The notes under the pieces: generated by a model
Database searches by the model: none
The model's input: the letters and a program-made list of their open reading frames with translations, nothing else
Told to the model about the DNA's origin: nothing
DNA from: Tuwongella immobilis
GTDB lineage: Bacteria > Planctomycetota > Planctomycetia > Gemmatales > Gemmataceae
Reading direction: 5' to 3'
DNA: 64,000 nucleotides
Assembly (NCBI RefSeq): GCF_901538355.1
Contig: NZ_LR593887.1
Coordinates: 6,486,920-6,550,919, forward strand
Made by a program: the position numbers and the translations under genes
Shown here: piece after piece, positions 1-64,000 of the stretch
How the letters are laid out: the number at the start of each line of letters is the position of its first letter
Numbering within the stretch: the stretch's first letter is position 1

Positions 1-2774
1 GCCCCGCTGAAAATGGCAATCCGCGGACCGCCGCCGAACCCCGCCGAGACGACCAATTCCGCCTGGTTATCGCCATCCAGATCGCCGACACCGACGCGTG
101 CCCCACCTCGGAAATTCGGATCATCGATGCCGAAATAGTCGGCCAGTTGGATGAGCTGGCCGCCGTTGAGTTGGAAGACCCGCACACGCGGCCCGCCGCC
201 CAAATCGGGGGTGACAATGATCTCATCGCGGCCATCACCATTAATGTCGCCCGCCGCGACAAACAGCCCGACATTGACCAGATTTTCGCCCGGAAAAAGA
301 TCGGTGATCCCGAGTAAATCGCCGCCGTTGGCCCCGAGGATCCGCAGGAATCCGCCGCCGCCCGGCCCCGTGACCACGGCCTGATCCGCTTGGCCATCGC
401 CGTCAAAATCCCCGACCGCCCCCCGCACCACGCCCCCGATTCCCGGAAACGCCCTGAACGACCCCGTCTGCGATAACCCACCCCCCGGCTGCGTAACATA
501 CACCTGCACATTCACCCCGACAATCACCACCAACTGCTGATCGCGTGGCGGAGTCGGACGCGAATTCACCGCAATCGTCACCGTTGCGGAGGATGTTCCC
601 CCCCGTCCATCCGTGATGGTATAAGTGAACGAATCGGTGCCAATAAACCCGACATTCGGCGTGTAGATGACTTGGTTGCCCGACTGCGAAACTTGCCCAT
701 TGGCAGGTGCGGTCACCGACTGCAACGCGAGTGGGTCGTTATCGGGATCCGAATCGTTTTGCAGAACCGGAATGACAATCGAAATCCCAGCCGATGTCGA
801 TGCCAAATCCGCATTCGCAACCGGCGACGCATTTCCACTCCCGTCCGGCGGTGGTGGCGGTGGCGGTGGCGGTGGCGGCGTGAGTGGGATTCCCAGACTG
901 ACACCGGTTCCATCGTATAACACGTTATTCCCTGCGACGCTCAGTTCGGTGAATTCACGGGTGCGACCAGCTTTGGCGTCGATCAAACGATACGAGTCGT
1001 TGAGTTGAAACCCCGTACCGACCGGCACCGCTTCGAGTTTCCCTGCCAGAATCGCGCCCCCATCGGTCGTGAGTCTGCCGAATCCCCCGGCTGCACTGCC
1101 ACCCGAGATTTGCGTATTGAAGGTGCCGCGATTGTCGAAGGCTCCCGTCAGGCTGAGCACACTCCCAACGCCTAGCGACAACGTCCCCTGATTGGTGAGC
1201 GAGGATAGTCCCAAATCGGTGCCGCCACGCAGGTTGAGCGCCCCTGCGGTGGTGATGCCGGTGAGCGGAACAAACGCACCAGCCGTCGTGTTATTGACCA
1301 CAACGGTCGCACTGGGATCGCCAAGGGTGAAATTCGCGGCAAGAGCCGTGATTTCGCGGCTAAAGCGAATTTGCCCGTTGGCATTGCTGGTGTAAGTGCC
1401 CCCGTTGAGCACACCGTTGCCGTCCAAGTTCGTGAGATTGCGGGCATCCAGCGTGCCCCCCGTCGCACGCAATTCGCCGATGTTGGTGAAGGTGCCGCGA
1501 GTCGTGATGGTGCCGCCGCCGTTGGAGTGAATCAGCCCGTTGTTGATGGTCTTACCAGTATTCCCAACGAACCCGCTCAGACCACTGACGGTGATGCCGC
1601 TCCCAATGGTGAGGGTGCCGGACCCGGCGGCGTACAGGCCGTTGTCGCTTACCCCGCTGAACACCACCGACCCGGTGCCGTTGAGCGTCTGGCTGCCGGT
1701 GAACGACAGTTGCCCCCTGGAGAAGTCTCTCCCGAGGTCGGCCGTGCCGTTCAGCGTCAGCCCGCCGGCACCGATGACCGCCACGTACGTGTCGACAAAA
1801 TTGTCGAACCCGACCCGCAGCAGACCGTTCACTGTCACTCCGTCCAACACACCACCGTCGTCCACGAATACGGGCCGGTCGACCGTCACCCCGACCAGCC
1901 GGCCGATCCCGCCGACACGTAGGGAGGCGTTCGCTCCGATCGGCACGGTCCCAGGCCCGGTGATCGTCCCGGCCAGGAACAGGGTCCCACCGTTCGCGTC
2001 GTCCAGCGTCCCGGCACTGACTGGGTGGTTCCCGAACAGGTTGATGAACCCGCCAAACACGTCGGCCACGATCCGGCCGTTGTTGACGACGGTGCTGGTG
2101 CCGGTGCCGACGAACCCGCTCAGACCACTGATGGTGATGCCGCTCCCAATGGTGAGGGTGCCGGACCCGGCGGCGTACAGGCCGTTGTTGCTCACCCCGC
2201 TGAACACCACCGACCCAGTGCCGTTGAGCGTCTGACTGCCGGTGAACGACAGTTGCCCCCTGGAGAAGTCTCTCCCGAGGTCGGCCGTGCCGTTCAGCGT
2301 CAGCCCGCCAGCACCGATGACCGCCACGTACGTGTCGACAAAATTGTCGAACCCGACCCGCAGCAGACCGTTCACTGTCACTCCGTCCAACACACCACCG
2401 TTGTTGACAAAAACGGGGGTGTTGGCGGCGGTGATACTGTTCCGCAACGTGCCGCTGAGGGTCAACGATGGGGCCACGATCGCCACGTCGGGATCGGCTC
2501 CGCTGACGTCCAGTGTGCCAGCGGAGGTGATGAAAATGTCGGACTTGCTCGTGACCGAGGCAACTTTGGTTGTGAAGCCAAGGGTGATATCGACGTCCGC
2601 GAAGGCGTCGCCGATGATGACATCGTCAGCGGCACCAGGAAGTTGGTTGCTGGACCAGTTGAGCGGGTTACTCCAAAGGAGATTGCCGCCGCCGCCGTCC
2701 CAACTCACAATCGCCGGGGTGATTCGATCTTCGAGGGATAACCAGGAGGTGAGTTGCCGATTCGCTGTACGCAT
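1..2774 (-). CDS. Large secreted beta-helix / Ig-like / FG-GAP surface protein (C-terminus outside window)
   Basis: The reading frame is open from an ATG at 2774 to the left edge, about 924 codons with no stop, so the 3' end is missing. It starts MRTANRQLTSWLSLEDRITPA, with the S-L-E-x-R-x-x-P-A motif seen at the start of two other propeller proteins here and no hydrophobic signal peptide. Residues about 40-620 are Gly/Asn-rich repeats of the autotransporter-associated beta-strand type (L-x-L-x-G-x-G-T-L pattern). A run of 11 prolines (846-878) links these to a cadherin-like/Ig (Big_9-type) domain ending near SFTYTITDGRGGTSS. FG-GAP/VCBS repeats follow with Ca-binding loops such as GDFDGDGQAD and GDINGDGRDE. 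Likely role: extracellular matrix or surface adhesin (inference). An ECF sigma gene lies 106 bp upstream on the same strand. Confidence 0.85.
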   Translation of the reverse strand, partial: MRTANRQLTSWLSLEDRITPAIVSWDGGGGNLLWSNPLNWSSNQLPGAADDVIIGDAFADVDITLGFTTKVASVTSKSDIFITSAGTLDVSGADPDVAIVAPSLTLSGTLRNSITAANTPVFVNNGGVLDGVTVNGLLRVGFDNFVDTYVAVIGAGGLTLNGTADLGRDFSRGQLSFTGSQTLNGTGSVVFSGVSNNGLYAAGSGTLTIGSGITISGLSGFVGTGTSTVVNNGRIVADVFGGFINLFGNHPVSAGTLDDANGGTLFLAGTITGPGTVPIGANASLRVGGIGRLVGVTVDRPVFVDDGGVLDGVTVNGLLRVGFDNFVDTYVAVIGAGGLTLNGTADLGRDFSRGQLSFTGSQTLNGTGSVVFSGVSDNGLYAAGSGTLTIGSGITVSGLSGFVGNTGKTINNGLIHSNGGGTITTRGTFTNIGELRATGGTLDARNLTNLDGNGVLNGGTYTSNANGQIRFSREITALAANFTLGDPSATVVVNNTTAGAFVPLTGITTAGALNLRGGTDLGLSSLTNQGTLSLGVGSVLSLTGAFDNRGTFNTQISGGSAAGGFGRLTTDGGAILAGKLEAVPVGTGFQLNDSYRLIDAKAGRTREFTELSVAGNNVLYDGTGVSLGIPLTPPPPPPPPPPPDGSGNASPVANADLASTSAGISIVIPVLQNDSDPDNDPLALQSVTAPANGQVSQSGNQVIYTPNVGFIGTDSFTYTITDGRGGTSSATVTIAVNSRPTPPRDQQLVVIVGVNVQVYVTQPGGGLSQTGSFRAFPGIGGVVRGAVGDFDGDGQADQAVVTGPGGGGFLRILGANGGDLLGITDLFPGENLVNVGLFVAAGDINGDGRDEIIVTPDLGGGPRVRVFQLNGGQLIQLADYFGIDDPNFRGGARVGVGDLDGDNQAELVVSAGFGGGPRIAIFSG
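1567..1857 (-). repeat. Direct repeat, copy A, of a 97-codon unit in the beta-helix gene
   Basis: This 291-bp segment matches 2110-2400 with six mismatches by eye (about 98% identity), at an offset of 543 bp (181 codons), so both copies are in frame. The unit encodes part of the beta-strand repeat region, ending near ITVSGLSGFVG. Such identity in otherwise diverged repeats suggests recent duplication or gene conversion. Confidence 0.9.
2110..2400 (-). repeat. Direct repeat, copy B, of the 97-codon unit
   Basis: This is the second copy of the 291-bp in-frame unit also found at 1567-1857. It encodes a stretch beginning GGVLDGVTVNGLLRVG on the minus strand and ending ITISGLSGFVG. Most of the six differences are silent or conservative. 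Confidence 0.9.
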
Positions 2775-2880
2775 ACTGCCGCCCTTTTGGAGAATGATCG
2801 CGTCTCCTTGGAAAAGGGTGGGTCGAGGTGGTGTCTTTCAAGAAATTTGGAAAATTCCCAAAAACGGATTCCGCCACCGA

Positions 2881-3468
2881 TTAGCCATCCACATCGATGA
2901 ACCGGGCGGTGTATTCGCGCAGGTATTGGATCACGCGGAATCGGGACATGCTCACGGCGGCGACGGTTCGGTGGAGCAGTGCGGCGGTCTCGGAGATGGT
3001 CTTGCCTTGGACGAATAAGCAATCGAAGACGGCGAAATCGTGATCGCCGATCATCGCGCGTTGTTGGAAGGCGCAAGCCCGCAAGACGTGGGCATCGTGC
3101 GTGGCCTCCCATTGTTGCATCTCGGGGCTATCGGGTGCGAAATAGGCGGCGATTTGACCCGGATTCAGCTCGGCGAATTGTCGCGCACGGGTTCGACAAA
3201 AATTCCAGGTTTCCCGTTCGGTAATCGTGCGCAGCCAGCGGCGAAACGCCCCAGTTCGGCCATTGTGTTGATATCTGGGGAGCTTCTGAAACACGATCAT
3301 CAAGACATTCTGAATCAAATCATCGCGATCCATGGCTTGCAACGGCAGCGCGGCGAGTTGCATTCGCAACCACGGCGTGTAAAGCTCGTGAAAGCGAGTC
3401 CATGCGACGGAATTTTGCTCAGAAGCGAGCAATTCATCCAACAATGTGTGCGAAGTCTGAGGCAACAT
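2881..3468 (-). CDS. ECF-type RNA polymerase sigma factor
   Basis: This 195-aa sigma-70 family protein has a region 2 (DDLIQNVLMIVFQKL followed by FRRWLRTITERETWNF) and a C-terminal region 4 helix-turn-helix (GKTISETAALLHRTVAAVS then RFRVIQYLRE). The start at MLPQTSHTLLDELL (3468) was chosen because the longer frame adds a low-complexity leader that reads through the divergent promoter region. No strong Shine-Dalgarno is visible. No anti-sigma gene lies beside it. The next gene downstream on the same strand, 106 bp away, is the large surface protein, so co-transcription or direct control of that gene is possible but unproven. The divergent neighbour is an acyl-CoA ligase. Confidence 0.85.
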   Translation of the reverse strand: MLPQTSHTLLDELLASEQNSVAWTRFHELYTPWLRMQLAALPLQAMDRDDLIQNVLMIVFQKLPRYQHNGRTGAFRRWLRTITERETWNFCRTRARQFAELNPGQIAAYFAPDSPEMQQWEATHDAHVLRACAFQQRAMIGDHDFAVFDCLFVQGKTISETAALLHRTVAAVSMSRFRVIQYLREYTARFIDVDG

Positions 3469-3691
3469 AGGGGACTCGCATGAAGGAAAGCGAATGGAAT
3501 GTACCGGACTCTCGCTCGAACTGTCAAGATAATACCCGCGTGAATTTCGTGAATTTCTCGTGGATTCGCATCGTTCCACATTGCGATGATTCGAGGCCGA
3601 CATCACCGAATCTGTTCGGAGCAATCGCGGTTCCTACATTGTCAGCAATTCTCGATGCCCGTATTGGATTCGGAACGGGGTGAGCATTCCC

Positions 3692-5221
3692 ATGGCGATT
3701 TGGCAATTTCTGCACGAGAACGCAGCGCGGCAACCGGATCGACTCGCGGTGATTCACGAACGCTGCCAACTCACGTATGCGGAGCTTGAAGATTGGGTGG
3801 AGCGGATCGCGACGGGGCTGCACTTTCAGGGATTGGCTGGTTGCGATCGCGTGGTCACCGTGCTGGGCAATACTCCGGAGCATCTGGCGCTCCTTTTGGC
3901 CTGCTTTCGAGCGGGGTTGGTGGTGGTGCCGCTCGCGCCGTGGTCGATTCTGGCGCAAATTCGCTATGCACTGCGCACCAGTGGAGCGCGTGGAATTGTC
4001 GCCCCAACCGCGACACTCCAGGCTGTTTTCGAGGATCACGGCGAACTGCGCCCCGATATCATCATCAACACCGGCGATCCGCTGCCAATCCCCGGAATGA
4101 TTCCCTGGGAAGTCATCGAGGCCGGCCCCGGTGAGGTGCCCCCACTCCCGAAATCGGATCGCGATCATTTGGCGATCATCGTCTTCACCTCCGGCACCAC
4201 CAGTCGCCCCAAGGCAGTCGTCCACAGCCAAAACCGACTCGCCCGCCGTGTCATCGCCTATGCCGACCGATTGCAACTCACGCCCAGGGATGTGGCGTAC
4301 ATCATCATTGGCATCGGGCGTCCGGTCGTTCTCGCTGGGCAAGTGCTGGCGATGCTCCGCTGCGGCGGCACCATCGTGTTGCGTGAATCGTGCGATCCCG
4401 CCGCATTTTGGGAAGGTTTTCGCCAACCGCCCCAGAAAACGCTGACGTTTGGGGCACCGGGCGTGATGAAATCGCTCCTGGCGCATCCGGCATCCCGCGA
4501 GGTCGATTGGTCGCAATGTCCGTACTGGCTTGTCGGCGGAGACTGCGTCTCGCCGGAACTCCATGCCGGATTCATCGCTCGTGCGGGACGGCCGCTGATC
4601 GAGATGTGCGGCATGACCGAGACGGGATTTTACAGCCTCAATCCCCCCGATCGGCCGCGCATCGGCTCCATTGGCCAAGTGCTGCCCGGCGTGACGGTGC
4701 GCATCGTGGATGCGGAGGGGACCCCCGTTTCCTGCGGCGAAATCGGCGAAATTGCCATTCGCACGCCCGATGGCATGATTGGCTACTGGAACGATACGGC
4801 CGAGACATTCCGAGTCATCCGCGATGATTGGCTCTACACCGGCGACCTTGCCCGAATGGACGCCGACGGCTACCTCTGGTTCGTTGGTCGCTCCAAAGAC
4901 ATCATCGTGCGGATGGGCTACAAAGTTTCGCCCATTCTGGTGGAGCAGGCATTGGAGACACACCCATCCATCGAGCGGGCGGTGGTGGTGGGTGCCCCGG
5001 ATTCGTTGGCCGGGCAAGTGCCATTCGCCTTCCTGCAACTCGCCGCCAACCAGCCCGCGCCGAACGCGGATGAGCTGCGAACCTACCTCGCCGATCGTCT
5101 CGATCCCCCGTCCATCCCCGATTCTTTCGTCCCCATTGCGGAATGGCCACTGACCTACGCCGGCAAGCTCGACCGCGCCCGACTCGTCTGGATCGCCACC
5201 AACGGCGGCGTGCCGTTCTAA
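3692..5221 (+). CDS. AMP-dependent acyl-CoA synthetase/ligase (ANL superfamily)
   Basis: This 509-aa adenylating enzyme should activate a carboxylic acid as an acyl-AMP and then transfer it to CoA. The A3 P-loop-like motif FTSGTTSRPKAVVHS is near residue 166, GMTETGFYS (A5) near 306, YTGDLARMDADGYLWFVGR (A7/A8) near 381, and the catalytic Lys in GKLDRARL near 490, so all core motifs are present. ATG 3692 was chosen over the in-frame GTG at 3680 because GGGGTGAG sits 7 nt upstream and MAIWQFLHENAARQPDR is a typical ANL start. Its stop overlaps the convergent LysR stop in the tetranucleotide CTAA at 5218-5221. The substrate cannot be read from sequence; medium or long-chain fatty acid, aryl acid or a carrier-protein acid are all possible. 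Confidence 0.88.
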   Translation: MAIWQFLHENAARQPDRLAVIHERCQLTYAELEDWVERIATGLHFQGLAGCDRVVTVLGNTPEHLALLLACFRAGLVVVPLAPWSILAQIRYALRTSGARGIVAPTATLQAVFEDHGELRPDIIINTGDPLPIPGMIPWEVIEAGPGEVPPLPKSDRDHLAIIVFTSGTTSRPKAVVHSQNRLARRVIAYADRLQLTPRDVAYIIIGIGRPVVLAGQVLAMLRCGGTIVLRESCDPAAFWEGFRQPPQKTLTFGAPGVMKSLLAHPASREVDWSQCPYWLVGGDCVSPELHAGFIARAGRPLIEMCGMTETGFYSLNPPDRPRIGSIGQVLPGVTVRIVDAEGTPVSCGEIGEIAIRTPDGMIGYWNDTAETFRVIRDDWLYTGDLARMDADGYLWFVGRSKDIIVRMGYKVSPILVEQALETHPSIERAVVVGAPDSLAGQVPFAFLQLAANQPAPNADELRTYLADRLDPPSIPDSFVPIAEWPLTYAGKLDRARLVWIATNGGVPF

Positions 5222-6126
5222 CCCGCGGGGGGAGATTTGCGGGCGGGATTCTGCACCAACGGGAGGCCGCGGAGCAGGTTGCGGAAGGCGAGCGCGGCCG
5301 GGGAGAGGGCGTGCTGTTTGCGTTGCAGAAGCGCGACGCGGCGGGTGACACTTGGGGCCGTCAGGCGCAATCGGGTGCAGCCTGCGGGCAGCGCGTGGGT
5401 CGCCAATTCCGGCAGAATCGCTATCCCCAGCCCGGCGGCCACCAGCGAGCGGATCGTCTCCAGTTCCCCGCTTTCGCAGACGGTCCGCGGCTCAAATCCC
5501 GCCGCGCGGCATGCCGTATGCACCGTGTCGCGCACACGCCCCTTGAAGACGACAAACCCCTCTTGCGCGAGGTCCGTTAATCGCACGCGCCGCAGATTCG
5601 CCAGCGGGTGCGATTGCGGGGCGAGAACGACAAATCGCTCTCGAAACAGCAGCGTTTCATGAAAGCTGCCGCCCTGCGTGGGGAGTTGAACAATCCCCAA
5701 TTCGACTCGGCCAGACTCAACCCATTGGGCCACCTGGCGCGACGTGTCCTCCGCCAGCGCCAACTCGACTTGCGGATGCTCGCGGCGGAAGGCGGCGATG
5801 GCTTCGGGGAGCAGCATGGCACTCACGGATGGAATCGCCCCGATGCTCAATCGACCGCCGCGCAGCGTCACAAGATCCTGCACCGCTTGCTTGGCGCGGG
5901 CGGCCTGGGTGAGCAGCGATTCGGCGTGGGACCGCAGCAGTTCACCGGCGGCGGTGAGCGTGGTTTCGCGCTTGGCGCGGTGGAATAATGGGGTGCCCAA
6001 TTCGCGTTCCAGCTTGCGCATTTGTTCGCTGAGCGCGGCCTGGGCCAGGTGCAATTGCTCGGCGGCACGCGTGAAATTGCGTTGTCGCGCGGCTTCCAGG
6101 AAGTATTCGAGCTGATACAGCTCCAT
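5218..6126 (-). CDS. LysR-family transcriptional regulator
   Basis: The protein is 302 aa, the usual LysR length. The N-terminal winged helix-turn-helix spans about residues 1-60 (MELYQLEYFLEAARQRNFTR, then AAEQLHLAQAALSEQMRKLE), followed by a LysR substrate-binding domain from about 88 to the end (RGGRLSIGAIPSVSAMLLPE; VAAGLGIAILPEL). It is divergent from the isomerase-dehydrogenase-aldolase operon that begins at 6237, with about 110 bp between the start codons. In this family such an arrangement usually means the regulator controls the divergent operon and responds to its substrate or an intermediate. Its 3' end is convergent with the acyl-CoA ligase, with overlapping stops. Confidence 0.92.
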   Translation of the reverse strand: MELYQLEYFLEAARQRNFTRAAEQLHLAQAALSEQMRKLERELGTPLFHRAKRETTLTAAGELLRSHAESLLTQAARAKQAVQDLVTLRGGRLSIGAIPSVSAMLLPEAIAAFRREHPQVELALAEDTSRQVAQWVESGRVELGIVQLPTQGGSFHETLLFRERFVVLAPQSHPLANLRRVRLTDLAQEGFVVFKGRVRDTVHTACRAAGFEPRTVCESGELETIRSLVAAGLGIAILPELATHALPAGCTRLRLTAPSVTRRVALLQRKQHALSPAALAFRNLLRGLPLVQNPARKSPPAG

Positions 6127-6236
6127 CGGTTTTTCCGTCCGAATCGGTCAGAATGTTCTGTTTTACCAGCCGCTGGTTTCCGCGTACAGTAATCTCACCT
6201 GGAAATGCAACCGCTTTGCCCGAAGGGATGCTGCCG

Positions 6237-7079
6237 ATGGCTCGACTCTGTGTGCATACCATCACCACCAAAACGCTGCCAATCGAGCAGTGCCTGGAGG
6301 AATATCCGCGACGCGGCATCACGGGCATCACCATTTGGCGGCAAGCGCTGGAAGGCCGCAATTGCGGGACAATCGCCCGACAAACGCGCGATGCCGGGCT
6401 GACGGTGGTTAGCCTGTGCCGGGGGGGATTCTTTCCCGGTCGAACTGCGGCGGAGCGTCAGCGGGCCATCGACGACAATCGGCGAGCGATTGATGAGGCC
6501 CACGCCGTGGGAGCGCCGCTGATTGTGCTGGTTTGCGGGGCGGTTCCGGGTCAGCCGCTGGTGGAATCGCGGCGGCAAATCGCCGAAGGAATCGCCGAGA
6601 TTCTGCCAGCCGCACAACAAGCGGGCGTGCAGTTGGCCATTGAACCGCTGCATCCGATGTATGCGGATGATCGCAGTGCGGTCAATACGCTGCGGCAGGC
6701 GAATGACATTTGCGATTCGCTCGGCTCGCCGACCGGACTCGGGATCGCAGTCGATGTCTACCATGTTTGGTGGGATCCGGAATTGGAGTCGCAGATTGCC
6801 CAGACGGGTGCCGCGCGGCGGTTGCTGGCGTTCCATATCTGCGATTGGCGGACGCCGACGGTGGACCTGCTCAATGATCGCGGACTGATGGGCGAAGGGT
6901 GCATCCCGATTCGGCAGATTAGCGAATGGGTGGATGCGACAGGCTTCACCGGCTACCGTGAAGTGGAAATCTTCTCGAATCGCTGGTGGAATGTCGAACC
7001 GCGACACTTTTTGGATCAGATTCAGCAATCCTACGCGACCTTGTACGGTTCCACGATGGATCATTCTGCGGGAACATGA
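6237..7079 (+). CDS. Sugar phosphate isomerase/epimerase, xylose-isomerase-like TIM barrel
   Basis: This 280-aa AP_endonuc_2/xylose-isomerase-like TIM barrel is probably cytoplasmic. Candidate metal ligands lie at beta-strand ends: Glu in AIEPLHPMYADD (about 134), Asp/His in AVDVYHVWWDPE (about 171), His in AFHICDWRTP (about 198) and Glu in EVEIFSNRWWN (about 241). ATG 6237 was chosen because AAGGGA sits about 9 nt upstream and MARLCVHTITTK is a normal barrel start; the longer frame runs into the LysR promoter. It is the first gene of a three-gene operon with a Gfo/Idh dehydrogenase and a DapA-like enzyme. The exact isomerisation is unknown. Confidence 0.88.
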   Translation: MARLCVHTITTKTLPIEQCLEEYPRRGITGITIWRQALEGRNCGTIARQTRDAGLTVVSLCRGGFFPGRTAAERQRAIDDNRRAIDEAHAVGAPLIVLVCGAVPGQPLVESRRQIAEGIAEILPAAQQAGVQLAIEPLHPMYADDRSAVNTLRQANDICDSLGSPTGLGIAVDVYHVWWDPELESQIAQTGAARRLLAFHICDWRTPTVDLLNDRGLMGEGCIPIRQISEWVDATGFTGYREVEIFSNRWWNVEPRHFLDQIQQSYATLYGSTMDHSAGT

Positions 7080-7138
7080 CGGCACTTGCAGCCGGGGACC
7101 ATCGCACTGGATTTGGAGCAATTGGGAGAGAACAACGC

Positions 7139-8296
7139 ATGCAAACGCGACGAATTGGCATCATCATGAACGGCGTCACCGGACGCATGGGCACCAACCA
7201 GCATCTGATTCGCTCCATCCTGGCCATTCGGCAGCAAGGTGGGGTGAAAGTCGGCGAGGATTTGCGGCTGATGCCCGATCCGATTCTCACCGGGCGAAAT
7301 GCCGACAAACTGCAAGCCCTGGCGGAGCGCACCGGCGTCACCCGCTACACCACTGATTTGGACGCCGCGCTGGCCAATCCCGACGATGAAATCTTTTTTG
7401 ATGCCAGTGGCACATTGCAACGCGCGGAATTCGTTGCGCGGGCGGTGAAGGCGAAGAAGGCCATTTACTGCGAAAAACCGACAGCGGTGAAAGCCGACGA
7501 TGCGCTCCATTTGGCGCGATTGTGCGAATCAGCAGGCGTGAAAAATGGTGTCGTGCAGGACAAATTATGGCTCACCGGCCTGCGGAAGTTTCGGGTGTTG
7601 CGCGATCAGGGCTTCTTCGGCAAAATCCTCAGCGTGCGGGGGGAATTCGGCTATTGGGTCTTCACCGGCGAGGATGCCGACCAGCCCGCCCAACGGCCGT
7701 CTTGGAATTATCGCCAAGCAGATGGCGGGGGCATCATCGTGGATATGCTCTGCCATTGGCGCTATGTGATTGACAATCTGTTTGGCAAAGTCAAAGCCGT
7801 GAGTTGTCTCGGGGCCACGCATCTGCCGCAGCGGATTGATGAGCGAGGCAACCGCTACGATTGCACGGCGGATGATTCCTGTTATGCCACATTCGAATGC
7901 GACAATGGCGTGATTTGCCAATTCAACAGTTCCTGGACGGTGCGGGTGCGACGCGATGATCTGCTGACCATGCAAGTCGATGGCACGCACGGGAGCGCGG
8001 TGGTGGGACTGCGAAAATGCTGGGTGCAAAGCCTGGGCACCACCCCCCGCCCGGTCTGGAATCCGGATATCGAACAGCCGATCCAATTTTTCAACGGCTG
8101 GCAAGAAGTGCCCGATTGCACGACCTATGACAACGCCTTCAAAATTCAGTGGGAGGAATTCTTGAAGCATGTCGCGGTCGATGCCCCGTTTCCGTACACG
8201 CTCCGCGAAGGTGCCAAAGGGGTGCAGTTGGCCGAACTCGGGTTGCAAAGCTGGGCTCAACGCCGCTGGTTGAATGTGGAGGAACTCCCCGCGTGA
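7139..8296 (+). CDS. Gfo/Idh/MocA-family NAD(P)-dependent oxidoreductase
   Basis: The protein is 385 aa. The N-terminal Rossmann fold begins IGIIMNGVTGRMGTNQ, and the family motif EKPTAVKADD (about residue 110) carries the usual substrate-binding Lys. The C-terminal substrate domain includes DMLCHWRYVIDNLFG (about 200), with the His expected near the active site. ATG 7139 has GGGAGAG about 8 nt upstream. The stop TGA at 8294-8296 overlaps the GTG start of the next gene (8293) by four bases, which indicates translational coupling. Together with the isomerase and aldolase genes this suggests oxidation of a sugar or polyol carbon within a catabolic route; the substrate is not evident. Confidence 0.9.
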   Translation: MQTRRIGIIMNGVTGRMGTNQHLIRSILAIRQQGGVKVGEDLRLMPDPILTGRNADKLQALAERTGVTRYTTDLDAALANPDDEIFFDASGTLQRAEFVARAVKAKKAIYCEKPTAVKADDALHLARLCESAGVKNGVVQDKLWLTGLRKFRVLRDQGFFGKILSVRGEFGYWVFTGEDADQPAQRPSWNYRQADGGGIIVDMLCHWRYVIDNLFGKVKAVSCLGATHLPQRIDERGNRYDCTADDSCYATFECDNGVICQFNSSWTVRVRRDDLLTMQVDGTHGSAVVGLRKCWVQSLGTTPRPVWNPDIEQPIQFFNGWQEVPDCTTYDNAFKIQWEEFLKHVAVDAPFPYTLREGAKGVQLAELGLQSWAQRRWLNVEELPA

Positions 8297-9447
8297 AATC
8301 GCTCATTCACTCGCCGGCGGATCTCACGCCGACTACCACGTGGCAAGAAACCGTTTGGGCCTGGACCAGCGAGGAATCGCTGATCGACCATACCACCAAA
8401 GCGCGGCTCTGCTCCGCAGTGCTTCTGCCGTTCCAGAATGGCCAGCCGGATTGGGATAGCCTGATTTCCAGCATTGCCTGGATGCAATCGGCAGCGGATC
8501 ATTACGGCGTAGAACTGGTGCCGGTGCTCAATGCCGATACTGGGTACATCTTCGACCTGGATGATGCGCTCTATGCCGAAGTCCTGCGGCGATTTCGGGC
8601 GGCGTTCCCGCAGATGAAATTCATCGCCGGGGTCACCGCTCGCGGGGCAGCGAACGACTCGGAATTCCGGGCCGAACGCTATCGGCCGCTGTTGGATATT
8701 GTCCAGGAACATGACCATTGCGAAGTCATGCTCATGACCTCGCGGTGGCTCAATTCGCTGGATCCGCAGCGTCGGCGCGATGGCTACTTTACCATTGCCG
8801 AATGGCTGGTGCGGCCAGGAATCGTCCACGCCCTAGAACCATCGTTCGTGCCGTGGGCGACCCCGTTTGAACCGTGGTTGCTGTGGGAATTGGCCAATCA
8901 TCCGAAGTTTGTCGGCGGCAAAATTAGCACGCTGGATGAGCCGCATTTCCTGTATTGGGCCGCGATGGTTCGCGATCAGCAATTGGCCTTCGCGCCGCAT
9001 TCGGGAGATGATTTCGGGATCGCAACCGCGATTAAACTGGGGCTGCCGCTGCTGATTGGGGCGGCGAGTAGTGCGGCGCCGCTGATTTGTGCCGCCAAGG
9101 ATATGTGGCTGTTCGATGATGCCCCGGCCAAACGCTATCCCACGCCGTTGGCCGCCGCCGGTCTCGGGGCCGGGCGATTCGATCTCCGCGTGACCAAACT
9201 GTTCGAGGCGTTCCAATCGCTGGAAGATGCCGTCTTTCGGCTGGATACCAACGGCAGCGCGGCGGCGTACAAGCATAGCACGGCGCATCTGCTGCACGCA
9301 CTCGGGGTGATTGCCGCGCCAGAAGCCCATCCCCATTGTGCGGATCGTCGCGGCCCGGATGAGGCGGCCCGCATGCACGAGGCGATGCTGCGGGCAATTC
9401 GCATGGCGGAACGGCTGAACATTCCGGGATTCTCGCGGCCACAATAA
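8293..9447 (+). CDS. DapA-like class I aldolase family protein (DUF993-like)
   Basis: This 384-aa protein has the layout of a dihydrodipicolinate synthase/N-acetylneuraminate lyase TIM barrel: an N-terminal strand with AVLLPFQNGQPDWDSLISSI, a middle VMLMTSRWLNSLDP, and a candidate Schiff-base Lys in KFVGGKISTLDEPHF (about residue 208). The length and wording resemble the DUF993 group of DapA-like proteins, which I recall beside TIM-barrel isomerases and Gfo/Idh enzymes; treat that as recollection. The GTG start at 8293 overlaps the upstream stop in GTGA. Its likely role is retro-aldol or dehydratase cleavage of the acid made by the two upstream enzymes. Confidence 0.78.
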   Translation: MKSLIHSPADLTPTTTWQETVWAWTSEESLIDHTTKARLCSAVLLPFQNGQPDWDSLISSIAWMQSAADHYGVELVPVLNADTGYIFDLDDALYAEVLRRFRAAFPQMKFIAGVTARGAANDSEFRAERYRPLLDIVQEHDHCEVMLMTSRWLNSLDPQRRRDGYFTIAEWLVRPGIVHALEPSFVPWATPFEPWLLWELANHPKFVGGKISTLDEPHFLYWAAMVRDQQLAFAPHSGDDFGIATAIKLGLPLLIGAASSAAPLICAAKDMWLFDDAPAKRYPTPLAAAGLGAGRFDLRVTKLFEAFQSLEDAVFRLDTNGSAAAYKHSTAHLLHALGVIAAPEAHPHCADRRGPDEAARMHEAMLRAIRMAERLNIPGFSRPQ

Positions 9448-9564
9448 CGGCGATGTGTGAGCGTGGCGTGGGAGCGTCCGCACTCCGCGATTGCGCCCCA
9501 CTCGGCGGATCGCGGAGAATCGCGGAAAATCCCCCCACAGCGCGAATCGGACTCAATCGGAAGA

Positions 9565-10980
9565 TTACCCAGCCGATGGGGTCAGCGAATCGGCAATGCG
9601 GTGGGCGAGCAGTTCCGCCTGTTCCGTGCAATCATTCATGGCCACGCCATAGAGAATATTGCCACCCAGGAACAAACCGGGCAGTTGCACCAATCGCATC
9701 TCCACCCGCTGCACCCGCTGATGATGGCCGATGAAATACTGCGGAATCGCCTTGGGCCACCGCACAATGTGGTGATGCACCGGCTCACCGGTCACGCCCA
9801 TGGCCACGGTCATTTCCGCATGCACGGCCCGCAACAGTTGCTCGTTCGACCAATCGAGCATCTCCCCACGATGCCAGCCGCCACACAGCGCCCGCCACAT
9901 CACCAGCCCATCGGGAGCGCGATCGGGGAAAATCGACGAACACCACTGCACGCCCAGGACATCGCGTCGGGTCCGCTGCGGGGCAATGTAGCCAAATCCG
10001 TCCAGATCCGCACGCGGGACATCCGCCCGACGATACGCGAGCGCCACCACCGCAATGCGCGTGTAGGCAATGCTGTCCAATTCGTGGGCCAACGGCTCAT
10101 CCACATCGGCCAGCAATCGCGCCGAAATGTATGCCGGGCATGTGGGAATCACGACATCGGCCTGCCATTGCTCACCGCCTTCGCCGTCGATCAGCCAGCG
10201 TGCCCCGTCGGAGGTGGCGGGATCGGCCCGGCGGATGCGTCGCACACCGATGCCGCCAACGTAGGTGCCCCGAAATTGCTCGTGGAGGGTTTCGACGAGC
10301 AATCGCAATCCCGGTCGAAACGACCACATGCGTTGCGGCTGCGGGGTTTCGCCACGGGCTTGAGCGGCCTTGCGACGGACTTTGGCGGCGGCGAACACGC
10401 CTTTGATGACGCTGCCGAATTCGCGTTCGAATTGGGCCAATCGCGGAAAACAGGATCGAATGCTGAGCAATTCCGGATCGCCGCCGTGAATGCCGGTCAC
10501 GAGCGCATCGGCGAAGATCTCCGCAGATTCGCGGCCGGCCCGTCGGGTGGCGAACGCCGCGATCGATTCATCCTCGGGAATCGGCGAGGGGGGTTTGCGA
10601 AATTGTTCGAGCGCGAATGCGAGTTTCCCCCGCCAGCTCATCAAGGGCGAGCGGAGGAACGGCATCAATCCGCCGGGGAGTTTTTGCAGCTGATCGCGGA
10701 GGTAGACATAGCGGTTTTTGCGGGAGCCTTCGCTGGCCGCCAGCAATTGATCACCCAATCCCAGGTCGCGACACAACTGCATGGTGGATGGTTTCGAATC
10801 GAGAAAGCCATTGGGCCCCTCTTCGATTTGAAAGCCGTTCTGCCGAGCGGTCCAGATGTTGCCCCCGGGCCGATTTCGCGGCTCGATGAGCGTGATCGCC
10901 GCGTGGGGCAGCCGTTGTTGGAGCCGGTACGCCAGCGCCAACCCCGACAGCCCCGCCCCCAAAATGACAATCCGCGCCAT
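9565..10980 (-). CDS. hemG: Oxygen-dependent protoporphyrinogen/coproporphyrinogen oxidase (HemY-type)
   Basis: This 471-aa FAD-dependent oxidase acts late in haem synthesis, oxidising a porphyrinogen to a porphyrin. The FAD dinucleotide-binding motif IVILGAGLSGLALAYRLQ is at the N-terminus, followed by LIEPRNRPGGNIWT. The C-terminal FAD contact region contains GVTGEPVHHHIVRWPKAIPQ and the closing motif LFLGGNILYGVAMNDC. The length is typical of the HemY group (about 450-480 aa). It starts 9 bp after the terC stop, so the two are probably one transcript. Whether it works on proto- or coproporphyrinogen cannot be decided from the window; other authors use the symbol hemY. Confidence 0.9.
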   Translation of the reverse strand: MARIVILGAGLSGLALAYRLQQRLPHAAITLIEPRNRPGGNIWTARQNGFQIEEGPNGFLDSKPSTMQLCRDLGLGDQLLAASEGSRKNRYVYLRDQLQKLPGGLMPFLRSPLMSWRGKLAFALEQFRKPPSPIPEDESIAAFATRRAGRESAEIFADALVTGIHGGDPELLSIRSCFPRLAQFEREFGSVIKGVFAAAKVRRKAAQARGETPQPQRMWSFRPGLRLLVETLHEQFRGTYVGGIGVRRIRRADPATSDGARWLIDGEGGEQWQADVVIPTCPAYISARLLADVDEPLAHELDSIAYTRIAVVALAYRRADVPRADLDGFGYIAPQRTRRDVLGVQWCSSIFPDRAPDGLVMWRALCGGWHRGEMLDWSNEQLLRAVHAEMTVAMGVTGEPVHHHIVRWPKAIPQYFIGHHQRVQRVEMRLVQLPGLFLGGNILYGVAMNDCTEQAELLAHRIADSLTPSAG

Positions 10981-10989
10981 ACCCCGTCC

Positions 10990-11847
10990 TCAACGCGATT
11001 TATTGCGGCCCAATTTCTCGGCCCGCTTGCGATCGATCGGCCGCATTCCCGCCGACTTCGGCAGCATGTCGCTGGGCATGTGCTTGCCATGCAGCGCCAC
11101 CGGCTCATCGGCCTTCTTGCGCAACCGCATATTCAGCAGTTCCACCACCACGGCAAATGCCATCGCAAAATAAATGTAGCCTTTGTTCATGTGCTGTCCG
11201 AATCCCTCGGCCATCAACATCGTGCCGATGAGGATCAGAAAGCTCAGTGCCAGAATTTTCAGCGTGGGGTGACGATCGACAAAATCGCTGATGTACCCGG
11301 CAAACGCCAGCATCACACCCACCGAAATAATCATCGCCGACACCATCACCCAGTAATCGCGGGCCATGCCAACCGCGGTGATGACCGAATCGAGCGAAAA
11401 CACGATGTCGATGACCGCAATTTGCGCCAAAATCAGCCCGAAACTCACGGATTTGGGTGCAGTCCCACCCGTCGATTCATGCTCGTCTGGACCTTCCAAC
11501 TTGTGGTGGATTTCGTAGACGCTCTTGCCCACCAGGAACAATCCACCGATGATCATGATGAGATCTTTGCCGGAAATTCCCAGCACTTCTTCGGCATGTT
11601 CGGGGTCGATGTTCAGGAAGGACAATTCCGGCAGCATGAACAACGGCTTGGTCAGCCCCATGATGAAGCTCAGCAACGCCAGCAGCATCAATCGCGTACC
11701 GAGCGCGACCATGAGACCAATTCGCCGAGCGCGTGGCCGTTGGGCTTCCGGCAATCGCCCGGCGACAATGGCGATGAAAATGATATTGTCAATGCCCAGC
11801 ACAATTTCCATCAACGTCAGCGTCACCAACGGCGCGAGCCATTCCAT
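10990..11847 (-). CDS. TerC-family integral membrane protein (putative metal exporter)
   Basis: The protein is 285 aa with about seven membrane helices. TerC signature segments are present: LGIDNIIFIAIVAGRLP near residue 20 and VFSLDSVITAVGMARDYW near 140, each with the paired acidic residues (GIDN, SLDS) thought to bind metal. ATG 11847 was chosen because MEWLAPLVTLTLMEIVLGID is the usual family start and the longer frame adds unrelated sequence. TerC proteins have been linked to tellurium resistance and to Mn efflux or metalation of secreted enzymes. Here it is the first gene of a pair with hemG (9-bp gap). Confidence 0.9.
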   Translation of the reverse strand: MEWLAPLVTLTLMEIVLGIDNIIFIAIVAGRLPEAQRPRARRIGLMVALGTRLMLLALLSFIMGLTKPLFMLPELSFLNIDPEHAEEVLGISGKDLIMIIGGLFLVGKSVYEIHHKLEGPDEHESTGGTAPKSVSFGLILAQIAVIDIVFSLDSVITAVGMARDYWVMVSAMIISVGVMLAFAGYISDFVDRHPTLKILALSFLILIGTMLMAEGFGQHMNKGYIYFAMAFAVVVELLNMRLRKKADEPVALHGKHMPSDMLPKSAGMRPIDRKRAEKLGRNKSR

Positions 11848-11916
11848 AACCCGGTTCCTGTAAGGTGGTATCCCGATCGAATCGCTGCGAACAGTGTAGC
11901 AAGCGGAAAGCACCAC

Positions 11917-11967
11917 GTCCGCAGAGAAGCATCCATGATTTTGAAATCATGCTGCCCCCCTGCGGAC
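11917..11967 (-). terminator. Nested hairpin downstream of the 909-aa propeller gene
   Basis: Perfect 8-bp outer arms GTCCGCAG (11917-11924) and CTGCGGAC (11960-11967) enclose a second perfect hairpin, CATGATTT/AAATCATG (11934-11941 and 11944-11951, 2-nt gap). It lies 33 bp past the minus-strand stop at 12001. No clean U-tract follows, so it may be a 3' stabilising stem rather than an intrinsic terminator. Confidence 0.45.
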
Positions 11968-12000
11968 ATGCGAAATCGGCGCTGGCGACGCGGCCCGAAA

Positions 12001-14730
12001 TTAGCCGACGTAGACGCCCGCTTGCAGAATCAGATTGCTAAACACGGGTTGCGATTGTTGCAGCGGCGGTTCGCCTTGGCCGCTGATGGGGAAATTCGCC
12101 CCCAGATAGGTCCGCAGTTCGCCCGGCTGCCCTTCGCCCGACGCCACGACCAGATCCGCAAAGTTGTCGAAATCGATCTGCTTGGCCGCGAGACGAATCC
12201 CGCCACGCGAATTGACATTGCCCGCGAAGAAATTCGCCAGCGGTGCGTTGATCGCCGCGTCGTAATTTCCGTTGGTCAGAATCGTCAGCGAATCGAGAAT
12301 CAGCACGCGCGGCCCGCCACCGGGACCACCGCCGAAGGCCATATCCGCAAAGCCATCCGCATTGAAATCGCCCACGGTAACGAACACCCCGTTGCGGAGC
12401 GTTTGCTCGAAGACGAACGAATCGGGAATGATCTTGTCTGCGTTCGCGCCATTGGTTCCGGCCAACACTCGGACACCGTTGAACAGCGCCACCCGCGGGC
12501 CGCCACCGAAGCCCGCCGCCACCACCAAATCCTGGATGCCGTCGCCGTTGACATCGCCGACCGCCACCCGAGCGCCGCCGCGGAAATTCGGATCGTCGAT
12601 GCCGAAGAAATCGGCGATGCGGTCAAACCCCGCACCGTTGTACCGCAATACGACAATCCGCCCGCCGCCACCTTGATCCGGCGAGATGACGATTTCGGCA
12701 AAGCCATCGCCGTCAATGTCGCCCGCCGCCAGGAAGACGCCGCCGAGGAAGCTCGCTTCGTAAACCGTTTCGCTCAATTGGGTTCCGCTCGCCGACAGCG
12801 TCACGGTAATCAGCGAGCCGTTGCCCGGCCCGACGCCGTAGATGATGTCCTCGACACCGTCGCCGTCAATGTCGCCCACCGCCGTTCGCACTTCGCCGGG
12901 CACCGTGAACGGCTCAAATTGCGCTCCCAATGTCTGGAGATTGAGCGCGGCGTTGTAGGTGTAGGCTTGCGTGCTGCCCGACGAAATCCCCGACGCCACC
13001 GTCGTGGTGGTCAATTGCAACGGCAGCGGCAAATTGCTGCTGGTCGTGAAGATATTCGTCACATTGCCAATAATCGAGCTGGGATCAACATTTGTGGCGC
13101 CGCTGGAAAATGCGATCAGCGAGCCATCGCCGGCAATCCGCCCCGAGCCGCTGGCGCTATTCCCCGCGATTCGCCCCGCCGGATTGGCGCTGACAATGCC
13201 GGTGCGGCGGAACACGCGATCGAATTGGAAGACATCATCGACACCGTTGTTGTCCACCACGCCGACAATCAGATTGGCGGAAGCGGTTTGGAACAGTACT
13301 CGGGTGCCATCGTCGCTGAGATCGGACAGGAAGGCGGCCGCGCCACCGCTGAAGCCATCGGTCCCAGCGCTCATCAGATCGGTAAACGGCGTGCCAGGGG
13401 TGAAATCGCGGACATACACATCCGTCAGGCCGTTGGTATCCACCGTCGGCACCAGATCGCTGGCAAGCGACTCAAACACCACCACGCGACCATCGCTACT
13501 GATCAGATACGCACCCGGATTGAGCACATCATTGCTGCCCGCCGCGTTGGTGGTGCCTTCAATGGCGTTCACCAGCGTCGTCGCCCCGGTGCCGAAGAAT
13601 CCCGTGCGACGATAGAGCGAATTTCCGGTGCCGTTCGCCTTGAAATTCGGGACCAATTGCAGATCATTCACTAACCCGGTGGGATCGCCCTGGGCATTGC
13701 TCAGGAAGACAACCGTGCTGCCATCCGCACTGATGACCGCATTGCCGGCTTCTTGCCCGATGACTGCCCCGGCGGCGTTAATCGGCGAAGTCACCGAGAC
13801 GCTGACCAGTTCCAACCCCGTGGCGATGGGTCGGCTGAGATCGCGCAGAAACACGTCCAGCGTTGCCGTCACCGCAGGCTGGTCGATGGTGCCCGCAATC
13901 AGCGTGGCGGAATCAACCTTCGTGAAAAAGGCAAAGCGGTTGCCGTCGTTGCTCATCCATTGGCTGCCCACTTGGACGAACACATCGTCGGAGAAGCCGA
14001 TCATAAACGTCGGATTCGCAGAGGATTGCGTCACCGGCGTGGTCGCCGCCCCGCCCGCATTCACCGCGTTGAGATTGCGAACAAACACGTCTTGCGTGCT
14101 GGGATCATCCGTCAGCACAATGCTGGTAATCTGGTTATTTTCGACATTGCTGACGAACGCAACCTTGGAGCCATCTGCGCTAATCTGCGGAGCGTTGGAG
14201 ATCGCATTCACGATGGAACCAATCGCCAACGTATTGCCATCGCCGCTATTGCGAGCGCTAACGAGGACGTTCGACTTCGTCGCCGCCGACCAGCGGAACA
14301 CATCCGGCGTGTTCGCGAGATCGATTTGGGCTGCGTCTCCGGTCACGGCGTCGGCATTGGTTTTGCTCACCCAGGCGACGAAATTGCCATCCGCACTCAG
14401 CACCGCGCTGCCACCATCGGAATTGTCGAACCCCAGCGCCAATCCGCCCGGTGTGCGCGACACCAGGAAGGTTTGGCTAGTCGTCAGATCGCGGTAGAAG
14501 AGATCTTCCGCCCCATTGCCATCCGCAACCCCGGCGGCCAAGTTATTCGCCGTGCTGGTGAACAGCAACTTGGTGCCGTCCGCGCTCACATCAATGACGC
14601 TCAGGCTATTGCCATCGGGAGCGGTCCCCGCCGGAAGTCCCGGCGTGGCCAAAAACGCGGGCGTATCCCGAGTTTCCAGGCGTTCCAGCGACCAGCGTTG
14701 CCGATTATTCGTCGAATTGCGCTTACCCAT
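12001..14730 (-). CDS. Secreted double beta-propeller protein (TolB-like plus FG-GAP/VCBS repeats)
   Basis: The protein is 909 aa. The N-terminus is MGKRNSTNNRQRWSLERLET followed by RDTPAF, the planctomycete S-L-E-x-R-x-x-x-P-A type leader without a hydrophobic core. Residues about 40-590 hold WD40/TolB-like blades with the recurring pattern S-x-D-G-x-x-V-x-F-x-S (ISADGSKVAFVSN, ISADGSTVVFLSN, ISSDGRVVVFESL, LSDDGTRVLFQTA). Residues about 600-909 are FG-GAP/VCBS repeats with Ca-binding loops (GDIDGDGVED, GDVNGDGIQD, GDFNADGFAD) and the phrase AGFGGGPRVALFNG, also found in the other two propeller genes. It ends LQAGVYVG, half a repeat. GAGG lies 8 nt before the ATG. It is 64 bp downstream of the cytochrome gene and may be co-transcribed with it. 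Function unknown; extracellular binding is likely. Confidence 0.88.
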   Translation of the reverse strand: MGKRNSTNNRQRWSLERLETRDTPAFLATPGLPAGTAPDGNSLSVIDVSADGTKLLFTSTANNLAAGVADGNGAEDLFYRDLTTSQTFLVSRTPGGLALGFDNSDGGSAVLSADGNFVAWVSKTNADAVTGDAAQIDLANTPDVFRWSAATKSNVLVSARNSGDGNTLAIGSIVNAISNAPQISADGSKVAFVSNVENNQITSIVLTDDPSTQDVFVRNLNAVNAGGAATTPVTQSSANPTFMIGFSDDVFVQVGSQWMSNDGNRFAFFTKVDSATLIAGTIDQPAVTATLDVFLRDLSRPIATGLELVSVSVTSPINAAGAVIGQEAGNAVISADGSTVVFLSNAQGDPTGLVNDLQLVPNFKANGTGNSLYRRTGFFGTGATTLVNAIEGTTNAAGSNDVLNPGAYLISSDGRVVVFESLASDLVPTVDTNGLTDVYVRDFTPGTPFTDLMSAGTDGFSGGAAAFLSDLSDDGTRVLFQTASANLIVGVVDNNGVDDVFQFDRVFRRTGIVSANPAGRIAGNSASGSGRIAGDGSLIAFSSGATNVDPSSIIGNVTNIFTTSSNLPLPLQLTTTTVASGISSGSTQAYTYNAALNLQTLGAQFEPFTVPGEVRTAVGDIDGDGVEDIIYGVGPGNGSLITVTLSASGTQLSETVYEASFLGGVFLAAGDIDGDGFAEIVISPDQGGGGRIVVLRYNGAGFDRIADFFGIDDPNFRGGARVAVGDVNGDGIQDLVVAAGFGGGPRVALFNGVRVLAGTNGANADKIIPDSFVFEQTLRNGVFVTVGDFNADGFADMAFGGGPGGGPRVLILDSLTILTNGNYDAAINAPLANFFAGNVNSRGGIRLAAKQIDFDNFADLVVASGEGQPGELRTYLGANFPISGQGEPPLQQSQPVFSNLILQAGVYVG

Positions 14731-14794
14731 CGAATCAACCTCGGAGAGTGGGGATTGTACCTTCTCGATTCGTCATTGCGTCTTCAGGAGCCGC

Positions 14795-16375
14795 TCACGG
14801 CGTTTTCGCTGGCGGGGGTTGAGCGGCATCAACCCAAAATTCCAACGCATGCTTCACGATGCCATGCGGATCGAACATCGTGCCCAGAGTTCCCTGCGGT
14901 CGCAAGCGATCGCTGGGGAAACTGTGCACCAATCGCTCAATGGGGAACCGCGCCGCTCCATTGGAATAGATGATTCCCGTGGGCAACGGCGATTCGCTGG
15001 CCCAGACCATCGCCCGTTCGCGGCCGGGAGTGTCGCCCGCTTCGTGGGCCATTCCGCCTGGCGCGGGCACCTGCCGACTTTGCCCCTTGACCACCCGCGA
15101 ATCGGTCGTCGAAAAATCGACCGTGCGAATGCGGCCATCGGCCAAATGTCGCGCCACCGTCACATGCACCGTTCGCGTGGTTTCGATCCAGAATCCCAGT
15201 CGCTTCTCGCCGGATTTCCAGCGATCCATCACCCGATTGGTCAGGGCATCTTTCAGCGACCACACCAACTGAAACCGCGCTCGCGGGGATTGCCAACGCG
15301 GTTGACTGAGTGCATCAATCGGCGGCAGATACAAGCGTTTGCTCGTGGGCTGCATCGCGAAATCTGGTGGGGCTTCCGCCATGGCCACATCCACGCTCGG
15401 CACCGGTCGCAAGGTCGGCGGCGCAAGGCCAATCGCTTGACGAAGTTCCTCGCGGAAGCTCGGTTGTTGCAAATGATTCAACACCCAATCGCCGCGAAGA
15501 TACGGCACCGGTCGCACCTGTGCCAAGGGTCGTAGCCAGGTATCCACCAGTTCGGATGTCACGGGCAGATCAAAATCCAATTCCGTGTGCGGATATTCCA
15601 GCAGCAGCAAATCGAACGCAGCCAACGCTTTCGGGGAATCCGCCGGGAGATTGGCCAACGGCTTGCCATCCGCATCGCGGGGAAACAATCGCGGAGTCAG
15701 CCAGCCCATCGCCGCTGCGGGCAATCGGAAAATCGTCTGACTCGCATCAATGGCCACGAATTCGATTTCCGCATCGGCGGAGAAGGGTCGCAGTTCCCGC
15801 TGCAACGCGGCTCGCAGCGCGGCGAGATTGGGCAGCGTCCCACCGGCGGCCCGGTCGCGATCCGCCAATTCCACGCGATCCGCCAAACTGAGATAGCGCA
15901 CCGCCTTGGGATCGGGCTGCTGGCGGAGATCCCGCAAAATCGCCGTCAATCGGTAGGCTTCATCGTACCGGGCCGGATACGCCCCCGCCCCGTCTCGAAT
16001 CCAATCGCGCACCAGGGCAATTTCTGCGGCAGTGGGGCGTGGCCGACCGGCCGGAGGCATCGACCCATCTTCCAGCAGGTCCAGCAGTTGCGATTGCTCC
16101 GGTCGCTTGGGTGTGACCAATGCGCGGGGAAAATCGCTCCCCGTGAGTTGGGCATAATCCATCACGTTCAGCGTGGATTGTCCTTGACCATTGTGACAAG
16201 CATTGCAATAGCGTTGGAAAATGGCGCGGACTTGGAGCGTGCGATCCGCCTGACTGACGACTGCGGGTGTGCCAACGGGTGTGCCAGTGGGCGCGGCTGC
16301 GGGTGATCCCGCCAAGAGCCATCCCCACACGATTGCCAGCACGCATCCGATCAGCCCGTACCGCGGGACTTTCAT
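14795..16375 (-). CDS. Secreted mono-haem c-type cytochrome domain protein (planctomycete type)
   Basis: The protein is 526 aa from the preferred start MKVPRYGLIGCVLAIVWGWL, a signal peptide ending near GSPAAA. A single haem motif CNACH is at residues 57-61, in the context RAIFQRYCNACHNGQG, and Met in DGSMPPAGRP (about 105) is a candidate axial ligand, as in Planctomycete cytochrome C domains. The remaining about 400 residues have no recognisable PSD1 or DUF1592-type partner domain and match nothing I know. An alternative start lies at 16402 (MPILCEF), but the signal peptide argues for 16375. It is followed after 64 bp by the 909-aa propeller gene. Periplasmic electron transfer or a structural haem role is possible. 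Confidence 0.8.
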   Translation of the reverse strand: MKVPRYGLIGCVLAIVWGWLLAGSPAAAPTGTPVGTPAVVSQADRTLQVRAIFQRYCNACHNGQGQSTLNVMDYAQLTGSDFPRALVTPKRPEQSQLLDLLEDGSMPPAGRPRPTAAEIALVRDWIRDGAGAYPARYDEAYRLTAILRDLRQQPDPKAVRYLSLADRVELADRDRAAGGTLPNLAALRAALQRELRPFSADAEIEFVAIDASQTIFRLPAAAMGWLTPRLFPRDADGKPLANLPADSPKALAAFDLLLLEYPHTELDFDLPVTSELVDTWLRPLAQVRPVPYLRGDWVLNHLQQPSFREELRQAIGLAPPTLRPVPSVDVAMAEAPPDFAMQPTSKRLYLPPIDALSQPRWQSPRARFQLVWSLKDALTNRVMDRWKSGEKRLGFWIETTRTVHVTVARHLADGRIRTVDFSTTDSRVVKGQSRQVPAPGGMAHEAGDTPGRERAMVWASESPLPTGIIYSNGAARFPIERLVHSFPSDRLRPQGTLGTMFDPHGIVKHALEFWVDAAQPPPAKTP

Positions 16376-16731
16376 GAGGCGGAATTCGCAGAGAATTGGC
16401 ATTCCACCCATCACGGCCTACTCCTGGCACCATTGCGTGGGGGCATCCCGACGGATGTTCCACAAACAATTCGGGGATGGGAGATTACGCATCACATAGT
16501 TTACGCAGAATACGGCATCTTGGCCAGTTTACCCATCCTAATTGCAATCGCTCTCGGAATGAAACACGCCGTCGCACCAAACTTGCACGCATCGGCCCCA
16601 TTTTCCGCCGCAGCATCCGAATCCGACAGCGCGACCGGTCGCCCATCGGTCCGGCATCGCTCCCACGGAACGGACCGAATTTCTGCCAGCTTATTCGATT
16701 TTCGAGCGAATCGCGGACACAGTCGGAATTC
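16376..16731. other. Gene-free stretch between the cytochrome and sigma factor genes
   Basis: These 356 bp separate two minus-strand genes. No open frame here has convincing codon use or homology. It probably holds the promoter of the cytochrome-propeller pair and the 3' end of the sigma transcript; I could not identify either with confidence. Confidence 0.4.
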
Positions 16732-17325
16732 CTAGCTGGGCAAATGGCCGGAATCGGTCAGCGCCACGGTGCGGATTCGCTCCAACACACGGCGGACTTT
16801 GCGATCGTAGGTGCCCAATTTCTCGGCGATTTCCTCGCTGGAGTGCCCCTGCATCTTCAGCTCCAAAATCTGCCGATCCAACGGCTTGAGCTGTGCGAAG
16901 AAGAATTCCAACTGATCCATGAACGCCACAATGGTTTCTGGCGATGGTTCTTCGTCCAACACTTGGGCGAGTTGTTCTTGGGTGTGATCGGTCTGCGCGG
17001 TCTCCAGGCTGGGATCGCGCTTGGCCGCCTTGTGGAATGCCACCTGACGCAGGGTCTTATGCACGGTGATCCGCACGAGCAACTTCATGAGATCGTCTTG
17101 ATCGTCGATCACGAACTGATCGTTTTTGAGTCGCTCGAAAAACGTCCGAAACACGGATTGGACAATATCTTCGGGATCGACGCGGCTGGCCAAACGCTGA
17201 CTAATTCGCCGCCGAGCCAGAACGAGCAATCGCTCGACAAAGCGATCGAACAGAATCCGTGCGGCTTCTTCGTCGCCGTTGCGACAGCGTTCGACAAGGT
17301 CTTGGTCGGGGGTCGGGTCCGCCAT
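16732..17325 (-). CDS. ECF-type RNA polymerase sigma factor
   Basis: The protein is 197 aa. Region 2 contains RFVERLLVLARRRISQRLAS and VDPEDIVQSVFRTFFERLKN, and region 4 contains LKPLDRQILELKMQGHSSEE then KLGTYDRKVRRVLERIRTVA. The phrase DPEDIVQSVFRTFF is characteristic of planctomycete-expanded ECF groups. Between the two regions it has an acidic linker (QTDHTQEQLAQVLDEEPSPE). No anti-sigma factor or kinase is adjacent. It is divergent from the DNA exonuclease gene (200-bp gap) and upstream of the cytochrome gene on the same strand, with a 356-bp gap. Confidence 0.88.
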   Translation of the reverse strand: MADPTPDQDLVERCRNGDEEAARILFDRFVERLLVLARRRISQRLASRVDPEDIVQSVFRTFFERLKNDQFVIDDQDDLMKLLVRITVHKTLRQVAFHKAAKRDPSLETAQTDHTQEQLAQVLDEEPSPETIVAFMDQLEFFFAQLKPLDRQILELKMQGHSSEEIAEKLGTYDRKVRRVLERIRTVALTDSGHLPS

Positions 17326-17511
17326 GAATTGCGTCCTTCGCTGAGCCTGGGGTGCGAACGAGGCCGAAAGCCAATCTTATCCGGTTCCCCGCGCTACGTC
17401 AAAAATCTTCACGCCAATCTCAATCGCACTGCCGCTAGAATTCCACTGCCAGTTCCATTGCGAATTCCGCCGGGTCGCCCATTTCAGCGGAAATTCCCGT
17501 CGCGATCCGCC

Positions 17512-17517
17512 TACAAT
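17512..17517 (+). promoter_or_regulatory. Possible -10 box of a leaderless transcript
   Basis: TACAAT lies only 8 nt before the exonuclease ATG (17526) and no good Shine-Dalgarno intervenes (CGAGACGT). A start site about 7 nt downstream would coincide with the ATG. The -35 region is poor, so this is tentative. Confidence 0.3.
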
Positions 17518-17525
17518 CGAGACGT

Positions 17526-18578
17526 ATGAACACACTGATTCAACTCACCGACCGCGGATTATTTTGCCCCATCGGCGATTTTTACATCGACCCCTGGCGG
17601 AATGTCCCGCGTGCGCTCATCACGCATGCCCATGCCGATCACGCCCGCTGGGGGATGGATCAGTATCTGGCCGCAGCGCCATCCGCGACGGTGCTGCGCA
17701 CCCGACTCGGGGCCAATGCCCAGATTGACTATCTTCCGTATGGCGAATCGATGGTTCATAACGGGGTGCAGATTTCGTTCCATCCGGCGGGGCACGTTCT
17801 GGGGTCGGCTCAAATTCGCCTGGAATATCGTGGCCGCATCGAAGTCATCTCCGGCGATTACAAACTCCACCGCGATGCCACTTGCCAGCCGTTCGAGCCG
17901 ATCCGCTGTCATCTATTTCTCACGGAAACCACCTTCGGGTTGCCCATTTATCGCTGGCCCGATCCGGAGACGATCGCCGCCGACATCAATGCCTGGTGGA
18001 AATCGAATGCCGAACAGGGACTCACCAGCATTATCTACGGATACGCCCTGGGCAAATCGCAGCGCATGCTGGCGATGCTCGATCCCGGCATCGGGCCAAT
18101 TCACACCCATGGAGCCGTGGAAAAATTGACCCTCGCCTACCGAGAGGCCGGGGTACCGCTGCCGCCGACAACGCCAGTCTCGGCGATGCCACGCAATCAT
18201 CGCTGGGCGGGGAGCATGATTATCGCCCCACCATCCGCACATGGCTCAACTTGGATTCGCCGATTCGCCCCGTTCTCGTCGGGATTGGCGTCGGGGTGGA
18301 TGACCATTCGCGGGACACGCCGCCGCAAGGCCGTCGATCGCGGCTTCATTCTCTCCGATCACGTCGATTGGCCCACACTTCTGGAAGCGATCGACGCCAC
18401 GCAAGCCGAGGAAATCTGGCTGACGCACGGCTACACGGCCCCGGTTTGCCGACATCTGCAAGACCAAGGCAAACGCGCACTCCCGTTGCAAACCCACTTC
18501 GCGGGCGAACTCGACGATACCACCCCCGAATCCGAATCCGAATCCGACAGCGATTCCGAATCTGTCTCCGCTTCATGA
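17526..18578 (+). CDS. Ligase-associated DNA exonuclease (metallo-beta-lactamase fold, beta-CASP type)
   Basis: The protein is 350 aa. The MBL metal motif HAHADH is at residues 34-39; further metal-site candidates are PAGHVLGSAQI, VISGDYKLHRD, and DHVDWPTLLEAI near the C-terminus with LTHGY. Together these fit the bacterial ligase-associated exonuclease family related to RNase J/CPSF73 and SNM1 nucleases. Such genes normally sit beside an ATP-dependent DNA ligase and a DEXH helicase; neither is within this window, so it is an orphan here. The C-terminus ends in a low-complexity Ser-acidic tail (ESESESDSDSESVSAS, from about 335). Its ATG follows a TACAAT box by 8 nt. Confidence 0.85.
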   Translation: MNTLIQLTDRGLFCPIGDFYIDPWRNVPRALITHAHADHARWGMDQYLAAAPSATVLRTRLGANAQIDYLPYGESMVHNGVQISFHPAGHVLGSAQIRLEYRGRIEVISGDYKLHRDATCQPFEPIRCHLFLTETTFGLPIYRWPDPETIAADINAWWKSNAEQGLTSIIYGYALGKSQRMLAMLDPGIGPIHTHGAVEKLTLAYREAGVPLPPTTPVSAMPRNHRWAGSMIIAPPSAHGSTWIRRFAPFSSGLASGWMTIRGTRRRKAVDRGFILSDHVDWPTLLEAIDATQAEEIWLTHGYTAPVCRHLQDQGKRALPLQTHFAGELDDTTPESESESDSDSESVSAS

Positions 18579-18680
18579 TCGTCAGCGGGCCATTCCCTGG
18601 AACAATGCAGCGGGCCAGCCACGCCAATGGAAGCACTGACGAGCTGGCCCGGATGTGTGGCGAATTCCGACGATTCCGAC

Positions 18681-20102
18681 TTACTTCCCGGTGGCGGAAT
18701 CGGGCGATTGAGCGAGTCGGCGGAAGGCTTCGGTCAGAATCGGTGCGGTTTGCGGTCCCAGGCTGTTGACTTCGCCGTAGGGTGCTTTGGGCAATCCGAA
18801 GGTGAACGGTTTTTCGACATCCCATTGCCGTCGAGACAGAATGTAGCCCACTTCGTCGTTGGCCAAGCCGATGATCATCCGAAACTTACCCGTCATCTGC
18901 GGATAAATCGCGGGTTCCCGCTTGGCATCGGGGAAATCCGCACCCGGCGGCACCGGATCGGGCACTTGATCGATGACCAATTCGGGGTAAATTTCCCCCG
19001 GAATCAGCGCCACGTCCAGATCGCCCAGCCGCCAGAAACTCACTTCGGTCTGAATGCACACGGGCTTGGACAGATCCGTCCCTTTGGGCAATTCCTTGGC
19101 ATATGGATCGCCCGAATAGGCATAGTTATTCCGCTTCATCACCCCGAGTTGCCAGGCGAGCAAAAACAGTTTGTTTTCGACCGGCACAAACAGCGTTTGT
19201 TGGCGAATGTCGAACGGCGTCAGTCGGGCGGGCTTCGCCGTTTGCAGCGCTTTGTTGGCGACATCGGCCAGCAGTTCCCCGTAGCGAACCATCTTGGCTT
19301 CGCTGCCTTCTTTCAGCGGTTGCCCCGCAGCGTCGGTGATTTTGACGCGCATGGAGGTCATCAAACCGCCGACGGTGCCGGTCAGGTAAACCACCGGGCA
19401 TTTGTGCCGATCTTGAAGCTGCTTGACGGTGGTGGCGACATAATCGGCGGTGAGAAGCGTCGATTTGCTATCGATCGTTTCGGGGTGACAATTCCACTGC
19501 ACGATGATGCCAGCGGTTTTGCCGTTGTCCCCCTCGAAGCGAATCGCCACGAGTTCATCGTGTTTGATGAACGGCGGGCGGGTATCGGTCAGCAGTTCGG
19601 GAGCAGTCGCGGAGCCAATGGACGCCTCGACCGGGCGAAGATTGCCAGCGGCTTGCTTCAAGGCATCCACGACTTTCGATTCGATCATCGCGTTATATTC
19701 GGGATCGACGCCGCTGGTGTAGGGATTCGGTCCCCAGATGCCAACGGTATCCGGCCCGTTGTGGTTGTGCGTCGCCCCGACCATGATGGTGGCAAATTCT
19801 GGCAATTTCTTGCGAATGCTCTGCACCATGGGGTAGCTGATGCCCACCACATCGACGGAGGCCACGCCAATGGTCTGCGTGCCGTCGTGGAGGACGACGA
19901 CGCGGGCCATGATGGGGTCGAGCACACCGGTGGCGATGCGATTTTGGCCGAATCCAGCGATGTAGATGGGCTTTTTGCCGATCTTGGGGGTGACATCCAC
20001 CTCGGCAAATCCGACGCGCAGTTGCGGAGCCGCCTGAATCGGCCGCCCCTCGACGATGCAACTGCCAACCGTGAGCAGAATCAACCAGGAGAGGCGACGC
20101 AT
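18681..20102 (-). CDS. Secreted neutral/alkaline ceramidase-like hydrolase
   Basis: The protein is 473 aa with an N-terminal signal peptide (MRRLSWLILLTVGSCIVEGR, cleavage near PIQAAP). It opens with LRVGFAEVDVTPKIG, then AGFGQNR, VASVDVVGI and the metal-binding THNHNGPD (111-118), all hallmarks of the N-terminal domain of the neutral/alkaline non-lysosomal ceramidase family. Full ceramidases also have a C-terminal Ig-like domain; this protein is shorter and seems to lack it, as is common in planctomycete homologues, so sphingolipid cleavage is only one possibility and other amide or ester substrates are open. It starts 12 bp after dapB. Confidence 0.82.
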   Translation of the reverse strand: MRRLSWLILLTVGSCIVEGRPIQAAPQLRVGFAEVDVTPKIGKKPIYIAGFGQNRIATGVLDPIMARVVVLHDGTQTIGVASVDVVGISYPMVQSIRKKLPEFATIMVGATHNHNGPDTVGIWGPNPYTSGVDPEYNAMIESKVVDALKQAAGNLRPVEASIGSATAPELLTDTRPPFIKHDELVAIRFEGDNGKTAGIIVQWNCHPETIDSKSTLLTADYVATTVKQLQDRHKCPVVYLTGTVGGLMTSMRVKITDAAGQPLKEGSEAKMVRYGELLADVANKALQTAKPARLTPFDIRQQTLFVPVENKLFLLAWQLGVMKRNNYAYSGDPYAKELPKGTDLSKPVCIQTEVSFWRLGDLDVALIPGEIYPELVIDQVPDPVPPGADFPDAKREPAIYPQMTGKFRMIIGLANDEVGYILSRRQWDVEKPFTFGLPKAPYGEVNSLGPQTAPILTEAFRRLAQSPDSATGK

Positions 20103-20114
20103 GGAGTTCTCCGC

Positions 20115-20909
20115 TTACAGGCCCAGAACATCCCGCATGGAATACGTTCCTGCGGGTTTGCCAACCAGGAACTTGGCGGCAGCCAACGCCCCACGAGCGT
20201 AGCTATCCCGCGAGTGGCCTCGGTGGACCAGTTCGAGGGTTTCGCCCAGTGTGCTGAACAGGATTTCGTGTTCCCCGACATTATCTCCGACGCGGACGGC
20301 GTGCATTCCGATTTCCGTTCGGGGTCGTTCGCCGACTAATCCCTCGCGGCCGTGGCGCAGTTCGGTTTGCCCTTGGACTTCCTGGACAATGCGGGCGAAT
20401 TGCATGGCGGTGCCGCTGGGGGAATCCTTCTTGAAGCGGTGATGCTTCTCGATGATTTCCACGTCAAAGTCTTTGTCCTTCAGCATTTGCGCCGCTTGGC
20501 GTGTCAGCTCAAACAGCACGTTGACCGACAGACTCATATTCGGCGAAAAGAGGATAGCCGTCTGATGGGCCGCCGCCAGGATTTCCGCTTTTTGCTCGGC
20601 GGTAAAGCCGGTCGTGGCCACCACCAGCGGAATTTGTCGGGCCGTGACCACCTTCAGCAGTTCCATGGTTCCTTCGGGAACCGAAAAGTCCACAATCACA
20701 TCGGGCTTGGGTTCCAGCGGCAGTTCGTGGCTGAGCGGCACACCGATGGTACCGATCCCCGCGACTTCACCGGCGTCTTGGCCGATCTTGGGGTTGCTGG
20801 CCCCCTCCAGCGCGGCGACCACCCGGAAGGCGGCATCTTCGCGCGCCAATGTGACGAGCCGTTGACCCATGCGGCCCGCGGCTCCGTGAAAACCGATCGC
20901 AATCTTCAT
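20115..20909 (-). CDS. dapB: 4-hydroxy-tetrahydrodipicolinate reductase
   Basis: This 264-aa enzyme reduces hydroxy-tetrahydrodipicolinate with NAD(P)H in the lysine/diaminopimelate pathway. The Rossmann glycine motif GFHGAAGRMGQ is at residues 5-15, and the family signature HHRFKKDSPSGTAMQFA is near 156 (usual form HHxxKxDAPSGTA), carrying the catalytic His and Lys. The start at 20909 (MKIAIGFHG) is preferred over an upstream ATG. It lies between threonine synthase (45-bp gap) and the ceramidase-like gene (12-bp gap), so aspartate-family amino-acid synthesis genes are co-transcribed here. Confidence 0.95.
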   Translation of the reverse strand: MKIAIGFHGAAGRMGQRLVTLAREDAAFRVVAALEGASNPKIGQDAGEVAGIGTIGVPLSHELPLEPKPDVIVDFSVPEGTMELLKVVTARQIPLVVATTGFTAEQKAEILAAAHQTAILFSPNMSLSVNVLFELTRQAAQMLKDKDFDVEIIEKHHRFKKDSPSGTAMQFARIVQEVQGQTELRHGREGLVGERPRTEIGMHAVRVGDNVGEHEILFSTLGETLELVHRGHSRDSYARGALAAAKFLVGKPAGTYSMRDVLGL

Positions 20910-20954
20910 GTTGCAGAATCCTTGGTGTAGCTCGCCCGAATGCAAAATATCCGA

Positions 20955-22349
20955 TTATGCGTACAACTGAATTGCCTTGACGATTTCATCCAGATCGTTG
21001 GGCACCTGCACCGCTCGGTTGGCGAACGCCGCCCGTTTCACACCGCGCGAGCCAAGGACTTCCTCGAAGAGTTTGGCATCGCTGGAGTGGTACGCCACCG
21101 TTGCGGTGGGGTCTTTGAGTTGGTGCGCAGACAGAATGCACACCACCCGTTCATCGGGTTGGATGATGCCTTCTTGGAGCAACTTTTTGGCCCCGGCAAC
21201 GCTCGCACCAGACGCCGGTTCGCAGCCCAATCCACCGGCAGCGACTTTCGCCTTCGCGTCGAGAATGTCTTGATCGCTGGCTTCACGCACCAATCCGCCG
21301 CAGCGTTCCAGCGCTCGCAGCGCCTTGGGCAGATTCACCGGGCGATTGATTTCGATGGCGCTGGCCAGGGTCGAAGCCCGCAGATTGCCCGCATCCAACC
21401 CGCGATAGTAATTGTCAATCTTTTGCGAATCAAAGTGCCCGCCGTTCCAGCGCAGCCCTTGTCGCTCGTAAAGCTGATAGAACGTATCCGCTCCGGCCGC
21501 GTTGATGACGGCCAATCGGGGGACGCGATCGATGAGTCCGAGTTCCTTCAATTCGATGAACGCTTTGCCGAATGCGCTCACATTCCCCAGGTTGCCGCCG
21601 GGCACCACGATCCAATCGGGCACTTCCCAGCGCAGGGCTTCCAGCACGCGATACATGATGGTCTTTTGCCCTTCCAATCGGAAGGGGTTGATGCTGTTGA
21701 CCAGGTAGATTCCGAGTTGGCCGGCGACTTGCTGCACTCGGGCGAGGGCATCGTCGAAGTCGCCCGCGATTTGCAGCGTCAGCGCCCCGTGATCCAACGC
21801 TTGAGCAAGTTTCCCGTAGGAGATTTTGCCCGAACCGATGAAGATGATCGCCCGCATGAGCGTGGTGGCGGCACAGTAAATCGCCAGCGATGCACTGGTG
21901 TTGCCAGTGGAGGCACAGGCCGCGCGACGGGCACCCACCAACTGCGCATGGGTAAACGCGGCGGTCATGCCGTTGTCTTTGAAACTGCCCGAGGGATTCA
22001 TCCCCTCGTATTGCAGGAACAGATTCCCCGGTTTGACGCCAACATATTGCGCCACGGAATCCGATCGCTGACAAAGCGTCTGCCCTTCGCCGATGGTGAG
22101 AATCTGATTGGTAGGAGCGAACGGCAGCAATTCGTAGAATCGCCAGACGCCGGAGAAACTCAGCGGATTGGTGCGATCGGACCATTTGGCCTCGAACGCC
22201 TTCAGCGATCGGGGCGGTTGCAGCCGATCCCAATCGTAGGCGACATCGAGCAGGCTGTTGCACTTGGGACAGCGAAAATGCGTGGTCCCGCGATCCACGG
22301 TTGCGCCGCAGAGGGGATTGATACAACGAAGAAAAACGGCGTCAGTCAT
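20955..22349 (-). CDS. thrC: Threonine synthase
   Basis: The protein is 464 aa and PLP-dependent, converting O-phosphohomoserine to threonine. An N-terminal zinc ribbon has Cys 9, 14, 27 and 30 (CINPLC and CPKC). The PLP Lys is in [11 protein letters not shown] (about 120), and [12 protein letters not shown] and VVPGGNLGN provide phosphate-binding and cofactor loops. The start at 22349 (MTDAVFLRC) was chosen over an upstream ATG because it begins at the ribbon. It is 69 bp downstream of the last SGNH paralogue on the same strand and 45 bp upstream of dapB. Confidence 0.93.
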
Positions 22350-22418
22350 ACGCAAGCCATCCCGATTGCGAATGTCGGAGAGCGGACCCAACCGGGGGAC
22401 CGGTTCCCGACAATTCTA

Positions 22419-23645
22419 TCAATTCCTTGGCCAACCGCCTATTGTCCGACAGGCTTCCGCCAGCCGAATACTCACCGCCTCAGCCGCCGCCGGCAACAGA
22501 TGGTGCCCATCCAGATAGGCCGCATCCATGGGTTGCCAGTGCAGTGCATCCACAAACGGCATCGGAAATTCCCGGCGAATCGCCGCGATTTCGGCATCGG
22601 CTTGGCCCGCGAATGCGGATGGAGCCGCCGCTTGGAATCGAGGCGATTCCGGCATTCGGAACAGCACCACGGGAATCTGCAATTCCTGGCAGCGTTGCAA
22701 CAACCGATGCAAGGCCCGATCCGGCCCCGGCGATCGGCGAAAATCGGCCCAATTCGGCTGATAATCGGCAATGGCTTTCTGCGTGCGAGAATCGCGCTCC
22801 GCTTCCGGAATCGTCGCTTGGGGATAGGCATTCCAGCCGAACGCATCCACCCGCCAATGCCCATCCAGCCGCCCAGCATAGGGCAACCAATACGGAGCAA
22901 ATCGGCTCAGCACCGCGCCACGAACCGCCGCCATCGGCGCAAGTCGTTGCAGCCACCAGCGTTGCGCCACAGCTTGCGGATCGCCAAAATCATCGGCCAG
23001 TCGCTGCCGATCGGCGTAACTCAACCGCGCAATCGGCAGTTGCGCTTCCATCGGCGCGTCATTGTGCAGAAACGCGGGCAGAATCTCCAGCAAAATTCCC
23101 GACGGCCGCACGCCGGATTCCAACAGCCGCTCCAGCGTCAGCCATTGCTGCTGCGGCCCAGCCCCGGCGATGCCAAAATTGATCACCAGCGGATCCATCG
23201 GCGTGGTCATCATCGCCGTCGGGGAAAGCCCCATTTGACTGCGCGAACTGCCCAAAATCAGCCAAATGGGACAATGCGGATTCTGGCGATGCTGGTGCTG
23301 CAATCGTTCCAAGCGGACGCCGAATTCCGGGTCACGCAAGGCCGGGGCGTGCCATTCCAACAGCCAGAATCCCCACGCCACCCACAGCAGATAACCCGCC
23401 CCCGCGATGGTCAACAATCGGCGAGCCCGCGCTCGAAATCGGGATTGGCCGCGTGATCGGTCGCGTGATCGGCTTCGGATTCCCTCAGCAGTTGCGGTCG
23501 CGCAGGCAAGTGACGCCGCCGATGCCTCAGATGGTTCGGCCCCCAGATCGGCCCCTGGGTCGCCCACCGGTGCGGCCACAGGTGCCGTTCGTGAGCGTTC
23601 GTTGGCGCGACGATGGCCCCAGGAAAACAACCGAGTGAATTTCAT
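22419..23645 (-). CDS. SGNH-hydrolase-like membrane-anchored protein, fourth of four tandem paralogues
   Basis: The protein is 408 aa. A basic, Ala/Arg-rich cytoplasmic N-terminus is followed by one membrane helix (LLTIAGAGYLLWVAWGFWLL, about 77-96) and then the shared juxtamembrane motif LRDPEFGVRLERL. SGNH-like blocks: ILGSSRSQMGLS (block I Ser in GSSR), NFGIAGAGPQQQ (block III-like Asn), and a C-terminal D-x-x-H (YLDGHHLLPAAA). The start ATG at 23645 overlaps the upstream stop as ATGA, the same junction as between the other paralogues. Likely role: periplasmic transfer or removal of acyl groups with the MBOAT partner, as AlgJ/AlgX do with AlgI; the substrate is unknown. Confidence 0.75.
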   Translation of the reverse strand: MKFTRLFSWGHRRANERSRTAPVAAPVGDPGADLGAEPSEASAASLACATATAEGIRSRSRDRSRGQSRFRARARRLLTIAGAGYLLWVAWGFWLLEWHAPALRDPEFGVRLERLQHQHRQNPHCPIWLILGSSRSQMGLSPTAMMTTPMDPLVINFGIAGAGPQQQWLTLERLLESGVRPSGILLEILPAFLHNDAPMEAQLPIARLSYADRQRLADDFGDPQAVAQRWWLQRLAPMAAVRGAVLSRFAPYWLPYAGRLDGHWRVDAFGWNAYPQATIPEAERDSRTQKAIADYQPNWADFRRSPGPDRALHRLLQRCQELQIPVVLFRMPESPRFQAAAPSAFAGQADAEIAAIRREFPMPFVDALHWQPMDAAYLDGHHLLPAAAEAVSIRLAEACRTIGGWPRN

Positions 23646-24832
23646 GGCGATTTCCTGGGCAAACGCACGGCATCCGGCAGAATCTCCAGCATTCGCTCCG
23701 CCCAGATGCCGGTGAACTGCGCGGCGGCTTCGGGTGTGAGGTGGATCCCATCGGGCACCACATCGCCGGGCATCACCGTGCGAAAATCCTGACATTTCGC
23801 CCCGTAATCGCGTTCCCAAATCGCCAATTGCGCAGTGAATCGCTGCTCGGTTGCGGGGCTGGTCCACGCATGCACCAGCGCAGATTCGGGCAATTGCATC
23901 AGCCGAATCGGAATCTGATGCTCCTGACAAAGTGCGAAAATGGATTGCTGCGCGGTCATGGCCCGATCGCCGGGTTGCCAATCTTCGAGGATTCGGCGAT
24001 AGAATTTTTCGGCAATCGCGTGCTGTTTTTGCAGTTCCGCAGGCGATTGGACCGCTTTCGGACCCGGCACCCAACCGTAGGCATCCATCAGCCGCCAATT
24101 CGCATCGCGACGGCCGAGATTAGGCAACATGCTGGGGGCCATCAGCGTCATCAGATTCACCCGTTGATGGTACCAGGGCACCAATTTCATCGGTAATTCC
24201 AGGTCGGCGAGCTTCTGCGGATCGCTGAAATACCCCGGCAGCCACTCCAATTCGCGGGGACGCAGACGGAGCAAATCGATGCGGTGTTCTTCCTGCAATT
24301 CCGGGGATGCGCCAAAGAACGGGGACCACACCTCGGCCAGCACCGCAGCCGGGCGAATGCCATCTTCCAGCAAGCGGCGGAGCATCATCAACTGCATCAC
24401 CGGGCCTGAGCCGATCAGCGACGCATTCACGAACGCCGGCGGGACAATTCCCTGCTCGACACAGCGGCGCGAAAATGCGGAATCCCCTTCCAGCACGCCG
24501 GTGCGTAGCCCCATGCTCACTCGGGATGAACCGAGCAGCACGATCATGGGCCGTTCGGGAAATTGTCGCTGCATGCGCTGAATGACGGCCACTTTGCGAC
24601 CATATTCCGGATCGCGCCAACTGGGGCAGAGCGAATCAAACGCCAGCAGACTCAGTAGATGCGCCGTCAGCAGCAAAAGCGCCATCGTGCCCAATAGGGT
24701 GCGGGCGCGGCGGCGCAATCGGCGACAACTTCCAGTCGGCGGAGCGGCAGTTGCGGTCGATGGCTCCGGCAGCTCCGGCACCTCCGACGGAGTGGCAGCG
24801 GGGCGGATTCGCAAGCGGGAGAACAGATTCAT
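23642..24832 (-). CDS. SGNH-hydrolase-like membrane-anchored protein, third of four tandem paralogues
   Basis: The protein is 396 aa. The cytoplasmic leader (MNLFSRLRIRPAATPSEVPE) contains a Pro/Ala/Thr-rich stretch, then one helix (TLLGTMALLLLTAHLLSLLA, about 46-65) and the motif WRDPEYGRKVAVIQRM. Catalytic-type blocks: LLGSSRVSMGLR, FVNASLIGSGPVMQ (where the sister proteins have NFGI), the acidic segment RRLLEDGIRPAAVLAEV, and C-terminal VPDGIHLTPEAAA (D-x-x-H). NAS in place of NFG is the clearest deviation in the set and may change specificity. It is joined to both neighbours by 4-bp ATGA overlaps. Confidence 0.75.
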   Translation of the reverse strand: MNLFSRLRIRPAATPSEVPELPEPSTATAAPPTGSCRRLRRRARTLLGTMALLLLTAHLLSLLAFDSLCPSWRDPEYGRKVAVIQRMQRQFPERPMIVLLGSSRVSMGLRTGVLEGDSAFSRRCVEQGIVPPAFVNASLIGSGPVMQLMMLRRLLEDGIRPAAVLAEVWSPFFGASPELQEEHRIDLLRLRPRELEWLPGYFSDPQKLADLELPMKLVPWYHQRVNLMTLMAPSMLPNLGRRDANWRLMDAYGWVPGPKAVQSPAELQKQHAIAEKFYRRILEDWQPGDRAMTAQQSIFALCQEHQIPIRLMQLPESALVHAWTSPATEQRFTAQLAIWERDYGAKCQDFRTVMPGDVVPDGIHLTPEAAAQFTGIWAERMLEILPDAVRLPRKSP

Positions 24833-25899
24833 CGGTGCATCTCCGCCAAGAGTGTTCGGATCATCGGCGTCAATCGTTGGGAAAACGCATCGGCTCCGGC
24901 TTCGGTCAGATGATGCGAATCGCTGAACATCGCATCCGGCAACCACTCGCGGGCATCCACAAACGACACACTGTGCGTTTGCGACAATTGCTGCATCTTC
25001 TGAGCGAATTCCGTCAACGCATCGGGTTGATACCAGCTTCGGAAATCGCGGCCTTCGGGCATGGCCACGAGCATCGGTTTCATCCCCGCCGCCTGCAATC
25101 GCGCCAGCGTCTCGTCCAGAAAGACCAACATGCGATCATCCAATTCCCGCGATCGACAGACTTCGCCGTACATTTTCTGAGCATTTCGCACACCGTGCTG
25201 ATACTGCTGCGGAGTCAAATCGCGGAATACCGACCGCACCCAACCATGGGCATCGGTGTACGGCGTCATATCCGTGGGATCGCAGGCCGTCTGCATCGCC
25301 GGGGCCAAATAGCCGAGCAACGGCGTGCGATAGTCGTATGTCGGCATCCCCTGCCCCAGTTGCGATGCGCGATGGGAGATGATCCCGCGTTGTTCCAATT
25401 CGCGGGTTTCTTCGGCAGACAAGCGATGCGGCAACAGCCACGCCGACTCAAATGCCCCGTTTCTACCGAACCGATCCATCACTTGAACTGGTGCCAGATA
25501 GAACGGCATCATCACTTCGAGAATCACGACATCGGCGCGAACATCTTGCCGAAGCAGTCGGCGGGTGATGAGGTTCTGCATCACCGGCCCGGCAGCGGGA
25601 ATCCCGAAATTGAAGGTCCGCACCGGCTGGCCCAGTTCGGAGCGCAGGCGGGATTCCGTCTGCGCAGCATTCCAGCCGATGAGCAATCGCGAAGTGCCGA
25701 TGCCGAGAATCCGTCGCGTTTGCGGATCGCGATCTTTCGCGTACCCGGAGGCACGAAAGATGCCCAGTTTTCGGGCAAATGGTGGATCTTCGACGATCAA
25801 CCAATCGCCGCGAATCATCGCCACCAGCCCCAATTGCACGGCGGCGAAACTCAGCATGCCCCACAGCAGACAGCGCCCTGCGGTCCGAGTTCGAGTCAT
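24829..25899 (-). CDS. SGNH-hydrolase-like membrane-anchored protein, second of four tandem paralogues
   Basis: The protein is 356 aa, the shortest of the set, with almost no cytoplasmic leader before its helix (LLWGMLSFAAVQLGLVAMI, about 10-29). Shared motifs are VEDPPFARKLGIF, GIGTSRLLIGW (block I, GTSR), FNFGIPAAGPVMQN, VVILEVMMPFYLAP, and C-terminal FSDSHHLTEAGADAF (D-x-x-H). ATG 25899 was taken because it overlaps the upstream stop by four bases; the longer in-frame extension overlaps the preceding gene and lacks its coding character. Confidence 0.75.
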   Translation of the reverse strand: MTRTRTAGRCLLWGMLSFAAVQLGLVAMIRGDWLIVEDPPFARKLGIFRASGYAKDRDPQTRRILGIGTSRLLIGWNAAQTESRLRSELGQPVRTFNFGIPAAGPVMQNLITRRLLRQDVRADVVILEVMMPFYLAPVQVMDRFGRNGAFESAWLLPHRLSAEETRELEQRGIISHRASQLGQGMPTYDYRTPLLGYLAPAMQTACDPTDMTPYTDAHGWVRSVFRDLTPQQYQHGVRNAQKMYGEVCRSRELDDRMLVFLDETLARLQAAGMKPMLVAMPEGRDFRSWYQPDALTEFAQKMQQLSQTHSVSFVDAREWLPDAMFSDSHHLTEAGADAFSQRLTPMIRTLLAEMHR

Positions 25900-27119
25900 C
25901 GCGGTGCGTCCTCCGCGGGACGATCCGCGCGAATCGCCTGAATCGCCGGGGCGATCACCTCGCGGCCCAACTGCTGGCTGTAGCGTTTGGCACCCTCTCG
26001 ATTGAGATGATGCGAATCCGTGAACGATTCCTCCGCGCACCACTCCCGAGCATAGACCAGCGATGCGCCGCAATCCTCTTGTAAATGCCGAAAATACGCC
26101 TGCAAATTCGCTTCGGTTTGCGGCGGATAGAACGTGCGGAAGATCGGCCCCTCGGGCATCATCACCAGCTTCAGCGGAATGGATTGCTCGCGGCAAAGCG
26201 ACACGATGCGTTCGAGCGCTTCCGCCGCTGGCCCGCCCGGACGATAATTCGCCAGCACCGCTTCGTAATCATTTTTCGCGCGTTTCAGGGCAATTTCGCG
26301 ATCATTGAATCGCGGATTCTGGAACAACACGGGCGACCAGCCGGCAGCATCCCCGCCCCGCCCCGCATCCAGCCGAACGGAGAACGGCAGCCAGCCCGGC
26401 ACCAATCGCCCCACCACCGGAAACCGCAGCGCATACACCGGATTGACCACCGTGCCCCACCATTCCGCCCGTTGTTCTGGCACACACAATCCGTAGTGCA
26501 AACCGAATTCCCATTCGGAATACTGCAAGCGATTGGGCGTGGTGAAATGCTTTTCCAGCGGCCCGCCTGGTGGCGGATCGGCGGCCAGCATCGACGGCAG
26601 AATTTCGACCAGCAGCAAATCCGGCTTCACGCCCTCGGCCAGCATGCGTTGCAGATACAGCAGATGCGTGATCGGCCCCGTCGCGGGAATGCCGAAATTG
26701 AACACGTTGACCGAATGCCCCAGCGATTGCCGCAATTGCTGCTCGATGGTCAGCCCGTCCAGCCCCATGGCGGTGCGACTGGTGCCCAGCATGACGACCA
26801 TGGGAATATGCGGGGAGACACTGGGGGGCAGATCGGGCGTGGCCGCATCCCGTTGCAGCGTTTCGTGATGCGTGCGCAACTTGCGGACTTTGTCGGCGTA
26901 GAACGGATCGCGGAACCGCAGATCCACCAGCGCGGCAATCGACCACATCGCTTGAATCAGCAGAAACACCAGCCCCATCAGCAGCAGCTTGCGCTTGGCC
27001 CGCTGCGCATGCGTGCGGATTCTGCGCGGCGAAATCGGTGTCGATTCACTTCCCGGAATCGCCGCTGGAAGCATCTGCGCAGACCGTCGAACGATTCCAC
27101 CCAACCGAGAGAATGCCAT
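25896..27119 (-). CDS. SGNH-hydrolase-like membrane-anchored protein, first of four tandem paralogues
   Basis: The protein is 407 aa. A basic cytoplasmic leader is followed by a helix (KLLLMGLVFLLIQAMWSIAA, about 43-62) and then FRDPFYADKVRKLRT. Motifs: VMLGTSRTAMGLDG (block I), VFNFGIPATGPITH, LLLVEILPSMLAAD, and C-terminal FTDSHHLNREGAKRY (D-x-x-H). It begins 21 bp after the MBOAT stop, so it is the gene most closely linked to the acyltransferase. It ends in ATGA with the next paralogue. Confidence 0.77.
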   Translation of the reverse strand: MAFSRLGGIVRRSAQMLPAAIPGSESTPISPRRIRTHAQRAKRKLLLMGLVFLLIQAMWSIAALVDLRFRDPFYADKVRKLRTHHETLQRDAATPDLPPSVSPHIPMVVMLGTSRTAMGLDGLTIEQQLRQSLGHSVNVFNFGIPATGPITHLLYLQRMLAEGVKPDLLLVEILPSMLAADPPPGGPLEKHFTTPNRLQYSEWEFGLHYGLCVPEQRAEWWGTVVNPVYALRFPVVGRLVPGWLPFSVRLDAGRGGDAAGWSPVLFQNPRFNDREIALKRAKNDYEAVLANYRPGGPAAEALERIVSLCREQSIPLKLVMMPEGPIFRTFYPPQTEANLQAYFRHLQEDCGASLVYAREWCAEESFTDSHHLNREGAKRYSQQLGREVIAPAIQAIRADRPAEDAPR

Positions 27120-27140
27120 GGTGCGTGCCTCCGGGATGGA

Positions 27141-28580
27141 TCAGAAATCGAAGTAAATGAACGCCTTCCCGGCCTCGGGTGCGAGCATCAGGGCGACCGT
27201 CAGCGCGGTGGCATACCCCACCCCGACCATCGGTTCGGGCAGCTTCAGGCTCCAGCGCTTCCAGATGCCGGTTGAGCCGAGATAATGGCAGACGGCCATC
27301 AGCGCGACCGTGTACCACAGGCCGCGATTCGGGAGATCAAGCGATCGCCCCGGCGCGAAGGTGAACATCCGTTCGAGCATGGTCAGCGACACGCTCAAAC
27401 TCTTCTGGAAGAAGATCCAACACATCATGACGCTGAAAAAGGTCAGGCCCATGCGGAAGGCTTTGCCGGGCAGCGTTTCCAGGGCAGCAACAATTTTCGG
27501 ACGATGCTTGGCCCACGCCGCGAAGATGCGATGCACCACCAGCATGCCGCCGTGCAGTGCGCCCCAAATCACGAAGCTCCATTGTGCCCCGTGCCACAAT
27601 CCGCCCAACAACATGGTCAGCATCAGATTTCGGTAAATGAACCAGGTGCCGCCACGATTGCCGCCCAGTCCGATGTAGACATAATCGCGCAGCCAGCTCG
27701 AAAGCGAAATATGCCACCGCCGCCAGAATTCGCCGACATTCTTCGACAGATACGGCATGTTGAAATTCATGGTCAGCTTGTAACCCAGCAGATGCGCCGA
27801 GCCGATGGCCATATCCGTGTAGCCGGAAAAGTCGCAATAAATGCGAATGGCAAAGGCAAACACGCCGAGCCAAATGGCGCCGGTGGAGTAACTTGCGGGA
27901 TCGGTGAAAATCGGATCGGAATAGAGCGCCATGCGGTCAGCAATGGCGAGCTTCTTGAACAACCCCATCAGAAAGAATTCGACACCCACCTGCGCCCGCA
28001 GCCAACTCCAGCGCTTGGGACGATGCGTTTGAGGCAGAAAATCGCCGCCGCGCACAATCGGCCCGGCCACCAGGTGCGGAAAGAACAGGATGAACAGCAT
28101 GAAATTGGGCAAACTGCGTTCCGCGCGAATCTTGCGGCGGTAGACATCCACGCAGTAGCTAATCGCTTCGAAGGTGTAGAAGGAAATCCCGAACGGAACG
28201 ATGATATCCCGAATCAAGAAATTTCGATCCAAGAAATCCTTGCCAGCAAAGCCGAGCGAATCGAGCGAACGACCCAATTCCTCGACGAAGAAGTTCATGT
28301 ATTTGAAGTAGAGCAGAATGCCGAGATTGACCGTGAGATTCGCTCCCAGCAGCAATCGCCGGTGCCAATCTTTCTTGGCGGCGTCGAGTCCTCGGGCCAG
28401 CCAATAGTCCAGAAAGGTCGTGCTGGCGACCAGGAGTGCGAGTTCGGCGCTCCAGACATAATAAAAGTAGTACGACGCGACGAGCAAAATCCAGACGCGG
28501 ACCTTCTGCCAGGGAACCGCCCAGTACACGCTGAAGACGATCAGGAAAAACGCGAGATAGGCCAACGAATGAAAGAACAT
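27141..28580 (-). CDS. MBOAT-family membrane O-acyltransferase (AlgI-like)
   Basis: This 479-aa polytopic protein has AlgI/DltB-like MBOAT features: N-terminal FFHSLAYLAFFLIVFSVYWA, the segment PFGISFYTFEAISYCVDVYR, YCDFSGYTDMAIGSAHLLG, EFWRRWHISLSSWLRDYVYI and the catalytic His in GGLWHGAQWSFVIWGALHG. In alginate systems AlgI passes acetyl groups across the membrane to periplasmic SGNH enzymes (AlgJ/X/F), and in the Dlt system DltB works with DltD. Here the four genes directly downstream encode SGNH-like proteins, so the same division of labour is likely for a surface glycan. It is the first gene of a nine-gene minus-strand run. Confidence 0.9.
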   Translation of the reverse strand: MFFHSLAYLAFFLIVFSVYWAVPWQKVRVWILLVASYYFYYVWSAELALLVASTTFLDYWLARGLDAAKKDWHRRLLLGANLTVNLGILLYFKYMNFFVEELGRSLDSLGFAGKDFLDRNFLIRDIIVPFGISFYTFEAISYCVDVYRRKIRAERSLPNFMLFILFFPHLVAGPIVRGGDFLPQTHRPKRWSWLRAQVGVEFFLMGLFKKLAIADRMALYSDPIFTDPASYSTGAIWLGVFAFAIRIYCDFSGYTDMAIGSAHLLGYKLTMNFNMPYLSKNVGEFWRRWHISLSSWLRDYVYIGLGGNRGGTWFIYRNLMLTMLLGGLWHGAQWSFVIWGALHGGMLVVHRIFAAWAKHRPKIVAALETLPGKAFRMGLTFFSVMMCWIFFQKSLSVSLTMLERMFTFAPGRSLDLPNRGLWYTVALMAVCHYLGSTGIWKRWSLKLPEPMVGVGYATALTVALMLAPEAGKAFIYFDF

Positions 28581-28769
28581 GGGGCTTCCTCTCCCACAGC
28601 GTGCCGAGTGTCCACATTGGAACGGGTCGGCTCCCGAGACAATCCTTGTCTGGGCAAACTGTAATCATCCCCGCAATGCAGGTCAACGGGAACCCGATTG
28701 GCGGCCCCCCACCAATCGCCCCGTTCATCTCCCTGGCGCGTCGCCGTCAAGCGAACCCACCCACTGGCA

Positions 28770-29339
28770 TCACGATTGCTTGACCACTTGGTACACATTG
28801 GCCGTGTCGGTGAAGGCAGACAATCGGAACTGGTCGCCCACATTCACGTCAGTCAGTTTGATGGTGACCCGATGATGCTGATACGTCGTCTCCAGCACTC
28901 GCTTTTGGCCCTGCACCTTGCTTTCACCCGACTGGCACGCCTCGGCCGGGAGATTGACCACCGATTTCGGCTCCGGCACTTCCGGATACAGGCCATCGGA
29001 ATGTTGATTGTTCAGCCATTTGGCCAGCCCCTCGGGCGTGACATCCTTGGCGAATTGATAGAGTTTCCCCGAGACGGGAAATCCCTTCTTGGAATTATCA
29101 ACCGATAGCACGATCACCACGCGCTGATCGGCCAACGTGTAAAAGAGCCGTGTGCTGGTGTAGCCAATCTGCGATTGATTCGCCTCGAACCGCTGCACGG
29201 TTTTCGCGCTCAGGTCGAGCGTCGTTCGCTCCTTGCCGGGGGCGTCCGCCGCCACGAGCATCCCGCCGGTCGCGCCCAGCATTCCCGCCAGCAATCCGAT
29301 CAGCATTCCCACTCGGGACAGCATCTTGCAGGTCGCCAT
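28770..29339 (-). CDS. Small secreted protein of unknown function
   Basis: The protein is 189 aa. Signal peptide MATCKMLSRVGMLIGLLAGM with cleavage near LVAADAPG, preceded by a strong AAGGAG site 5 nt before the ATG. The mature part (about 160 aa) contains TTLDLSAKTVQRFEANQSQI and ends VGDQFRLSAFTDTANVYQVV followed by KQS. No family recognised; the alternating hydrophobic pattern suggests a beta-rich fold. It is divergent from the ABC exporter operon (262-bp gap), so a link with it is possible. Confidence 0.75.
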   Translation of the reverse strand: MATCKMLSRVGMLIGLLAGMLGATGGMLVAADAPGKERTTLDLSAKTVQRFEANQSQIGYTSTRLFYTLADQRVVIVLSVDNSKKGFPVSGKLYQFAKDVTPEGLAKWLNNQHSDGLYPEVPEPKSVVNLPAEACQSGESKVQGQKRVLETTYQHHRVTIKLTDVNVGDQFRLSAFTDTANVYQVVKQS

Positions 29340-29601
29340 GGATTCTCCTTGATATTCGGGCTGGTCGCCGCGAGTCCGATTGATTCGAAACCCACGCCGA
29401 ACGAACCGGCCAATCCGCGAGCGTTCCCGAACGTCGTGCATTCGACCAGCCCCAACGGCACCCGTCAAGGCATGTGCATTCGATATTTTTGGACAGTTCG
29501 ACGCCAGAAGATTCGCTACAATCATCCCTTCCCCACCTTGCCTGGGGGATGGTTCTCGTCTATCTCTGATGATGACCCAGCGATACTCCGGAGTGACGGC
29601 G

Positions 29602-30321
29602 ATGATTCACGTTGAAAATCTCACGAAGTATTACGGCGATTATCCTGCGGTTCGCGGCATCTCGTTTGATGTGGCCAAAGGGCAAATCGTCGGCTTTCTC
29701 GGGCCAAACGGCGCGGGCAAATCGACCACCATGCGCATCCTCAGCGGATTTCTGACCGCCTCGTCAGGCAAAGCGACCATCGACGGTCAGGATGTCTTCT
29801 GGCGACCGATCGAAGCGCGACGGCGCATCGGCTACATGCCAGAAAGCTGCCCGCTGTACCTGGAAATGCGCGTCGAAGAATACCTGAGATTCCGGGCCGG
29901 ATTGAAAGATGTGCCGCATCGCAAGCAGCGATCCCGCATCGATTATGTCGCCGAGCGGTGCCATATTGCGGATGTGCGACGACAACTCATCGGCACACTC
30001 TCCAAGGGCTACCGGCAGCGCGTCGGCTTGGCCGATGCCCTCCTCGCCGATCCCCCCGTGCTGATTCTGGACGAACCCACCGCCGGACTGGACCCCACGC
30101 AGATTCGTGAGACTCGCAATCTGATCCGCGAACTGGGACAACAGCATACGATTCTGCTATCGACGCATATTCTGCCCGAGGTGGAAGCGACCTGCGATTC
30201 GATGATTCTCATCTATCAGGGGCAAGTCGCCGCCATGGGCACACTCGGCGGCGTGCGGCAGCAATATGGCAATCGCACCCTGGAAGAAATCTTCGTCCGC
30301 ATTACCGGCGCAGAGCGTTGA
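29602..30321 (+). CDS. ABC transporter ATP-binding protein (GldA-like)
   Basis: The protein is 239 aa. Walker A GPNGAGKST, signature LSKGYRQRVGLADALLADPP, Walker B PVLILDEPTAGLDP and the switch His in STHILPEVEATCD are complete. It belongs to the ABC-2 exporter ATPase group that includes GldA/CcmA/NatA-like proteins. ATG 29602 has GGAGTGA about 7 nt upstream; the longer frame runs into the intergenic region. TACAAT at 29517-29522 is a candidate -10 box. It is 27 bp upstream of the permease and the first gene of the four-gene Gld-type operon. Confidence 0.93.
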   Translation: MIHVENLTKYYGDYPAVRGISFDVAKGQIVGFLGPNGAGKSTTMRILSGFLTASSGKATIDGQDVFWRPIEARRRIGYMPESCPLYLEMRVEEYLRFRAGLKDVPHRKQRSRIDYVAERCHIADVRRQLIGTLSKGYRQRVGLADALLADPPVLILDEPTAGLDPTQIRETRNLIRELGQQHTILLSTHILPEVEATCDSMILIYQGQVAAMGTLGGVRQQYGNRTLEEIFVRITGAER

Positions 30322-30348
30322 TTCCCCCATCGATCACGAGGCACCCCC

Positions 30349-31311
30349 ATGCGACCGACGCTCTCCTTGCTCAAACGCGAGTTTACGGCGTATTTCCTCA
30401 GTCCGATTGCCTACGTCATTCTCACGGTCTTCCTGCTCGTGGTGGGACACCTGTTTTTTCTCACCACCACGCTCCTAACCGAGCGCGGCCCACGCGGCAT
30501 CGAAGATCCCATGGCCGGACTGCTGGGCGATGAGCGATTTTGGCTCGTGTTTCTGTTCATTCCGCCCCTGCTCACCATGCGATCCTTCGCGGAGGAACGC
30601 TCCAGCGGCACCCTGGAAATGCTGATGACCGCCCCGATTCGGGATTGGCAGGTCGTCTTCGCCAAATTCATGGCCTGCCTCGGCTTCTATGTGCTGTTGT
30701 GGCTTCCCACAATTGTCTTTCTGCCCGTGCTCACGGACGCCACCCCGGAAGTGAAACCGATCTTCAATCCGTTTAGCGGAATGCTGCTCATGGGCATCTT
30801 TCTGCTGGCGGTGTGGCTGTTGTCGTCGCTTCTGCTGTCTGCCAATGTGAAGCCGATTGGCCTGTTGTGGCTGGTGCTGCTGGTGGGTGTGGGACTCACG
30901 ACCGCGGGGGCGATTCTGCACTATCGCTCGCCGGGGGAGAAGATGCTTCTGTTCCGTTCGGCGATTGATCCCATGCCGGTGCTATCATCGTATCTGGCCG
31001 TGTTTCTGGCCGGAGCGATGTTTCTCAGCCTGGGATTGTTCGTTTCGAGCCTGGTTCGCTCGCAATTGGTGGCGGCGATTGTCTCGCTGGTGCTCAGCCT
31101 GTTGTTCGTGGTGACGGGCTTCTGGCGACCGGATCTCGACCCCAGTTCCACCACCGCCAAACTGCTGGAATTCTTCAGCGTGCCGATGCACTTTAGCCAA
31201 GAATTCACCCGCGGATTGATCGATACGCGGCGAATCGTCCTGTATGTCAGCGTGACATTCTTTTGTTTGTTTTTGACGGTTCGCAGCCTGGAAAGCCGCC
31301 GCTGGCGTTAA
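30349..31311 (+). CDS. ABC-2 type permease (GldF-like)
   Basis: The 320-aa integral membrane protein has about six helices: AYVILTVFLLVVGHLFFLTT, a GFYVLLWLPTIVFLPVL block, LLMGIFLLAVWLLSSLLLSA, IGLLWLVLLVGVGLTTAGA, SSYLAVFLAGAMFLSLGLFV and a terminal VLYVSVTFFCLFLTV. The middle EERSSGTLEMLMTAPIRDWQ is characteristic of ABC-2 exporters in the GldF/NosY group. It is followed after 39 bp by the GldG-like protein. In Bacteroidota GldAFG supports gliding; planctomycetes carry the same gene trio without known gliding, so the cargo is open. Confidence 0.9.
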   Translation: MRPTLSLLKREFTAYFLSPIAYVILTVFLLVVGHLFFLTTTLLTERGPRGIEDPMAGLLGDERFWLVFLFIPPLLTMRSFAEERSSGTLEMLMTAPIRDWQVVFAKFMACLGFYVLLWLPTIVFLPVLTDATPEVKPIFNPFSGMLLMGIFLLAVWLLSSLLLSANVKPIGLLWLVLLVGVGLTTAGAILHYRSPGEKMLLFRSAIDPMPVLSSYLAVFLAGAMFLSLGLFVSSLVRSQLVAAIVSLVLSLLFVVTGFWRPDLDPSSTTAKLLEFFSVPMHFSQEFTRGLIDTRRIVLYVSVTFFCLFLTVRSLESRRWR

Positions 31312-31350
31312 TCTCGCCGGACTCTCTCGTTTTGCCCGGAGTGATCCCCG

Positions 31351-33918
31351 ATGCCACCGACCAACCCAACACGCGCGACCAACCCGACCGGCATGGCCAA
31401 GCCCGATGCGCGTCATCGCATGACCTGGGGCCGCCGATTCCGGTTTCTGTCTCGATTTTTCGGCCTGACGGCTCTGCTGTTTGCCGGCGCGGGCGGAATC
31501 CTCGCCTCCACGCTGCCCGTGCAAGCCAACATGCAATCGCTGATCGATGCCTGGAGCGGGAACTTTGGCCTGCTAGGGCAGTTCACCGCCGGGCTGATTT
31601 CCGTCGCTGCGGTGTTGCTCGCCCAATCGCTAATCGTCGAAATCGTCACCGCCTTCTGGCTCGCCGCCGGGCGACGCAGCGCGGTGGGCACCATGGTGTC
31701 GCTGCAAGTGCTGCTGGCCACCACCCTGCTCATCGGCGTCAATTTGTATTCGTTGCAGCATTCCGAACGATTCGACATCACGCGCGATCAGCGATTCACC
31801 CTGCCGGAATCGCTCGTCGAACAGTTGCGACAGCTCAAGACGCCGACGCAAATCATTGTGCTGCAACAGCATAAGACATTTGGCCGACTCTCCGAAAAGC
31901 CCGACGCGTACGACTACGCCGCCGAGCGCAAAGTGGTCGAAAAAGTCCGCGATCTCGTGGAATTGTTTCGCGCCTTCGGCCCCCAATTTCAAGTGACCGT
32001 GCTGGATGTCGAAGAAGAAGGCTACGATGCAAAATTGAAGCAACTCACGGCCAACGCCCCGAAATTGCGGGCGGCGATGGATGCCGCGCCGGAGAATAGC
32101 ATTTTCTTCCATGCCCAGGAACCGCTCACCAAGTTGGAACGGGTGCAACGGCTGAGTTTCAACGAATTCTACGCGCTGGATAAGACCGCCAGCAAAGCCG
32201 CCAATCAAGGTCAGGGCAATCTGGTGCTGCTGCCGCAAGGCGTGGAGGCATTCGCGCGGAAAGTCTTGGCGATTGAAGAGAAACGGCCGCGCGTTGCCAT
32301 CGCGGTCATTCACGAATTTCTGACCACCGCCGAAGCCGAAGGCAACGAGCAATTCACCGCCGCCGGCCTGCGAAAATCATTGGAAGCCTACGGATTCGAT
32401 GTCACCGATATCATCCTTCGCCGCAAATGGGAAGAAGCCGATGAACCGGAACCAACGGCCTACACCACCGCCGAATCCAAGTTGGACACCCTCGAAGAAG
32501 AAGTCGCCCTGCTAAGCGAGCAACTCCGCGAACAACGCTCCGCCATCACGCAGGCGAAGTCGATCATCGCCAAACTGCAAGCCAGCACTCCGGCCCAACT
32601 CGATGCCGAATTCCCGCTGCAAGGCGGCGAACGCTGGAGCGACGCAATCCGCCAGGAGGAATTGGACACGCTCAACCAGGCCATCCGCCAGTTGGAGCCG
32701 AGCGCCGCCCGACTCGAACGCGATTTGGCGAAATCCGAATCCGACTTGAAATCGATCTACGGCAACGAACGGGCCTTGGAAGATCGCCGCGTCACCGATG
32801 TCGAGGCGAAATTCAAACGGCTCCTCAGTGATGTCGATCTGCTGATAGTCCCCCGACAGACGCTCATCAATCTGTCTATCCGCTTTGCCATTTCGCCGAC
32901 GCTGCATCGCATGAATCAGGCGCAAGTCAATGCGGTGAAAGCCTTTCTGGAATCGGGCAAACCGGTGCTGGCCTGCCTTGGCCCGACCAACGAAGCCAGC
33001 GGGCCGGCGATGCAGCCGGTGGACGATCTGGAATCGATGCTGACACGGATGGGGGTCGAACTGGGCAAGCAAACGATTCTGTTCGACCGGGAGATGCGCG
33101 GCTTCGCCGAGCGTCGCGGTGGGCGGACATTGGGAGCGGGACCGCGCGACGTGCCGCCGTTGCAGTTGCCGCACCGCGACGATGTCGCCCCGAAGCCGCT
33201 CAACCCGATCGCCCAAAGCCTGGAGACGATCGCCCGCAGTGTCGAGGAAAATCTCGATTTGCGGCTGGCCCACCCGCGCCCGGTGTATCTCAGCGAATCC
33301 GTGCAAGCAATGCTGCCATATTCCGGCGTCTTCTTGCTGAGCGATTCCGAAAGCTGGAACGAAGAACGCCCCTTCCCCGGCCTGCAACGGCTGAATCGCA
33401 ATGATCCCAACTCACCCGTGGTGATGACCGGGATTCCGAAATTCGAGGAAACCAAGCGAGACGATCCACGCTATCGCACCCGAGACGCCGAGCGCCGCGG
33501 GCCGTTCCCGGTCGGTGTTGCGCTGACGGCGAAACTCCCCGCCGATTGGTTCGATCGCCGCTTCACCCTGGGCGAATCATTGGGCATCGTCGGTGGGGCG
33601 GCCACGCTCCCGATGTTGGATCAACAGGCGGACCAATTCGCTCGCCCCAGTTCCCGAGTGGCCGTGTTCGGGCATGGCGGCATCTTCACCGGCTCCACGC
33701 TCAAACCCGCACAAGAACAACTACTGCTCACGACTTGCAATTGGCTCTTGGGCCGCGAAGAACGCTTGCCGCAAGCGGTGGAATCCCCGTGGAGTTACCC
33801 CCGAGTGGAACTCAGCGAACAACAAGCGGCCCTCTGGCATTGGGGCACCTTCTTGGGACTGCCGGCATTGGTCGCGTATGTGGGCGTGATTATGCTAATG
33901 TTCCGGCGAGTGCGATAA
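31351..33918 (+). CDS. GldG-like ABC transporter auxiliary protein
   Basis: The protein is 855 aa with two N-terminal helices around LTALLFAGAGGILASTLP and LGQFTAGLISVAAVLLAQSL, then VSLQVLLATTLLIGVNLYSL. Next come FDITRDQRFTLPESLVEQLR and a periplasmic body of the ABC_transp_aux/GldG type. A coiled coil (about 370-470, LDTLEEEVALLSEQLREQRS) interrupts the middle. The segment FLESGKPVLACLGPTNEASG resembles a type 1 glutamine amidotransferase-like fold (DUF4350 region). One helix closes the C-terminus (LPALVAYVGVIMLMFRRVR). It sits 39 bp after the permease and 42 bp before the DUF4340 gene. Confidence 0.85.
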   Translation: MPPTNPTRATNPTGMAKPDARHRMTWGRRFRFLSRFFGLTALLFAGAGGILASTLPVQANMQSLIDAWSGNFGLLGQFTAGLISVAAVLLAQSLIVEIVTAFWLAAGRRSAVGTMVSLQVLLATTLLIGVNLYSLQHSERFDITRDQRFTLPESLVEQLRQLKTPTQIIVLQQHKTFGRLSEKPDAYDYAAERKVVEKVRDLVELFRAFGPQFQVTVLDVEEEGYDAKLKQLTANAPKLRAAMDAAPENSIFFHAQEPLTKLERVQRLSFNEFYALDKTASKAANQGQGNLVLLPQGVEAFARKVLAIEEKRPRVAIAVIHEFLTTAEAEGNEQFTAAGLRKSLEAYGFDVTDIILRRKWEEADEPEPTAYTTAESKLDTLEEEVALLSEQLREQRSAITQAKSIIAKLQASTPAQLDAEFPLQGGERWSDAIRQEELDTLNQAIRQLEPSAARLERDLAKSESDLKSIYGNERALEDRRVTDVEAKFKRLLSDVDLLIVPRQTLINLSIRFAISPTLHRMNQAQVNAVKAFLESGKPVLACLGPTNEASGPAMQPVDDLESMLTRMGVELGKQTILFDREMRGFAERRGGRTLGAGPRDVPPLQLPHRDDVAPKPLNPIAQSLETIARSVEENLDLRLAHPRPVYLSESVQAMLPYSGVFLLSDSESWNEERPFPGLQRLNRNDPNSPVVMTGIPKFEETKRDDPRYRTRDAERRGPFPVGVALTAKLPADWFDRRFTLGESLGIVGGAATLPMLDQQADQFARPSSRVAVFGHGGIFTGSTLKPAQEQLLLTTCNWLLGREERLPQAVESPWSYPRVELSEQQAALWHWGTFLGLPALVAYVGVIMLMFRRVR

Positions 33919-33960
33919 TCGATTCGTCTCCATCCCGTACCTGCAATCCGAGAAGCGACA

Positions 33961-36900
33961 ATGAACTGGAAGACGACCTTCGGACTGCTGTTTCTCGTCC
34001 TTCTGGGCGGAGCTTGGTGGTGGCATGGCGAAGAATATGCCGTGCAATGGGGGCTAAAACCAGCCCCGGAGACCCGCCCCGCCGGGAACAGCATCACCAT
34101 TTTGGCCGATGAATTGCGGCCCGGCAACGTCGGCAAAATCATCGTCGAACGCGGAACCGACGACCGACTGGAACTCCTGGCCAAACCCAGCGAGCCGTTC
34201 TGGGCACTGCCCGGAAATTGGCCCGTGCGTCCGAATGAAGTCCGCGAATTGGTCGATTTGCTCACGCAATTGCAATCGCGATTCGAGCCGATTCCACTGA
34301 TCGATGACACAGTGCTGGCCCCGTATGGCTTATCTGCCATGCAGCGGCCCATTCGGGTGACACTGAGCGCGGGCACGGCCACGCATGTGCTGCTGTTTGG
34401 CCGACCCGAAGCGAAAGCGGGCGAAAATCCGTTCACGCGGCCGACATTCTTGCGCATCAACGAGGAACGCGAAATCCTGCGACTGGGGCCGGATGTCTAC
34501 TCGCAATTGGATCATCCCCCGGAATACTACCGCACCCGGCAATTGTTCCCCGGCTTTGTGCGGCTGCGCGTCAACGGCCTGATGCTGCCGCCGCCACCCA
34601 CGCCGATGAATCCGAATGCACCGCCGCCCGAGCCAATCGCCAGCACCGTCAGCACCGCCAAAGTGCTGACCAGCGATCGCGTCGTGGGCATCGAATTGAG
34701 CGATTCCGGCACGCTGACCAGCCTGCAACGCACCGCCCCAACGCCGACTCCGCAATCGGTGGCCGATGCCACATCGGCGGATCGTGACCCGGCCGTTCCG
34801 GTATCGGAAATCGCGCGGGTCTGGGAACTCCAATCGCCGGTGCGGGATCATGTCGATCCCGATGCGCTGGTCGGGATTCTGGAGGCGATTCCGGAAATGT
34901 GGGTGGAAGATTTTCTGCCCCGCAGCGAGACCCAAGCCGCTGATTTCGCCCAGAAAACCGGGTTGGATCAACCCACGCGGATCATCCGCATTCGTTTCGC
35001 CGGGGGGGATACCCGCACCCTGCGCATCGGCAGCATGAGCCGCGTCCGCACGCGCAAAGAAGCCGTGCCAAGCGATCCGATGTTCCCACAGCCGCCCGGC
35101 AGCGTCAACGAGCGCGAAATTCGAGAGCCGCTGTACTATGCCCAGCTCGAAGATTCGGCGGAAATCTTCGAGATTCGCGGCGATCTGTTCGGGAAAGTAT
35201 TCCTTCCCACGGAACGTCTGCGGGATGCCGCCGTCGCTCGCATTTCCGGCAAGCGCATTCGCAGCATCTCCATCGAACGCCCCGGCCAAGCGCCGATCGT
35301 GCTGAATCGCACCGCCGCCGACCCGACCGCGAAACCGCCGCGCGTGGAGGATCGCTGGGATGTGCAATCGCCGTTTGCATCGCTGGCCGAGACCAGCCGC
35401 ATCACGGAAATCCTCGACGCCATCAATGCGATGAAGACCGCCCCGGCGGATCGGCTGATGCTCCCCGAGCAGATGCCGGCCCTCGCCAGTGTCGTCGGCG
35501 GCATCGCCGAGCAACCCGCCGCATTGCTGGGACTGTCGCCCGAACAAGCGATTCGCGTGCGGATTGTCGAGCAGATCAACGGCACCGATCAACTCACGGA
35601 ATTGGCGATTGGCACCATGAATCCGGCGCGCAACCTGCTTGCCGTGCAGCAGTTGGGTTGGCCACGCATCAGCCTGACCAACTCGACGATGCGGTCGATG
35701 ATTTCCCGCGATGCGCTGGCATTCCGCAGCCGCAAAGTGCTGGACCTGGCGGGGGAGCGCATTGTGCGAGTGATGGTCGAACGCACCGGCGGCGATCGCT
35801 TCCGCTTGGATCGCGGCACCGGCGACCGCTGGCAGATGACCGAACCCGTACAGGTACCCGCCGATACGCTGACCGCCGGTCAACTTGTCGGCGAACTCGA
35901 ACGGCTGGAAGCGGTCGAATACGTCATCAAGAACCCCACCGATTCTGCCATCGCCGATTGCGGATTGAATCAACCGACGGCGACGCTGATGCTCCGCGCG
36001 GGGGACAATCGCCCCGAGCAAACGCTGCGCATCGGCAAACCGCGGGAGGGCAAGCCCGAGAGTTTCGCCCGACTGGACAACGGCGATATCTTCTCGCTGT
36101 CGCAAACCAGCATCGCCACGTTGACGAAAGAATCGCTGAAATATCGGCCGTTGGTGCTGTTCTCCGACGGTGGAGCCGCCACGCAGATTGTCGTGCAGCG
36201 GCCTGGCATGGAACAGACCACGCTGGCCACGAAAGTGGGGCAATGGAAATTGACCGCCCCGTATGTGGCCTCGGTGGGACAAGCTGCGATGGAGCCATTG
36301 CTCAAGGTGATCCGCGAAAGTGGCATTGAACGCTGGGTGGAACATCAGATGCCAGACGGCAAACCGTTTGGATTGGACGTTAACCAAGAGCCGCTGCGGG
36401 TGCAAGTGACGGTCCCCGGCCCCACTCCGGAAGCTCGCCCCATCACGCAAATCCTGCTCATCGGCAAGCCAGTCGAACCGGGGTCGCCCAGTCGCTTTGC
36501 GCGGTTGGAATCGGAAAGCTCGCCCGGGGTGTTCACCGTCGGTGGGCCGCTGGTGGCGGAAGTCAGCCGCGATCCGCTGGAGTGGCTCGACCGCCAATTG
36601 CTGACGGTGGATGTCGCCCAGATCCGCGAGTTGGAAGTGATTTCGCCCACCGGAAAGCTCGTGCTGCAACGCGACGGCGACCGCTGGATTCCCCAGGTGC
36701 AGCCGACATTTGCCGTCGATCGCCCCACGGTGGAGACGGTGATTCGCACGTTGGGCAATTTGCAGGCCAGCAAGTTTGCGGCGTTCGGGCCGAAGACGAA
36801 TTTCGCCGATTTTGGCCTGAGCAACGAGCAAACTCCGCGGCAAATGCTGCTGAAAACCGCCGAGAAGGTCATCCGCATTTCGCTGGGCAAGCAATCGATG

Positions 36901-38271
36901 GCGGGAGAGCAATTCATCCGCATCGATGACCAGCCCGGCGTCGCGGTAGTGGCCGCCGATGTCGCCGCCGATTTGAAGACGAATCAGCTCGATTTCGTCG
37001 ATCGCAGCCTCTTCCGATTCGAGGCACTCGACCTCTTGGAAATGACCCGCCGCGAGGGGGCGACCCAATTGACGCTGGTGAACGATCCCACCGGCTGGAA
37101 ACTCACCTCGCCGGTGACGCAGAAAGCCGATGGCCCGGTGCTGGATGAACTGGCGGAGGCACTCTCCAAACTGCGAGCCGATCGCGTGGTGGCCATCCGG
37201 CCGGATGACCGCAAACCGTTCGGACTCGATCCCCCGGTGATGACCTGGACGCTGGCGATTGGCGACCGCGAACGGATCATCCGCATCGGCAACCCGGTGC
37301 AGGCCGATGCCCCGAATGGCGAGCGATTTGCGCAAGTCGATGATAGCCCGCTGGTTGTGGTGCTGCCGAGTCTGATTTCGGCACGGCTGGCCGCACCCGT
37401 CAGCCAATTCCGAGATCGCACCTTGGCCACATTCGTGAGTGCTGACCGAGTGGAGATCACCGGACGGAATCGCACGCGGACATTCCGACAACAAGCGGGC
37501 ACCTGGAAGCTGACCGCCCCGATTTCCACCGATGCGGAAGATTCCGCACTGCGGGAACTGCACGATAGCATGGCCAAACTGCGGGCCGAATCGATTGTCA
37601 CCGACAATGCCACCGATTTGGCGGCCTACGGGTTGGATCAGCCGACCACCTGGAAATGGTACAACGGCGACAAACTGGTGCTGTCGCTATTGGTCGGTGC
37701 CCGCGAGAAGATCGGTGCCAAGGGGCAAGAAAAAGAAGGCTATCGCGTGTATGCCAAGCTCGAATCGGGCAAGACAGTCGTGCTACTCGATGCGGGGCTG
37801 AGCGTGAAGTTGACCAGCGAATACCGCAAGCGTGCGCTGTGGGAATCGCTCGATGTCGCGCAAGCCCAGGTCATCACCCTGCAATTGCCCAGCGGCACCT
37901 TGCAATTGCGCAAGACGCCCAGCGGTTGGCAAAATGCGATGAAGCCGATGGAGTCGATCGATCCGGACCGCGTGACCGACCTGCTCGATACACTGGCGGA
38001 CCTGAAGGCGGAAGAATTCGTGCGCGATGAAGTGAAGCCGAATGAGGAGAAACTCTACGGATTGGAATCGCAATCGCCGCAGGGGGTCATCAGTGTGGGA
38101 ACCGCGACTCGCAGTGTCACGTTGCAACTGGGTCGCATGGCCGAGAATGCGAGCGGGAAACAGCGCATCTACTCTCGGCTTCCCGGTCAGCCGGCAATCG
38201 TGTTGCTGAGCGAACGCGACACGGGCCTGCTGATGCGTCGCCCGGCGGATTATCGCACATCCAAGGAATGA
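33961..38271 (+). CDS. Giant DUF4340-repeat protein, anchored by one N-terminal helix
   Basis: The protein is 1436 aa. A single N-terminal helix (TTFGLLFLVLLGGAWWWHGE) precedes a periplasmic body of repeated modules. Each module carries phrases such as W-K-L-T-x-P (GQWKLTAPYV, GWKLTSPVTQ, TWKLTAPIST), a YGL/FGL-D motif (PFGLDVNQEP, PFGLDPPVMT, AYGLDQPTTW), and R-I-G-x-P or FARL strands (ARLDNGDIFS, ARLESESSPG). This matches DUF4340, which normally occurs once or twice in a 300-500-aa protein, so five or more modules is unusual. DUF4340 is known as a partner of GldG-type ABC auxiliary proteins, and this gene follows the trio by 42 bp. Function unknown. Confidence 0.85.
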   Translation: MNWKTTFGLLFLVLLGGAWWWHGEEYAVQWGLKPAPETRPAGNSITILADELRPGNVGKIIVERGTDDRLELLAKPSEPFWALPGNWPVRPNEVRELVDLLTQLQSRFEPIPLIDDTVLAPYGLSAMQRPIRVTLSAGTATHVLLFGRPEAKAGENPFTRPTFLRINEEREILRLGPDVYSQLDHPPEYYRTRQLFPGFVRLRVNGLMLPPPPTPMNPNAPPPEPIASTVSTAKVLTSDRVVGIELSDSGTLTSLQRTAPTPTPQSVADATSADRDPAVPVSEIARVWELQSPVRDHVDPDALVGILEAIPEMWVEDFLPRSETQAADFAQKTGLDQPTRIIRIRFAGGDTRTLRIGSMSRVRTRKEAVPSDPMFPQPPGSVNEREIREPLYYAQLEDSAEIFEIRGDLFGKVFLPTERLRDAAVARISGKRIRSISIERPGQAPIVLNRTAADPTAKPPRVEDRWDVQSPFASLAETSRITEILDAINAMKTAPADRLMLPEQMPALASVVGGIAEQPAALLGLSPEQAIRVRIVEQINGTDQLTELAIGTMNPARNLLAVQQLGWPRISLTNSTMRSMISRDALAFRSRKVLDLAGERIVRVMVERTGGDRFRLDRGTGDRWQMTEPVQVPADTLTAGQLVGELERLEAVEYVIKNPTDSAIADCGLNQPTATLMLRAGDNRPEQTLRIGKPREGKPESFARLDNGDIFSLSQTSIATLTKESLKYRPLVLFSDGGAATQIVVQRPGMEQTTLATKVGQWKLTAPYVASVGQAAMEPLLKVIRESGIERWVEHQMPDGKPFGLDVNQEPLRVQVTVPGPTPEARPITQILLIGKPVEPGSPSRFARLESESSPGVFTVGGPLVAEVSRDPLEWLDRQLLTVDVAQIRELEVISPTGKLVLQRDGDRWIPQVQPTFAVDRPTVETVIRTLGNLQASKFAAFGPKTNFADFGLSNEQTPRQMLLKTAEKVIRISLGKQSMAGEQFIRIDDQPGVAVVAADVAADLKTNQLDFVDRSLFRFEALDLLEMTRREGATQLTLVNDPTGWKLTSPVTQKADGPVLDELAEALSKLRADRVVAIRPDDRKPFGLDPPVMTWTLAIGDRERIIRIGNPVQADAPNGERFAQVDDSPLVVVLPSLISARLAAPVSQFRDRTLATFVSADRVEITGRNRTRTFRQQAGTWKLTAPISTDAEDSALRELHDSMAKLRAESIVTDNATDLAAYGLDQPTTWKWYNGDKLVLSLLVGAREKIGAKGQEKEGYRVYAKLESGKTVVLLDAGLSVKLTSEYRKRALWESLDVAQAQVITLQLPSGTLQLRKTPSGWQNAMKPMESIDPDRVTDLLDTLADLKAEEFVRDEVKPNEEKLYGLESQSPQGVISVGTATRSVTLQLGRMAENASGKQRIYSRLPGQPAIVLLSERDTGLLMRRPADYRTSKE

Positions 38272-38521
38272 TTGCGGAATGACCGCGGAATAGCCCCAGA
38301 GTGGCCCAATAATGGCCCCAGAATGACCAGCAGGGATTCCCTGGAAGGATTCCCCAGCCATCCACTGGCAGCGCATTCGGAAGCCGAGTCCGAGTCCGCT
38401 GCCGGTGATGCGTTTCCAGGGGCAGATCGATCCGAAACGCAGATCGCATCGGATGTTGCGTGCCCGTTCGATGGCGCATTCGGGGATGAATCGGCATCGC
38501 AAATGCGGCCACGACGAATGC

Positions 38522-38543
38522 CTTGCATGCACGTGCATGCAAG
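38522..38543. repeat. Perfect 22-bp palindrome
   Basis: The 22 bases read identically on both strands, with centre CACGTG and arms CTTGCATGCAC/GTGCATGCAAG. The flanking bases are not symmetric. It sits in the gap between convergent genes about 250 bp from either stop, so it could be a protein-binding site or a cruciform-forming element. Confidence 0.9.
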
Positions 38544-38687
38544 ACGAATGCGCGAAGCGGCCACGGGAATCGGGACGAGGATCCATCGGGAGCAACTGGC
38601 GGAGGGGCAAGCGACGATTGGCGTGAGCGACGGGAGATGGGATGGGGAATTGGCGGTGAGCCGATTGGCGGAGGGTAAAACGACCGA

Positions 38688-38719
38688 CTCCTCGGGATGA
38701 CCGAAGTCACACCGAGGAG
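38688..38719 (-). terminator. Hairpin terminator of the Cys-rich wall gene
   Basis: Arms CTCCTCGG (38688-38695) and CCGAGGAG (38712-38719) enclose an inner TGAC-CGAA-GTCA hairpin. It lies about 45 bp beyond the minus-strand stop at 38764. Read on the minus strand, it is followed by TCGGTCGTTTTACC, a weak U-tract. Confidence 0.6.
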
Positions 38720-38763
38720 CCTGAGGGTCACATCAGCCACTTAGCTGATTGTGAGGGGTTGGT

Positions 38764-39831
38764 TCAGTTGCAGCAGGTTCCGCAAGCGGCGACGACCGGA
38801 GCGCAGGGGCTGCAGGCCGGGGCACAAGGAGCCGGGGCACAGGGGGCCGGAGCGGCCGGCACGGCAACCTTGATCGTGGTTTGGTAAGGAACCTTTTCGC
38901 AGTAGACTTCGTCAATCGTCTTCTTGACGGGCACCACTTCGCAGTAGGTCTTTTCGACCTTGTCGGTCTTGGTGATGTTCTTGTAGCTGCAGTAGGTCAC
39001 ATCAACCATCTTCTTTTCTTGGATGGTCTTGCAAACCTTGCGGGTGCCGGTCTTCTTGACTTGGGCATACGTGCAGACTTGAACTTCGATTTCCTTGTTG
39101 ACCGGGGTCACTTTGCAAACCTTGCGAACGCCCGAGCGAACTTCCGACTTGTAGCTGCACACGTTGACGATTTCTTCAACGGTGTGCGGCACCATCTTGG
39201 TCACGGTCTTGCAGACCGGTTCCATGACTTGGATCTTGGACTTCTTGTAGGTCACGCAGCCGGTGCAGGGATCGCAAACCGGGGTGCAGACTTCCTTGGT
39301 CACGCACTTGTGCTCGACAACTTGCACGCATTCCTTTTTGCAAACCGTCTTGCAAACCTTGGTCGGGGTCACAACCGGCACGCACACGGTGTAGGTGTAC
39401 GGCTCATCGACCATCGTGGTTTGGTATTCGCAAACCGTACGCTTTTCGGTCTTGTAGGTCGGGACGCATTCGTAGTAGTCGTACGATTCGTCGACCAGCA
39501 CGTTCTTGCACTCGACGACTTCAACCTTCTTCACTTCCGTGACCGGCGTGCAGACGGTGTAGGTCACATCTTCCATCTTCTTGACCAGGCGCGATTCGTG
39601 CACGGTCACTTCGACCTTGCGGGTCTTTTGTTCGTACTTGTACGCCGTCACCACTTGGTCGACGTACGTCATGCACGGAGCAGGAGCGGCGCACGAGGTG
39701 CATTCCGCGGCCGGGCATTCTTCGGCCTTGCTCTTCTTCTTGCAGATGCGGTCCAGCAGACCGGCTTCGGCGATGCTGCTACAGAGAATCAGGCAGGCCA
39801 GCGACAGAGCGCTCAACAGAGACTTTTTCAT
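38764..39831 (-). CDS. Cys-rich repetitive exported wall protein (YTV-like)
   Basis: The protein is 355 aa. Signal peptide MKKSLLSALSLACLILCSSI with cleavage near AEAG. The mature part has about 33 Cys (roughly 10%) in V-C and Y-C contexts every 10-15 residues, and many Lys and Val: YTVCTPV, YTVCVPV, VTYCSYK, RKVCKTI, plus Cys pairs such as CKTVCKKEC and a Pro-Ala-Pro-Cys tail ending GTCCN. This resembles the YTV-domain wall proteins of Rhodopirellula-type planctomycetes, but those are giant, while this is short. Lys is written almost only as AAG, suggesting high expression. A sigma-70-like promoter lies upstream and a hairpin downstream. Likely structural, disulfide cross-linked. Confidence 0.8.
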   Translation of the reverse strand: MKKSLLSALSLACLILCSSIAEAGLLDRICKKKSKAEECPAAECTSCAAPAPCMTYVDQVVTAYKYEQKTRKVEVTVHESRLVKKMEDVTYTVCTPVTEVKKVEVVECKNVLVDESYDYYECVPTYKTEKRTVCEYQTTMVDEPYTYTVCVPVVTPTKVCKTVCKKECVQVVEHKCVTKEVCTPVCDPCTGCVTYKKSKIQVMEPVCKTVTKMVPHTVEEIVNVCSYKSEVRSGVRKVCKVTPVNKEIEVQVCTYAQVKKTGTRKVCKTIQEKKMVDVTYCSYKNITKTDKVEKTYCEVVPVKKTIDEVYCEKVPYQTTIKVAVPAAPAPCAPAPCAPACSPCAPVVAACGTCCN

Positions 39832-40213
39832 CGGTGTAAAACCCCTCGATGTTCCCCCAAGACGAACAGCTGAGCGACCTGCTCAACTGCCTCACCCGTG
39901 ATGATACTCTAGCGAATAACTGCCTTCCCTGCCAATTATTTCTCCCCCAAACTACCCTTTTTCCGCATTTACCCTGATCTCACGATCCCTACAATCCCCC
40001 TCAAATTCACCGCTCTACCAGGTCCGGACAATCGTTCCGCTCGTTGGATTTTACCAGTTCCCCCGATCGAACCGCAAATTCCCAGCTTGGCGTTGGCAGG
40101 CGGTTGCCCCACTGTGATACGATTCAGAAAGACGTTCGGAGGCGATTGGGTCGCCGACAGGCCCATTCAGAAGCCTGTTCTGCTGCATCTTGTCTGGCTG
40201 CGAGATTCTCTCC
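39832..40213. other. Divergent promoter region between the wall gene and glgC
   Basis: These 382 bp contain no gene. The minus-strand promoter at 39906-39935 is listed separately. For glgC, TTGGCA at 40093-40098 and TACGAT at 40118-40123 are 19 bp apart, wider than ideal. The rest is AT-richer than the flanking genes, with no clear repeat. Confidence 0.45.
39906..39935 (-). promoter_or_regulatory. Sigma-70-like promoter of the Cys-rich wall gene
   Basis: On the minus strand TTGGCA (39930-39935) and TAGAGT (39906-39911) are separated by 18 bp. The predicted start lies near 39899, giving a leader of about 65 nt before the ATG at 39831. Identified by eye only. Confidence 0.4.
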
Positions 40214-41500
40214 ATGCAATCGACACTCTGCTTGATCCTGGGCGGTGGCCGCGGTACGCGCTTGTATCCCCTCACCAAATCCCGCTCCAAACCAGCTGTC
40301 CCCGTGGGGGGAAAATATCGACTCATCGATATTCCCATCAGCAATTGCATCAACAGTGGCTTCAATCAGATTTATGTGCTCACGCAATTTTTGAGCGCCA
40401 GTCTGAATCGCCACATCGCAAACACTTACAAATTCGATATGTTTGGTAAGGGTTTCGTAGAAATCTTGGCCGCCCAACAGACCAACGAAAGCGCCAATTG
40501 GTATCAGGGTACCGCCGACGCCATCCGGCAGAATCGCCAGTATTTCGATACCGGGGCGTATCAGCACGTCATGATCCTGTCCGGGGATCAACTCTATCGC
40601 ATGGATTTTCAAAAATTGATGGACACGCACCGCGAAAGCAAAGCGGACGTCACCCTGGCGATGATCCCCGTGCCCAAAGAGCAGACCAGCGGCTTCGGGC
40701 TCATCAAGGTGGATAGCAAGGGGCGCGTGAACGGATTCACCGAGAAGCCGAAGACCGACGCGGAATTGCAACCGTTCTACATTCCCGGCGAGTGGATCGA
40801 ACGCCAAGGCGTGCAACCCAACGGCCGCAACTACTTGGCCAGCATGGGCATCTATCTGTTCAACACCAAGACGCTCATCGAAATGCTCGACTTCAAGCCA
40901 TTGGCCACCGATTTCGGCAAAGAAGTCTTCCCCCGCCATTACAACGAATACCGCGTGCAGGCACACTTGTTTGATGGCTATTGGGAAGACCTCGGGACGA
41001 TCAAATCGTATCACGAAGCAAGCCTGGCCTTGGCCGGGGATCATCCCCCGTTCGATTTCCACTCGCCCGATGGGGTGATTTTCACCCGCATGCGCTATCT
41101 GCCGGCCTCGCGGATTGTCAACGTCACCTTGGATCGCGCGCTGGTGGCGGATGGCTGCGTGATTCTGGATGGCACGAAAATTGTCAATACGTTGATCGGC
41201 GTTCGCAGTCGCATCGGGCGAAATGTCGTGCTGAAGGATACCGTCCTCATTGGCGCGGATCGCTTTGAGACCGACGCCGAGCGCGATGCCAACCGCACAC
41301 GCGGGGTGCCGGATCTGGGCATCGGCGATGGCAGCGTGATCCAAAATGCGCTCATCGACAAAGACGCCCGCATTGGCCGCAACGTGAAAATTCTCAACGA
41401 AGCGAACGTGCAAGAATTTGATAGCGATTGCTACAGCATCCGCGATGGCATCGTAGTCATTCCGCGTGGCACGGTCATTCCCGATAACACTGTGATCTGA
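40214..41500 (+). CDS. glgC: Glucose-1-phosphate adenylyltransferase
   Basis: The 428-aa enzyme makes ADP-glucose from ATP and glucose-1-phosphate, the first step of glycogen synthesis. N-terminal nucleotide motif LGGGRGTRLYPLTKSRSKPA (residues about 10-29) and GGKYRLIDIPISNCINSG, then WYQGTADAIRQN, SGDQLYRMDF, GLIKVDSKGRVNGFTEKP and AHLFDGYWEDLGTIKSYHEA are the family hallmarks. A C-terminal left-handed beta-helix follows (GRNVVLKDTVLIGADR, GRNVKILNEANVQ). ATG 40214 was chosen over an upstream start because it begins at the fold; no strong Shine-Dalgarno is seen. glgP lies 14 kb away in the window. Confidence 0.95.
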   Translation: MQSTLCLILGGGRGTRLYPLTKSRSKPAVPVGGKYRLIDIPISNCINSGFNQIYVLTQFLSASLNRHIANTYKFDMFGKGFVEILAAQQTNESANWYQGTADAIRQNRQYFDTGAYQHVMILSGDQLYRMDFQKLMDTHRESKADVTLAMIPVPKEQTSGFGLIKVDSKGRVNGFTEKPKTDAELQPFYIPGEWIERQGVQPNGRNYLASMGIYLFNTKTLIEMLDFKPLATDFGKEVFPRHYNEYRVQAHLFDGYWEDLGTIKSYHEASLALAGDHPPFDFHSPDGVIFTRMRYLPASRIVNVTLDRALVADGCVILDGTKIVNTLIGVRSRIGRNVVLKDTVLIGADRFETDAERDANRTRGVPDLGIGDGSVIQNALIDKDARIGRNVKILNEANVQEFDSDCYSIRDGIVVIPRGTVIPDNTVI

Positions 41501-41588
41501 TCCACCGGCCACACTCCGCGCCGCACTCCCCCGCCAGCGAGACTGCCATCGTTTGGCTGCGGGAAGGCGGCGCGAAGTCGCCGCTTCA

Positions 41589-42428
41589 TCACGACGGCAA
41601 AAGCCCCTTCAAGGTGAGCAGCATCGTCACCCCCACCCCCACCCCGATCACGCCGCCAATCAACAGATATTCCATCTCCCAACTTCGTTGCATCGGCGTT
41701 TCGGTCCATGGGTCATCGGCGGTCGCGGCGACATCCTGCGGATCGCGGCTCATGGCATCGGCATCATCCAATCGGACGAAACCTGGCTCCTCATCTCGAT
41801 TCCGCAAATAGACCATCACCAAGCTGACAATCCCGGAGAATCGCAACACCATATGCGTCAACGCTCCCAGCGGCAAATTCACATCGGGCGTCCCCACCAA
41901 GTGGATCAACTGGATGAAGCCGTAGGTGTTGGCCAGCAGCCACACCGATTGAAACCCGACGACTCCCGCGACGACTCCCAGATGCGGGAAGATGAGCATT
42001 GGAATCGCGGCCAGCACCAAGAGCATTCCTTCGTATTGCGTTGCCATCAATTGCATCGACACAATCGGATTATTCGCCTGCGGTTGCGATTGCAAATAGA
42101 TCACGGCACCCAGCATCCATAGCGCATCGCCGATGAAGATTCCGAATGGCAACGCCATTCGCTTGCGGGGTCCACTGAGGCATGCATACGCCAGCCCACC
42201 GAGCACCCCACCGACGATTGCTGGCAGCAGCAGCATCACGCCGAGCAGTTTGCCCAGAATCGCGCCAACAATCGCCCCACCGATTGCCAATGCCTGCTTC
42301 CAGACGGGGGCCGGCGGTGGCGGTGGATCGTCGGGCTTCTCCGCTGGAACCGAATCATCGGTCACATCGCTCCAGTCGGTGCCATCGGGCGCATTCGAAC
42401 GGGCACGGGAATCCCGCGGAGTGCTCAT
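41589..42428 (-). CDS. Polytopic membrane protein of unknown function
   Basis: The protein is 279 aa. A cytoplasmic, acidic Pro-rich N-terminus (DDSVPAEKPDDPPPPPAPVW) is followed by about six to seven helices. These include LAIGGAIVGAILGKLLGVML, IVGGVLGGLAYACLSG, LPFGIFIGDALWMLGAVIYL, MLLVLAAIPMLIFPHLGVVA and a last YLLIGGVIGVGVGVTMLLTL. Between the last two helices is a charged loop (RNRDEEPGFVRLDDADAMSR). No family recognised. Its 3' end is convergent with glgC, 88 bp away. Confidence 0.75.
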   Translation of the reverse strand: MSTPRDSRARSNAPDGTDWSDVTDDSVPAEKPDDPPPPPAPVWKQALAIGGAIVGAILGKLLGVMLLLPAIVGGVLGGLAYACLSGPRKRMALPFGIFIGDALWMLGAVIYLQSQPQANNPIVSMQLMATQYEGMLLVLAAIPMLIFPHLGVVAGVVGFQSVWLLANTYGFIQLIHLVGTPDVNLPLGALTHMVLRFSGIVSLVMVYLRNRDEEPGFVRLDDADAMSRDPQDVAATADDPWTETPMQRSWEMEYLLIGGVIGVGVGVTMLLTLKGLLPS

Positions 42429-42545
42429 GTCGTGAACTCGTGAGTTGAAGAACGGAAAATGGTCTGGCGGATATTGCAACGCACTCCCGCACTTGCGTCA
42501 AGCAAAAACGCGATCATTTGCCGGTCCATCTGTTCGACGTGGTCC

Positions 42546-42582
42546 AAAAACGAAATACCCCGAGAGGGTCACTCTCGGGGTA
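42546..42582 (-). terminator. Intrinsic terminator of the Gfo/Idh gene
   Basis: Perfect 11-bp arms TACCCCGAGAG (42556-42566) and CTCTCGGGGTA (42572-42582) flank a 5-nt loop. On the minus strand the stem is followed by TTTCGTTTTT. It sits 34 bp past the minus-strand stop at 42616, the standard layout of a Rho-independent terminator. Confidence 0.9.
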
Positions 42583-42615
42583 GCAAGTCGGTTCCGAATC
42601 GACGACGCCAGCGAC

Positions 42616-43719
42616 TTACGCGGCTTCGCGGTGCGGACGTTCAAACAATCGGCCGTTGGCCATCGGCATTCCAAACGGGCCAACCGCGTTGGAATCGACA
42701 CCATTCCACGAATGTTCGGCCATTGCTGCGACGATTCGCTCGGCGAGTGCGAGTGCGGCCAAGCCATCTTCGCCCGGAACGCGCGGGCGGGTGCCCGTCT
42801 TGACGCAGTGAACGAACGACAACAGTTCGCTGGTCAGTTGATCGCGGCCAGTCTCGCTGCGGGTGCAATCGAGATCCATGACTTCGAGATGCCGCCCGAA
42901 AATTTCTTCTTTCAGTCGAGCGCGGCTGACCGCATCCAGCGAATGGAGTTGCAGACCGTTGCGTTGCAGCTCGGCGGAGCGCTGCACCAACACCAATCGC
43001 TTTTGCACAAAGTCAATGCCCGCATACCCTTCGGGTGCCCAAATTCGCATGCGGCGTTTGGGTCGTGCGCTGACTCGACTGGCAGTCACGTGGGCGATGC
43101 AGCCGGTGGTGAACTTTAGGCGAGCGTTGACCATATCTTCGTGGCCGCCGAAGACCGGAGCGCCCACGGCTTCCACTTCCGTGACCGTACCGCCGCGATT
43201 GAGCGCGAGCAGCAAGTCAATATCGTGGATCATCAGGTCCAGCACCGCGCCAATGTCGATCGACCGCCCCGTGAATGGGCCATGGCGTTCGCATTCGACG
43301 AATTTCGGCTGGATGGGGCGACGGCTGAGTTCTTCAAAGGCCGGGTTGAAGCGTTCGATGTGGCCGACTTGGAAGACGACGCCGCGCTTCTGAGCAATGG
43401 CGACCATCTCTTCGGCTTGTTCGACCGTGGCGGCGATGGGCTTTTCGACCAGCACGGGAATTCCGCGATCCAGAAACGTCTTGGCGACATCGTAGTGACC
43501 CACGGTAGGGACCACAATGCTGACGGCATCGACCAAGCCAACGAGTGATTCGTAATGATCGAACGCTTGGGTGTTGCAGCGATCGGCCACCATCTCGGCC
43601 TGGGCAGGGTTGACATCCACCACCCCGACTAGATCGACCTCGGGCAGCCCCGCCAGGATCCGAGCATGTTCTTTGCCCAGATGCCCGACACCGATCACGG
43701 CCATCCGTAACTGCCTCAT
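42616..43719 (-). CDS. Gfo/Idh/MocA-family oxidoreductase next to lpxC
   Basis: The protein is 367 aa. The Rossmann motif MAVIGVGHLGKEHARILAG is at the N-terminus, EKPIAATVEQAEEM near residue 95, and GHIERFNPAFEEL and LDLMIHDIDLLLALN carry the substrate-side residues. ATG 43719 is preceded by GAGGTGA 2 nt upstream; the longer frame overlaps lpxC and looks non-coding. It is 89 bp downstream of lpxC and ends in a strong terminator. Family members near lipid A genes include GnnA, a UDP-GlcNAc 3-dehydrogenase; that role is an inference from position and family only, and no GnnB aminotransferase is in view. Confidence 0.85.
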   Translation of the reverse strand: MRQLRMAVIGVGHLGKEHARILAGLPEVDLVGVVDVNPAQAEMVADRCNTQAFDHYESLVGLVDAVSIVVPTVGHYDVAKTFLDRGIPVLVEKPIAATVEQAEEMVAIAQKRGVVFQVGHIERFNPAFEELSRRPIQPKFVECERHGPFTGRSIDIGAVLDLMIHDIDLLLALNRGGTVTEVEAVGAPVFGGHEDMVNARLKFTTGCIAHVTASRVSARPKRRMRIWAPEGYAGIDFVQKRLVLVQRSAELQRNGLQLHSLDAVSRARLKEEIFGRHLEVMDLDCTRSETGRDQLTSELLSFVHCVKTGTRPRVPGEDGLAALALAERIVAAMAEHSWNGVDSNAVGPFGMPMANGRLFERPHREAA

Positions 43720-43808
43720 GGTCACCTCGTGCTTCCCTGCGTGTGCTGGCTTCGTCGTGCGGCGGACATCCTGTCGCAACCGCGGAACTGGATGCTTGAT
43801 GGAGTCAA

Positions 43809-44714
43809 TCACGCGACTCGGCGAGTCGTGGTGAACGGAGTCTGCCGAATCAGGCCCGCCAAAGTCTTGGCAAGCTCCACATTCAGCGGATGACCGGATC
43901 GGTAAGCAACCACATCGCCCACCAAATCCACACCGCACAACGCGAGATCACCTAACAGATCCAGCATTTTGTGTCGTGAAGGTTCATCGGCAAATCGCAG
44001 CGAATTCTCTACTAATCCTCGCGGACCGAACACCAGCAGATCGCGTGGCCCTAAATGTTGGCCAATTCCCTGTTGTCGAAACATTTCGGCTTCTTGTTCC
44101 AAGACAAACGTCCGACAGGCGGCTAATTCTTGCACGAAACTCGCCGGGGTGACATGGCAACTGGCAATCTGCCGGGGAATCGGCGAATCCGCGCCGTAAT
44201 CCAGCAGATAATGCAATCCCAGGCCGGTTTGCTGATCGTCGGCGGGGTGAAAACGAATCATCGCTGGCCCGTGCGCCACGGTAATCGGGGCGGTGACGGT
44301 CCAGCGCGGGCGAAACTGATGCTGCAATTCGATCGACGTTTGCTGCAAGGCTTGCACAAATCCCAACGAGGAGCCATCCAGTCCCGGTGGCTCAACTCCG
44401 TTGATTTCGACAAGGCAATTATCGATGCGTAATCCCGACAGCGCGGCCAGGGTATGCTCAACCAGCGTCACGGTCGCGGGAGCATTGCCCAACGTGGTGC
44501 GTCGTCGGGTATCGGTAACTCGATCCGCATGGGCGGGAATGCGAGGCGATCCCGGAAGATCGGTGCGAACGAAAATGATGCCAGTATCAACCGGTGCCGG
44601 TCGGAAGCACAAGCGAACCAGTTGGCCGGTAATCATCCCCGGGCCACTCACCCACACGGGCCGCACCAACGTGCGTTGATAGCGCGGACTGAGTCGAATC
44701 ATGCGTGGGGTCAT
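43809..44714 (-). CDS. lpxC: UDP-3-O-acyl-N-acetylglucosamine deacetylase
   Basis: The 301-aa enzyme performs the committed deacetylation in lipid A synthesis, a zinc hydrolase in the cytoplasm. Zinc ligands are all present: His in TLVEHTLAALSGL (about 87), and His and Asp in SRHKMLDLLGDLAL (about 245); the catalytic His is in YRSGHPLNVELAK (about 272). GLRIDNCLVEING and EPPGLDGSSLGFV match the substrate-binding part. It is a stand-alone protein, not the LpxC-FabZ fusion found in some planctomycetes and Bacteroidota. It lies 140 bp downstream of the OmpH/Skp gene, comparable to the skp-lpx order of Proteobacteria. Confidence 0.92.
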   Translation of the reverse strand: MTPRMIRLSPRYQRTLVRPVWVSGPGMITGQLVRLCFRPAPVDTGIIFVRTDLPGSPRIPAHADRVTDTRRRTTLGNAPATVTLVEHTLAALSGLRIDNCLVEINGVEPPGLDGSSLGFVQALQQTSIELQHQFRPRWTVTAPITVAHGPAMIRFHPADDQQTGLGLHYLLDYGADSPIPRQIASCHVTPASFVQELAACRTFVLEQEAEMFRQQGIGQHLGPRDLLVFGPRGLVENSLRFADEPSRHKMLDLLGDLALCGVDLVGDVVAYRSGHPLNVELAKTLAGLIRQTPFTTTRRVA

Positions 44715-44854
44715 GGTGGAGCTTTCCCACTCTTGGGGGCAACCGGCGGCATCCATGGGGCGGAAATCCTTCACACGAGAGGGTTTGCAGGGGTTCGGGA
44801 GACCAACACAACCGACGAGAATCTCGGGTCGTGTCGATCTCCCAATAGCCAACC

Positions 44855-45529
44855 TTATTGCATCGGAGCCGCGGCCGGGGCGGCAGCCGGAGCAGCCGGG
44901 GCCGCAACCGGATTACGAGCGTTCAGCGTTTGGATCACCGCGTCGGTGATGTCCAATTGCCGTTGGTAGAACGGCATCGCCGCCGGGGTTTGCAGCTTCA
45001 GTTGCGCGATCGAAGGGGTGTTTTCTTCGGTCGGCAACGTGGCATCCGGGTAGCACAGCACCAGTTCCATGCCGTTGGCAACGGCGATGGCTTCGATGAT
45101 GCCCTTGATGTCTTGGTACACGCGAACAATCGTGTCGTTCGACATCGTTCCCAACTTCTTCTGAGCATCGCGATCCAAATCTTGGATTTCGCGTTGCAGT
45201 TGGGTGATTTCCTTTTCCAGCTTGTCGCGTTCCGCAGCGCTGGCGGCGGTGGCCGGCGACTTGGCGATGGTTTGTTGCCGTTCCGCGATTTCGCCCCGCT
45301 TCTTGTTCATACGGGCGATGAAGTCCGCTCGCAGATCGGCCAGTTCCTTACCGGCGGCGGTTGCCTTGTTGAAGTTCCGAAGCACCTTGGCGATATTCAC
45401 CAACGCAATCTTCGAGCGCTGCGGAGCCGCGGCTTGACCCATTGCCTTGGGGCCAGTCGTCCAGCTTCCCACATGCATGATGCCAGCCAGGGCCACCAGG
45501 GCCGTCAGAAAGGCGATCAGTTTTTTCAC
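44855..45529 (-). CDS. OmpH/Skp-family periplasmic chaperone
   Basis: The protein is 224 aa. GTG start with GAGGAG 8 nt upstream; signal peptide KKLIAFLTALVALAGIMHVG. The mature N-terminus (KIALVNIAKVLRNFNKATAA) matches the OmpH start, followed by a long coiled coil (about 65-145; RQQTIAKSPATAASAAERDK and KEITQLQREIQDLDRDAQKK). The C-terminus ends in an Ala/Pro tail. It should act as a trimeric periplasmic chaperone for outer-membrane proteins. Position upstream of lpxC supports an envelope role. Confidence 0.85.
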   Translation of the reverse strand: MKKLIAFLTALVALAGIMHVGSWTTGPKAMGQAAAPQRSKIALVNIAKVLRNFNKATAAGKELADLRADFIARMNKKRGEIAERQQTIAKSPATAASAAERDKLEKEITQLQREIQDLDRDAQKKLGTMSNDTIVRVYQDIKGIIEAIAVANGMELVLCYPDATLPTEENTPSIAQLKLQTPAAMPFYQRQLDITDAVIQTLNARNPVAAPAAPAAAPAAAPMQ

Positions 45530-45821
45530 GATCGTTTCTCCTCTATCTCATCCTGAGCCATCCCGTCGCGGCGTTCCATTCCGCTGATTGACCCCTCGAC
45601 AGGCAGAGCCCGACGAACGGCCTTGGTGAGCGGGTTGTAATCCAACCGACTCTCCCGGTCAATGCGAACCGGACGAAGCCCCCAAACCTGATTTTTTTCT
45701 GTCCTCCATCAAGTTTGCCAAATCGTTCTGCCGAATACCGAATTAGCCTAGTCTCCCCATTCCCATGGGGGATGACCGCTCCAGGCTGATTCCATCGCTT
45801 CTTCCGACTTGAGGACACTCC

Positions 45822-46235
45822 ATGCCACTGCGCACCCGACGCCGGTTGACCCTGTTGGTCTGGCCGATGCTCGCCCTTGCTGGTTGCGGGGAATCCAACA
45901 CCGAACGGGTCACCGTCCACGGACAAGTCACCATTCAAGGACAACCGTTAATCGGTGGAACGATCGTCTTCACACCCGATCCCGAACGCGGCCAATCCGG
46001 CCCACTTTCGTTCGCGCCCATTCAATCCGATGGCACGTACATTCTCAGAACCGAACAAGGATTTGGTGCGCCACCCGGCTGGCATCGCATCACCATTGCC
46101 CCCGCGCCCACCGTCGATGCCAACACTCCAGCTCTCTTGCCATCACGCTATCGTCACCCCGAACAGTCCGGATTAGTCCGACAAGTTCAGGCGACTGGCG
46201 AAAATCAAATCGATTTCCAACTCCAAGAACAATAA
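45822..46235 (+). CDS. Small lipoprotein with carboxypeptidase-regulatory/TTR-like fold
   Basis: The protein is 137 aa. Lipoprotein signal ends in the lipobox LALAGC (Cys 22). The mature part reads VTVHGQVTIQGQPLIGGTIV then FTPDP, the opening of the beta-sandwich domain found in hundreds of small planctomycete lipoproteins, and ends NQIDFQLQEQ. Its role is unknown; members are usually membrane-anchored periplasmic proteins. It is followed by a structured intergenic stretch and the GT2 gene on the same strand. Confidence 0.82.
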   Translation: MPLRTRRRLTLLVWPMLALAGCGESNTERVTVHGQVTIQGQPLIGGTIVFTPDPERGQSGPLSFAPIQSDGTYILRTEQGFGAPPGWHRITIAPAPTVDANTPALLPSRYRHPEQSGLVRQVQATGENQIDFQLQEQ

Positions 46236-46330
46236 CCACTTGCGATCACGGAAGCCCCGTTGCGACGCCTTCTAGTCCGCTGTTCCGGTTGACACTCCGG
46301 TTCCCGGGATGGTACACCTACATCGGCAAC

Positions 46331-46443
46331 GAAGCCCCGTCTCATCACGGGCTTCTCGGGCCGGGACAAGAACCTAGATGCAAGGATTGCATCCCAGGGT
46401 TCGGCAGTCCCGTGACACATGGATGTGTCCTCCAAAACCAGGA
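46331..46443 (+). ncRNA. Structured leader or small RNA before the GT2 gene (candidate)
   Basis: Three stems occur in about 100 bp. GAAGCCC/GGGCTTC (46331-46337 and 46349-46355); a 17-bp composite stem made of GGGAC, GAACC and GATGCAA paired with TTGCATC, GGTTC and GTCCC (46363-46411, loop GGA, small internal loops); and GACACA/TGTGTC with a TGGA loop (46414-46429). TCCT at 46428-46431 could also pair with AGGA at 46440-46443, the probable ribosome-binding site of the next gene. This suggests a regulatory leader or a small RNA, but no known RNA family is recognised. Confidence 0.4.
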
Positions 46444-46449
46444 TCGCGT

Positions 46450-47553
46450 ATGCCCGCACCCAAGATGATTCCCCTGGAAACGGATGCCCCCGGCCTGGCC
46501 GTTGGGACCCTGACACCCTCGGATCGCCTCCCGCTTCCCGCAGAACAGCCCGAAGATTGGCGACCCGATTGGATTCGACGACTCAGCGAATCCGGCCCTG
46601 TGGATCTCTCCATCTGTATCGCCAGTTGGAATTGCATCGATTACCTGCGCAAATGCCTGGAATCGCTGCACGATATTCCCCAAGGGGTTCGGCTCGAAAC
46701 CATCGTTGTGGACAATGCCTCGCACGATGGCGCGGCCGAAATGGTCGCCAAGGATTTTCCCGAAGTCCTACTGGTGCGAAATTCCGAGAATAAAGGCTTC
46801 GCTAAGGCCAGCAATCAGGCCGCCGCTCTCGCCACCGGACGCTATGTCTTCTTTCTGAACAACGATACCGAACTCCCCGCACAAACCCTTCGCAAACTCC
46901 TGGATTACGCCGAGGCCCATCCGGAAGTCGGCATGATCGGCCCGAAATTACTGGGCGGAGACGGGGCGGTGCAAATTTCCTATCGTCGTCGGCCGTCGCT
47001 TCTGGCCATGCTGCATCGCACCAGCATCCTCCGCTGGACGGGCTTGTTTCGCGGAGAATATCAGCGTTATCGCCGCGATAGTTTCCAGGCCCGCGAAGCC
47101 CGCCGCGTGGAAATTCTCATGGGCGCTGCCGTGCTGATGCGCCGCGATGTCTTCGAGCAATGCGGCCGATGGGACGAAGATTACCACTTCGGCGGCGAAG
47201 ATATCGACCTCTCCGAACGCGTCGGCCGACAATATCCGCTGGTCTATCTGGCGGATGTCGAGATTACCCATTTCGGCCGCATCAGTTCCCGACAGAATAT
47301 CGAATTCGCTGCCCCGAATGTGCTGATTGGCTACGTCCACTATTTCCGCAAAACCGGCACCAGCCGATTGGCATTGGCCGCATACAAAGCCACTGTCACC
47401 ATTGATCTGCCATTCCAACTGTTGGGCAAATCGCTGCAATTGCTGTGGCGAACCCTGCGTGGCCAATCTGTTCGCGCCGCCAAAACCCGCATCGCCCTTC
47501 GCGGATTATGGCATTTCGCCCGCCACGAATTGACCCGATTCTGGAAGGCATAA
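46450..47553 (+). CDS. Family 2 glycosyltransferase (rhamnosyltransferase-like)
   Basis: The protein is 367 aa. GT-A fold features: VDLSICIASWNCIDYLRKCL at about 50, VVDNASHDGAAE, NKGFAKASNQAAA, FFLNNDTELP (DxD-like NND) and the C-terminal WDEDYHFGGEDIDLSERVGR, typical of the WcaA/RfbF-type rhamnosyltransferase group. ATG 46450 has AGGA 6 nt upstream. It probably adds a sugar to a surface glycan or lipid-linked oligosaccharide at the cytoplasmic face. It is preceded by a structured leader and convergent with the next gene. Confidence 0.88.
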   Translation: MPAPKMIPLETDAPGLAVGTLTPSDRLPLPAEQPEDWRPDWIRRLSESGPVDLSICIASWNCIDYLRKCLESLHDIPQGVRLETIVVDNASHDGAAEMVAKDFPEVLLVRNSENKGFAKASNQAAALATGRYVFFLNNDTELPAQTLRKLLDYAEAHPEVGMIGPKLLGGDGAVQISYRRRPSLLAMLHRTSILRWTGLFRGEYQRYRRDSFQAREARRVEILMGAAVLMRRDVFEQCGRWDEDYHFGGEDIDLSERVGRQYPLVYLADVEITHFGRISSRQNIEFAAPNVLIGYVHYFRKTGTSRLALAAYKATVTIDLPFQLLGKSLQLLWRTLRGQSVRAAKTRIALRGLWHFARHELTRFWKA

Positions 47554-47560
47554 CTCAACC

Positions 47561-47604
47561 GGGGAACAGTCGCCGATCCATCCAACGATCGCCGATTGTT
47601 CCCC
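47561..47604. terminator. Hairpin between convergent genes
   Basis: Perfect 8-bp arms GGGGAACA (47561-47568) and TGTTCCCC (47597-47604) with a 28-nt loop sit between the GT2 stop (47553) and the convergent TIM-barrel stop (47636). It may act as a bidirectional terminator, though no U-tract is adjacent. Confidence 0.5.
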
Positions 47605-47635
47605 GATTTCGATTCCGGCCCAACGATCTGCTCGC

Positions 47636-48634
47636 TCAACTCTTGGCCATGGCTGCCGCCACCACAGCTTGCATTTTCTCCAACCCCGTCTTCGCCACCA
47701 GCATCGGATCTTGCTTCCAATAGCCGGGATTGAACAATTCCAGCGACAACATTCCCGAATAGCCAATCTGCATCAGCGTTCGCAGCACCGGCACCAACGG
47801 CGCAATGCCATCGCCCGGATAGACCCGATCCGCGTCTTTGATGACGGCCCGATCCAGTCGATCCGGATAATCATTCATGTGGAAAATGCCAATCGCCTCG
47901 CCGCGCAGCAGCGACAATCCCTGAAACCCGCTGCCACCTTTGAACAAATGATAGATATCCGGCAACACCGCCGCCTGCGGATGACGGGATTCCATGGCCA
48001 CCAGCACGGTTTCGCCCAATCGGGATAGCGATTTCGAGAAGCCCCACACTTCCACCAACGGCGTCACGCCCATGCTGCGGCCCAATTCCGCGAGTGCAAA
48101 ATAGCGATCTGCCGCCGCCATCAAGCTCAGATCCGCCTTGTCGGTGGCCCCCGCCGGCGGCGCCGCCAACCGCGTACCCCCCAATTGCTGCACCAGATCC
48201 ATGCACCGCTTGGCCTCGTCCATCCCCTTGGCCCGCAGCCCGGCATCGTCCACAATCCACTGCGCGAAACCGATGGCATCCGCCAGCACCAGGCCCGCAT
48301 CCATCAGCCGCTTGCGAAGATCCTTCAGCGATCCACCGCTGGCCACGAATTGATCCAACTCGTTGATCCACGGCTCGATTGCCTGGTATCCTGCTTTCGC
48401 GGCCAATTCGATCTCGGCGACAATGCCCAATTTTTGGCCGCGGATTGCGCTCGTATTCAAACAATACTGAAAAGGCGACTTCCCGGAATCGGCCCGTTCG
48501 CTGGACGCAGTCGCGGTTGCGGTCGCATTCGGATCAGCCGCCGCAGTCGCCGAATGCGCTCCACTCGCCCACAGCAATGGTGCCCCCGCCAGAAGCGCGG
48601 TTTCTTTCATCCAATTTCGTCGATTTGTCGCCAT
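47636..48634 (-). CDS. Secreted sugar phosphate isomerase/epimerase-like TIM barrel (Tat type)
   Basis: The protein is 332 aa. The N-terminus MATNRRNWMKETALLAGAPL has a twin-Arg pattern (NRRNWMK), then a hydrophobic stretch and cleavage near SATAAA, so Tat export is likely. The barrel follows, with candidate metal Glu in LVEVWGFSKSL (about 210), His in DIYHLFKGG (about 243), GIFHMNDYPD (about 265) and Glu in MLSLELFNPGYW. Many planctomycete Tat-exported TIM barrels of this type act on sugars or cyclitols outside the cytoplasm; the exact reaction is unknown. GGAG precedes the ATG by about 11 nt. Confidence 0.83.
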   Translation of the reverse strand: MATNRRNWMKETALLAGAPLLWASGAHSATAAADPNATATATASSERADSGKSPFQYCLNTSAIRGQKLGIVAEIELAAKAGYQAIEPWINELDQFVASGGSLKDLRKRLMDAGLVLADAIGFAQWIVDDAGLRAKGMDEAKRCMDLVQQLGGTRLAAPPAGATDKADLSLMAAADRYFALAELGRSMGVTPLVEVWGFSKSLSRLGETVLVAMESRHPQAAVLPDIYHLFKGGSGFQGLSLLRGEAIGIFHMNDYPDRLDRAVIKDADRVYPGDGIAPLVPVLRTLMQIGYSGMLSLELFNPGYWKQDPMLVAKTGLEKMQAVVAAAMAKS

Positions 48635-48889
48635 GGCTCGCTTCTCCGCTCCGGGCCGATTCCCAACTGGTGATTCCGCCGCATGCATCAGGGCGAAGTG
48701 TAGTCGGCCACTGGGCGAAGAACCAGGAAAATCCCGATGCGAATTTTGCGACGCTCTCGGACATTTCCCCGCCAAACTTGACCTATTTTTGTGAGAACCA
48801 CACTGCTATACACGCCCCGCCTGAAGCGATTCGGGGTTGGCATGGATGTCGGCCACCGAATGGCGGTTTGCAGTGGGGAGATCGTCCGC

Positions 48890-49684
48890 ATGAGCATGGA
48901 TGCGCAGCGGCTCAGCATCATCGCGTGCCTGGGAATTTTATGGCTGTCAATTGTTCCCGGTCGCGCTGGTGCTGGCTGAGCCCCTGGGGCGATCTGCCCC
49001 CCAGGTTTCGGCGGTCTGCCGAACATGCCCGCACAAGCGATGCCGCAGATGGTGCCCCAGGCACTGCCTCCCGGCTACGCGATGCCCCAACAAGCCATGC
49101 CGCGTGGAAATGCCTACGCCCCCCCGAAACTGCCGATGAAGCCGCGCACGCTTCCGCCAACGATTCGAGCGCAGTCGGATGATCCGCGTCAGCCGCTGGC
49201 AGCCCCGCCGCCACCGATGTTGATGCAATCCCCGAATGCCGCATTGCCAACTTCGCCGATTGCGCCGCCAACTGCGCCGCAATTCGCGCCGGAGCCGCCA
49301 CTGCAAATTCCCTCGCCGCAAGAAGCGGGAATTCAGTTAGCCGATCCAGCAGACCCCGGATTCGTCGCACCGGCCATGCCGTCGCTCAACGGAATGCCCG
49401 CGCCGCGTCCGATCACGGCACCAACGGCACCTGCACCGGAACCGCCATTGGCGAGTCCGACTGCACCGCCGGCGAATGCGGAAAATTGGGTCGCACAGTT
49501 GGCTCAGTTGGATCGTCTCGGAATGCTCGCGTTCCAGCTCGATCCGCTGCCCCAAGGTGTCCGCTTTGTCGGCACCTTCCAGACGGCCACTGGTCAACGC
49601 CGAATTGAAGTTGTCGGCGCAACCCGCGGTGCCGCCCTGCAAGCCGCCCTTGCTCAATTGCAGGCCATCGCCCCAGGCCAATGA
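48890..49684 (+). pseudogene. Pro-rich secreted protein interrupted by an in-frame TGA
   Basis: An ATG at 48890 with GGGGAG about 10 nt upstream begins MSMDAQRLSIIACLGILWLS, a good signal peptide ending GRAGAG. A TGA at 48977-48979 then stops it after 29 codons. The same frame reopens directly (APGAICPPGFGGLPN) and continues for about 235 codons through a Pro/Ala/Met-rich region to a compact C-terminal domain (WVAQLAQLDRLGMLAFQLDP; VVGATRGAALQAALAQLQAI). Restoring TGG (Trp) would give a 264-aa exported protein. The internal ATG at 49025 lacks a ribosome site. So this is a nonsense mutation, sequencing error or, less likely, readthrough. Confidence 0.7.
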
Positions 49685-49700
49685 CGCCATTGCGTCCACC

Positions 49701-49770
49701 GGAGCTGATTTCTCCCGATGGAATTCTCTGGAATTCTCATCTGCGAGAAATCAGCTCCTGCTTGTTTTCT
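49701..49770 (+). terminator. Long hairpin with U-rich tail after the Pro-rich gene
   Basis: Perfect 14-bp arms GGAGCTGATTTCTC (49701-49714) and GAGAAATCAGCTCC (49745-49758) surround a loop that itself folds (GATG-GAATTC with GAATTC-T-CATC). It is followed by TGCTTGTTTTCTC, and begins 17 bp after the stop at 49684. This is a convincing terminator; it also sits in the leader region of the HEAT-repeat gene. Confidence 0.8.
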
Positions 49771-49833
49771 CACCCCTCCGCACCCACAATGCACATCAGA
49801 GGTCCGCCTGGTTCTGCAGAAAGGGATGCCCCC

Positions 49834-52152
49834 ATGGTCTTTACCCTTCGGTGCCGATTCGTGCTGTTGGTTCTGCCCATCCTGATGACGCTGCCCATGG
49901 CATGCCGCCAGCCCGTCCCCTCCAGCGCGGTCAAACGCGAAATCAGCGATGTCAACGATACCCCGGATTCCGCCGATCCGCTGCTCGATCGTTGGGTGCG
50001 CAATTTCGCCGCCGCCACCGGAGAAGGCCGCGAAAAAGCCATGGCCGCCATCATTCAGATCCACGAAGCCGACGAAGGGATCGATGTCATTCTCCCCCTG
50101 CTGACACTCTTGGACGACCGCAAGACCGACGGCCCCGGCCAATACTTCCCGGATGTGCCCAGCAGCACCATGGAAGCCGCCGTCATGACCCTGCTGAAAC
50201 TCGGTCCCAAAGCCGAAGAAGCACTCCTCGTCCGCGGCCTGCCCAAACTGCAAGCGCACCTCAACGATACCGATCCGCTGGTCCGCGAACACGCACTGCA
50301 CGCCCTGGCCCGACTCGGCAAACGTGCCAATCCTGCAACCATCCAAATGGTCAAGCAGTTGAGCGACAAGGATAACAATGTCCGTCGCGCCGCCTATCTC
50401 GCCATGCGAGCAATCGCCCCGATTCCTTCGCCGGAGTTGGTCAAACTGCTCAATTCCAGCGATGCCAGCATTCGCAGCGATGCCGCCGAGGCGATTCAAG
50501 ACCGCGACCTGCCCGCCGATGCGCTGCCCACGCTGATGAAATGCCTGCAAGACCCCGATCGATTCGTCCGCAACACCGCCGCCGAAGCCATCGGCAAACT
50601 CGGAGCCAAGGCCGAACCGGCGATCCCCGAATTGATCAAAAACATCGAAGACCTCAACGAGCAAGACCTTCGCAACGCCCGTCAGCTCAGCGATTTGGGT
50701 GCCCTGGAAGCGCTGCGCAAAATTGGTGCCCCCGCAGTCGCACCGTTGGCCAATGTGTTGGAGTCCAAGAATTTCGTGGCCCGATATGTCGCCGCACTCA
50801 CACTCGGTCGCATGGGACCGACGGCAAAATCCGCCCTGGGCCAACTGCAAGCCCGCATGAAGGCCGAAACGCAATACGTGGATGTCGCTTGCGAAGCCGC
50901 CGCCGCCCAAATTCTCATCGGTGGCGATCCGGCCGCCCCGCTGAAATATCTCGAAGGACTGCTGGAAAATCCCCAGCCCACCGTCCGCGCGGCCGCCACT
51001 CGCACCATCGCCGCTCTGGGCAAACCCGCATCGCAACTGGTCCCCAAACTCATCCTGGAACTCAACGATCCCGATGAATCGGTCCGCCGAGTCGCCATCG
51101 AAGCCCTCAAACGCATGGGCAGCGCAGCCAAACCCGCCATCGCGGTCCTCGGACCACGCCTGACCGATGACCAAATCAGCGTGCGAACTGCCGCCGCCGA
51201 AATTCTGCTCAGCATGGGCCACGCCGCCAAAGATGCCATCGACGATCTGGGCGACGCCCTGGAAGGCGAAGATAGCAACGTCCGGAAATTGGCCGCCGAG
51301 ACACTCGCCATCCTCGGCCCCGATGCCAAACCCGCGCTGCCCGAACTCCTCAAAGCCATCCAAAACAAGGAATTCGATCCGTACCAACGCACCGCCTTCG
51401 CGCAAGCCATCGGTGCCATCGGCCCCACCGCCAGCGATGCCGCCCCCATCATGCTCGACCTGTTGGATGCCACCGACCCCATCCTGCGCAGCACCGTCGC
51501 CCGCGCACTGGGCCGCATCCAACCCAAATCGGATCTGGTCATCCCGAAATTAATCACCCTCATTCGCAAAGATTCCAACAGCAACGCCCGCCTGTCCGCC
51601 ATCTTCGCGCTGGGCAAACTCGGAACCGCCGCCAAAGCCGCCGCCGAGCCACTGTTGGAACTGTACAACAACTCCAGCACGCCCATCGAACGCAAAATCG
51701 CCCTCGCCGCCGCCCTCGGTGCCATCCTTCCCGACCAGGCCGCAACCTACCACGCCACCGTGCTCAACCCGCTGCACGATCACTCCAGCCGACCACTCAT
51801 CATCATCCAACGCAGCGTCGCCATGGAAATGCTGGAACTCCTCGGCCCCGCCGCCAAATCCGCAGTCCCCGACCTCATCGCCCTCACCCGCGATCGCGTC
51901 GCCGACCAACGCATCCGAGCCGCCCGCGCCCTCGCCTCGCTCGGCAAACTCGCCGAACCCGCCATCCCCGCACTCGTCAGCCTCCTCAAAGATAGCGACG
52001 CCACCGTCCGACGCGCCGCCATGGAATCCCTCGAAAAACTCGGCCCACTCGCCAAATCCGCCGGCCCTCGCCTCCGCGAACTCATCGCCAGCGACCCCGA
52101 AAACTCCATCCCCGCCATCCGCGCCGCCGAACGCGTCGATCCCCAACCCTAA
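49834..52152 (+). CDS. Secreted HEAT-repeat protein
   Basis: The protein is 772 aa. Signal peptide MVFTLRCRFVLLVLPILMTL ending in PMAC, so it could be a lipoprotein although the lipobox is imperfect. From about residue 60 to the end it is a solenoid of HEAT/PBS-type repeats of 35-40 residues. Examples: NDTDPLVREHALHALARLGK, SVRRVAIEALKRMGSAAKPA, SNVRKLAAETLAILGPDAKP and ATVRRAAMESLEKLGPLAKS. ATG 49834 has AAAGGGA 7 nt upstream. HEAT solenoids bind other proteins; the partner is not evident. Codon use is very even and GC-rich, giving long antisense frames. Confidence 0.9.
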   Translation: MVFTLRCRFVLLVLPILMTLPMACRQPVPSSAVKREISDVNDTPDSADPLLDRWVRNFAAATGEGREKAMAAIIQIHEADEGIDVILPLLTLLDDRKTDGPGQYFPDVPSSTMEAAVMTLLKLGPKAEEALLVRGLPKLQAHLNDTDPLVREHALHALARLGKRANPATIQMVKQLSDKDNNVRRAAYLAMRAIAPIPSPELVKLLNSSDASIRSDAAEAIQDRDLPADALPTLMKCLQDPDRFVRNTAAEAIGKLGAKAEPAIPELIKNIEDLNEQDLRNARQLSDLGALEALRKIGAPAVAPLANVLESKNFVARYVAALTLGRMGPTAKSALGQLQARMKAETQYVDVACEAAAAQILIGGDPAAPLKYLEGLLENPQPTVRAAATRTIAALGKPASQLVPKLILELNDPDESVRRVAIEALKRMGSAAKPAIAVLGPRLTDDQISVRTAAAEILLSMGHAAKDAIDDLGDALEGEDSNVRKLAAETLAILGPDAKPALPELLKAIQNKEFDPYQRTAFAQAIGAIGPTASDAAPIMLDLLDATDPILRSTVARALGRIQPKSDLVIPKLITLIRKDSNSNARLSAIFALGKLGTAAKAAAEPLLELYNNSSTPIERKIALAAALGAILPDQAATYHATVLNPLHDHSSRPLIIIQRSVAMEMLELLGPAAKSAVPDLIALTRDRVADQRIRAARALASLGKLAEPAIPALVSLLKDSDATVRRAAMESLEKLGPLAKSAGPRLRELIASDPENSIPAIRAAERVDPQP

Positions 52153-52907
52153 CCCCAACCCGCCGCATTCGGCGTGAATGGCCGTGTGGATGTCGTGTGA
52201 TGGCAGGGACGCTGCCGGTGGGAGAGATGTGGGACGCTCTCCGTGAGAGGGGGATGCTCTCCGTGGAAGTGGTGTGGGACGCTGTCCCACGCCCTGGCCA
52301 AGGGACTTGGAAGCCCCTTGGCGATCCCCTGCTTCGCTCCGATCATTTTTCGGGGCGATCGGTTGACTGCGTCACCCCGCTCACCCCGAAAAATGCTCCT
52401 CGCGGGGGCCACTTCTGGGGCTTGTTGGCGAGAGACTCTCGCTGGCTGACGCCCCCTGCGCCGTGCTTCTGCGCGGGATGAGGACGCACATTCGGAATGG
52501 TCATTGGGGTGGCTTGATCCCACTCGCACGCGGGCTGTCGATTCGGTTTCAATGAATGGAATTGAGTCGGCAGCCAGTTCACGGATATGGATCGCAGCCC
52601 CCAATCGCACGATCCGCGACCTCGCCAAAGTTGGCTGAAGAGTGCCCAAAGAGGGGCGTCAGCCAACGATTGCTCCCCGCCGGAAAGCCAAACGTGGCCC
52701 CCGCGACGAGCATTTTCGGGGCGGCTTTTTGACAACGTCAAAAAACGTCCCGAAAATGACCGGAGCGAAGACGGGGATTGCCAAGGGGACGCAATTCCCT
52801 TGGCCAGGGCGTGGGACAGCGTCCCACACCACTCACCCGGACAGCGTCCCACACCTACATTCCCACAATCCCCACAGTCTCCACTCACATCTCCCCGCTG
52901 GGGGGGA
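52153..52907. other. Gene-free stretch occupied by an inverted-repeat element
   Basis: These 755 bp lie between the convergent stops of the HEAT-repeat and DUF4397/FG-GAP genes. No frame has coding character. About 650 bp are an imperfect inverted repeat, listed separately. The centre (about 52461-52640) has no obvious structure or gene. Confidence 0.7.
52218..52866. repeat. Large imperfect inverted repeat with a perfect 35-bp core pair
   Basis: The left arm (about 52218-52460) and right arm (about 52641-52866) are reverse complements with scattered mismatches and short indels. The best-matched part is a perfect 35-bp pair at 52271-52305 and 52796-52830, beginning GGTGTGGGACGCTGTCCCAC in the left arm. 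Further matched islands lie inward (GCGGGGGCCAC, TGGCTGACGCCCC, CTTCGCTCCG). The word GTGGGACGCT recurs outside the core on both sides, and a 7-bp hairpin GCGAGAG-A-CTCTCGC lies in the left arm (52428-52442). No transposase or target-site duplication was seen. Confidence 0.85.
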
Positions 52908-54674
52908 TTAGCCGACGAAGAGGCCGAGGTTGGTGGAGTTGGGGAGTGGGTCGAAGGTTCGGTCGACGGTGGGGGCGGTTGCGCTGAGGTTTTTGCCGAG
53001 GTAGACGGAGCCGGTGGTGCCGTCGCCAGCGCCGCGGCCGATGACGAGGTCGGCGAGGAGGTCGCCGTCGAGGTCTTTGGCGGAGACGCGAACGCCGTTG
53101 CGGGCGTTGACATTCCCGGCGAAGAAGTTCGTCAGCGTGGTCAGCGTGGCTCCGTTGCTGGCGAGCAGCGTTTTGCCATCGACGCCGAGGACGCGGGGGC
53201 CGCCGCCGGGGCCGGCACCGAAGATGAGATCGCCGGCAAAGTCGCCGTTGAGATCACCGATGGTGACGAAGACGCCGTTTCGCAGGGTGGACTCGAAGGC
53301 GAAGAAGTCGCTGACGAGTTTTTCTGGGGCTTTGGCCGTGGAGACGGTCGCACCGTTGAACAACGCAACGCGCGGGCCACCGCCGAATCCGGCGCCGACG
53401 GCCAAATCGGGAATGCCATCGTCGTTGACATCGCCGGTACCGACTCGGACACCGCCGAAGAACTGGGGGTCTTCGATGGCAAAGAAGTCGGCGAGCGAGA
53501 CGAGCGAACCATCGGCAATCAGCTTGCTGCCGTCGAGAATGCGAACGCGGGGACCGCCGCTGACATCGGGTGAAACGACGATGTCAAATACACCATCGCG
53601 GTTGAAATCGCCCAGCGAAACGAACAGGCCGCCGTTGAAGGTGGATTCAAAGACTTGCACGTTGGCCAGCACTTTTCCGGTGGCGCCATCGAAGACGTGC
53701 AGCGTGGGGGTACTACCGGGGCCGTAGCCGCCGATGAGTTCGGCCACACCATCGCCGTTGAGATCGCCGCTGGCCACGCGATAGCCAACCTTGCTGCCCA
53801 GCGGATCGCTGATGCTGCGGATGACCGTACCGGCGTTGTCGTACAGGGTGATCGCGGAAAGGCCGGCGGTATCCACTCCACCGGCGGCATAGGTCGAGGT
53901 GGGCAATTCGGGCACTTGCGTCAGCAGCGCGGTGGTGCCATCGGCATTGACCACGAGAATTCCGAAGCCCGGATCGGTGGCGGCCGGCGGCGTCAAGAAG
54001 CCCGAGGCGAGCGCAACCAGCGACTTTCCGCCCGCGCCGGTCAGATCGGCATAGAAGGAGGCGACTCGAACCGATCCATCGGGTGCGGTCACATCCAGCA
54101 CTGCGTTGATGGTGGGCAGTTGCAGATAGTCGGCGTCGAAGGTACCGAATTCGAGGTCATCGACGACGGTTCCGACGGTGCGAACGCCGACATCCACCGT
54201 CCCGGCACCGATCGCGCCGTGTTGCACGAGCACCGCGGCCTTGCTGGGATCGCCCGAAGCCGGAATGCCGATGTCGGTGACGGCGAGCGTGAATTTGTTG
54301 GCCGTCGTTTTGTCCGATGGATCGCCGATGGCGACGGCGATGTAGTTTTTATTGTCTTCCAGCGTGACGGTGGTGGTAAACACGGGAGCCGAATTGTCTG
54401 CCGCATTGCCCGCGACGATATCGATCGTCAGCGGCACGCCGTTGGGAACTTCGACGTATTTGGTGGCATCTCGGAAGGCGAGATCGTCCAAAAACTTATC
54501 GCCGTTGACGTAGACATCCACGACGGCAGCCGCAGCAAACGGCGAATTGTGGATGACTTGCAGCGTTGCGGCCGGAACCGCTCGTTCTTCCAGCGATTGC
54601 AATTGCGGCTGTTGACGATTCGTATGAATAGACGAGTGCAGAAACTGACGACGAATCAAATCCCAGATGTGCAT
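52908..54674 (-). CDS. Secreted DUF4397 plus FG-GAP/VCBS propeller protein
   Basis: The protein is 588 aa. The N-terminus has no hydrophobic signal but carries QLQSLEERAVPAATLQ, the S-L-E-x-R-x-x-P-A motif shared with two other genes here. Residues about 38-280 form a DUF4397-type domain (LQVIHNSPFAAAAVVDVYVN, then LVQHGAIGAGTVDVGVRTVG and a closing GFGILVVNADGTTALL). From about 295 FG-GAP/VCBS repeats follow with GDLNGDGVAE, GDFNRDGVFD, GDVNDDGIPD and GDLNGDFAGD loops and the phrase AGFGGGPRVALFNG. It ends STNLGLFVG, half a repeat. AAGGAA lies 8 nt before the ATG at 54674. Surface or matrix role inferred. Confidence 0.87.
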   Translation of the reverse strand: MHIWDLIRRQFLHSSIHTNRQQPQLQSLEERAVPAATLQVIHNSPFAAAAVVDVYVNGDKFLDDLAFRDATKYVEVPNGVPLTIDIVAGNAADNSAPVFTTTVTLEDNKNYIAVAIGDPSDKTTANKFTLAVTDIGIPASGDPSKAAVLVQHGAIGAGTVDVGVRTVGTVVDDLEFGTFDADYLQLPTINAVLDVTAPDGSVRVASFYADLTGAGGKSLVALASGFLTPPAATDPGFGILVVNADGTTALLTQVPELPTSTYAAGGVDTAGLSAITLYDNAGTVIRSISDPLGSKVGYRVASGDLNGDGVAELIGGYGPGSTPTLHVFDGATGKVLANVQVFESTFNGGLFVSLGDFNRDGVFDIVVSPDVSGGPRVRILDGSKLIADGSLVSLADFFAIEDPQFFGGVRVGTGDVNDDGIPDLAVGAGFGGGPRVALFNGATVSTAKAPEKLVSDFFAFESTLRNGVFVTIGDLNGDFAGDLIFGAGPGGGPRVLGVDGKTLLASNGATLTTLTNFFAGNVNARNGVRVSAKDLDGDLLADLVIGRGAGDGTTGSVYLGKNLSATAPTVDRTFDPLPNSTNLGLFVG

Positions 54675-54830
54675 CGGTCGTTCCTTCGAGTACGAAAGCT
54701 GCGGGCCGACGGGAGAGCACCGCGAAAGATCCGGAGAAAGACAGCACCCGATCAGTAGACGGCCCCTCCGATCCGTCAAGAACGGAAAATCCAAATTCAT
54801 TCGGTTGCTATCGATCGCAAGCACAAACGC

Positions 54831-54885
54831 AAAAATCCCCGAACATTCCAGACTAGGATTCTCCCAAGTCAGAATATTCGGGGAT
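54831..54885 (-). terminator. Intrinsic terminator of glgP
   Basis: Arms ATCCCCGAACATTC (54835-54848) and GAATATTCGGGGAT (54872-54885) pair over 13 of 14 positions. On the minus strand the stem is followed by TTTTTGCGTTTG. It is 53 bp past the glgP stop at 54938, a clear Rho-independent terminator. Confidence 0.85.
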
Positions 54886-54937
54886 CGTGGATCATTCCAC
54901 GGCGGCTGCTAGGTCCGCCGGTTGGAATGGGAATCGA

Positions 54938-57508
54938 TCAACCCCAGGTCACCACGCCGGGCTCGAAGGCGTGGGGCAGGTGGTTGTGTTTGGGCAGCAC
55001 GCGGATGTTGAATCCGTAGTTGCCGCTGGACTTGCAGGGGATGCTACCGGCGAAGGTCCAGGTGGTGCCGTTGCCGTTGGGGCCGGAGCTAACCGCCGAC
55101 ATGGTCGTGGTTTGCGGCTGCGGAATTTCGCCGAACGAATCGGTAACCCCGTGGAACAATTGCACTTCGACATCATTGGGCGAGAAGCTGCCCAGATTGA
55201 TGTTGGCCTTCACATCCAGCCCGGCGCCGACGCGGAGGATTTCGCTGGCTTGGGGAGCATCGACGGCTTCGATGCGGATTTGGTTCCAGGCGGACAGCAG
55301 TTTTTGCCGCCATTGGGCCAATTCCTTGGCACCGGCCAACTGATCGGCCACCAGCTTTTGGTAGCGTTGTTGCGAGGGCCAGTAGCAGCGTTCGACGTAT
55401 TCTTGCACCATGCGGTTGGTGTTGAACACGGGGACGTTGGTGGCGATGGATCGCTTCATCCGCTTGATCCACTGGCGTGGCAAATTATCTTGGCCGCGCG
55501 TGTAGAACATCGGGACGATTTCGCGTTCGAGCAATTCGTAGATTTGCCGCGATTCGACATCATCTTGATATTTCAGATCGGTATATTCTTCGCCGGAACC
55601 GATGCTCCATCCGTTGTCGCCGGTGTAGCCTTCGCACCACCAGCCGTCCAGGATGGACATATTCATGCCGCCGTTGGTGCAGACCTTCATGCCGCTGGTG
55701 CCGGAGGCTTCGAGCGGTCGGCGCGGGTTATTCAACCAGACGTCCACGCCTTGAATCATGGCGCGGGTGATGTTCATATCATAGTCTTCCAGGAAGACGA
55801 TATGCTTGCGGAACTCCGCGAGGCGGGTGTTCTGCATCACCTGGGCAATGACTTCTTTGCCACCGTGGTCTTTGGGGTGGGCCTTGCCGGCAAAGATAAA
55901 TTGCACGGGCCGATTGGCGGAATTGACGATTTCGGCCAGCCGTTCCGCGTTGCGGAAAATCAGTGCCCCGCGCTTGTAGGTGGCGAATCGGCGGGCGAAA
56001 CCGATGGTCAGCGCATCGGGGTTGAGCACTTCATCGGCAGCTTCGATTTCTGCGGGGGGCGAGCCGAGCCGCTTGAGTTGGGCCTTGAGTCGGCGTCGGG
56101 CCATGCTCACGAGTCGCTCGCGGCAACGGTCGTGGGTGCGCCACAATTCTTCGTCCGGAATTTGTTCGACGCGCTTCCAGATTTCGTAATCGGTGGGGCG
56201 TTCTTCCCACTGCACGCCGAGGTAGCGGTCGTACAGATTGGCAATATCCGGCGAGATCCAGCTTTGCGTGTGAACGCCGTTGGTGATGGCGAAGATCGGC
56301 ACTTCGATCACGGGGAGATCTTTCCAGATCCGCTTCCACATATCGCGGGAGACGACGCCGTGCAATTGGCTCACGCCGTTGCTGGTGTTGGCCAGGTGAA
56401 TGGCCAGCACGGTCATGCCGAACGGTTCGCTCTCATCGTTGATGTCTTGACGCCCCAATCCCAGGAACGCGCGACGATCGAGCTGCAGGGCGCTCATGTA
56501 TTCGCCCAGGTAGCGTTCGATCATCTCGGGGGAGAAAACGTCGTTGCCAGCGGGCACCGGGGTGTGGGTGGTGAAGCAGGTGCCGGCCTTGATCGCTTCG
56601 CGGGCGGTGGGGAAGTCGTAGCCTTCTTCTTGCATCAGCACGCGGATGCGTTCCAGCGAGCAGAATGCGGAGTGGCCTTCGTTCATGTGGCAAACGGTCG
56701 GGGGGTTGCCCAGCGCTCGCAAGGCCCGCACGCCGCCGATGCCAAGAACGACTTCTTGCTGAATCCGCATGGTGGTATCGCCGCCGTACAATTGGGCGGT
56801 AATGTTGCGGTCTTCGGGCGAATTCTGCGGAATGTTGGCATCGAGCAGGTACAACGGCACGCGGCCGACCTGAATGCGCCACACCTTGACATGGATGCGC
56901 TTGCCCGGCAGCGGCACTTCGATCAGCAGCGGCGAGCCATCCGGATTCTTTTCCAGAATCAGCGGCAGATTGAAGAAATCATTTTCGGGATAGCGTTCTT
57001 GTTGCCAGCCATCCACGTTGAGATATTGGCGGAAGTACCCTTCGCGGTACATCAGGCTGACGCCGCACAGGGGGACGCCGAGATCGCTGGCGGATTTCAG
57101 GTGATCGCCGGCGAGCACGCCCAAGCCGCCGGAATACACCGGGACGGATTCGTGGATGCCGAATTCCATGGAGAAATAGGCGACATGCACACCGCTATCG
57201 GGGTAGCGTTCTTGGAACCACGTCTTGGCGTTCATGTAGCAATCGAGTTGAGTCTCGACGCGTTCCATATGGGCGATGAAGCCGTCGTCTTTGGCCAATT
57301 CTTCGAATCGGCTCTGATCGGTGGCCCCGAGCAGCCGAATCGGGGAGTGATCGAGGGCTTCAAAAAGATCGGGATCGATCCGGCGGAACAGGGCAACCGC
57401 TTCGGAATGCCAGGACCACCAGAGGTTATATGCCAGCTTTTGCAACGGCTGCAAACGGGCCGGCAGGAACGGGAGCACGGTGAAGGTACGAATCGGTCGA
57501 CCGGGCAT
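54938..57508 (-). CDS. glgP: Alpha-glucan (glycogen) phosphorylase
   Basis: The 856-aa protein releases glucose-1-phosphate from alpha-glucan chains using PLP. Its N-terminus (LPARLQPLQKLAYNLWWSWH) is the DUF3417 extension of the bacterial/archaeal phosphorylase group rather than the E. coli MalP type. Catalytic landmarks are YFSMEFGIHESVPVYSGGLG, THTPVPAGNDVF, NGVHTQSW and EASGTSGMKVCTNGGMNMS with the PLP Lys. A beta-rich C-terminal tail (VEVQLFHGVTDSFGEIPQPQ) completes it. The start at 57508 was chosen because GAGGTGG precedes it and the upstream extension is not coding-like. Confidence 0.93.
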   Translation of the reverse strand: MPGRPIRTFTVLPFLPARLQPLQKLAYNLWWSWHSEAVALFRRIDPDLFEALDHSPIRLLGATDQSRFEELAKDDGFIAHMERVETQLDCYMNAKTWFQERYPDSGVHVAYFSMEFGIHESVPVYSGGLGVLAGDHLKSASDLGVPLCGVSLMYREGYFRQYLNVDGWQQERYPENDFFNLPLILEKNPDGSPLLIEVPLPGKRIHVKVWRIQVGRVPLYLLDANIPQNSPEDRNITAQLYGGDTTMRIQQEVVLGIGGVRALRALGNPPTVCHMNEGHSAFCSLERIRVLMQEEGYDFPTAREAIKAGTCFTTHTPVPAGNDVFSPEMIERYLGEYMSALQLDRRAFLGLGRQDINDESEPFGMTVLAIHLANTSNGVSQLHGVVSRDMWKRIWKDLPVIEVPIFAITNGVHTQSWISPDIANLYDRYLGVQWEERPTDYEIWKRVEQIPDEELWRTHDRCRERLVSMARRRLKAQLKRLGSPPAEIEAADEVLNPDALTIGFARRFATYKRGALIFRNAERLAEIVNSANRPVQFIFAGKAHPKDHGGKEVIAQVMQNTRLAEFRKHIVFLEDYDMNITRAMIQGVDVWLNNPRRPLEASGTSGMKVCTNGGMNMSILDGWWCEGYTGDNGWSIGSGEEYTDLKYQDDVESRQIYELLEREIVPMFYTRGQDNLPRQWIKRMKRSIATNVPVFNTNRMVQEYVERCYWPSQQRYQKLVADQLAGAKELAQWRQKLLSAWNQIRIEAVDAPQASEILRVGAGLDVKANINLGSFSPNDVEVQLFHGVTDSFGEIPQPQTTTMSAVSSGPNGNGTTWTFAGSIPCKSSGNYGFNIRVLPKHNHLPHAFEPGVVTWG

Positions 57509-57732
57509 GACCACCTCGATAGCCGTGAAAGAGCGGATGACCCATGGAATGCTTTGAAACGACCCGGGAGAGAGACCGGTTCCGCAATTCCAATGCTGTG
57601 AGTACGATCGGGCACAGCAAGCGAGAAATAGTGTAGCCATCCGCCCTCGGAAATCAATTCAAGTTTCGCTATCTTAACAAAAAGTTCCCAGGAACGACTT
57701 GGTTTCCGGGAGCGATTCGGGAGGGGATGGGG

Positions 57733-59766
57733 ATGAACACGCTGGGCTGGATTCGAGTGGCGGCGGTGGCCCCGACGCTGCAAGTGGCGGATGTTGCACA
57801 CAATCTTGCCGCCACGCAGCAGGCCTTGCAGGAGGCCGAATCCGCGGGCGTGGCCGTTTGCATTTTCCCCGAAATGGGCTTAACTGGCTACACCTGCAAC
57901 GATCTATTCCATCAGCGAACCCTATTGCGAGCATCCATCGATGCCCTGCTCGCGCTCGTGCGTTGGAGCGAATCCGCATTCGCCGGCCTCTTCGCGGTCG
58001 GACTTCCGGTGGAAGTCGATGGGCAGATTTTCAATGTCGCAGCAGTGATCCATCGCGGACAATTGTTGGGGTTGGTGCCCAAGCGCTATTTGCCGAATTA
58101 TCAGGAATTTTATGATGCCCGCTATTTCGCATCGGCGGCCACGCTTCGCAGTTCGCGTGTTTCGCTGATTGGCAGCCGAGACCGAGCGGATTCCGTTCCC
58201 ATTGGCACGGATTTGCTGTTTCAGGCGAGCGATTGGCCGGCGTTGACGCTGGGTGTGGAAATCTGCGAAGATGTCTGGATGCCGGTGCCCCCCAGTTCGC
58301 TGCAAGCCCTGAATGGGGCAACACTTCTGGCGAATCTCTCCGCCAGCCCGGAGGGAATTGGCAAAGTCGGCTATCGGCGGCAACTCATCGCCTCGCAATC
58401 GGGCCGCTGCCTGGCCGGGTACATCTACGCGGCGGCTGGTGGCGGCGAATCGACAACCGATCTCGTCTTCGGCGGACATTGCCTGATCGCCGAAAACGGT
58501 ACCATTCTCGCCGAATCGCCGCGATTTCAGTCGCAATCGACCTGCATCATCAGCGAAATCGACCTGGAACGATTGCAGTTTGCCCGCGCTCAGACGACGA
58601 GTTTTGCGACGGGCACCCTCACTCCCGAATTGGCGACACCGATGCGGACAATCGCCTTCCGCTTGGAGCGTGATCCCGCCCCGCTTCCGCCCCGTCGCCG
58701 AATCGACGCTCATCCGTTTGTCCCCGCCGGGCACAGCGAATTACGAGACCGCTGCGAGGAAATTTTCAGCATTCAAGTCGGCGGACTCAGCAAACGACTC
58801 GCCCATCTGGGCGATCTCCCGGTGACCATCGGTGTCTCGGGTGGGCTGGATTCCACGCTGGCGCTGTTGGTCGCCTGCAAAACCATGGACCGCCGCAGTC
58901 GCCCCCGTCGGCAGATTCAGGCCATGACCATGCCGGGATTCGGCACCACCAATCGCACATACACCAATGCAAAATTGTTGATGTCCGAATTGGGCGTTTC
59001 CAGCGAGGAAATCGATATTCGCGGCCTCTGTCTGGAGCAATTCCGACAGCTTCGCCATCGTCCGTTTGGCTTGGAAATCGACGGGCTGACCGTGGAGCAA
59101 TTCACCGAGCAATTGCGGCAACTTCCTGCCGAGCGGCGACGGCACGACCTCACCTTTGAAAATGTGCAAGCCCGCATGCGCACCAGTCTGCTGATGAATC
59201 GCGGCTTCGTCATCGGCACGGGGGATCTGTCGGAATTGGCGCTGGGCTGGTGTACGTATAACGCCGATCACATGTCGATGTACAACGTGAATGGGAGTGT
59301 GCCCAAAACACTGGTGAAATTCCTGGTCAATTGGGCAGCGGAGCATCAATTCCAAGGGGCGGTGCAAGCGGTGCTGCGCGATGTGGTCGCCACGGAAATC
59401 TCACCCGAACTGCTCCCCCCGGCACCCGATGGGCGAATCGAACAGACGACGGAATCGCTGGTCGGGCCATACGAACTGCACGACTTCTTTTTGTTCCATT
59501 TCCTGCGTGCGGGAGCATCACCGCGGAAGATTCTCGAATTGGCCCGCTATGCCGACTTCGATGGCGACTATTCCATGGAGACAATTCGCCATTGGTTGAA
59601 GGGATTTGTGCGTCGGTTTTTCGCCAGTCAATACAAGCGGAGCTGCCTGCCGGATGGCCCCAAAGTTGGCTCCGTCAGCCTCTCCCCGCGCGGCGATTGG
59701 CGCATGCCCACCGATGCCGTCGCCGAACTTTGGCTCCGCGATTTGGACGCCGACGCGATCCCGTGA
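57733..59766 (+). CDS. nadE: Glutamine-dependent NAD(+) synthase
   Basis: The 677-aa protein has an N-terminal nitrilase-type glutaminase and a C-terminal NAD synthase. The nitrilase triad is Glu in CIFPEMGLTGYTCNDLF, Lys in VPKRYLPNYQEFYDARYF and Cys in GVEICEDVWMP. The synthetase P-loop SGGLDSTLAL is near residue 370, with GTGDLSELALGWCTYNADHM further on. It makes NAD+ from deamido-NAD+, ATP and Gln. ATG 57733 gives 8-nt spacing to GGGAGG; another ATG is 6 nt upstream. The length matches bacterial two-domain NadE. Confidence 0.94.
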   Translation: MNTLGWIRVAAVAPTLQVADVAHNLAATQQALQEAESAGVAVCIFPEMGLTGYTCNDLFHQRTLLRASIDALLALVRWSESAFAGLFAVGLPVEVDGQIFNVAAVIHRGQLLGLVPKRYLPNYQEFYDARYFASAATLRSSRVSLIGSRDRADSVPIGTDLLFQASDWPALTLGVEICEDVWMPVPPSSLQALNGATLLANLSASPEGIGKVGYRRQLIASQSGRCLAGYIYAAAGGGESTTDLVFGGHCLIAENGTILAESPRFQSQSTCIISEIDLERLQFARAQTTSFATGTLTPELATPMRTIAFRLERDPAPLPPRRRIDAHPFVPAGHSELRDRCEEIFSIQVGGLSKRLAHLGDLPVTIGVSGGLDSTLALLVACKTMDRRSRPRRQIQAMTMPGFGTTNRTYTNAKLLMSELGVSSEEIDIRGLCLEQFRQLRHRPFGLEIDGLTVEQFTEQLRQLPAERRRHDLTFENVQARMRTSLLMNRGFVIGTGDLSELALGWCTYNADHMSMYNVNGSVPKTLVKFLVNWAAEHQFQGAVQAVLRDVVATEISPELLPPAPDGRIEQTTESLVGPYELHDFFLFHFLRAGASPRKILELARYADFDGDYSMETIRHWLKGFVRRFFASQYKRSCLPDGPKVGSVSLSPRGDWRMPTDAVAELWLRDLDADAIP

Positions 59767-59801
59767 CGCAAATGCAATTTGAGCGAACGATTGCATTGCG
59801 A

Positions 59802-59829
59802 TTGCGTCGTCTCCGGATTTCGTTACGAT
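59802..59829 (+). promoter_or_regulatory. Sigma-70-like promoter before the 911-aa gene
   Basis: TTGCGT (59802-59807) and TACGAT (59824-59829) are 16 bp apart. The predicted start lies about 30 nt before the ATG at 59867, with GGAGG in the leader. Identified by eye only. Confidence 0.35.
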
Positions 59830-59866
59830 ATCCCTGCTCAGTGACCACTCAGGAGGGACGTTCACG

Positions 59867-62602
59867 ATGCGCGGCAATTCCAACGGCAGCATGTCCGGAA
59901 TTCGACTGGGGACCCGATTGGGAGCCATCCTCGGTCTGCTACTCGGCGTGGCCTCATCCATGCAAGCGGAGCCGATTCCAGATCCCGTCCTGCGGGTGAT
60001 TCCGCCCAGTGCCACCACGATTGTCCACATTCCCAAGCCCAAACTCCTCGCCGATGTGCTGGAACGCATCGTCCAACGCTCCGCAATGCGACATCCGCTC
60101 GAAGCCGTTGACCAACTGCAGCGTCAACGAGCTGCCGCCGGATTGCCGCTCCGCCCGGACCGAGTGATTCCAGGCCCCTGGAACGTTTCCGATCTGGAAT
60201 CGGTCGAGGCCAAAATCCTCGATGAGCTGCTCGGGAAAACATACTTTGCCCGATCGCCTCGCTCAATATGGGATCGCACCGTCGCGGCGTGGTCGGCGAT
60301 GCTCTCCGCGGAAGGAATTGCCGAACTCGGCACGATCGAATCGATGACGTTTTTTCGAGTTCCCACCCCATCGGCAGCCCTCCGCACGACGATCCCGGTC
60401 CCGCCACCTCAGCGCGTCGTGGTCATCCGAACATCGAATTCACGCTTATTGGAATGGCTCGCGTTTAGCTCGGTGTCCAACGAATTCAGCTTGGATCAAG
60501 AGGAACCGATTGGCCCGTTCCGAATTTTCACCTGGATGAGCTTCCAAGAACCCGGCTTCGAACGCCGCTCTCGGAAATCGAGAGAGCGATGGGGAGCGTT
60601 TCAATTCAGGCCGTCGGTACGAACAGTCCGCGCCGGTTTTGCCGTGGCACCCGGTTGGCTGGTGTTTGGCTCGAATCCGACGATCGTGAAGCAACTGGTC
60701 AGACAACTGCCGCCAGTCAACGCTGCCCCGCCAGCGAATGTGGCAAACGCGGCGAATGCCCACCCGGCGATTGCGAATTTCGACGCAGACTGGCCCACCA
60801 TCTGGCATCGAATCGGCGGCAAACAAACCATCCACCTCACCATGCAGCCCACGATCCAGCAATTGCGGATTCGCGGAACAATCAACCATTCGCATTCGTT
60901 GATTCAATTGGGAAAATGGCTAGGCGTGCGGATGGATGCCAACCGGTCGAGCATTCGCTTGGATTCAACGATTCCGAATTTCGACACGATTCTCATCAAC
61001 CGCTTGAATCGATGGGTTTTCCAAGCGATTCAGCAAGGCTACCGAGTGGCCATCCCCGGAACATGGGTGATTCCCGAAGCAGCCAAGCCGATTCGCGCGG
61101 ATTGGAATGCCCTGCGATTGATTCCCCCACAAGCCACGGCGATTGTGCATCTTCCCAAGCCGAAATCGACCCTGGCTGCGATCGATTCCTGGCTGAGCAA
61201 TAGCCCACTCCGCAAGCCATGGGAATCGATCAGCCCGACGGTGAAGGCGGTGATGGACATTCACAAACAGCGATGGATCAACCAACTTCCGTGGCAAATT
61301 GGTTCGTCGTTGAATCCGTTGGAATACCGAGCCGAAATCGATCACATCAACTTGATGGATCTGGGAGGTTTGTTTTTTATCGCAATGCCGGATCGGTTCG
61401 AATTGCCCTACTCGCTCCTGGTCGGGATGGTCTCCCGCGACATGCTGGCCGACCTGGGCAAACTCGATTCGCTGACCGTCTTCCGAATGCCAAAAACTGC
61501 AACAGCCCCCGCTCGCCACACCGCGATCGTGCGATTGGGGCAAAGCACGATCCTGCCGCTGTTGATTCGCTCCCGAATTCTCAGCGATCCGCATCTTCAG
61601 ACACATCCGAAAATCGGGGCGTTTTCGATCGTTTCGGTGGAACTCAGCGATGCCAAATTGAATCCGCTTCGTGATTTGAAGCCGAATTTTGGCCTCAACG
61701 AGTCCAGGATTCTTAAAGTCGATGACGAACCAGCTCCGACTAAGCAGCCGAAGGAGATTCCAACTCGCTTGACCTATGCACTGGCGCCGGGATGTTTGCT
61801 GGTGGGTGACGATCGGCTCACAATCGAGACACTCGCCCGACAAATCAGCGATGCACGCGCCCCCACACAACCCCCGCACCCGATCACAGCATTGTTGCAT
61901 CCCCAGCATCCAACCGTTTGGATGGCGGCGGAAGCACGGATCGCATTTGCCGCGACGTTACCGTCGATCGCCACGGAAAATTCCGCGTTCGATTCATTCG
62001 CCGAGTTTCTGTTGGCCAATCGCGGGGAAGCCGATCTGCGGATGGAGTTGCAACTCGATCCCGACACGCTCACGCTGCAGATTCAGGCCACCGGAACAGC
62101 GACCACGCCACCACGTCAAGCGACCTGGGCCGATGTTCCCGGAACGGCTCAAGGGCGAATGTCGTGGAAATCGCTTGTCCCCGTTCCGCCGATCCGGCCG
62201 TATTCGGATTCATGGGTTGACTATTGGAATCCCGCCTATCAGCCGCCCCCCAACACGGATCCAAAACTTCTCAATCAACTTCGAACGGATGAGACGTTCT
62301 CTCTCTACATCGAACGAGGCCGATTGATCAATCGAATCGGTTGGAAACGACGGTTCGACATCTTTCAGGCGATTCGGAATCAACCCGATTGGCAATGGCA
62401 AGCCAAGCAGTTACCCAATGAAATCCAAGCATCCATTCGCTTTTCGGGCATGAATCCGTTGGCTTCGCATGCGCTCGATTGGGTGATTTTCCGAACCAGC
62501 AACGAATTCAACCTTTTTTGGGTCGATATTCCAGTCGTCTGGTTCGATATCACAACCGAAGAACCCAAATTCTTTGATCTATTTGAGTCAATGGAGCCGT
62601 GA
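59867..62602 (+). CDS. Secreted protein of unknown function with two homologous halves
   Basis: The protein is 911 aa. Signal peptide-like N-terminus GIRLGTRLGAILGLLLGVAS, cleavage near SSMQA. Two halves are clearly related: LRVIPPSATTIVHIPKPKLL (about 42) matches LRLIPPQATAIVHLPKPKST (about 419), and both contain a later L-A-D/E-L-G-x-x-x-S-x-T-x-F-R segment (IAELGTIESMTFFRV; LADLGKLDSLTVFRM). The pattern V-L/I-R-x-G/T-x-S-x-x-L-P-L-L-I is shared with the next gene. It ends VDIPVVWFDITTEEPKFFDL. No family name is known to me. GGAGG precedes the ATG. Confidence 0.82.
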   Translation: MRGNSNGSMSGIRLGTRLGAILGLLLGVASSMQAEPIPDPVLRVIPPSATTIVHIPKPKLLADVLERIVQRSAMRHPLEAVDQLQRQRAAAGLPLRPDRVIPGPWNVSDLESVEAKILDELLGKTYFARSPRSIWDRTVAAWSAMLSAEGIAELGTIESMTFFRVPTPSAALRTTIPVPPPQRVVVIRTSNSRLLEWLAFSSVSNEFSLDQEEPIGPFRIFTWMSFQEPGFERRSRKSRERWGAFQFRPSVRTVRAGFAVAPGWLVFGSNPTIVKQLVRQLPPVNAAPPANVANAANAHPAIANFDADWPTIWHRIGGKQTIHLTMQPTIQQLRIRGTINHSHSLIQLGKWLGVRMDANRSSIRLDSTIPNFDTILINRLNRWVFQAIQQGYRVAIPGTWVIPEAAKPIRADWNALRLIPPQATAIVHLPKPKSTLAAIDSWLSNSPLRKPWESISPTVKAVMDIHKQRWINQLPWQIGSSLNPLEYRAEIDHINLMDLGGLFFIAMPDRFELPYSLLVGMVSRDMLADLGKLDSLTVFRMPKTATAPARHTAIVRLGQSTILPLLIRSRILSDPHLQTHPKIGAFSIVSVELSDAKLNPLRDLKPNFGLNESRILKVDDEPAPTKQPKEIPTRLTYALAPGCLLVGDDRLTIETLARQISDARAPTQPPHPITALLHPQHPTVWMAAEARIAFAATLPSIATENSAFDSFAEFLLANRGEADLRMELQLDPDTLTLQIQATGTATTPPRQATWADVPGTAQGRMSWKSLVPVPPIRPYSDSWVDYWNPAYQPPPNTDPKLLNQLRTDETFSLYIERGRLINRIGWKRRFDIFQAIRNQPDWQWQAKQLPNEIQASIRFSGMNPLASHALDWVIFRTSNEFNLFWVDIPVVWFDITTEEPKFFDLFESMEP

Positions 62603-62727
62603 TTCGGATGCGGCTGGTCCGCGAGAATCCACCACAGGGGACTCGTCGAACGATTGCCGGGGGTGATATACTCTTTCGGACGGGAATTCGACGACACGTT
62701 CCGGTGGTGGACACTTCGAGGGGTAGA

Positions 62728-64000
62728 ATGCACATGCTTCAACGAACGCGATTCGGCTGGGGAATCGGCCTCGTTCTGTCTCTGCCAATCGTGATGCCAT
62801 GGATCGCCCCTCGGCTGATGGCTGCGGATTCGCCCGTGCATCGGTTGCCGCCGGAAACCGTGCTCGCACTCGAAATTCCGCAGCCGGCCCGCCTGACCGG
62901 ACCGCTGTTGAAATGGCTGCCGGGATCAGTGTTGGCCGATCCGTTGGCCGCCATCGAATCCGCCCGAGACGCCGCCGCCAAACACGCCGCCGCCAAACGC
63001 AACGCTGCCCAGTCGCCCAAAACAGCGCCAGACCGCGACATTCCCGAACCAGCCGATGTCACCGAAGATGCCGAAGAACAACTCGATCGCCCCCGCATGA
63101 TGCTGGCCCTGTGGGGCGCGCTCGTGTCGCCGGAATCGTTGGCCGATGTCAGCAAAGCGGAATCGTTCACGCTGGCGTTCGTCAAACTACCCGACCATCC
63201 ACTTCCACGCGGCGTGCTGCTGATCCGCACCGGACAATCGCAGACGCTGCCCATTCTGATGCGTTCCTGGATGATTTATCATCCCTCGCTGCGGCCACTG
63301 CCCAAGATCGGCGAATTTCGGTTGATGCGCGAATTCGTGCAGGAGATCCCCGACGCTAACGACGATGCCCCGCCCGATTCGCCACCACCCATGCCCAAAG
63401 AGCGGACCGATGTTCTGACCATTGCCACGGCACCCGGATGGGTCATCGTGGGCGATCATGTCGATCTGGTCAAACAGATGATTGACCGAGTTCGCTCCGC
63501 CCCCGCCGCCAATCAATGTGCCGCCATAGGAGAACTATCGCGGGAAAATCCCACAATTTGGCTGCAAACTTTGAAATTTTTCCAGAATTCCGGAATTTCT
63601 CGCCTCTTCGACCCATCATTGCTCGGCGGATTGAACGATTTCGTGCTGCCCGCCTCGCAAGTCAAGCCGATCACCCTCGAACTCATTCCACAAGGCGAAA
63701 CGCTGCAACTCATCGCGCGCATGCCGTTGAGCGACTCGCGCGGACCACTGTTGGAATTGCTGCGCTCGCCGGGCCAAGCCGCACCTGCGATGACACCCAC
63801 GACCGCACCGGCGTCTCCCCCCGCAACCGGATCGGGGACGGGGGGCGATTCCGCTGGCGGTGTCGTGACGTGGGCCCTTCCGCCGGGTGAGGAGACCGCC
63901 AACCGCTTGTTGCAATTCGCCGATCGTTGGGCGAAGGCGCATGGCGTGATTGGTGCATTGCCCAGCGAATGGGTCGATGGCTTGGCGCAGCAGAATCCGC
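62728..64000 (+). CDS. Secreted protein of unknown function, one-unit relative of the upstream gene (cut by window end)
   Basis: The frame is open from ATG 62728 (AGGGGTAG upstream region, spacing loose) to the right edge, 424 codons. Signal peptide TRFGWGIGLVLSLPIVMPWI with cleavage near LMAADS. After an Ala/Lys-rich linker (SARDAAAKHAAAKRNAAQSP) it shares segments with the previous gene: SLADVSKAESFTLAFVKLPD, VLLIRTGQSQTLPILMRSWM and TIATAPGWVIVGDHVDLVKQ match VFRMPKTATA, AIVRLGQSTILPLLI and TYALAPGCLLVGDD there. So it is a paralogue with at least one unit. Function unknown. Confidence 0.8.
   Translation, partial: MHMLQRTRFGWGIGLVLSLPIVMPWIAPRLMAADSPVHRLPPETVLALEIPQPARLTGPLLKWLPGSVLADPLAAIESARDAAAKHAAAKRNAAQSPKTAPDRDIPEPADVTEDAEEQLDRPRMMLALWGALVSPESLADVSKAESFTLAFVKLPDHPLPRGVLLIRTGQSQTLPILMRSWMIYHPSLRPLPKIGEFRLMREFVQEIPDANDDAPPDSPPPMPKERTDVLTIATAPGWVIVGDHVDLVKQMIDRVRSAPAANQCAAIGELSRENPTIWLQTLKFFQNSGISRLFDPSLLGGLNDFVLPASQVKPITLELIPQGETLQLIARMPLSDSRGPLLELLRSPGQAAPAMTPTTAPASPPATGSGTGGDSAGGVVTWALPPGEETANRLLQFADRWAKAHGVIGALPSEWVDGLAQQNP

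What the first reader, a model, noticed from the sequence alone, without database searches (positions are those of the whole stretch)
22419..28580. MBOAT acyltransferase followed by four tandem SGNH-like paralogues
One AlgI-like gene is followed 21 bp later by four related membrane-anchored proteins joined by ATGA overlaps. All four keep a G-S/T-S-R block, a glycine-rich central block and a C-terminal D-x-x-H, with a shared juxtamembrane D-P motif. Known AlgI/DltB-type systems use one to three SGNH partners; four diverged copies suggest several acyl acceptor positions, or a relay, on a planctomycete surface glycan.
Basis: partly seen in the sequence, partly recalled or inferred. Interest (0 to 1): 0.72.

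Follow-up and report, generated by a model that had tools for sequence, protein, structure and literature searches.

The report
One acyl donor, four ordered acyltransferases
A planctomycete carries one membrane enzyme that probably loads acyl groups onto its own tail, followed by four related surface transferases that probably pass them to different sites of an unknown envelope polymer; the same ordered set of up to five transferases recurs across its family, which makes it an unusually expanded version of a known bacterial surface-decoration machine.

Summary
On the minus strand an MBOAT gene (27141-28580) is followed 21 nt later by four paralogous, membrane-anchored SGNH-type genes joined by three ATGA overlaps. 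All four keep the Ser/Asp/His triad. AlphaFold models of two (pLDDT 91) match TesA and DltD. The MBOAT ends in FIYFDF, the FxYxxF acyl-shuttle tail shown in PatA to carry the acyl group as acyl-tyrosine. So this is an MBOAT-SGNH envelope O-acyltransferase, working like PatA/PatB or DltB/DltX/DltD, with partners of the uncharacterised DUF1574 group rather than AlgJ/AlgX or DltD. The number of partners is unusual, and the array is old. In genomes of the same family (Gemmataceae), the MBOAT is followed by up to five SGNH genes falling into four orthologous classes in the invariant order A-B-C-D(-D); 15 of 15 arrays from loci not used for the class models are in order. High-scoring homologues in other sampled families of the class are single. 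Natural arrays lacking A, B or D argue against an obligate serial relay and favour parallel transferases sharing one donor. The acceptor polymer and acyl group are unknown. Verdict: a new, lineage-specific variant of a known kind; function untested.

The parts
27141..28580 (-). MBOAT O-acyltransferase (479 aa, P0005); conserved His330 in GGLWHG
   Evidence: PF03062 102 bits; profile matches DltB 6bug at 5.4e-41 with WHG aligned to WHG; 52-59% identical orthologues
27144..27161 (-). C-terminal FIYFDF acyl-shuttle motif (FxYxxF), Tyr476
   Evidence: sequence; 64 of 65 distinct relatives over 400 bits end in FxYxxF; function of the motif shown for PatA (PMC12148441)
25896..27119 (-). SGNH-A (407 aa), class A; N-terminal helix 31-65, D71-P72, Ser114, Asp368, His371
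   Evidence: DUF1574 34.5 bits; class A 385 against 260 bits; tree 95/93; model pLDDT 91.0
24829..25899 (-). SGNH-B (356 aa), class B by position and tree (weak); Ser70, Asp327, His330
   Evidence: DUF1574 32.3 bits; class B 245 against A 240 bits; with class B at 91/70, class A not rejected, p-AU 0.249
23642..24832 (-). SGNH-C (396 aa), class C; N-terminal helix 35-68, Ser103, Asp361, His364
   Evidence: class C 274 against 211 bits; tree 98/98; model pLDDT 91.6; DUF1574 only 10.5 bits
22419..23645 (-). SGNH-D (408 aa), class D (weak in tree); Ser134, Asp379, His382
   Evidence: DUF1574 31.7 bits; class D 289 against 240 bits; tree 52/35
23642..23645 (-). ATGA overlap C/D
   Evidence: coordinates
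24829..24832 (-). ATGA overlap B/C
   Evidence: coordinates
25896..25899 (-). ATGA overlap A/B
   Evidence: coordinates

Best explanation
A one-donor, many-transferase MBOAT-SGNH envelope O-acylation system. The MBOAT takes an acyl group from a cytoplasmic donor (probably acetyl- or another acyl-CoA) and, using His330, places it on Tyr476 of its own extracytoplasmic FIYFDF tail. That acyl-tyrosine tail is offered in turn to four membrane-anchored, DltD-shaped SGNH enzymes. Each takes the acyl group on its catalytic Ser and transfers it, in parallel with the others, to its own acceptor site (different sugars, hydroxyls or polymers) outside the cytoplasm. Shown here: gene set, conserved active-site residues, SGNH/DltD-like predicted fold of copies A and C, the shuttle motif, and ancient co-linear conservation. 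Inferred: acyl-tyrosine chemistry (from PatA and DltX), parallel action, and different acceptors. Unknown: which polymer and which acyl group.
For: MBOAT: PF03062 102 bits; DltB match with the WHG motif aligned; FxYxxF tail in 64 of 65 relatives; the tail tyrosine is the acetyl carrier in PatA and the authors propose the mechanism for MBOAT-SGNH systems in general (PMC12148441). SGNH: Ser kept in 171, Asp in 169 and His in 170 of 173 distinct relatives, with no clear loss of the triad in any class. Folds: TesA Z 13.1-14.0 over about 166 residues and DltD Z 12.8-13.5 over 248-274 residues; Foldseek top hits are DltD. Ordered classes: (A+B) split from (C+D) at 100/100; 15 of 15 arrays and 85 of 85 class pairs in order, in loci not used for the class models. 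Parallel rather than serial: ACD in G007, G011, G062, CD in G015, ABC in G074/L072, each still beside an MBOAT. The cap region differs most between classes (within/between identity ratio 1.63).
Against: No biochemistry and no model coordinates (triad geometry was not measured; only fold matches and invariant residues). The juxtamembrane helix is almost as class-specific as the cap (ratio 1.58), so acceptor specialisation is not singled out. No conserved neighbour gene points to an acceptor. Clearly classed multi-copy arrays keep C, so C could be an obligate link.
Confidence: 0.58

Rival explanations
1. Serial relay: the acyl group passes from the MBOAT to one SGNH and on to the next, only the last acylating the polymer, as proposed for AlgI-AlgJ-AlgX and WssH-WssI-WssF.
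For: Relay models are published for alginate (PMC4148444) and cellulose (PMC10302187). Fixed gene order is compatible with an ordered chain.
Against: Arrays with A, B or D missing exist in genomes 95-98% complete (G007, G011, G015, G074), and single-copy systems are common. Alginate and cellulose use AlgX-type SGNHs, a different group.
Confidence: 0.15
2. Split roles: one or some copies transfer, others remove acyl groups (esterases) or edit the pattern.
For: Same fold and triad serve esterases and transferases (TesA, sialate O-acetylesterase and acetylxylan esterase matches).
Against: All four are membrane-anchored, share the juxtamembrane D-P and lie behind one MBOAT; a single copy of this family pairs with an MBOAT in many genomes, which fits a transferase role.
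Confidence: 0.13
3. Redundant copies kept for dosage or drifting after duplication.
For: Class D is duplicated again in several genomes (D, D'), showing ongoing duplication.
Against: The four classes are shared by different genera, keep their order and their catalytic residues, and share under 40% identity in most regions.
Confidence: 0.08
4. The acceptor is not a glycan: the system acylates a lipid, a cell-wall protein or a small molecule.
For: No conserved glycan locus beside the arrays; genes for conventional peptidoglycan are mostly missing in Tuwongella/Gemmataceae (PMC8567305).
Against: Characterised bacterial MBOAT-SGNH systems act on envelope polymers (PMC12148441); an NDP-sugar gene lies near the array of L086.
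Confidence: 0.06

Closest known systems
PatA/PatB peptidoglycan O-acetyltransferase (Gram-negative bacteria)
   Same: MBOAT with its own C-terminal FxYxxF shuttle tail and a separate membrane-anchored SGNH with Ser/Asp/His triad
   Different: One SGNH partner of the PatB (DUF459) family with wing hairpins; acceptor peptidoglycan, for which Gemmataceae mostly lack the genes
DltB/DltX/DltD teichoic-acid D-alanylation
   Same: Closest solved full-length shape of the SGNH partners is DltD; MBOAT closest to DltB in the PDB
   Different: No DltD-family hit in the genome, no DltA over its cut-off, tail motif fused to the MBOAT rather than on DltX, no teichoic acid expected in this Gram-negative bacterium
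AlgI/AlgJ/AlgX alginate and WssH/WssI/WssF cellulose O-acetylation
   Same: One MBOAT with more than one SGNH partner
   Different: Two SGNH partners of the AlgX type with circularly permuted catalytic residues; here up to five non-permuted DUF1574-like partners in one co-linear array
DUF1574 (PF07611)
   Same: Three of the four proteins pass its cut-off
   Different: No member had a known activity or structure in the 2022 review (PMC9487903); copy C does not pass the cut-off

Membership tests
Bacterial MBOAT-SGNH acyltransferase system | MBOAT domain with conserved His | tested here: met
   PF03062 102 bits; WHG aligned with DltB
Bacterial MBOAT-SGNH acyltransferase system | C-terminal FxYxxF shuttle motif on the MBOAT | tested here: met
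   FIYFDF; 64 of 65 relatives
Bacterial MBOAT-SGNH acyltransferase system | adjacent membrane-anchored SGNH with Ser/Asp/His triad | tested here: met
   residues conserved; N-terminal helix and SGNH fold in models of A and C
Bacterial MBOAT-SGNH acyltransferase system | acyl transfer to an envelope polymer | not testable with these tools
   needs biochemistry
DUF1574 (PF07611) | curated Pfam cut-off 29.1 bits | tested here: inconclusive
   A 34.5, B 32.3, D 31.7 pass; C 10.5 does not
DltD (PF04914) | sequence match to the DltD model | tested here: not met
   no match in the genome at E up to 1; none
DltD (PF04914) | DltD-like overall fold | tested here: met
   Z 12.8-13.5 over 248-274 residues, rmsd 4.6-5.5
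AlgX/AlgJ (PF16822) | sequence match to ALGX model and permuted order of catalytic residues | tested here: not met
   no PF16822 hit; Ser precedes DxxH, as in unpermuted SGNH proteins; contrast L150:8430-9683, which does match
DltB (TIGR04091) | equivalog cut-off 375 bits | tested here: not met
   153.2 bits
PatB (DUF459) | sequence match to a PatB-family Pfam model | tested here: not met
   no such hit; the PatB structure 7tlv appears at Z 10.9 for copy C

The most novel reading that the evidence does not exclude
A single MBOAT acts as a hub on which four or five different SGNH transferases assemble in a defined order (for example as a hetero-oligomer) and write a position-specific acylation pattern on one Gemmataceae-specific envelope polymer that stands in for the largely missing peptidoglycan.
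Probability: 0.12. Interest if true: 0.78.

Novelty: new variant of a known kind. Interest (0 to 1): 0.5.

Why it matters
The characterised MBOAT-SGNH systems read here have one or two SGNH partners. In this one a single donor enzyme is followed by four or five ancient, ordered, catalytically intact ones. If they act in parallel, this is a natural test of how one acyl-tyrosine tail serves several transferases and of what decides the acylated position. It also suggests a concrete role for DUF1574, a family without known activity, and gives a handle on the poorly known Gemmataceae envelope, where conventional peptidoglycan genes are mostly missing.

Tried and rejected
The search for related loci with SGNH-A alone on genome contigs: no relatives; solved by using the MBOAT alignment. 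PDB sequence search with the SGNH profile: only weak hits to TesA, E about 0.4. Search for a conserved acceptor locus beside the arrays: nothing beyond the MBOAT and SGNH genes; the one gene found in five loci is an AIR-synthase-like gene on the other strand. Literature on Gemmata/Tuwongella MBOAT-SGNH or on tandem SGNH partners: none found in the open library. Placing copies B and D firmly in classes by tree: long branches, support low. Localising class-specific change to the cap alone: the juxtamembrane helix is nearly as class-specific. Measuring triad distances: model coordinates are not given by the tools. Rfam scan of the window: no match. Promoter/terminator scan: no more than chance. 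First class-wide survey failed, repeated smaller.

Full report
What is there. On the minus strand an MBOAT gene (27141-28580) is followed after 21 nt by four genes, 25896-27119, 24829-25899, 23642-24832 and 22419-23645, called A to D here, each overlapping the next by ATGA. The genome (6,690,754 bases, one contig) has no other copy of this SGNH group. It has one other MBOAT, whose neighbour is an AlgX-type protein (PF16822, 70.5 bits). So the organism keeps a canonical AlgI/AlgX-like pair and, separately, this system.

What the proteins are. The MBOAT passes PF03062, scores under the DltB equivalog cut-off (153 against 375), and its family profile matches DltB structures at 5e-41 with the WHG motif aligned. 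It ends in FIYFDF. In PatA the tyrosine of this FxYxxF tail is auto-acetylated and PatB takes the acetyl from it; the authors extend the model to MBOAT-SGNH systems with the tail on the MBOAT (PMC12148441). Of 65 distinct MBOAT relatives over 400 bits, 64 end in FxYxxF. A, B and D pass the DUF1574 cut-off, C does not. DUF1574 is an SGNH-clan family with no known activity or structure (PMC9487903). In 71 aligned relatives the only invariant columns are G112, S114, E172, D368 and H371 of A; in 173, Ser is kept in 171, Asp in 169 and His in 170.

Structure. Models of C and A built on 71-row alignments have mean pLDDT 91.6 and 91.0: an N-terminal helix of about 34 residues, the D-P break, a second helix, then an alpha/beta fold with Ser after the first strand and DxxH after the last. 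Foldseek's best hits are DltD. VIA-align gives TesA Z 13.1-14.0 over about 166 residues (rmsd 2.2-2.7) and DltD Z 12.8-13.5 over 248-274 residues (rmsd 4.6-5.5), which are tied within the tool's error. So the SGNH fold is well supported; the DltD likeness lies in overall size and topology. No DltD-family gene is in the genome and no DltA over its cut-off. Triad distances could not be measured.

Conservation. Of 41 relatives 21 had the SGNH group; of 95 genomes of the same family 61, and of the 66 good ones 50. Named relatives include Gemmataceae, Gemmata, Fimbriiglobus and Limnoglobus. The group follows the MBOAT in 1 to 5 copies: five in L070, L071 and L074, four in L079, L080 and L086; in the class-wide sample five in G048 and G050, four in G000, G049, G051, G060 and G105, three in several others (grouped by position). 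In that sample, copies over 250 bits outside the family (f1) were single in their neighbourhood. So long arrays look like an innovation of this family, within the sampled genomes.

Order. The tree of named loci puts copies into positional classes: B (100/99), C (100/99), D (100/93), with A less resolved. Class models built from these were applied to other genomes: in 15 of 15 arrays with at least two clear calls the order is A-B-C-D(-D), 85 of 85 pairs, usually by margins of 100 bits or more. Several of these genomes share a genus, so they are not 15 independent events. Arrays with unclear classes (for example G001 and G006, L050 and L054) were not counted. The window's copies fall in the same order: A 385 against 260 bits, C 274 against 211, D 289 against 240, and B only 245 against 240. 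In a 28-row tree A+B and C+D separate at 100/100; A joins class A at 95/93, C joins C at 98/98, B joins B at 91/70 (class A not rejected, p-AU 0.249), D joins D at 52/35. The window's array is therefore best read as a diverged member of an old A-B-C-D tetrad; for B and D this rests partly on position.

How it probably works. The chemistry (acyl donor, MBOAT His, tail Tyr, SGNH Ser, polymer) follows from the motif set and published work on PatA/PatB. Between parallel and serial action, natural gaps are the best evidence: A-C-D in G007, G011 and G062, C-D in G015 and A-B-C in G074, all beside an MBOAT. A chain in which every link is needed could not lose A, B or D so freely. C is present in the multi-copy arrays with clear classes, so a special role for C is possible. 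The cap between strands 3 and 4 is the least alike between classes (22% against 36% within), but the juxtamembrane helix has nearly the same ratio, so acceptor specialisation is plausible, not shown. The acceptor is open: no neighbouring gene is conserved, and most conventional peptidoglycan genes are missing in this group (PMC8567305), which speaks against PatB's acceptor.

Comparison and verdict. Alginate and cellulose acetylation use one MBOAT with two SGNH proteins and are modelled as relays (PMC4148444, PMC10302187); PatA/PatB uses one. No paper found describes four or five, but the library holds open-access papers only. The parts are of known kinds; the ordered expansion and the DUF1574-like partners are the new element.

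Noticed in passing
L150:8430-11113 (G000:C1, about 1.077-1.080 Mb): Second MBOAT of the genome, ending FIYFRF, overlapping an AlgX-type SGNH gene and lying next to DUF58 and MoxR-type AAA genes.
   Followed up: partly
window 18681-20102 (-): Protein with a weak match (under cut-off) to neutral/alkaline ceramidase, next to dapB (20115-20945) and a threonine-synthase-like PALP gene (20955-22391) that starts 27 nt after SGNH-D on the same strand.
   Followed up: no
L086 (contig JAIXLE010000134.1): MAG titled Bacteroidales carries the full planctomycete A-B-C-D array and matches contig G019:C204 (same length, 75,464) of the window's family; the name of the record is probably wrong.
   Followed up: partly
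L105:6940-8634: The only MBOAT of 65 relatives without the FxYxxF tail; its reading frame diverges before the end, perhaps a frameshift or assembly error.
   Followed up: no
L152, L154, L155, L156, L157, L165: Class D is duplicated once or twice more at the end of the array, so the array seems to grow at its 3' end.
   Followed up: partly
alignment A3, column of E172 of SGNH-A: A glutamate after the third strand is invariant in 71 relatives and kept in 161 of 173; its role is unknown and it is not part of the usual triad.
   Followed up: no
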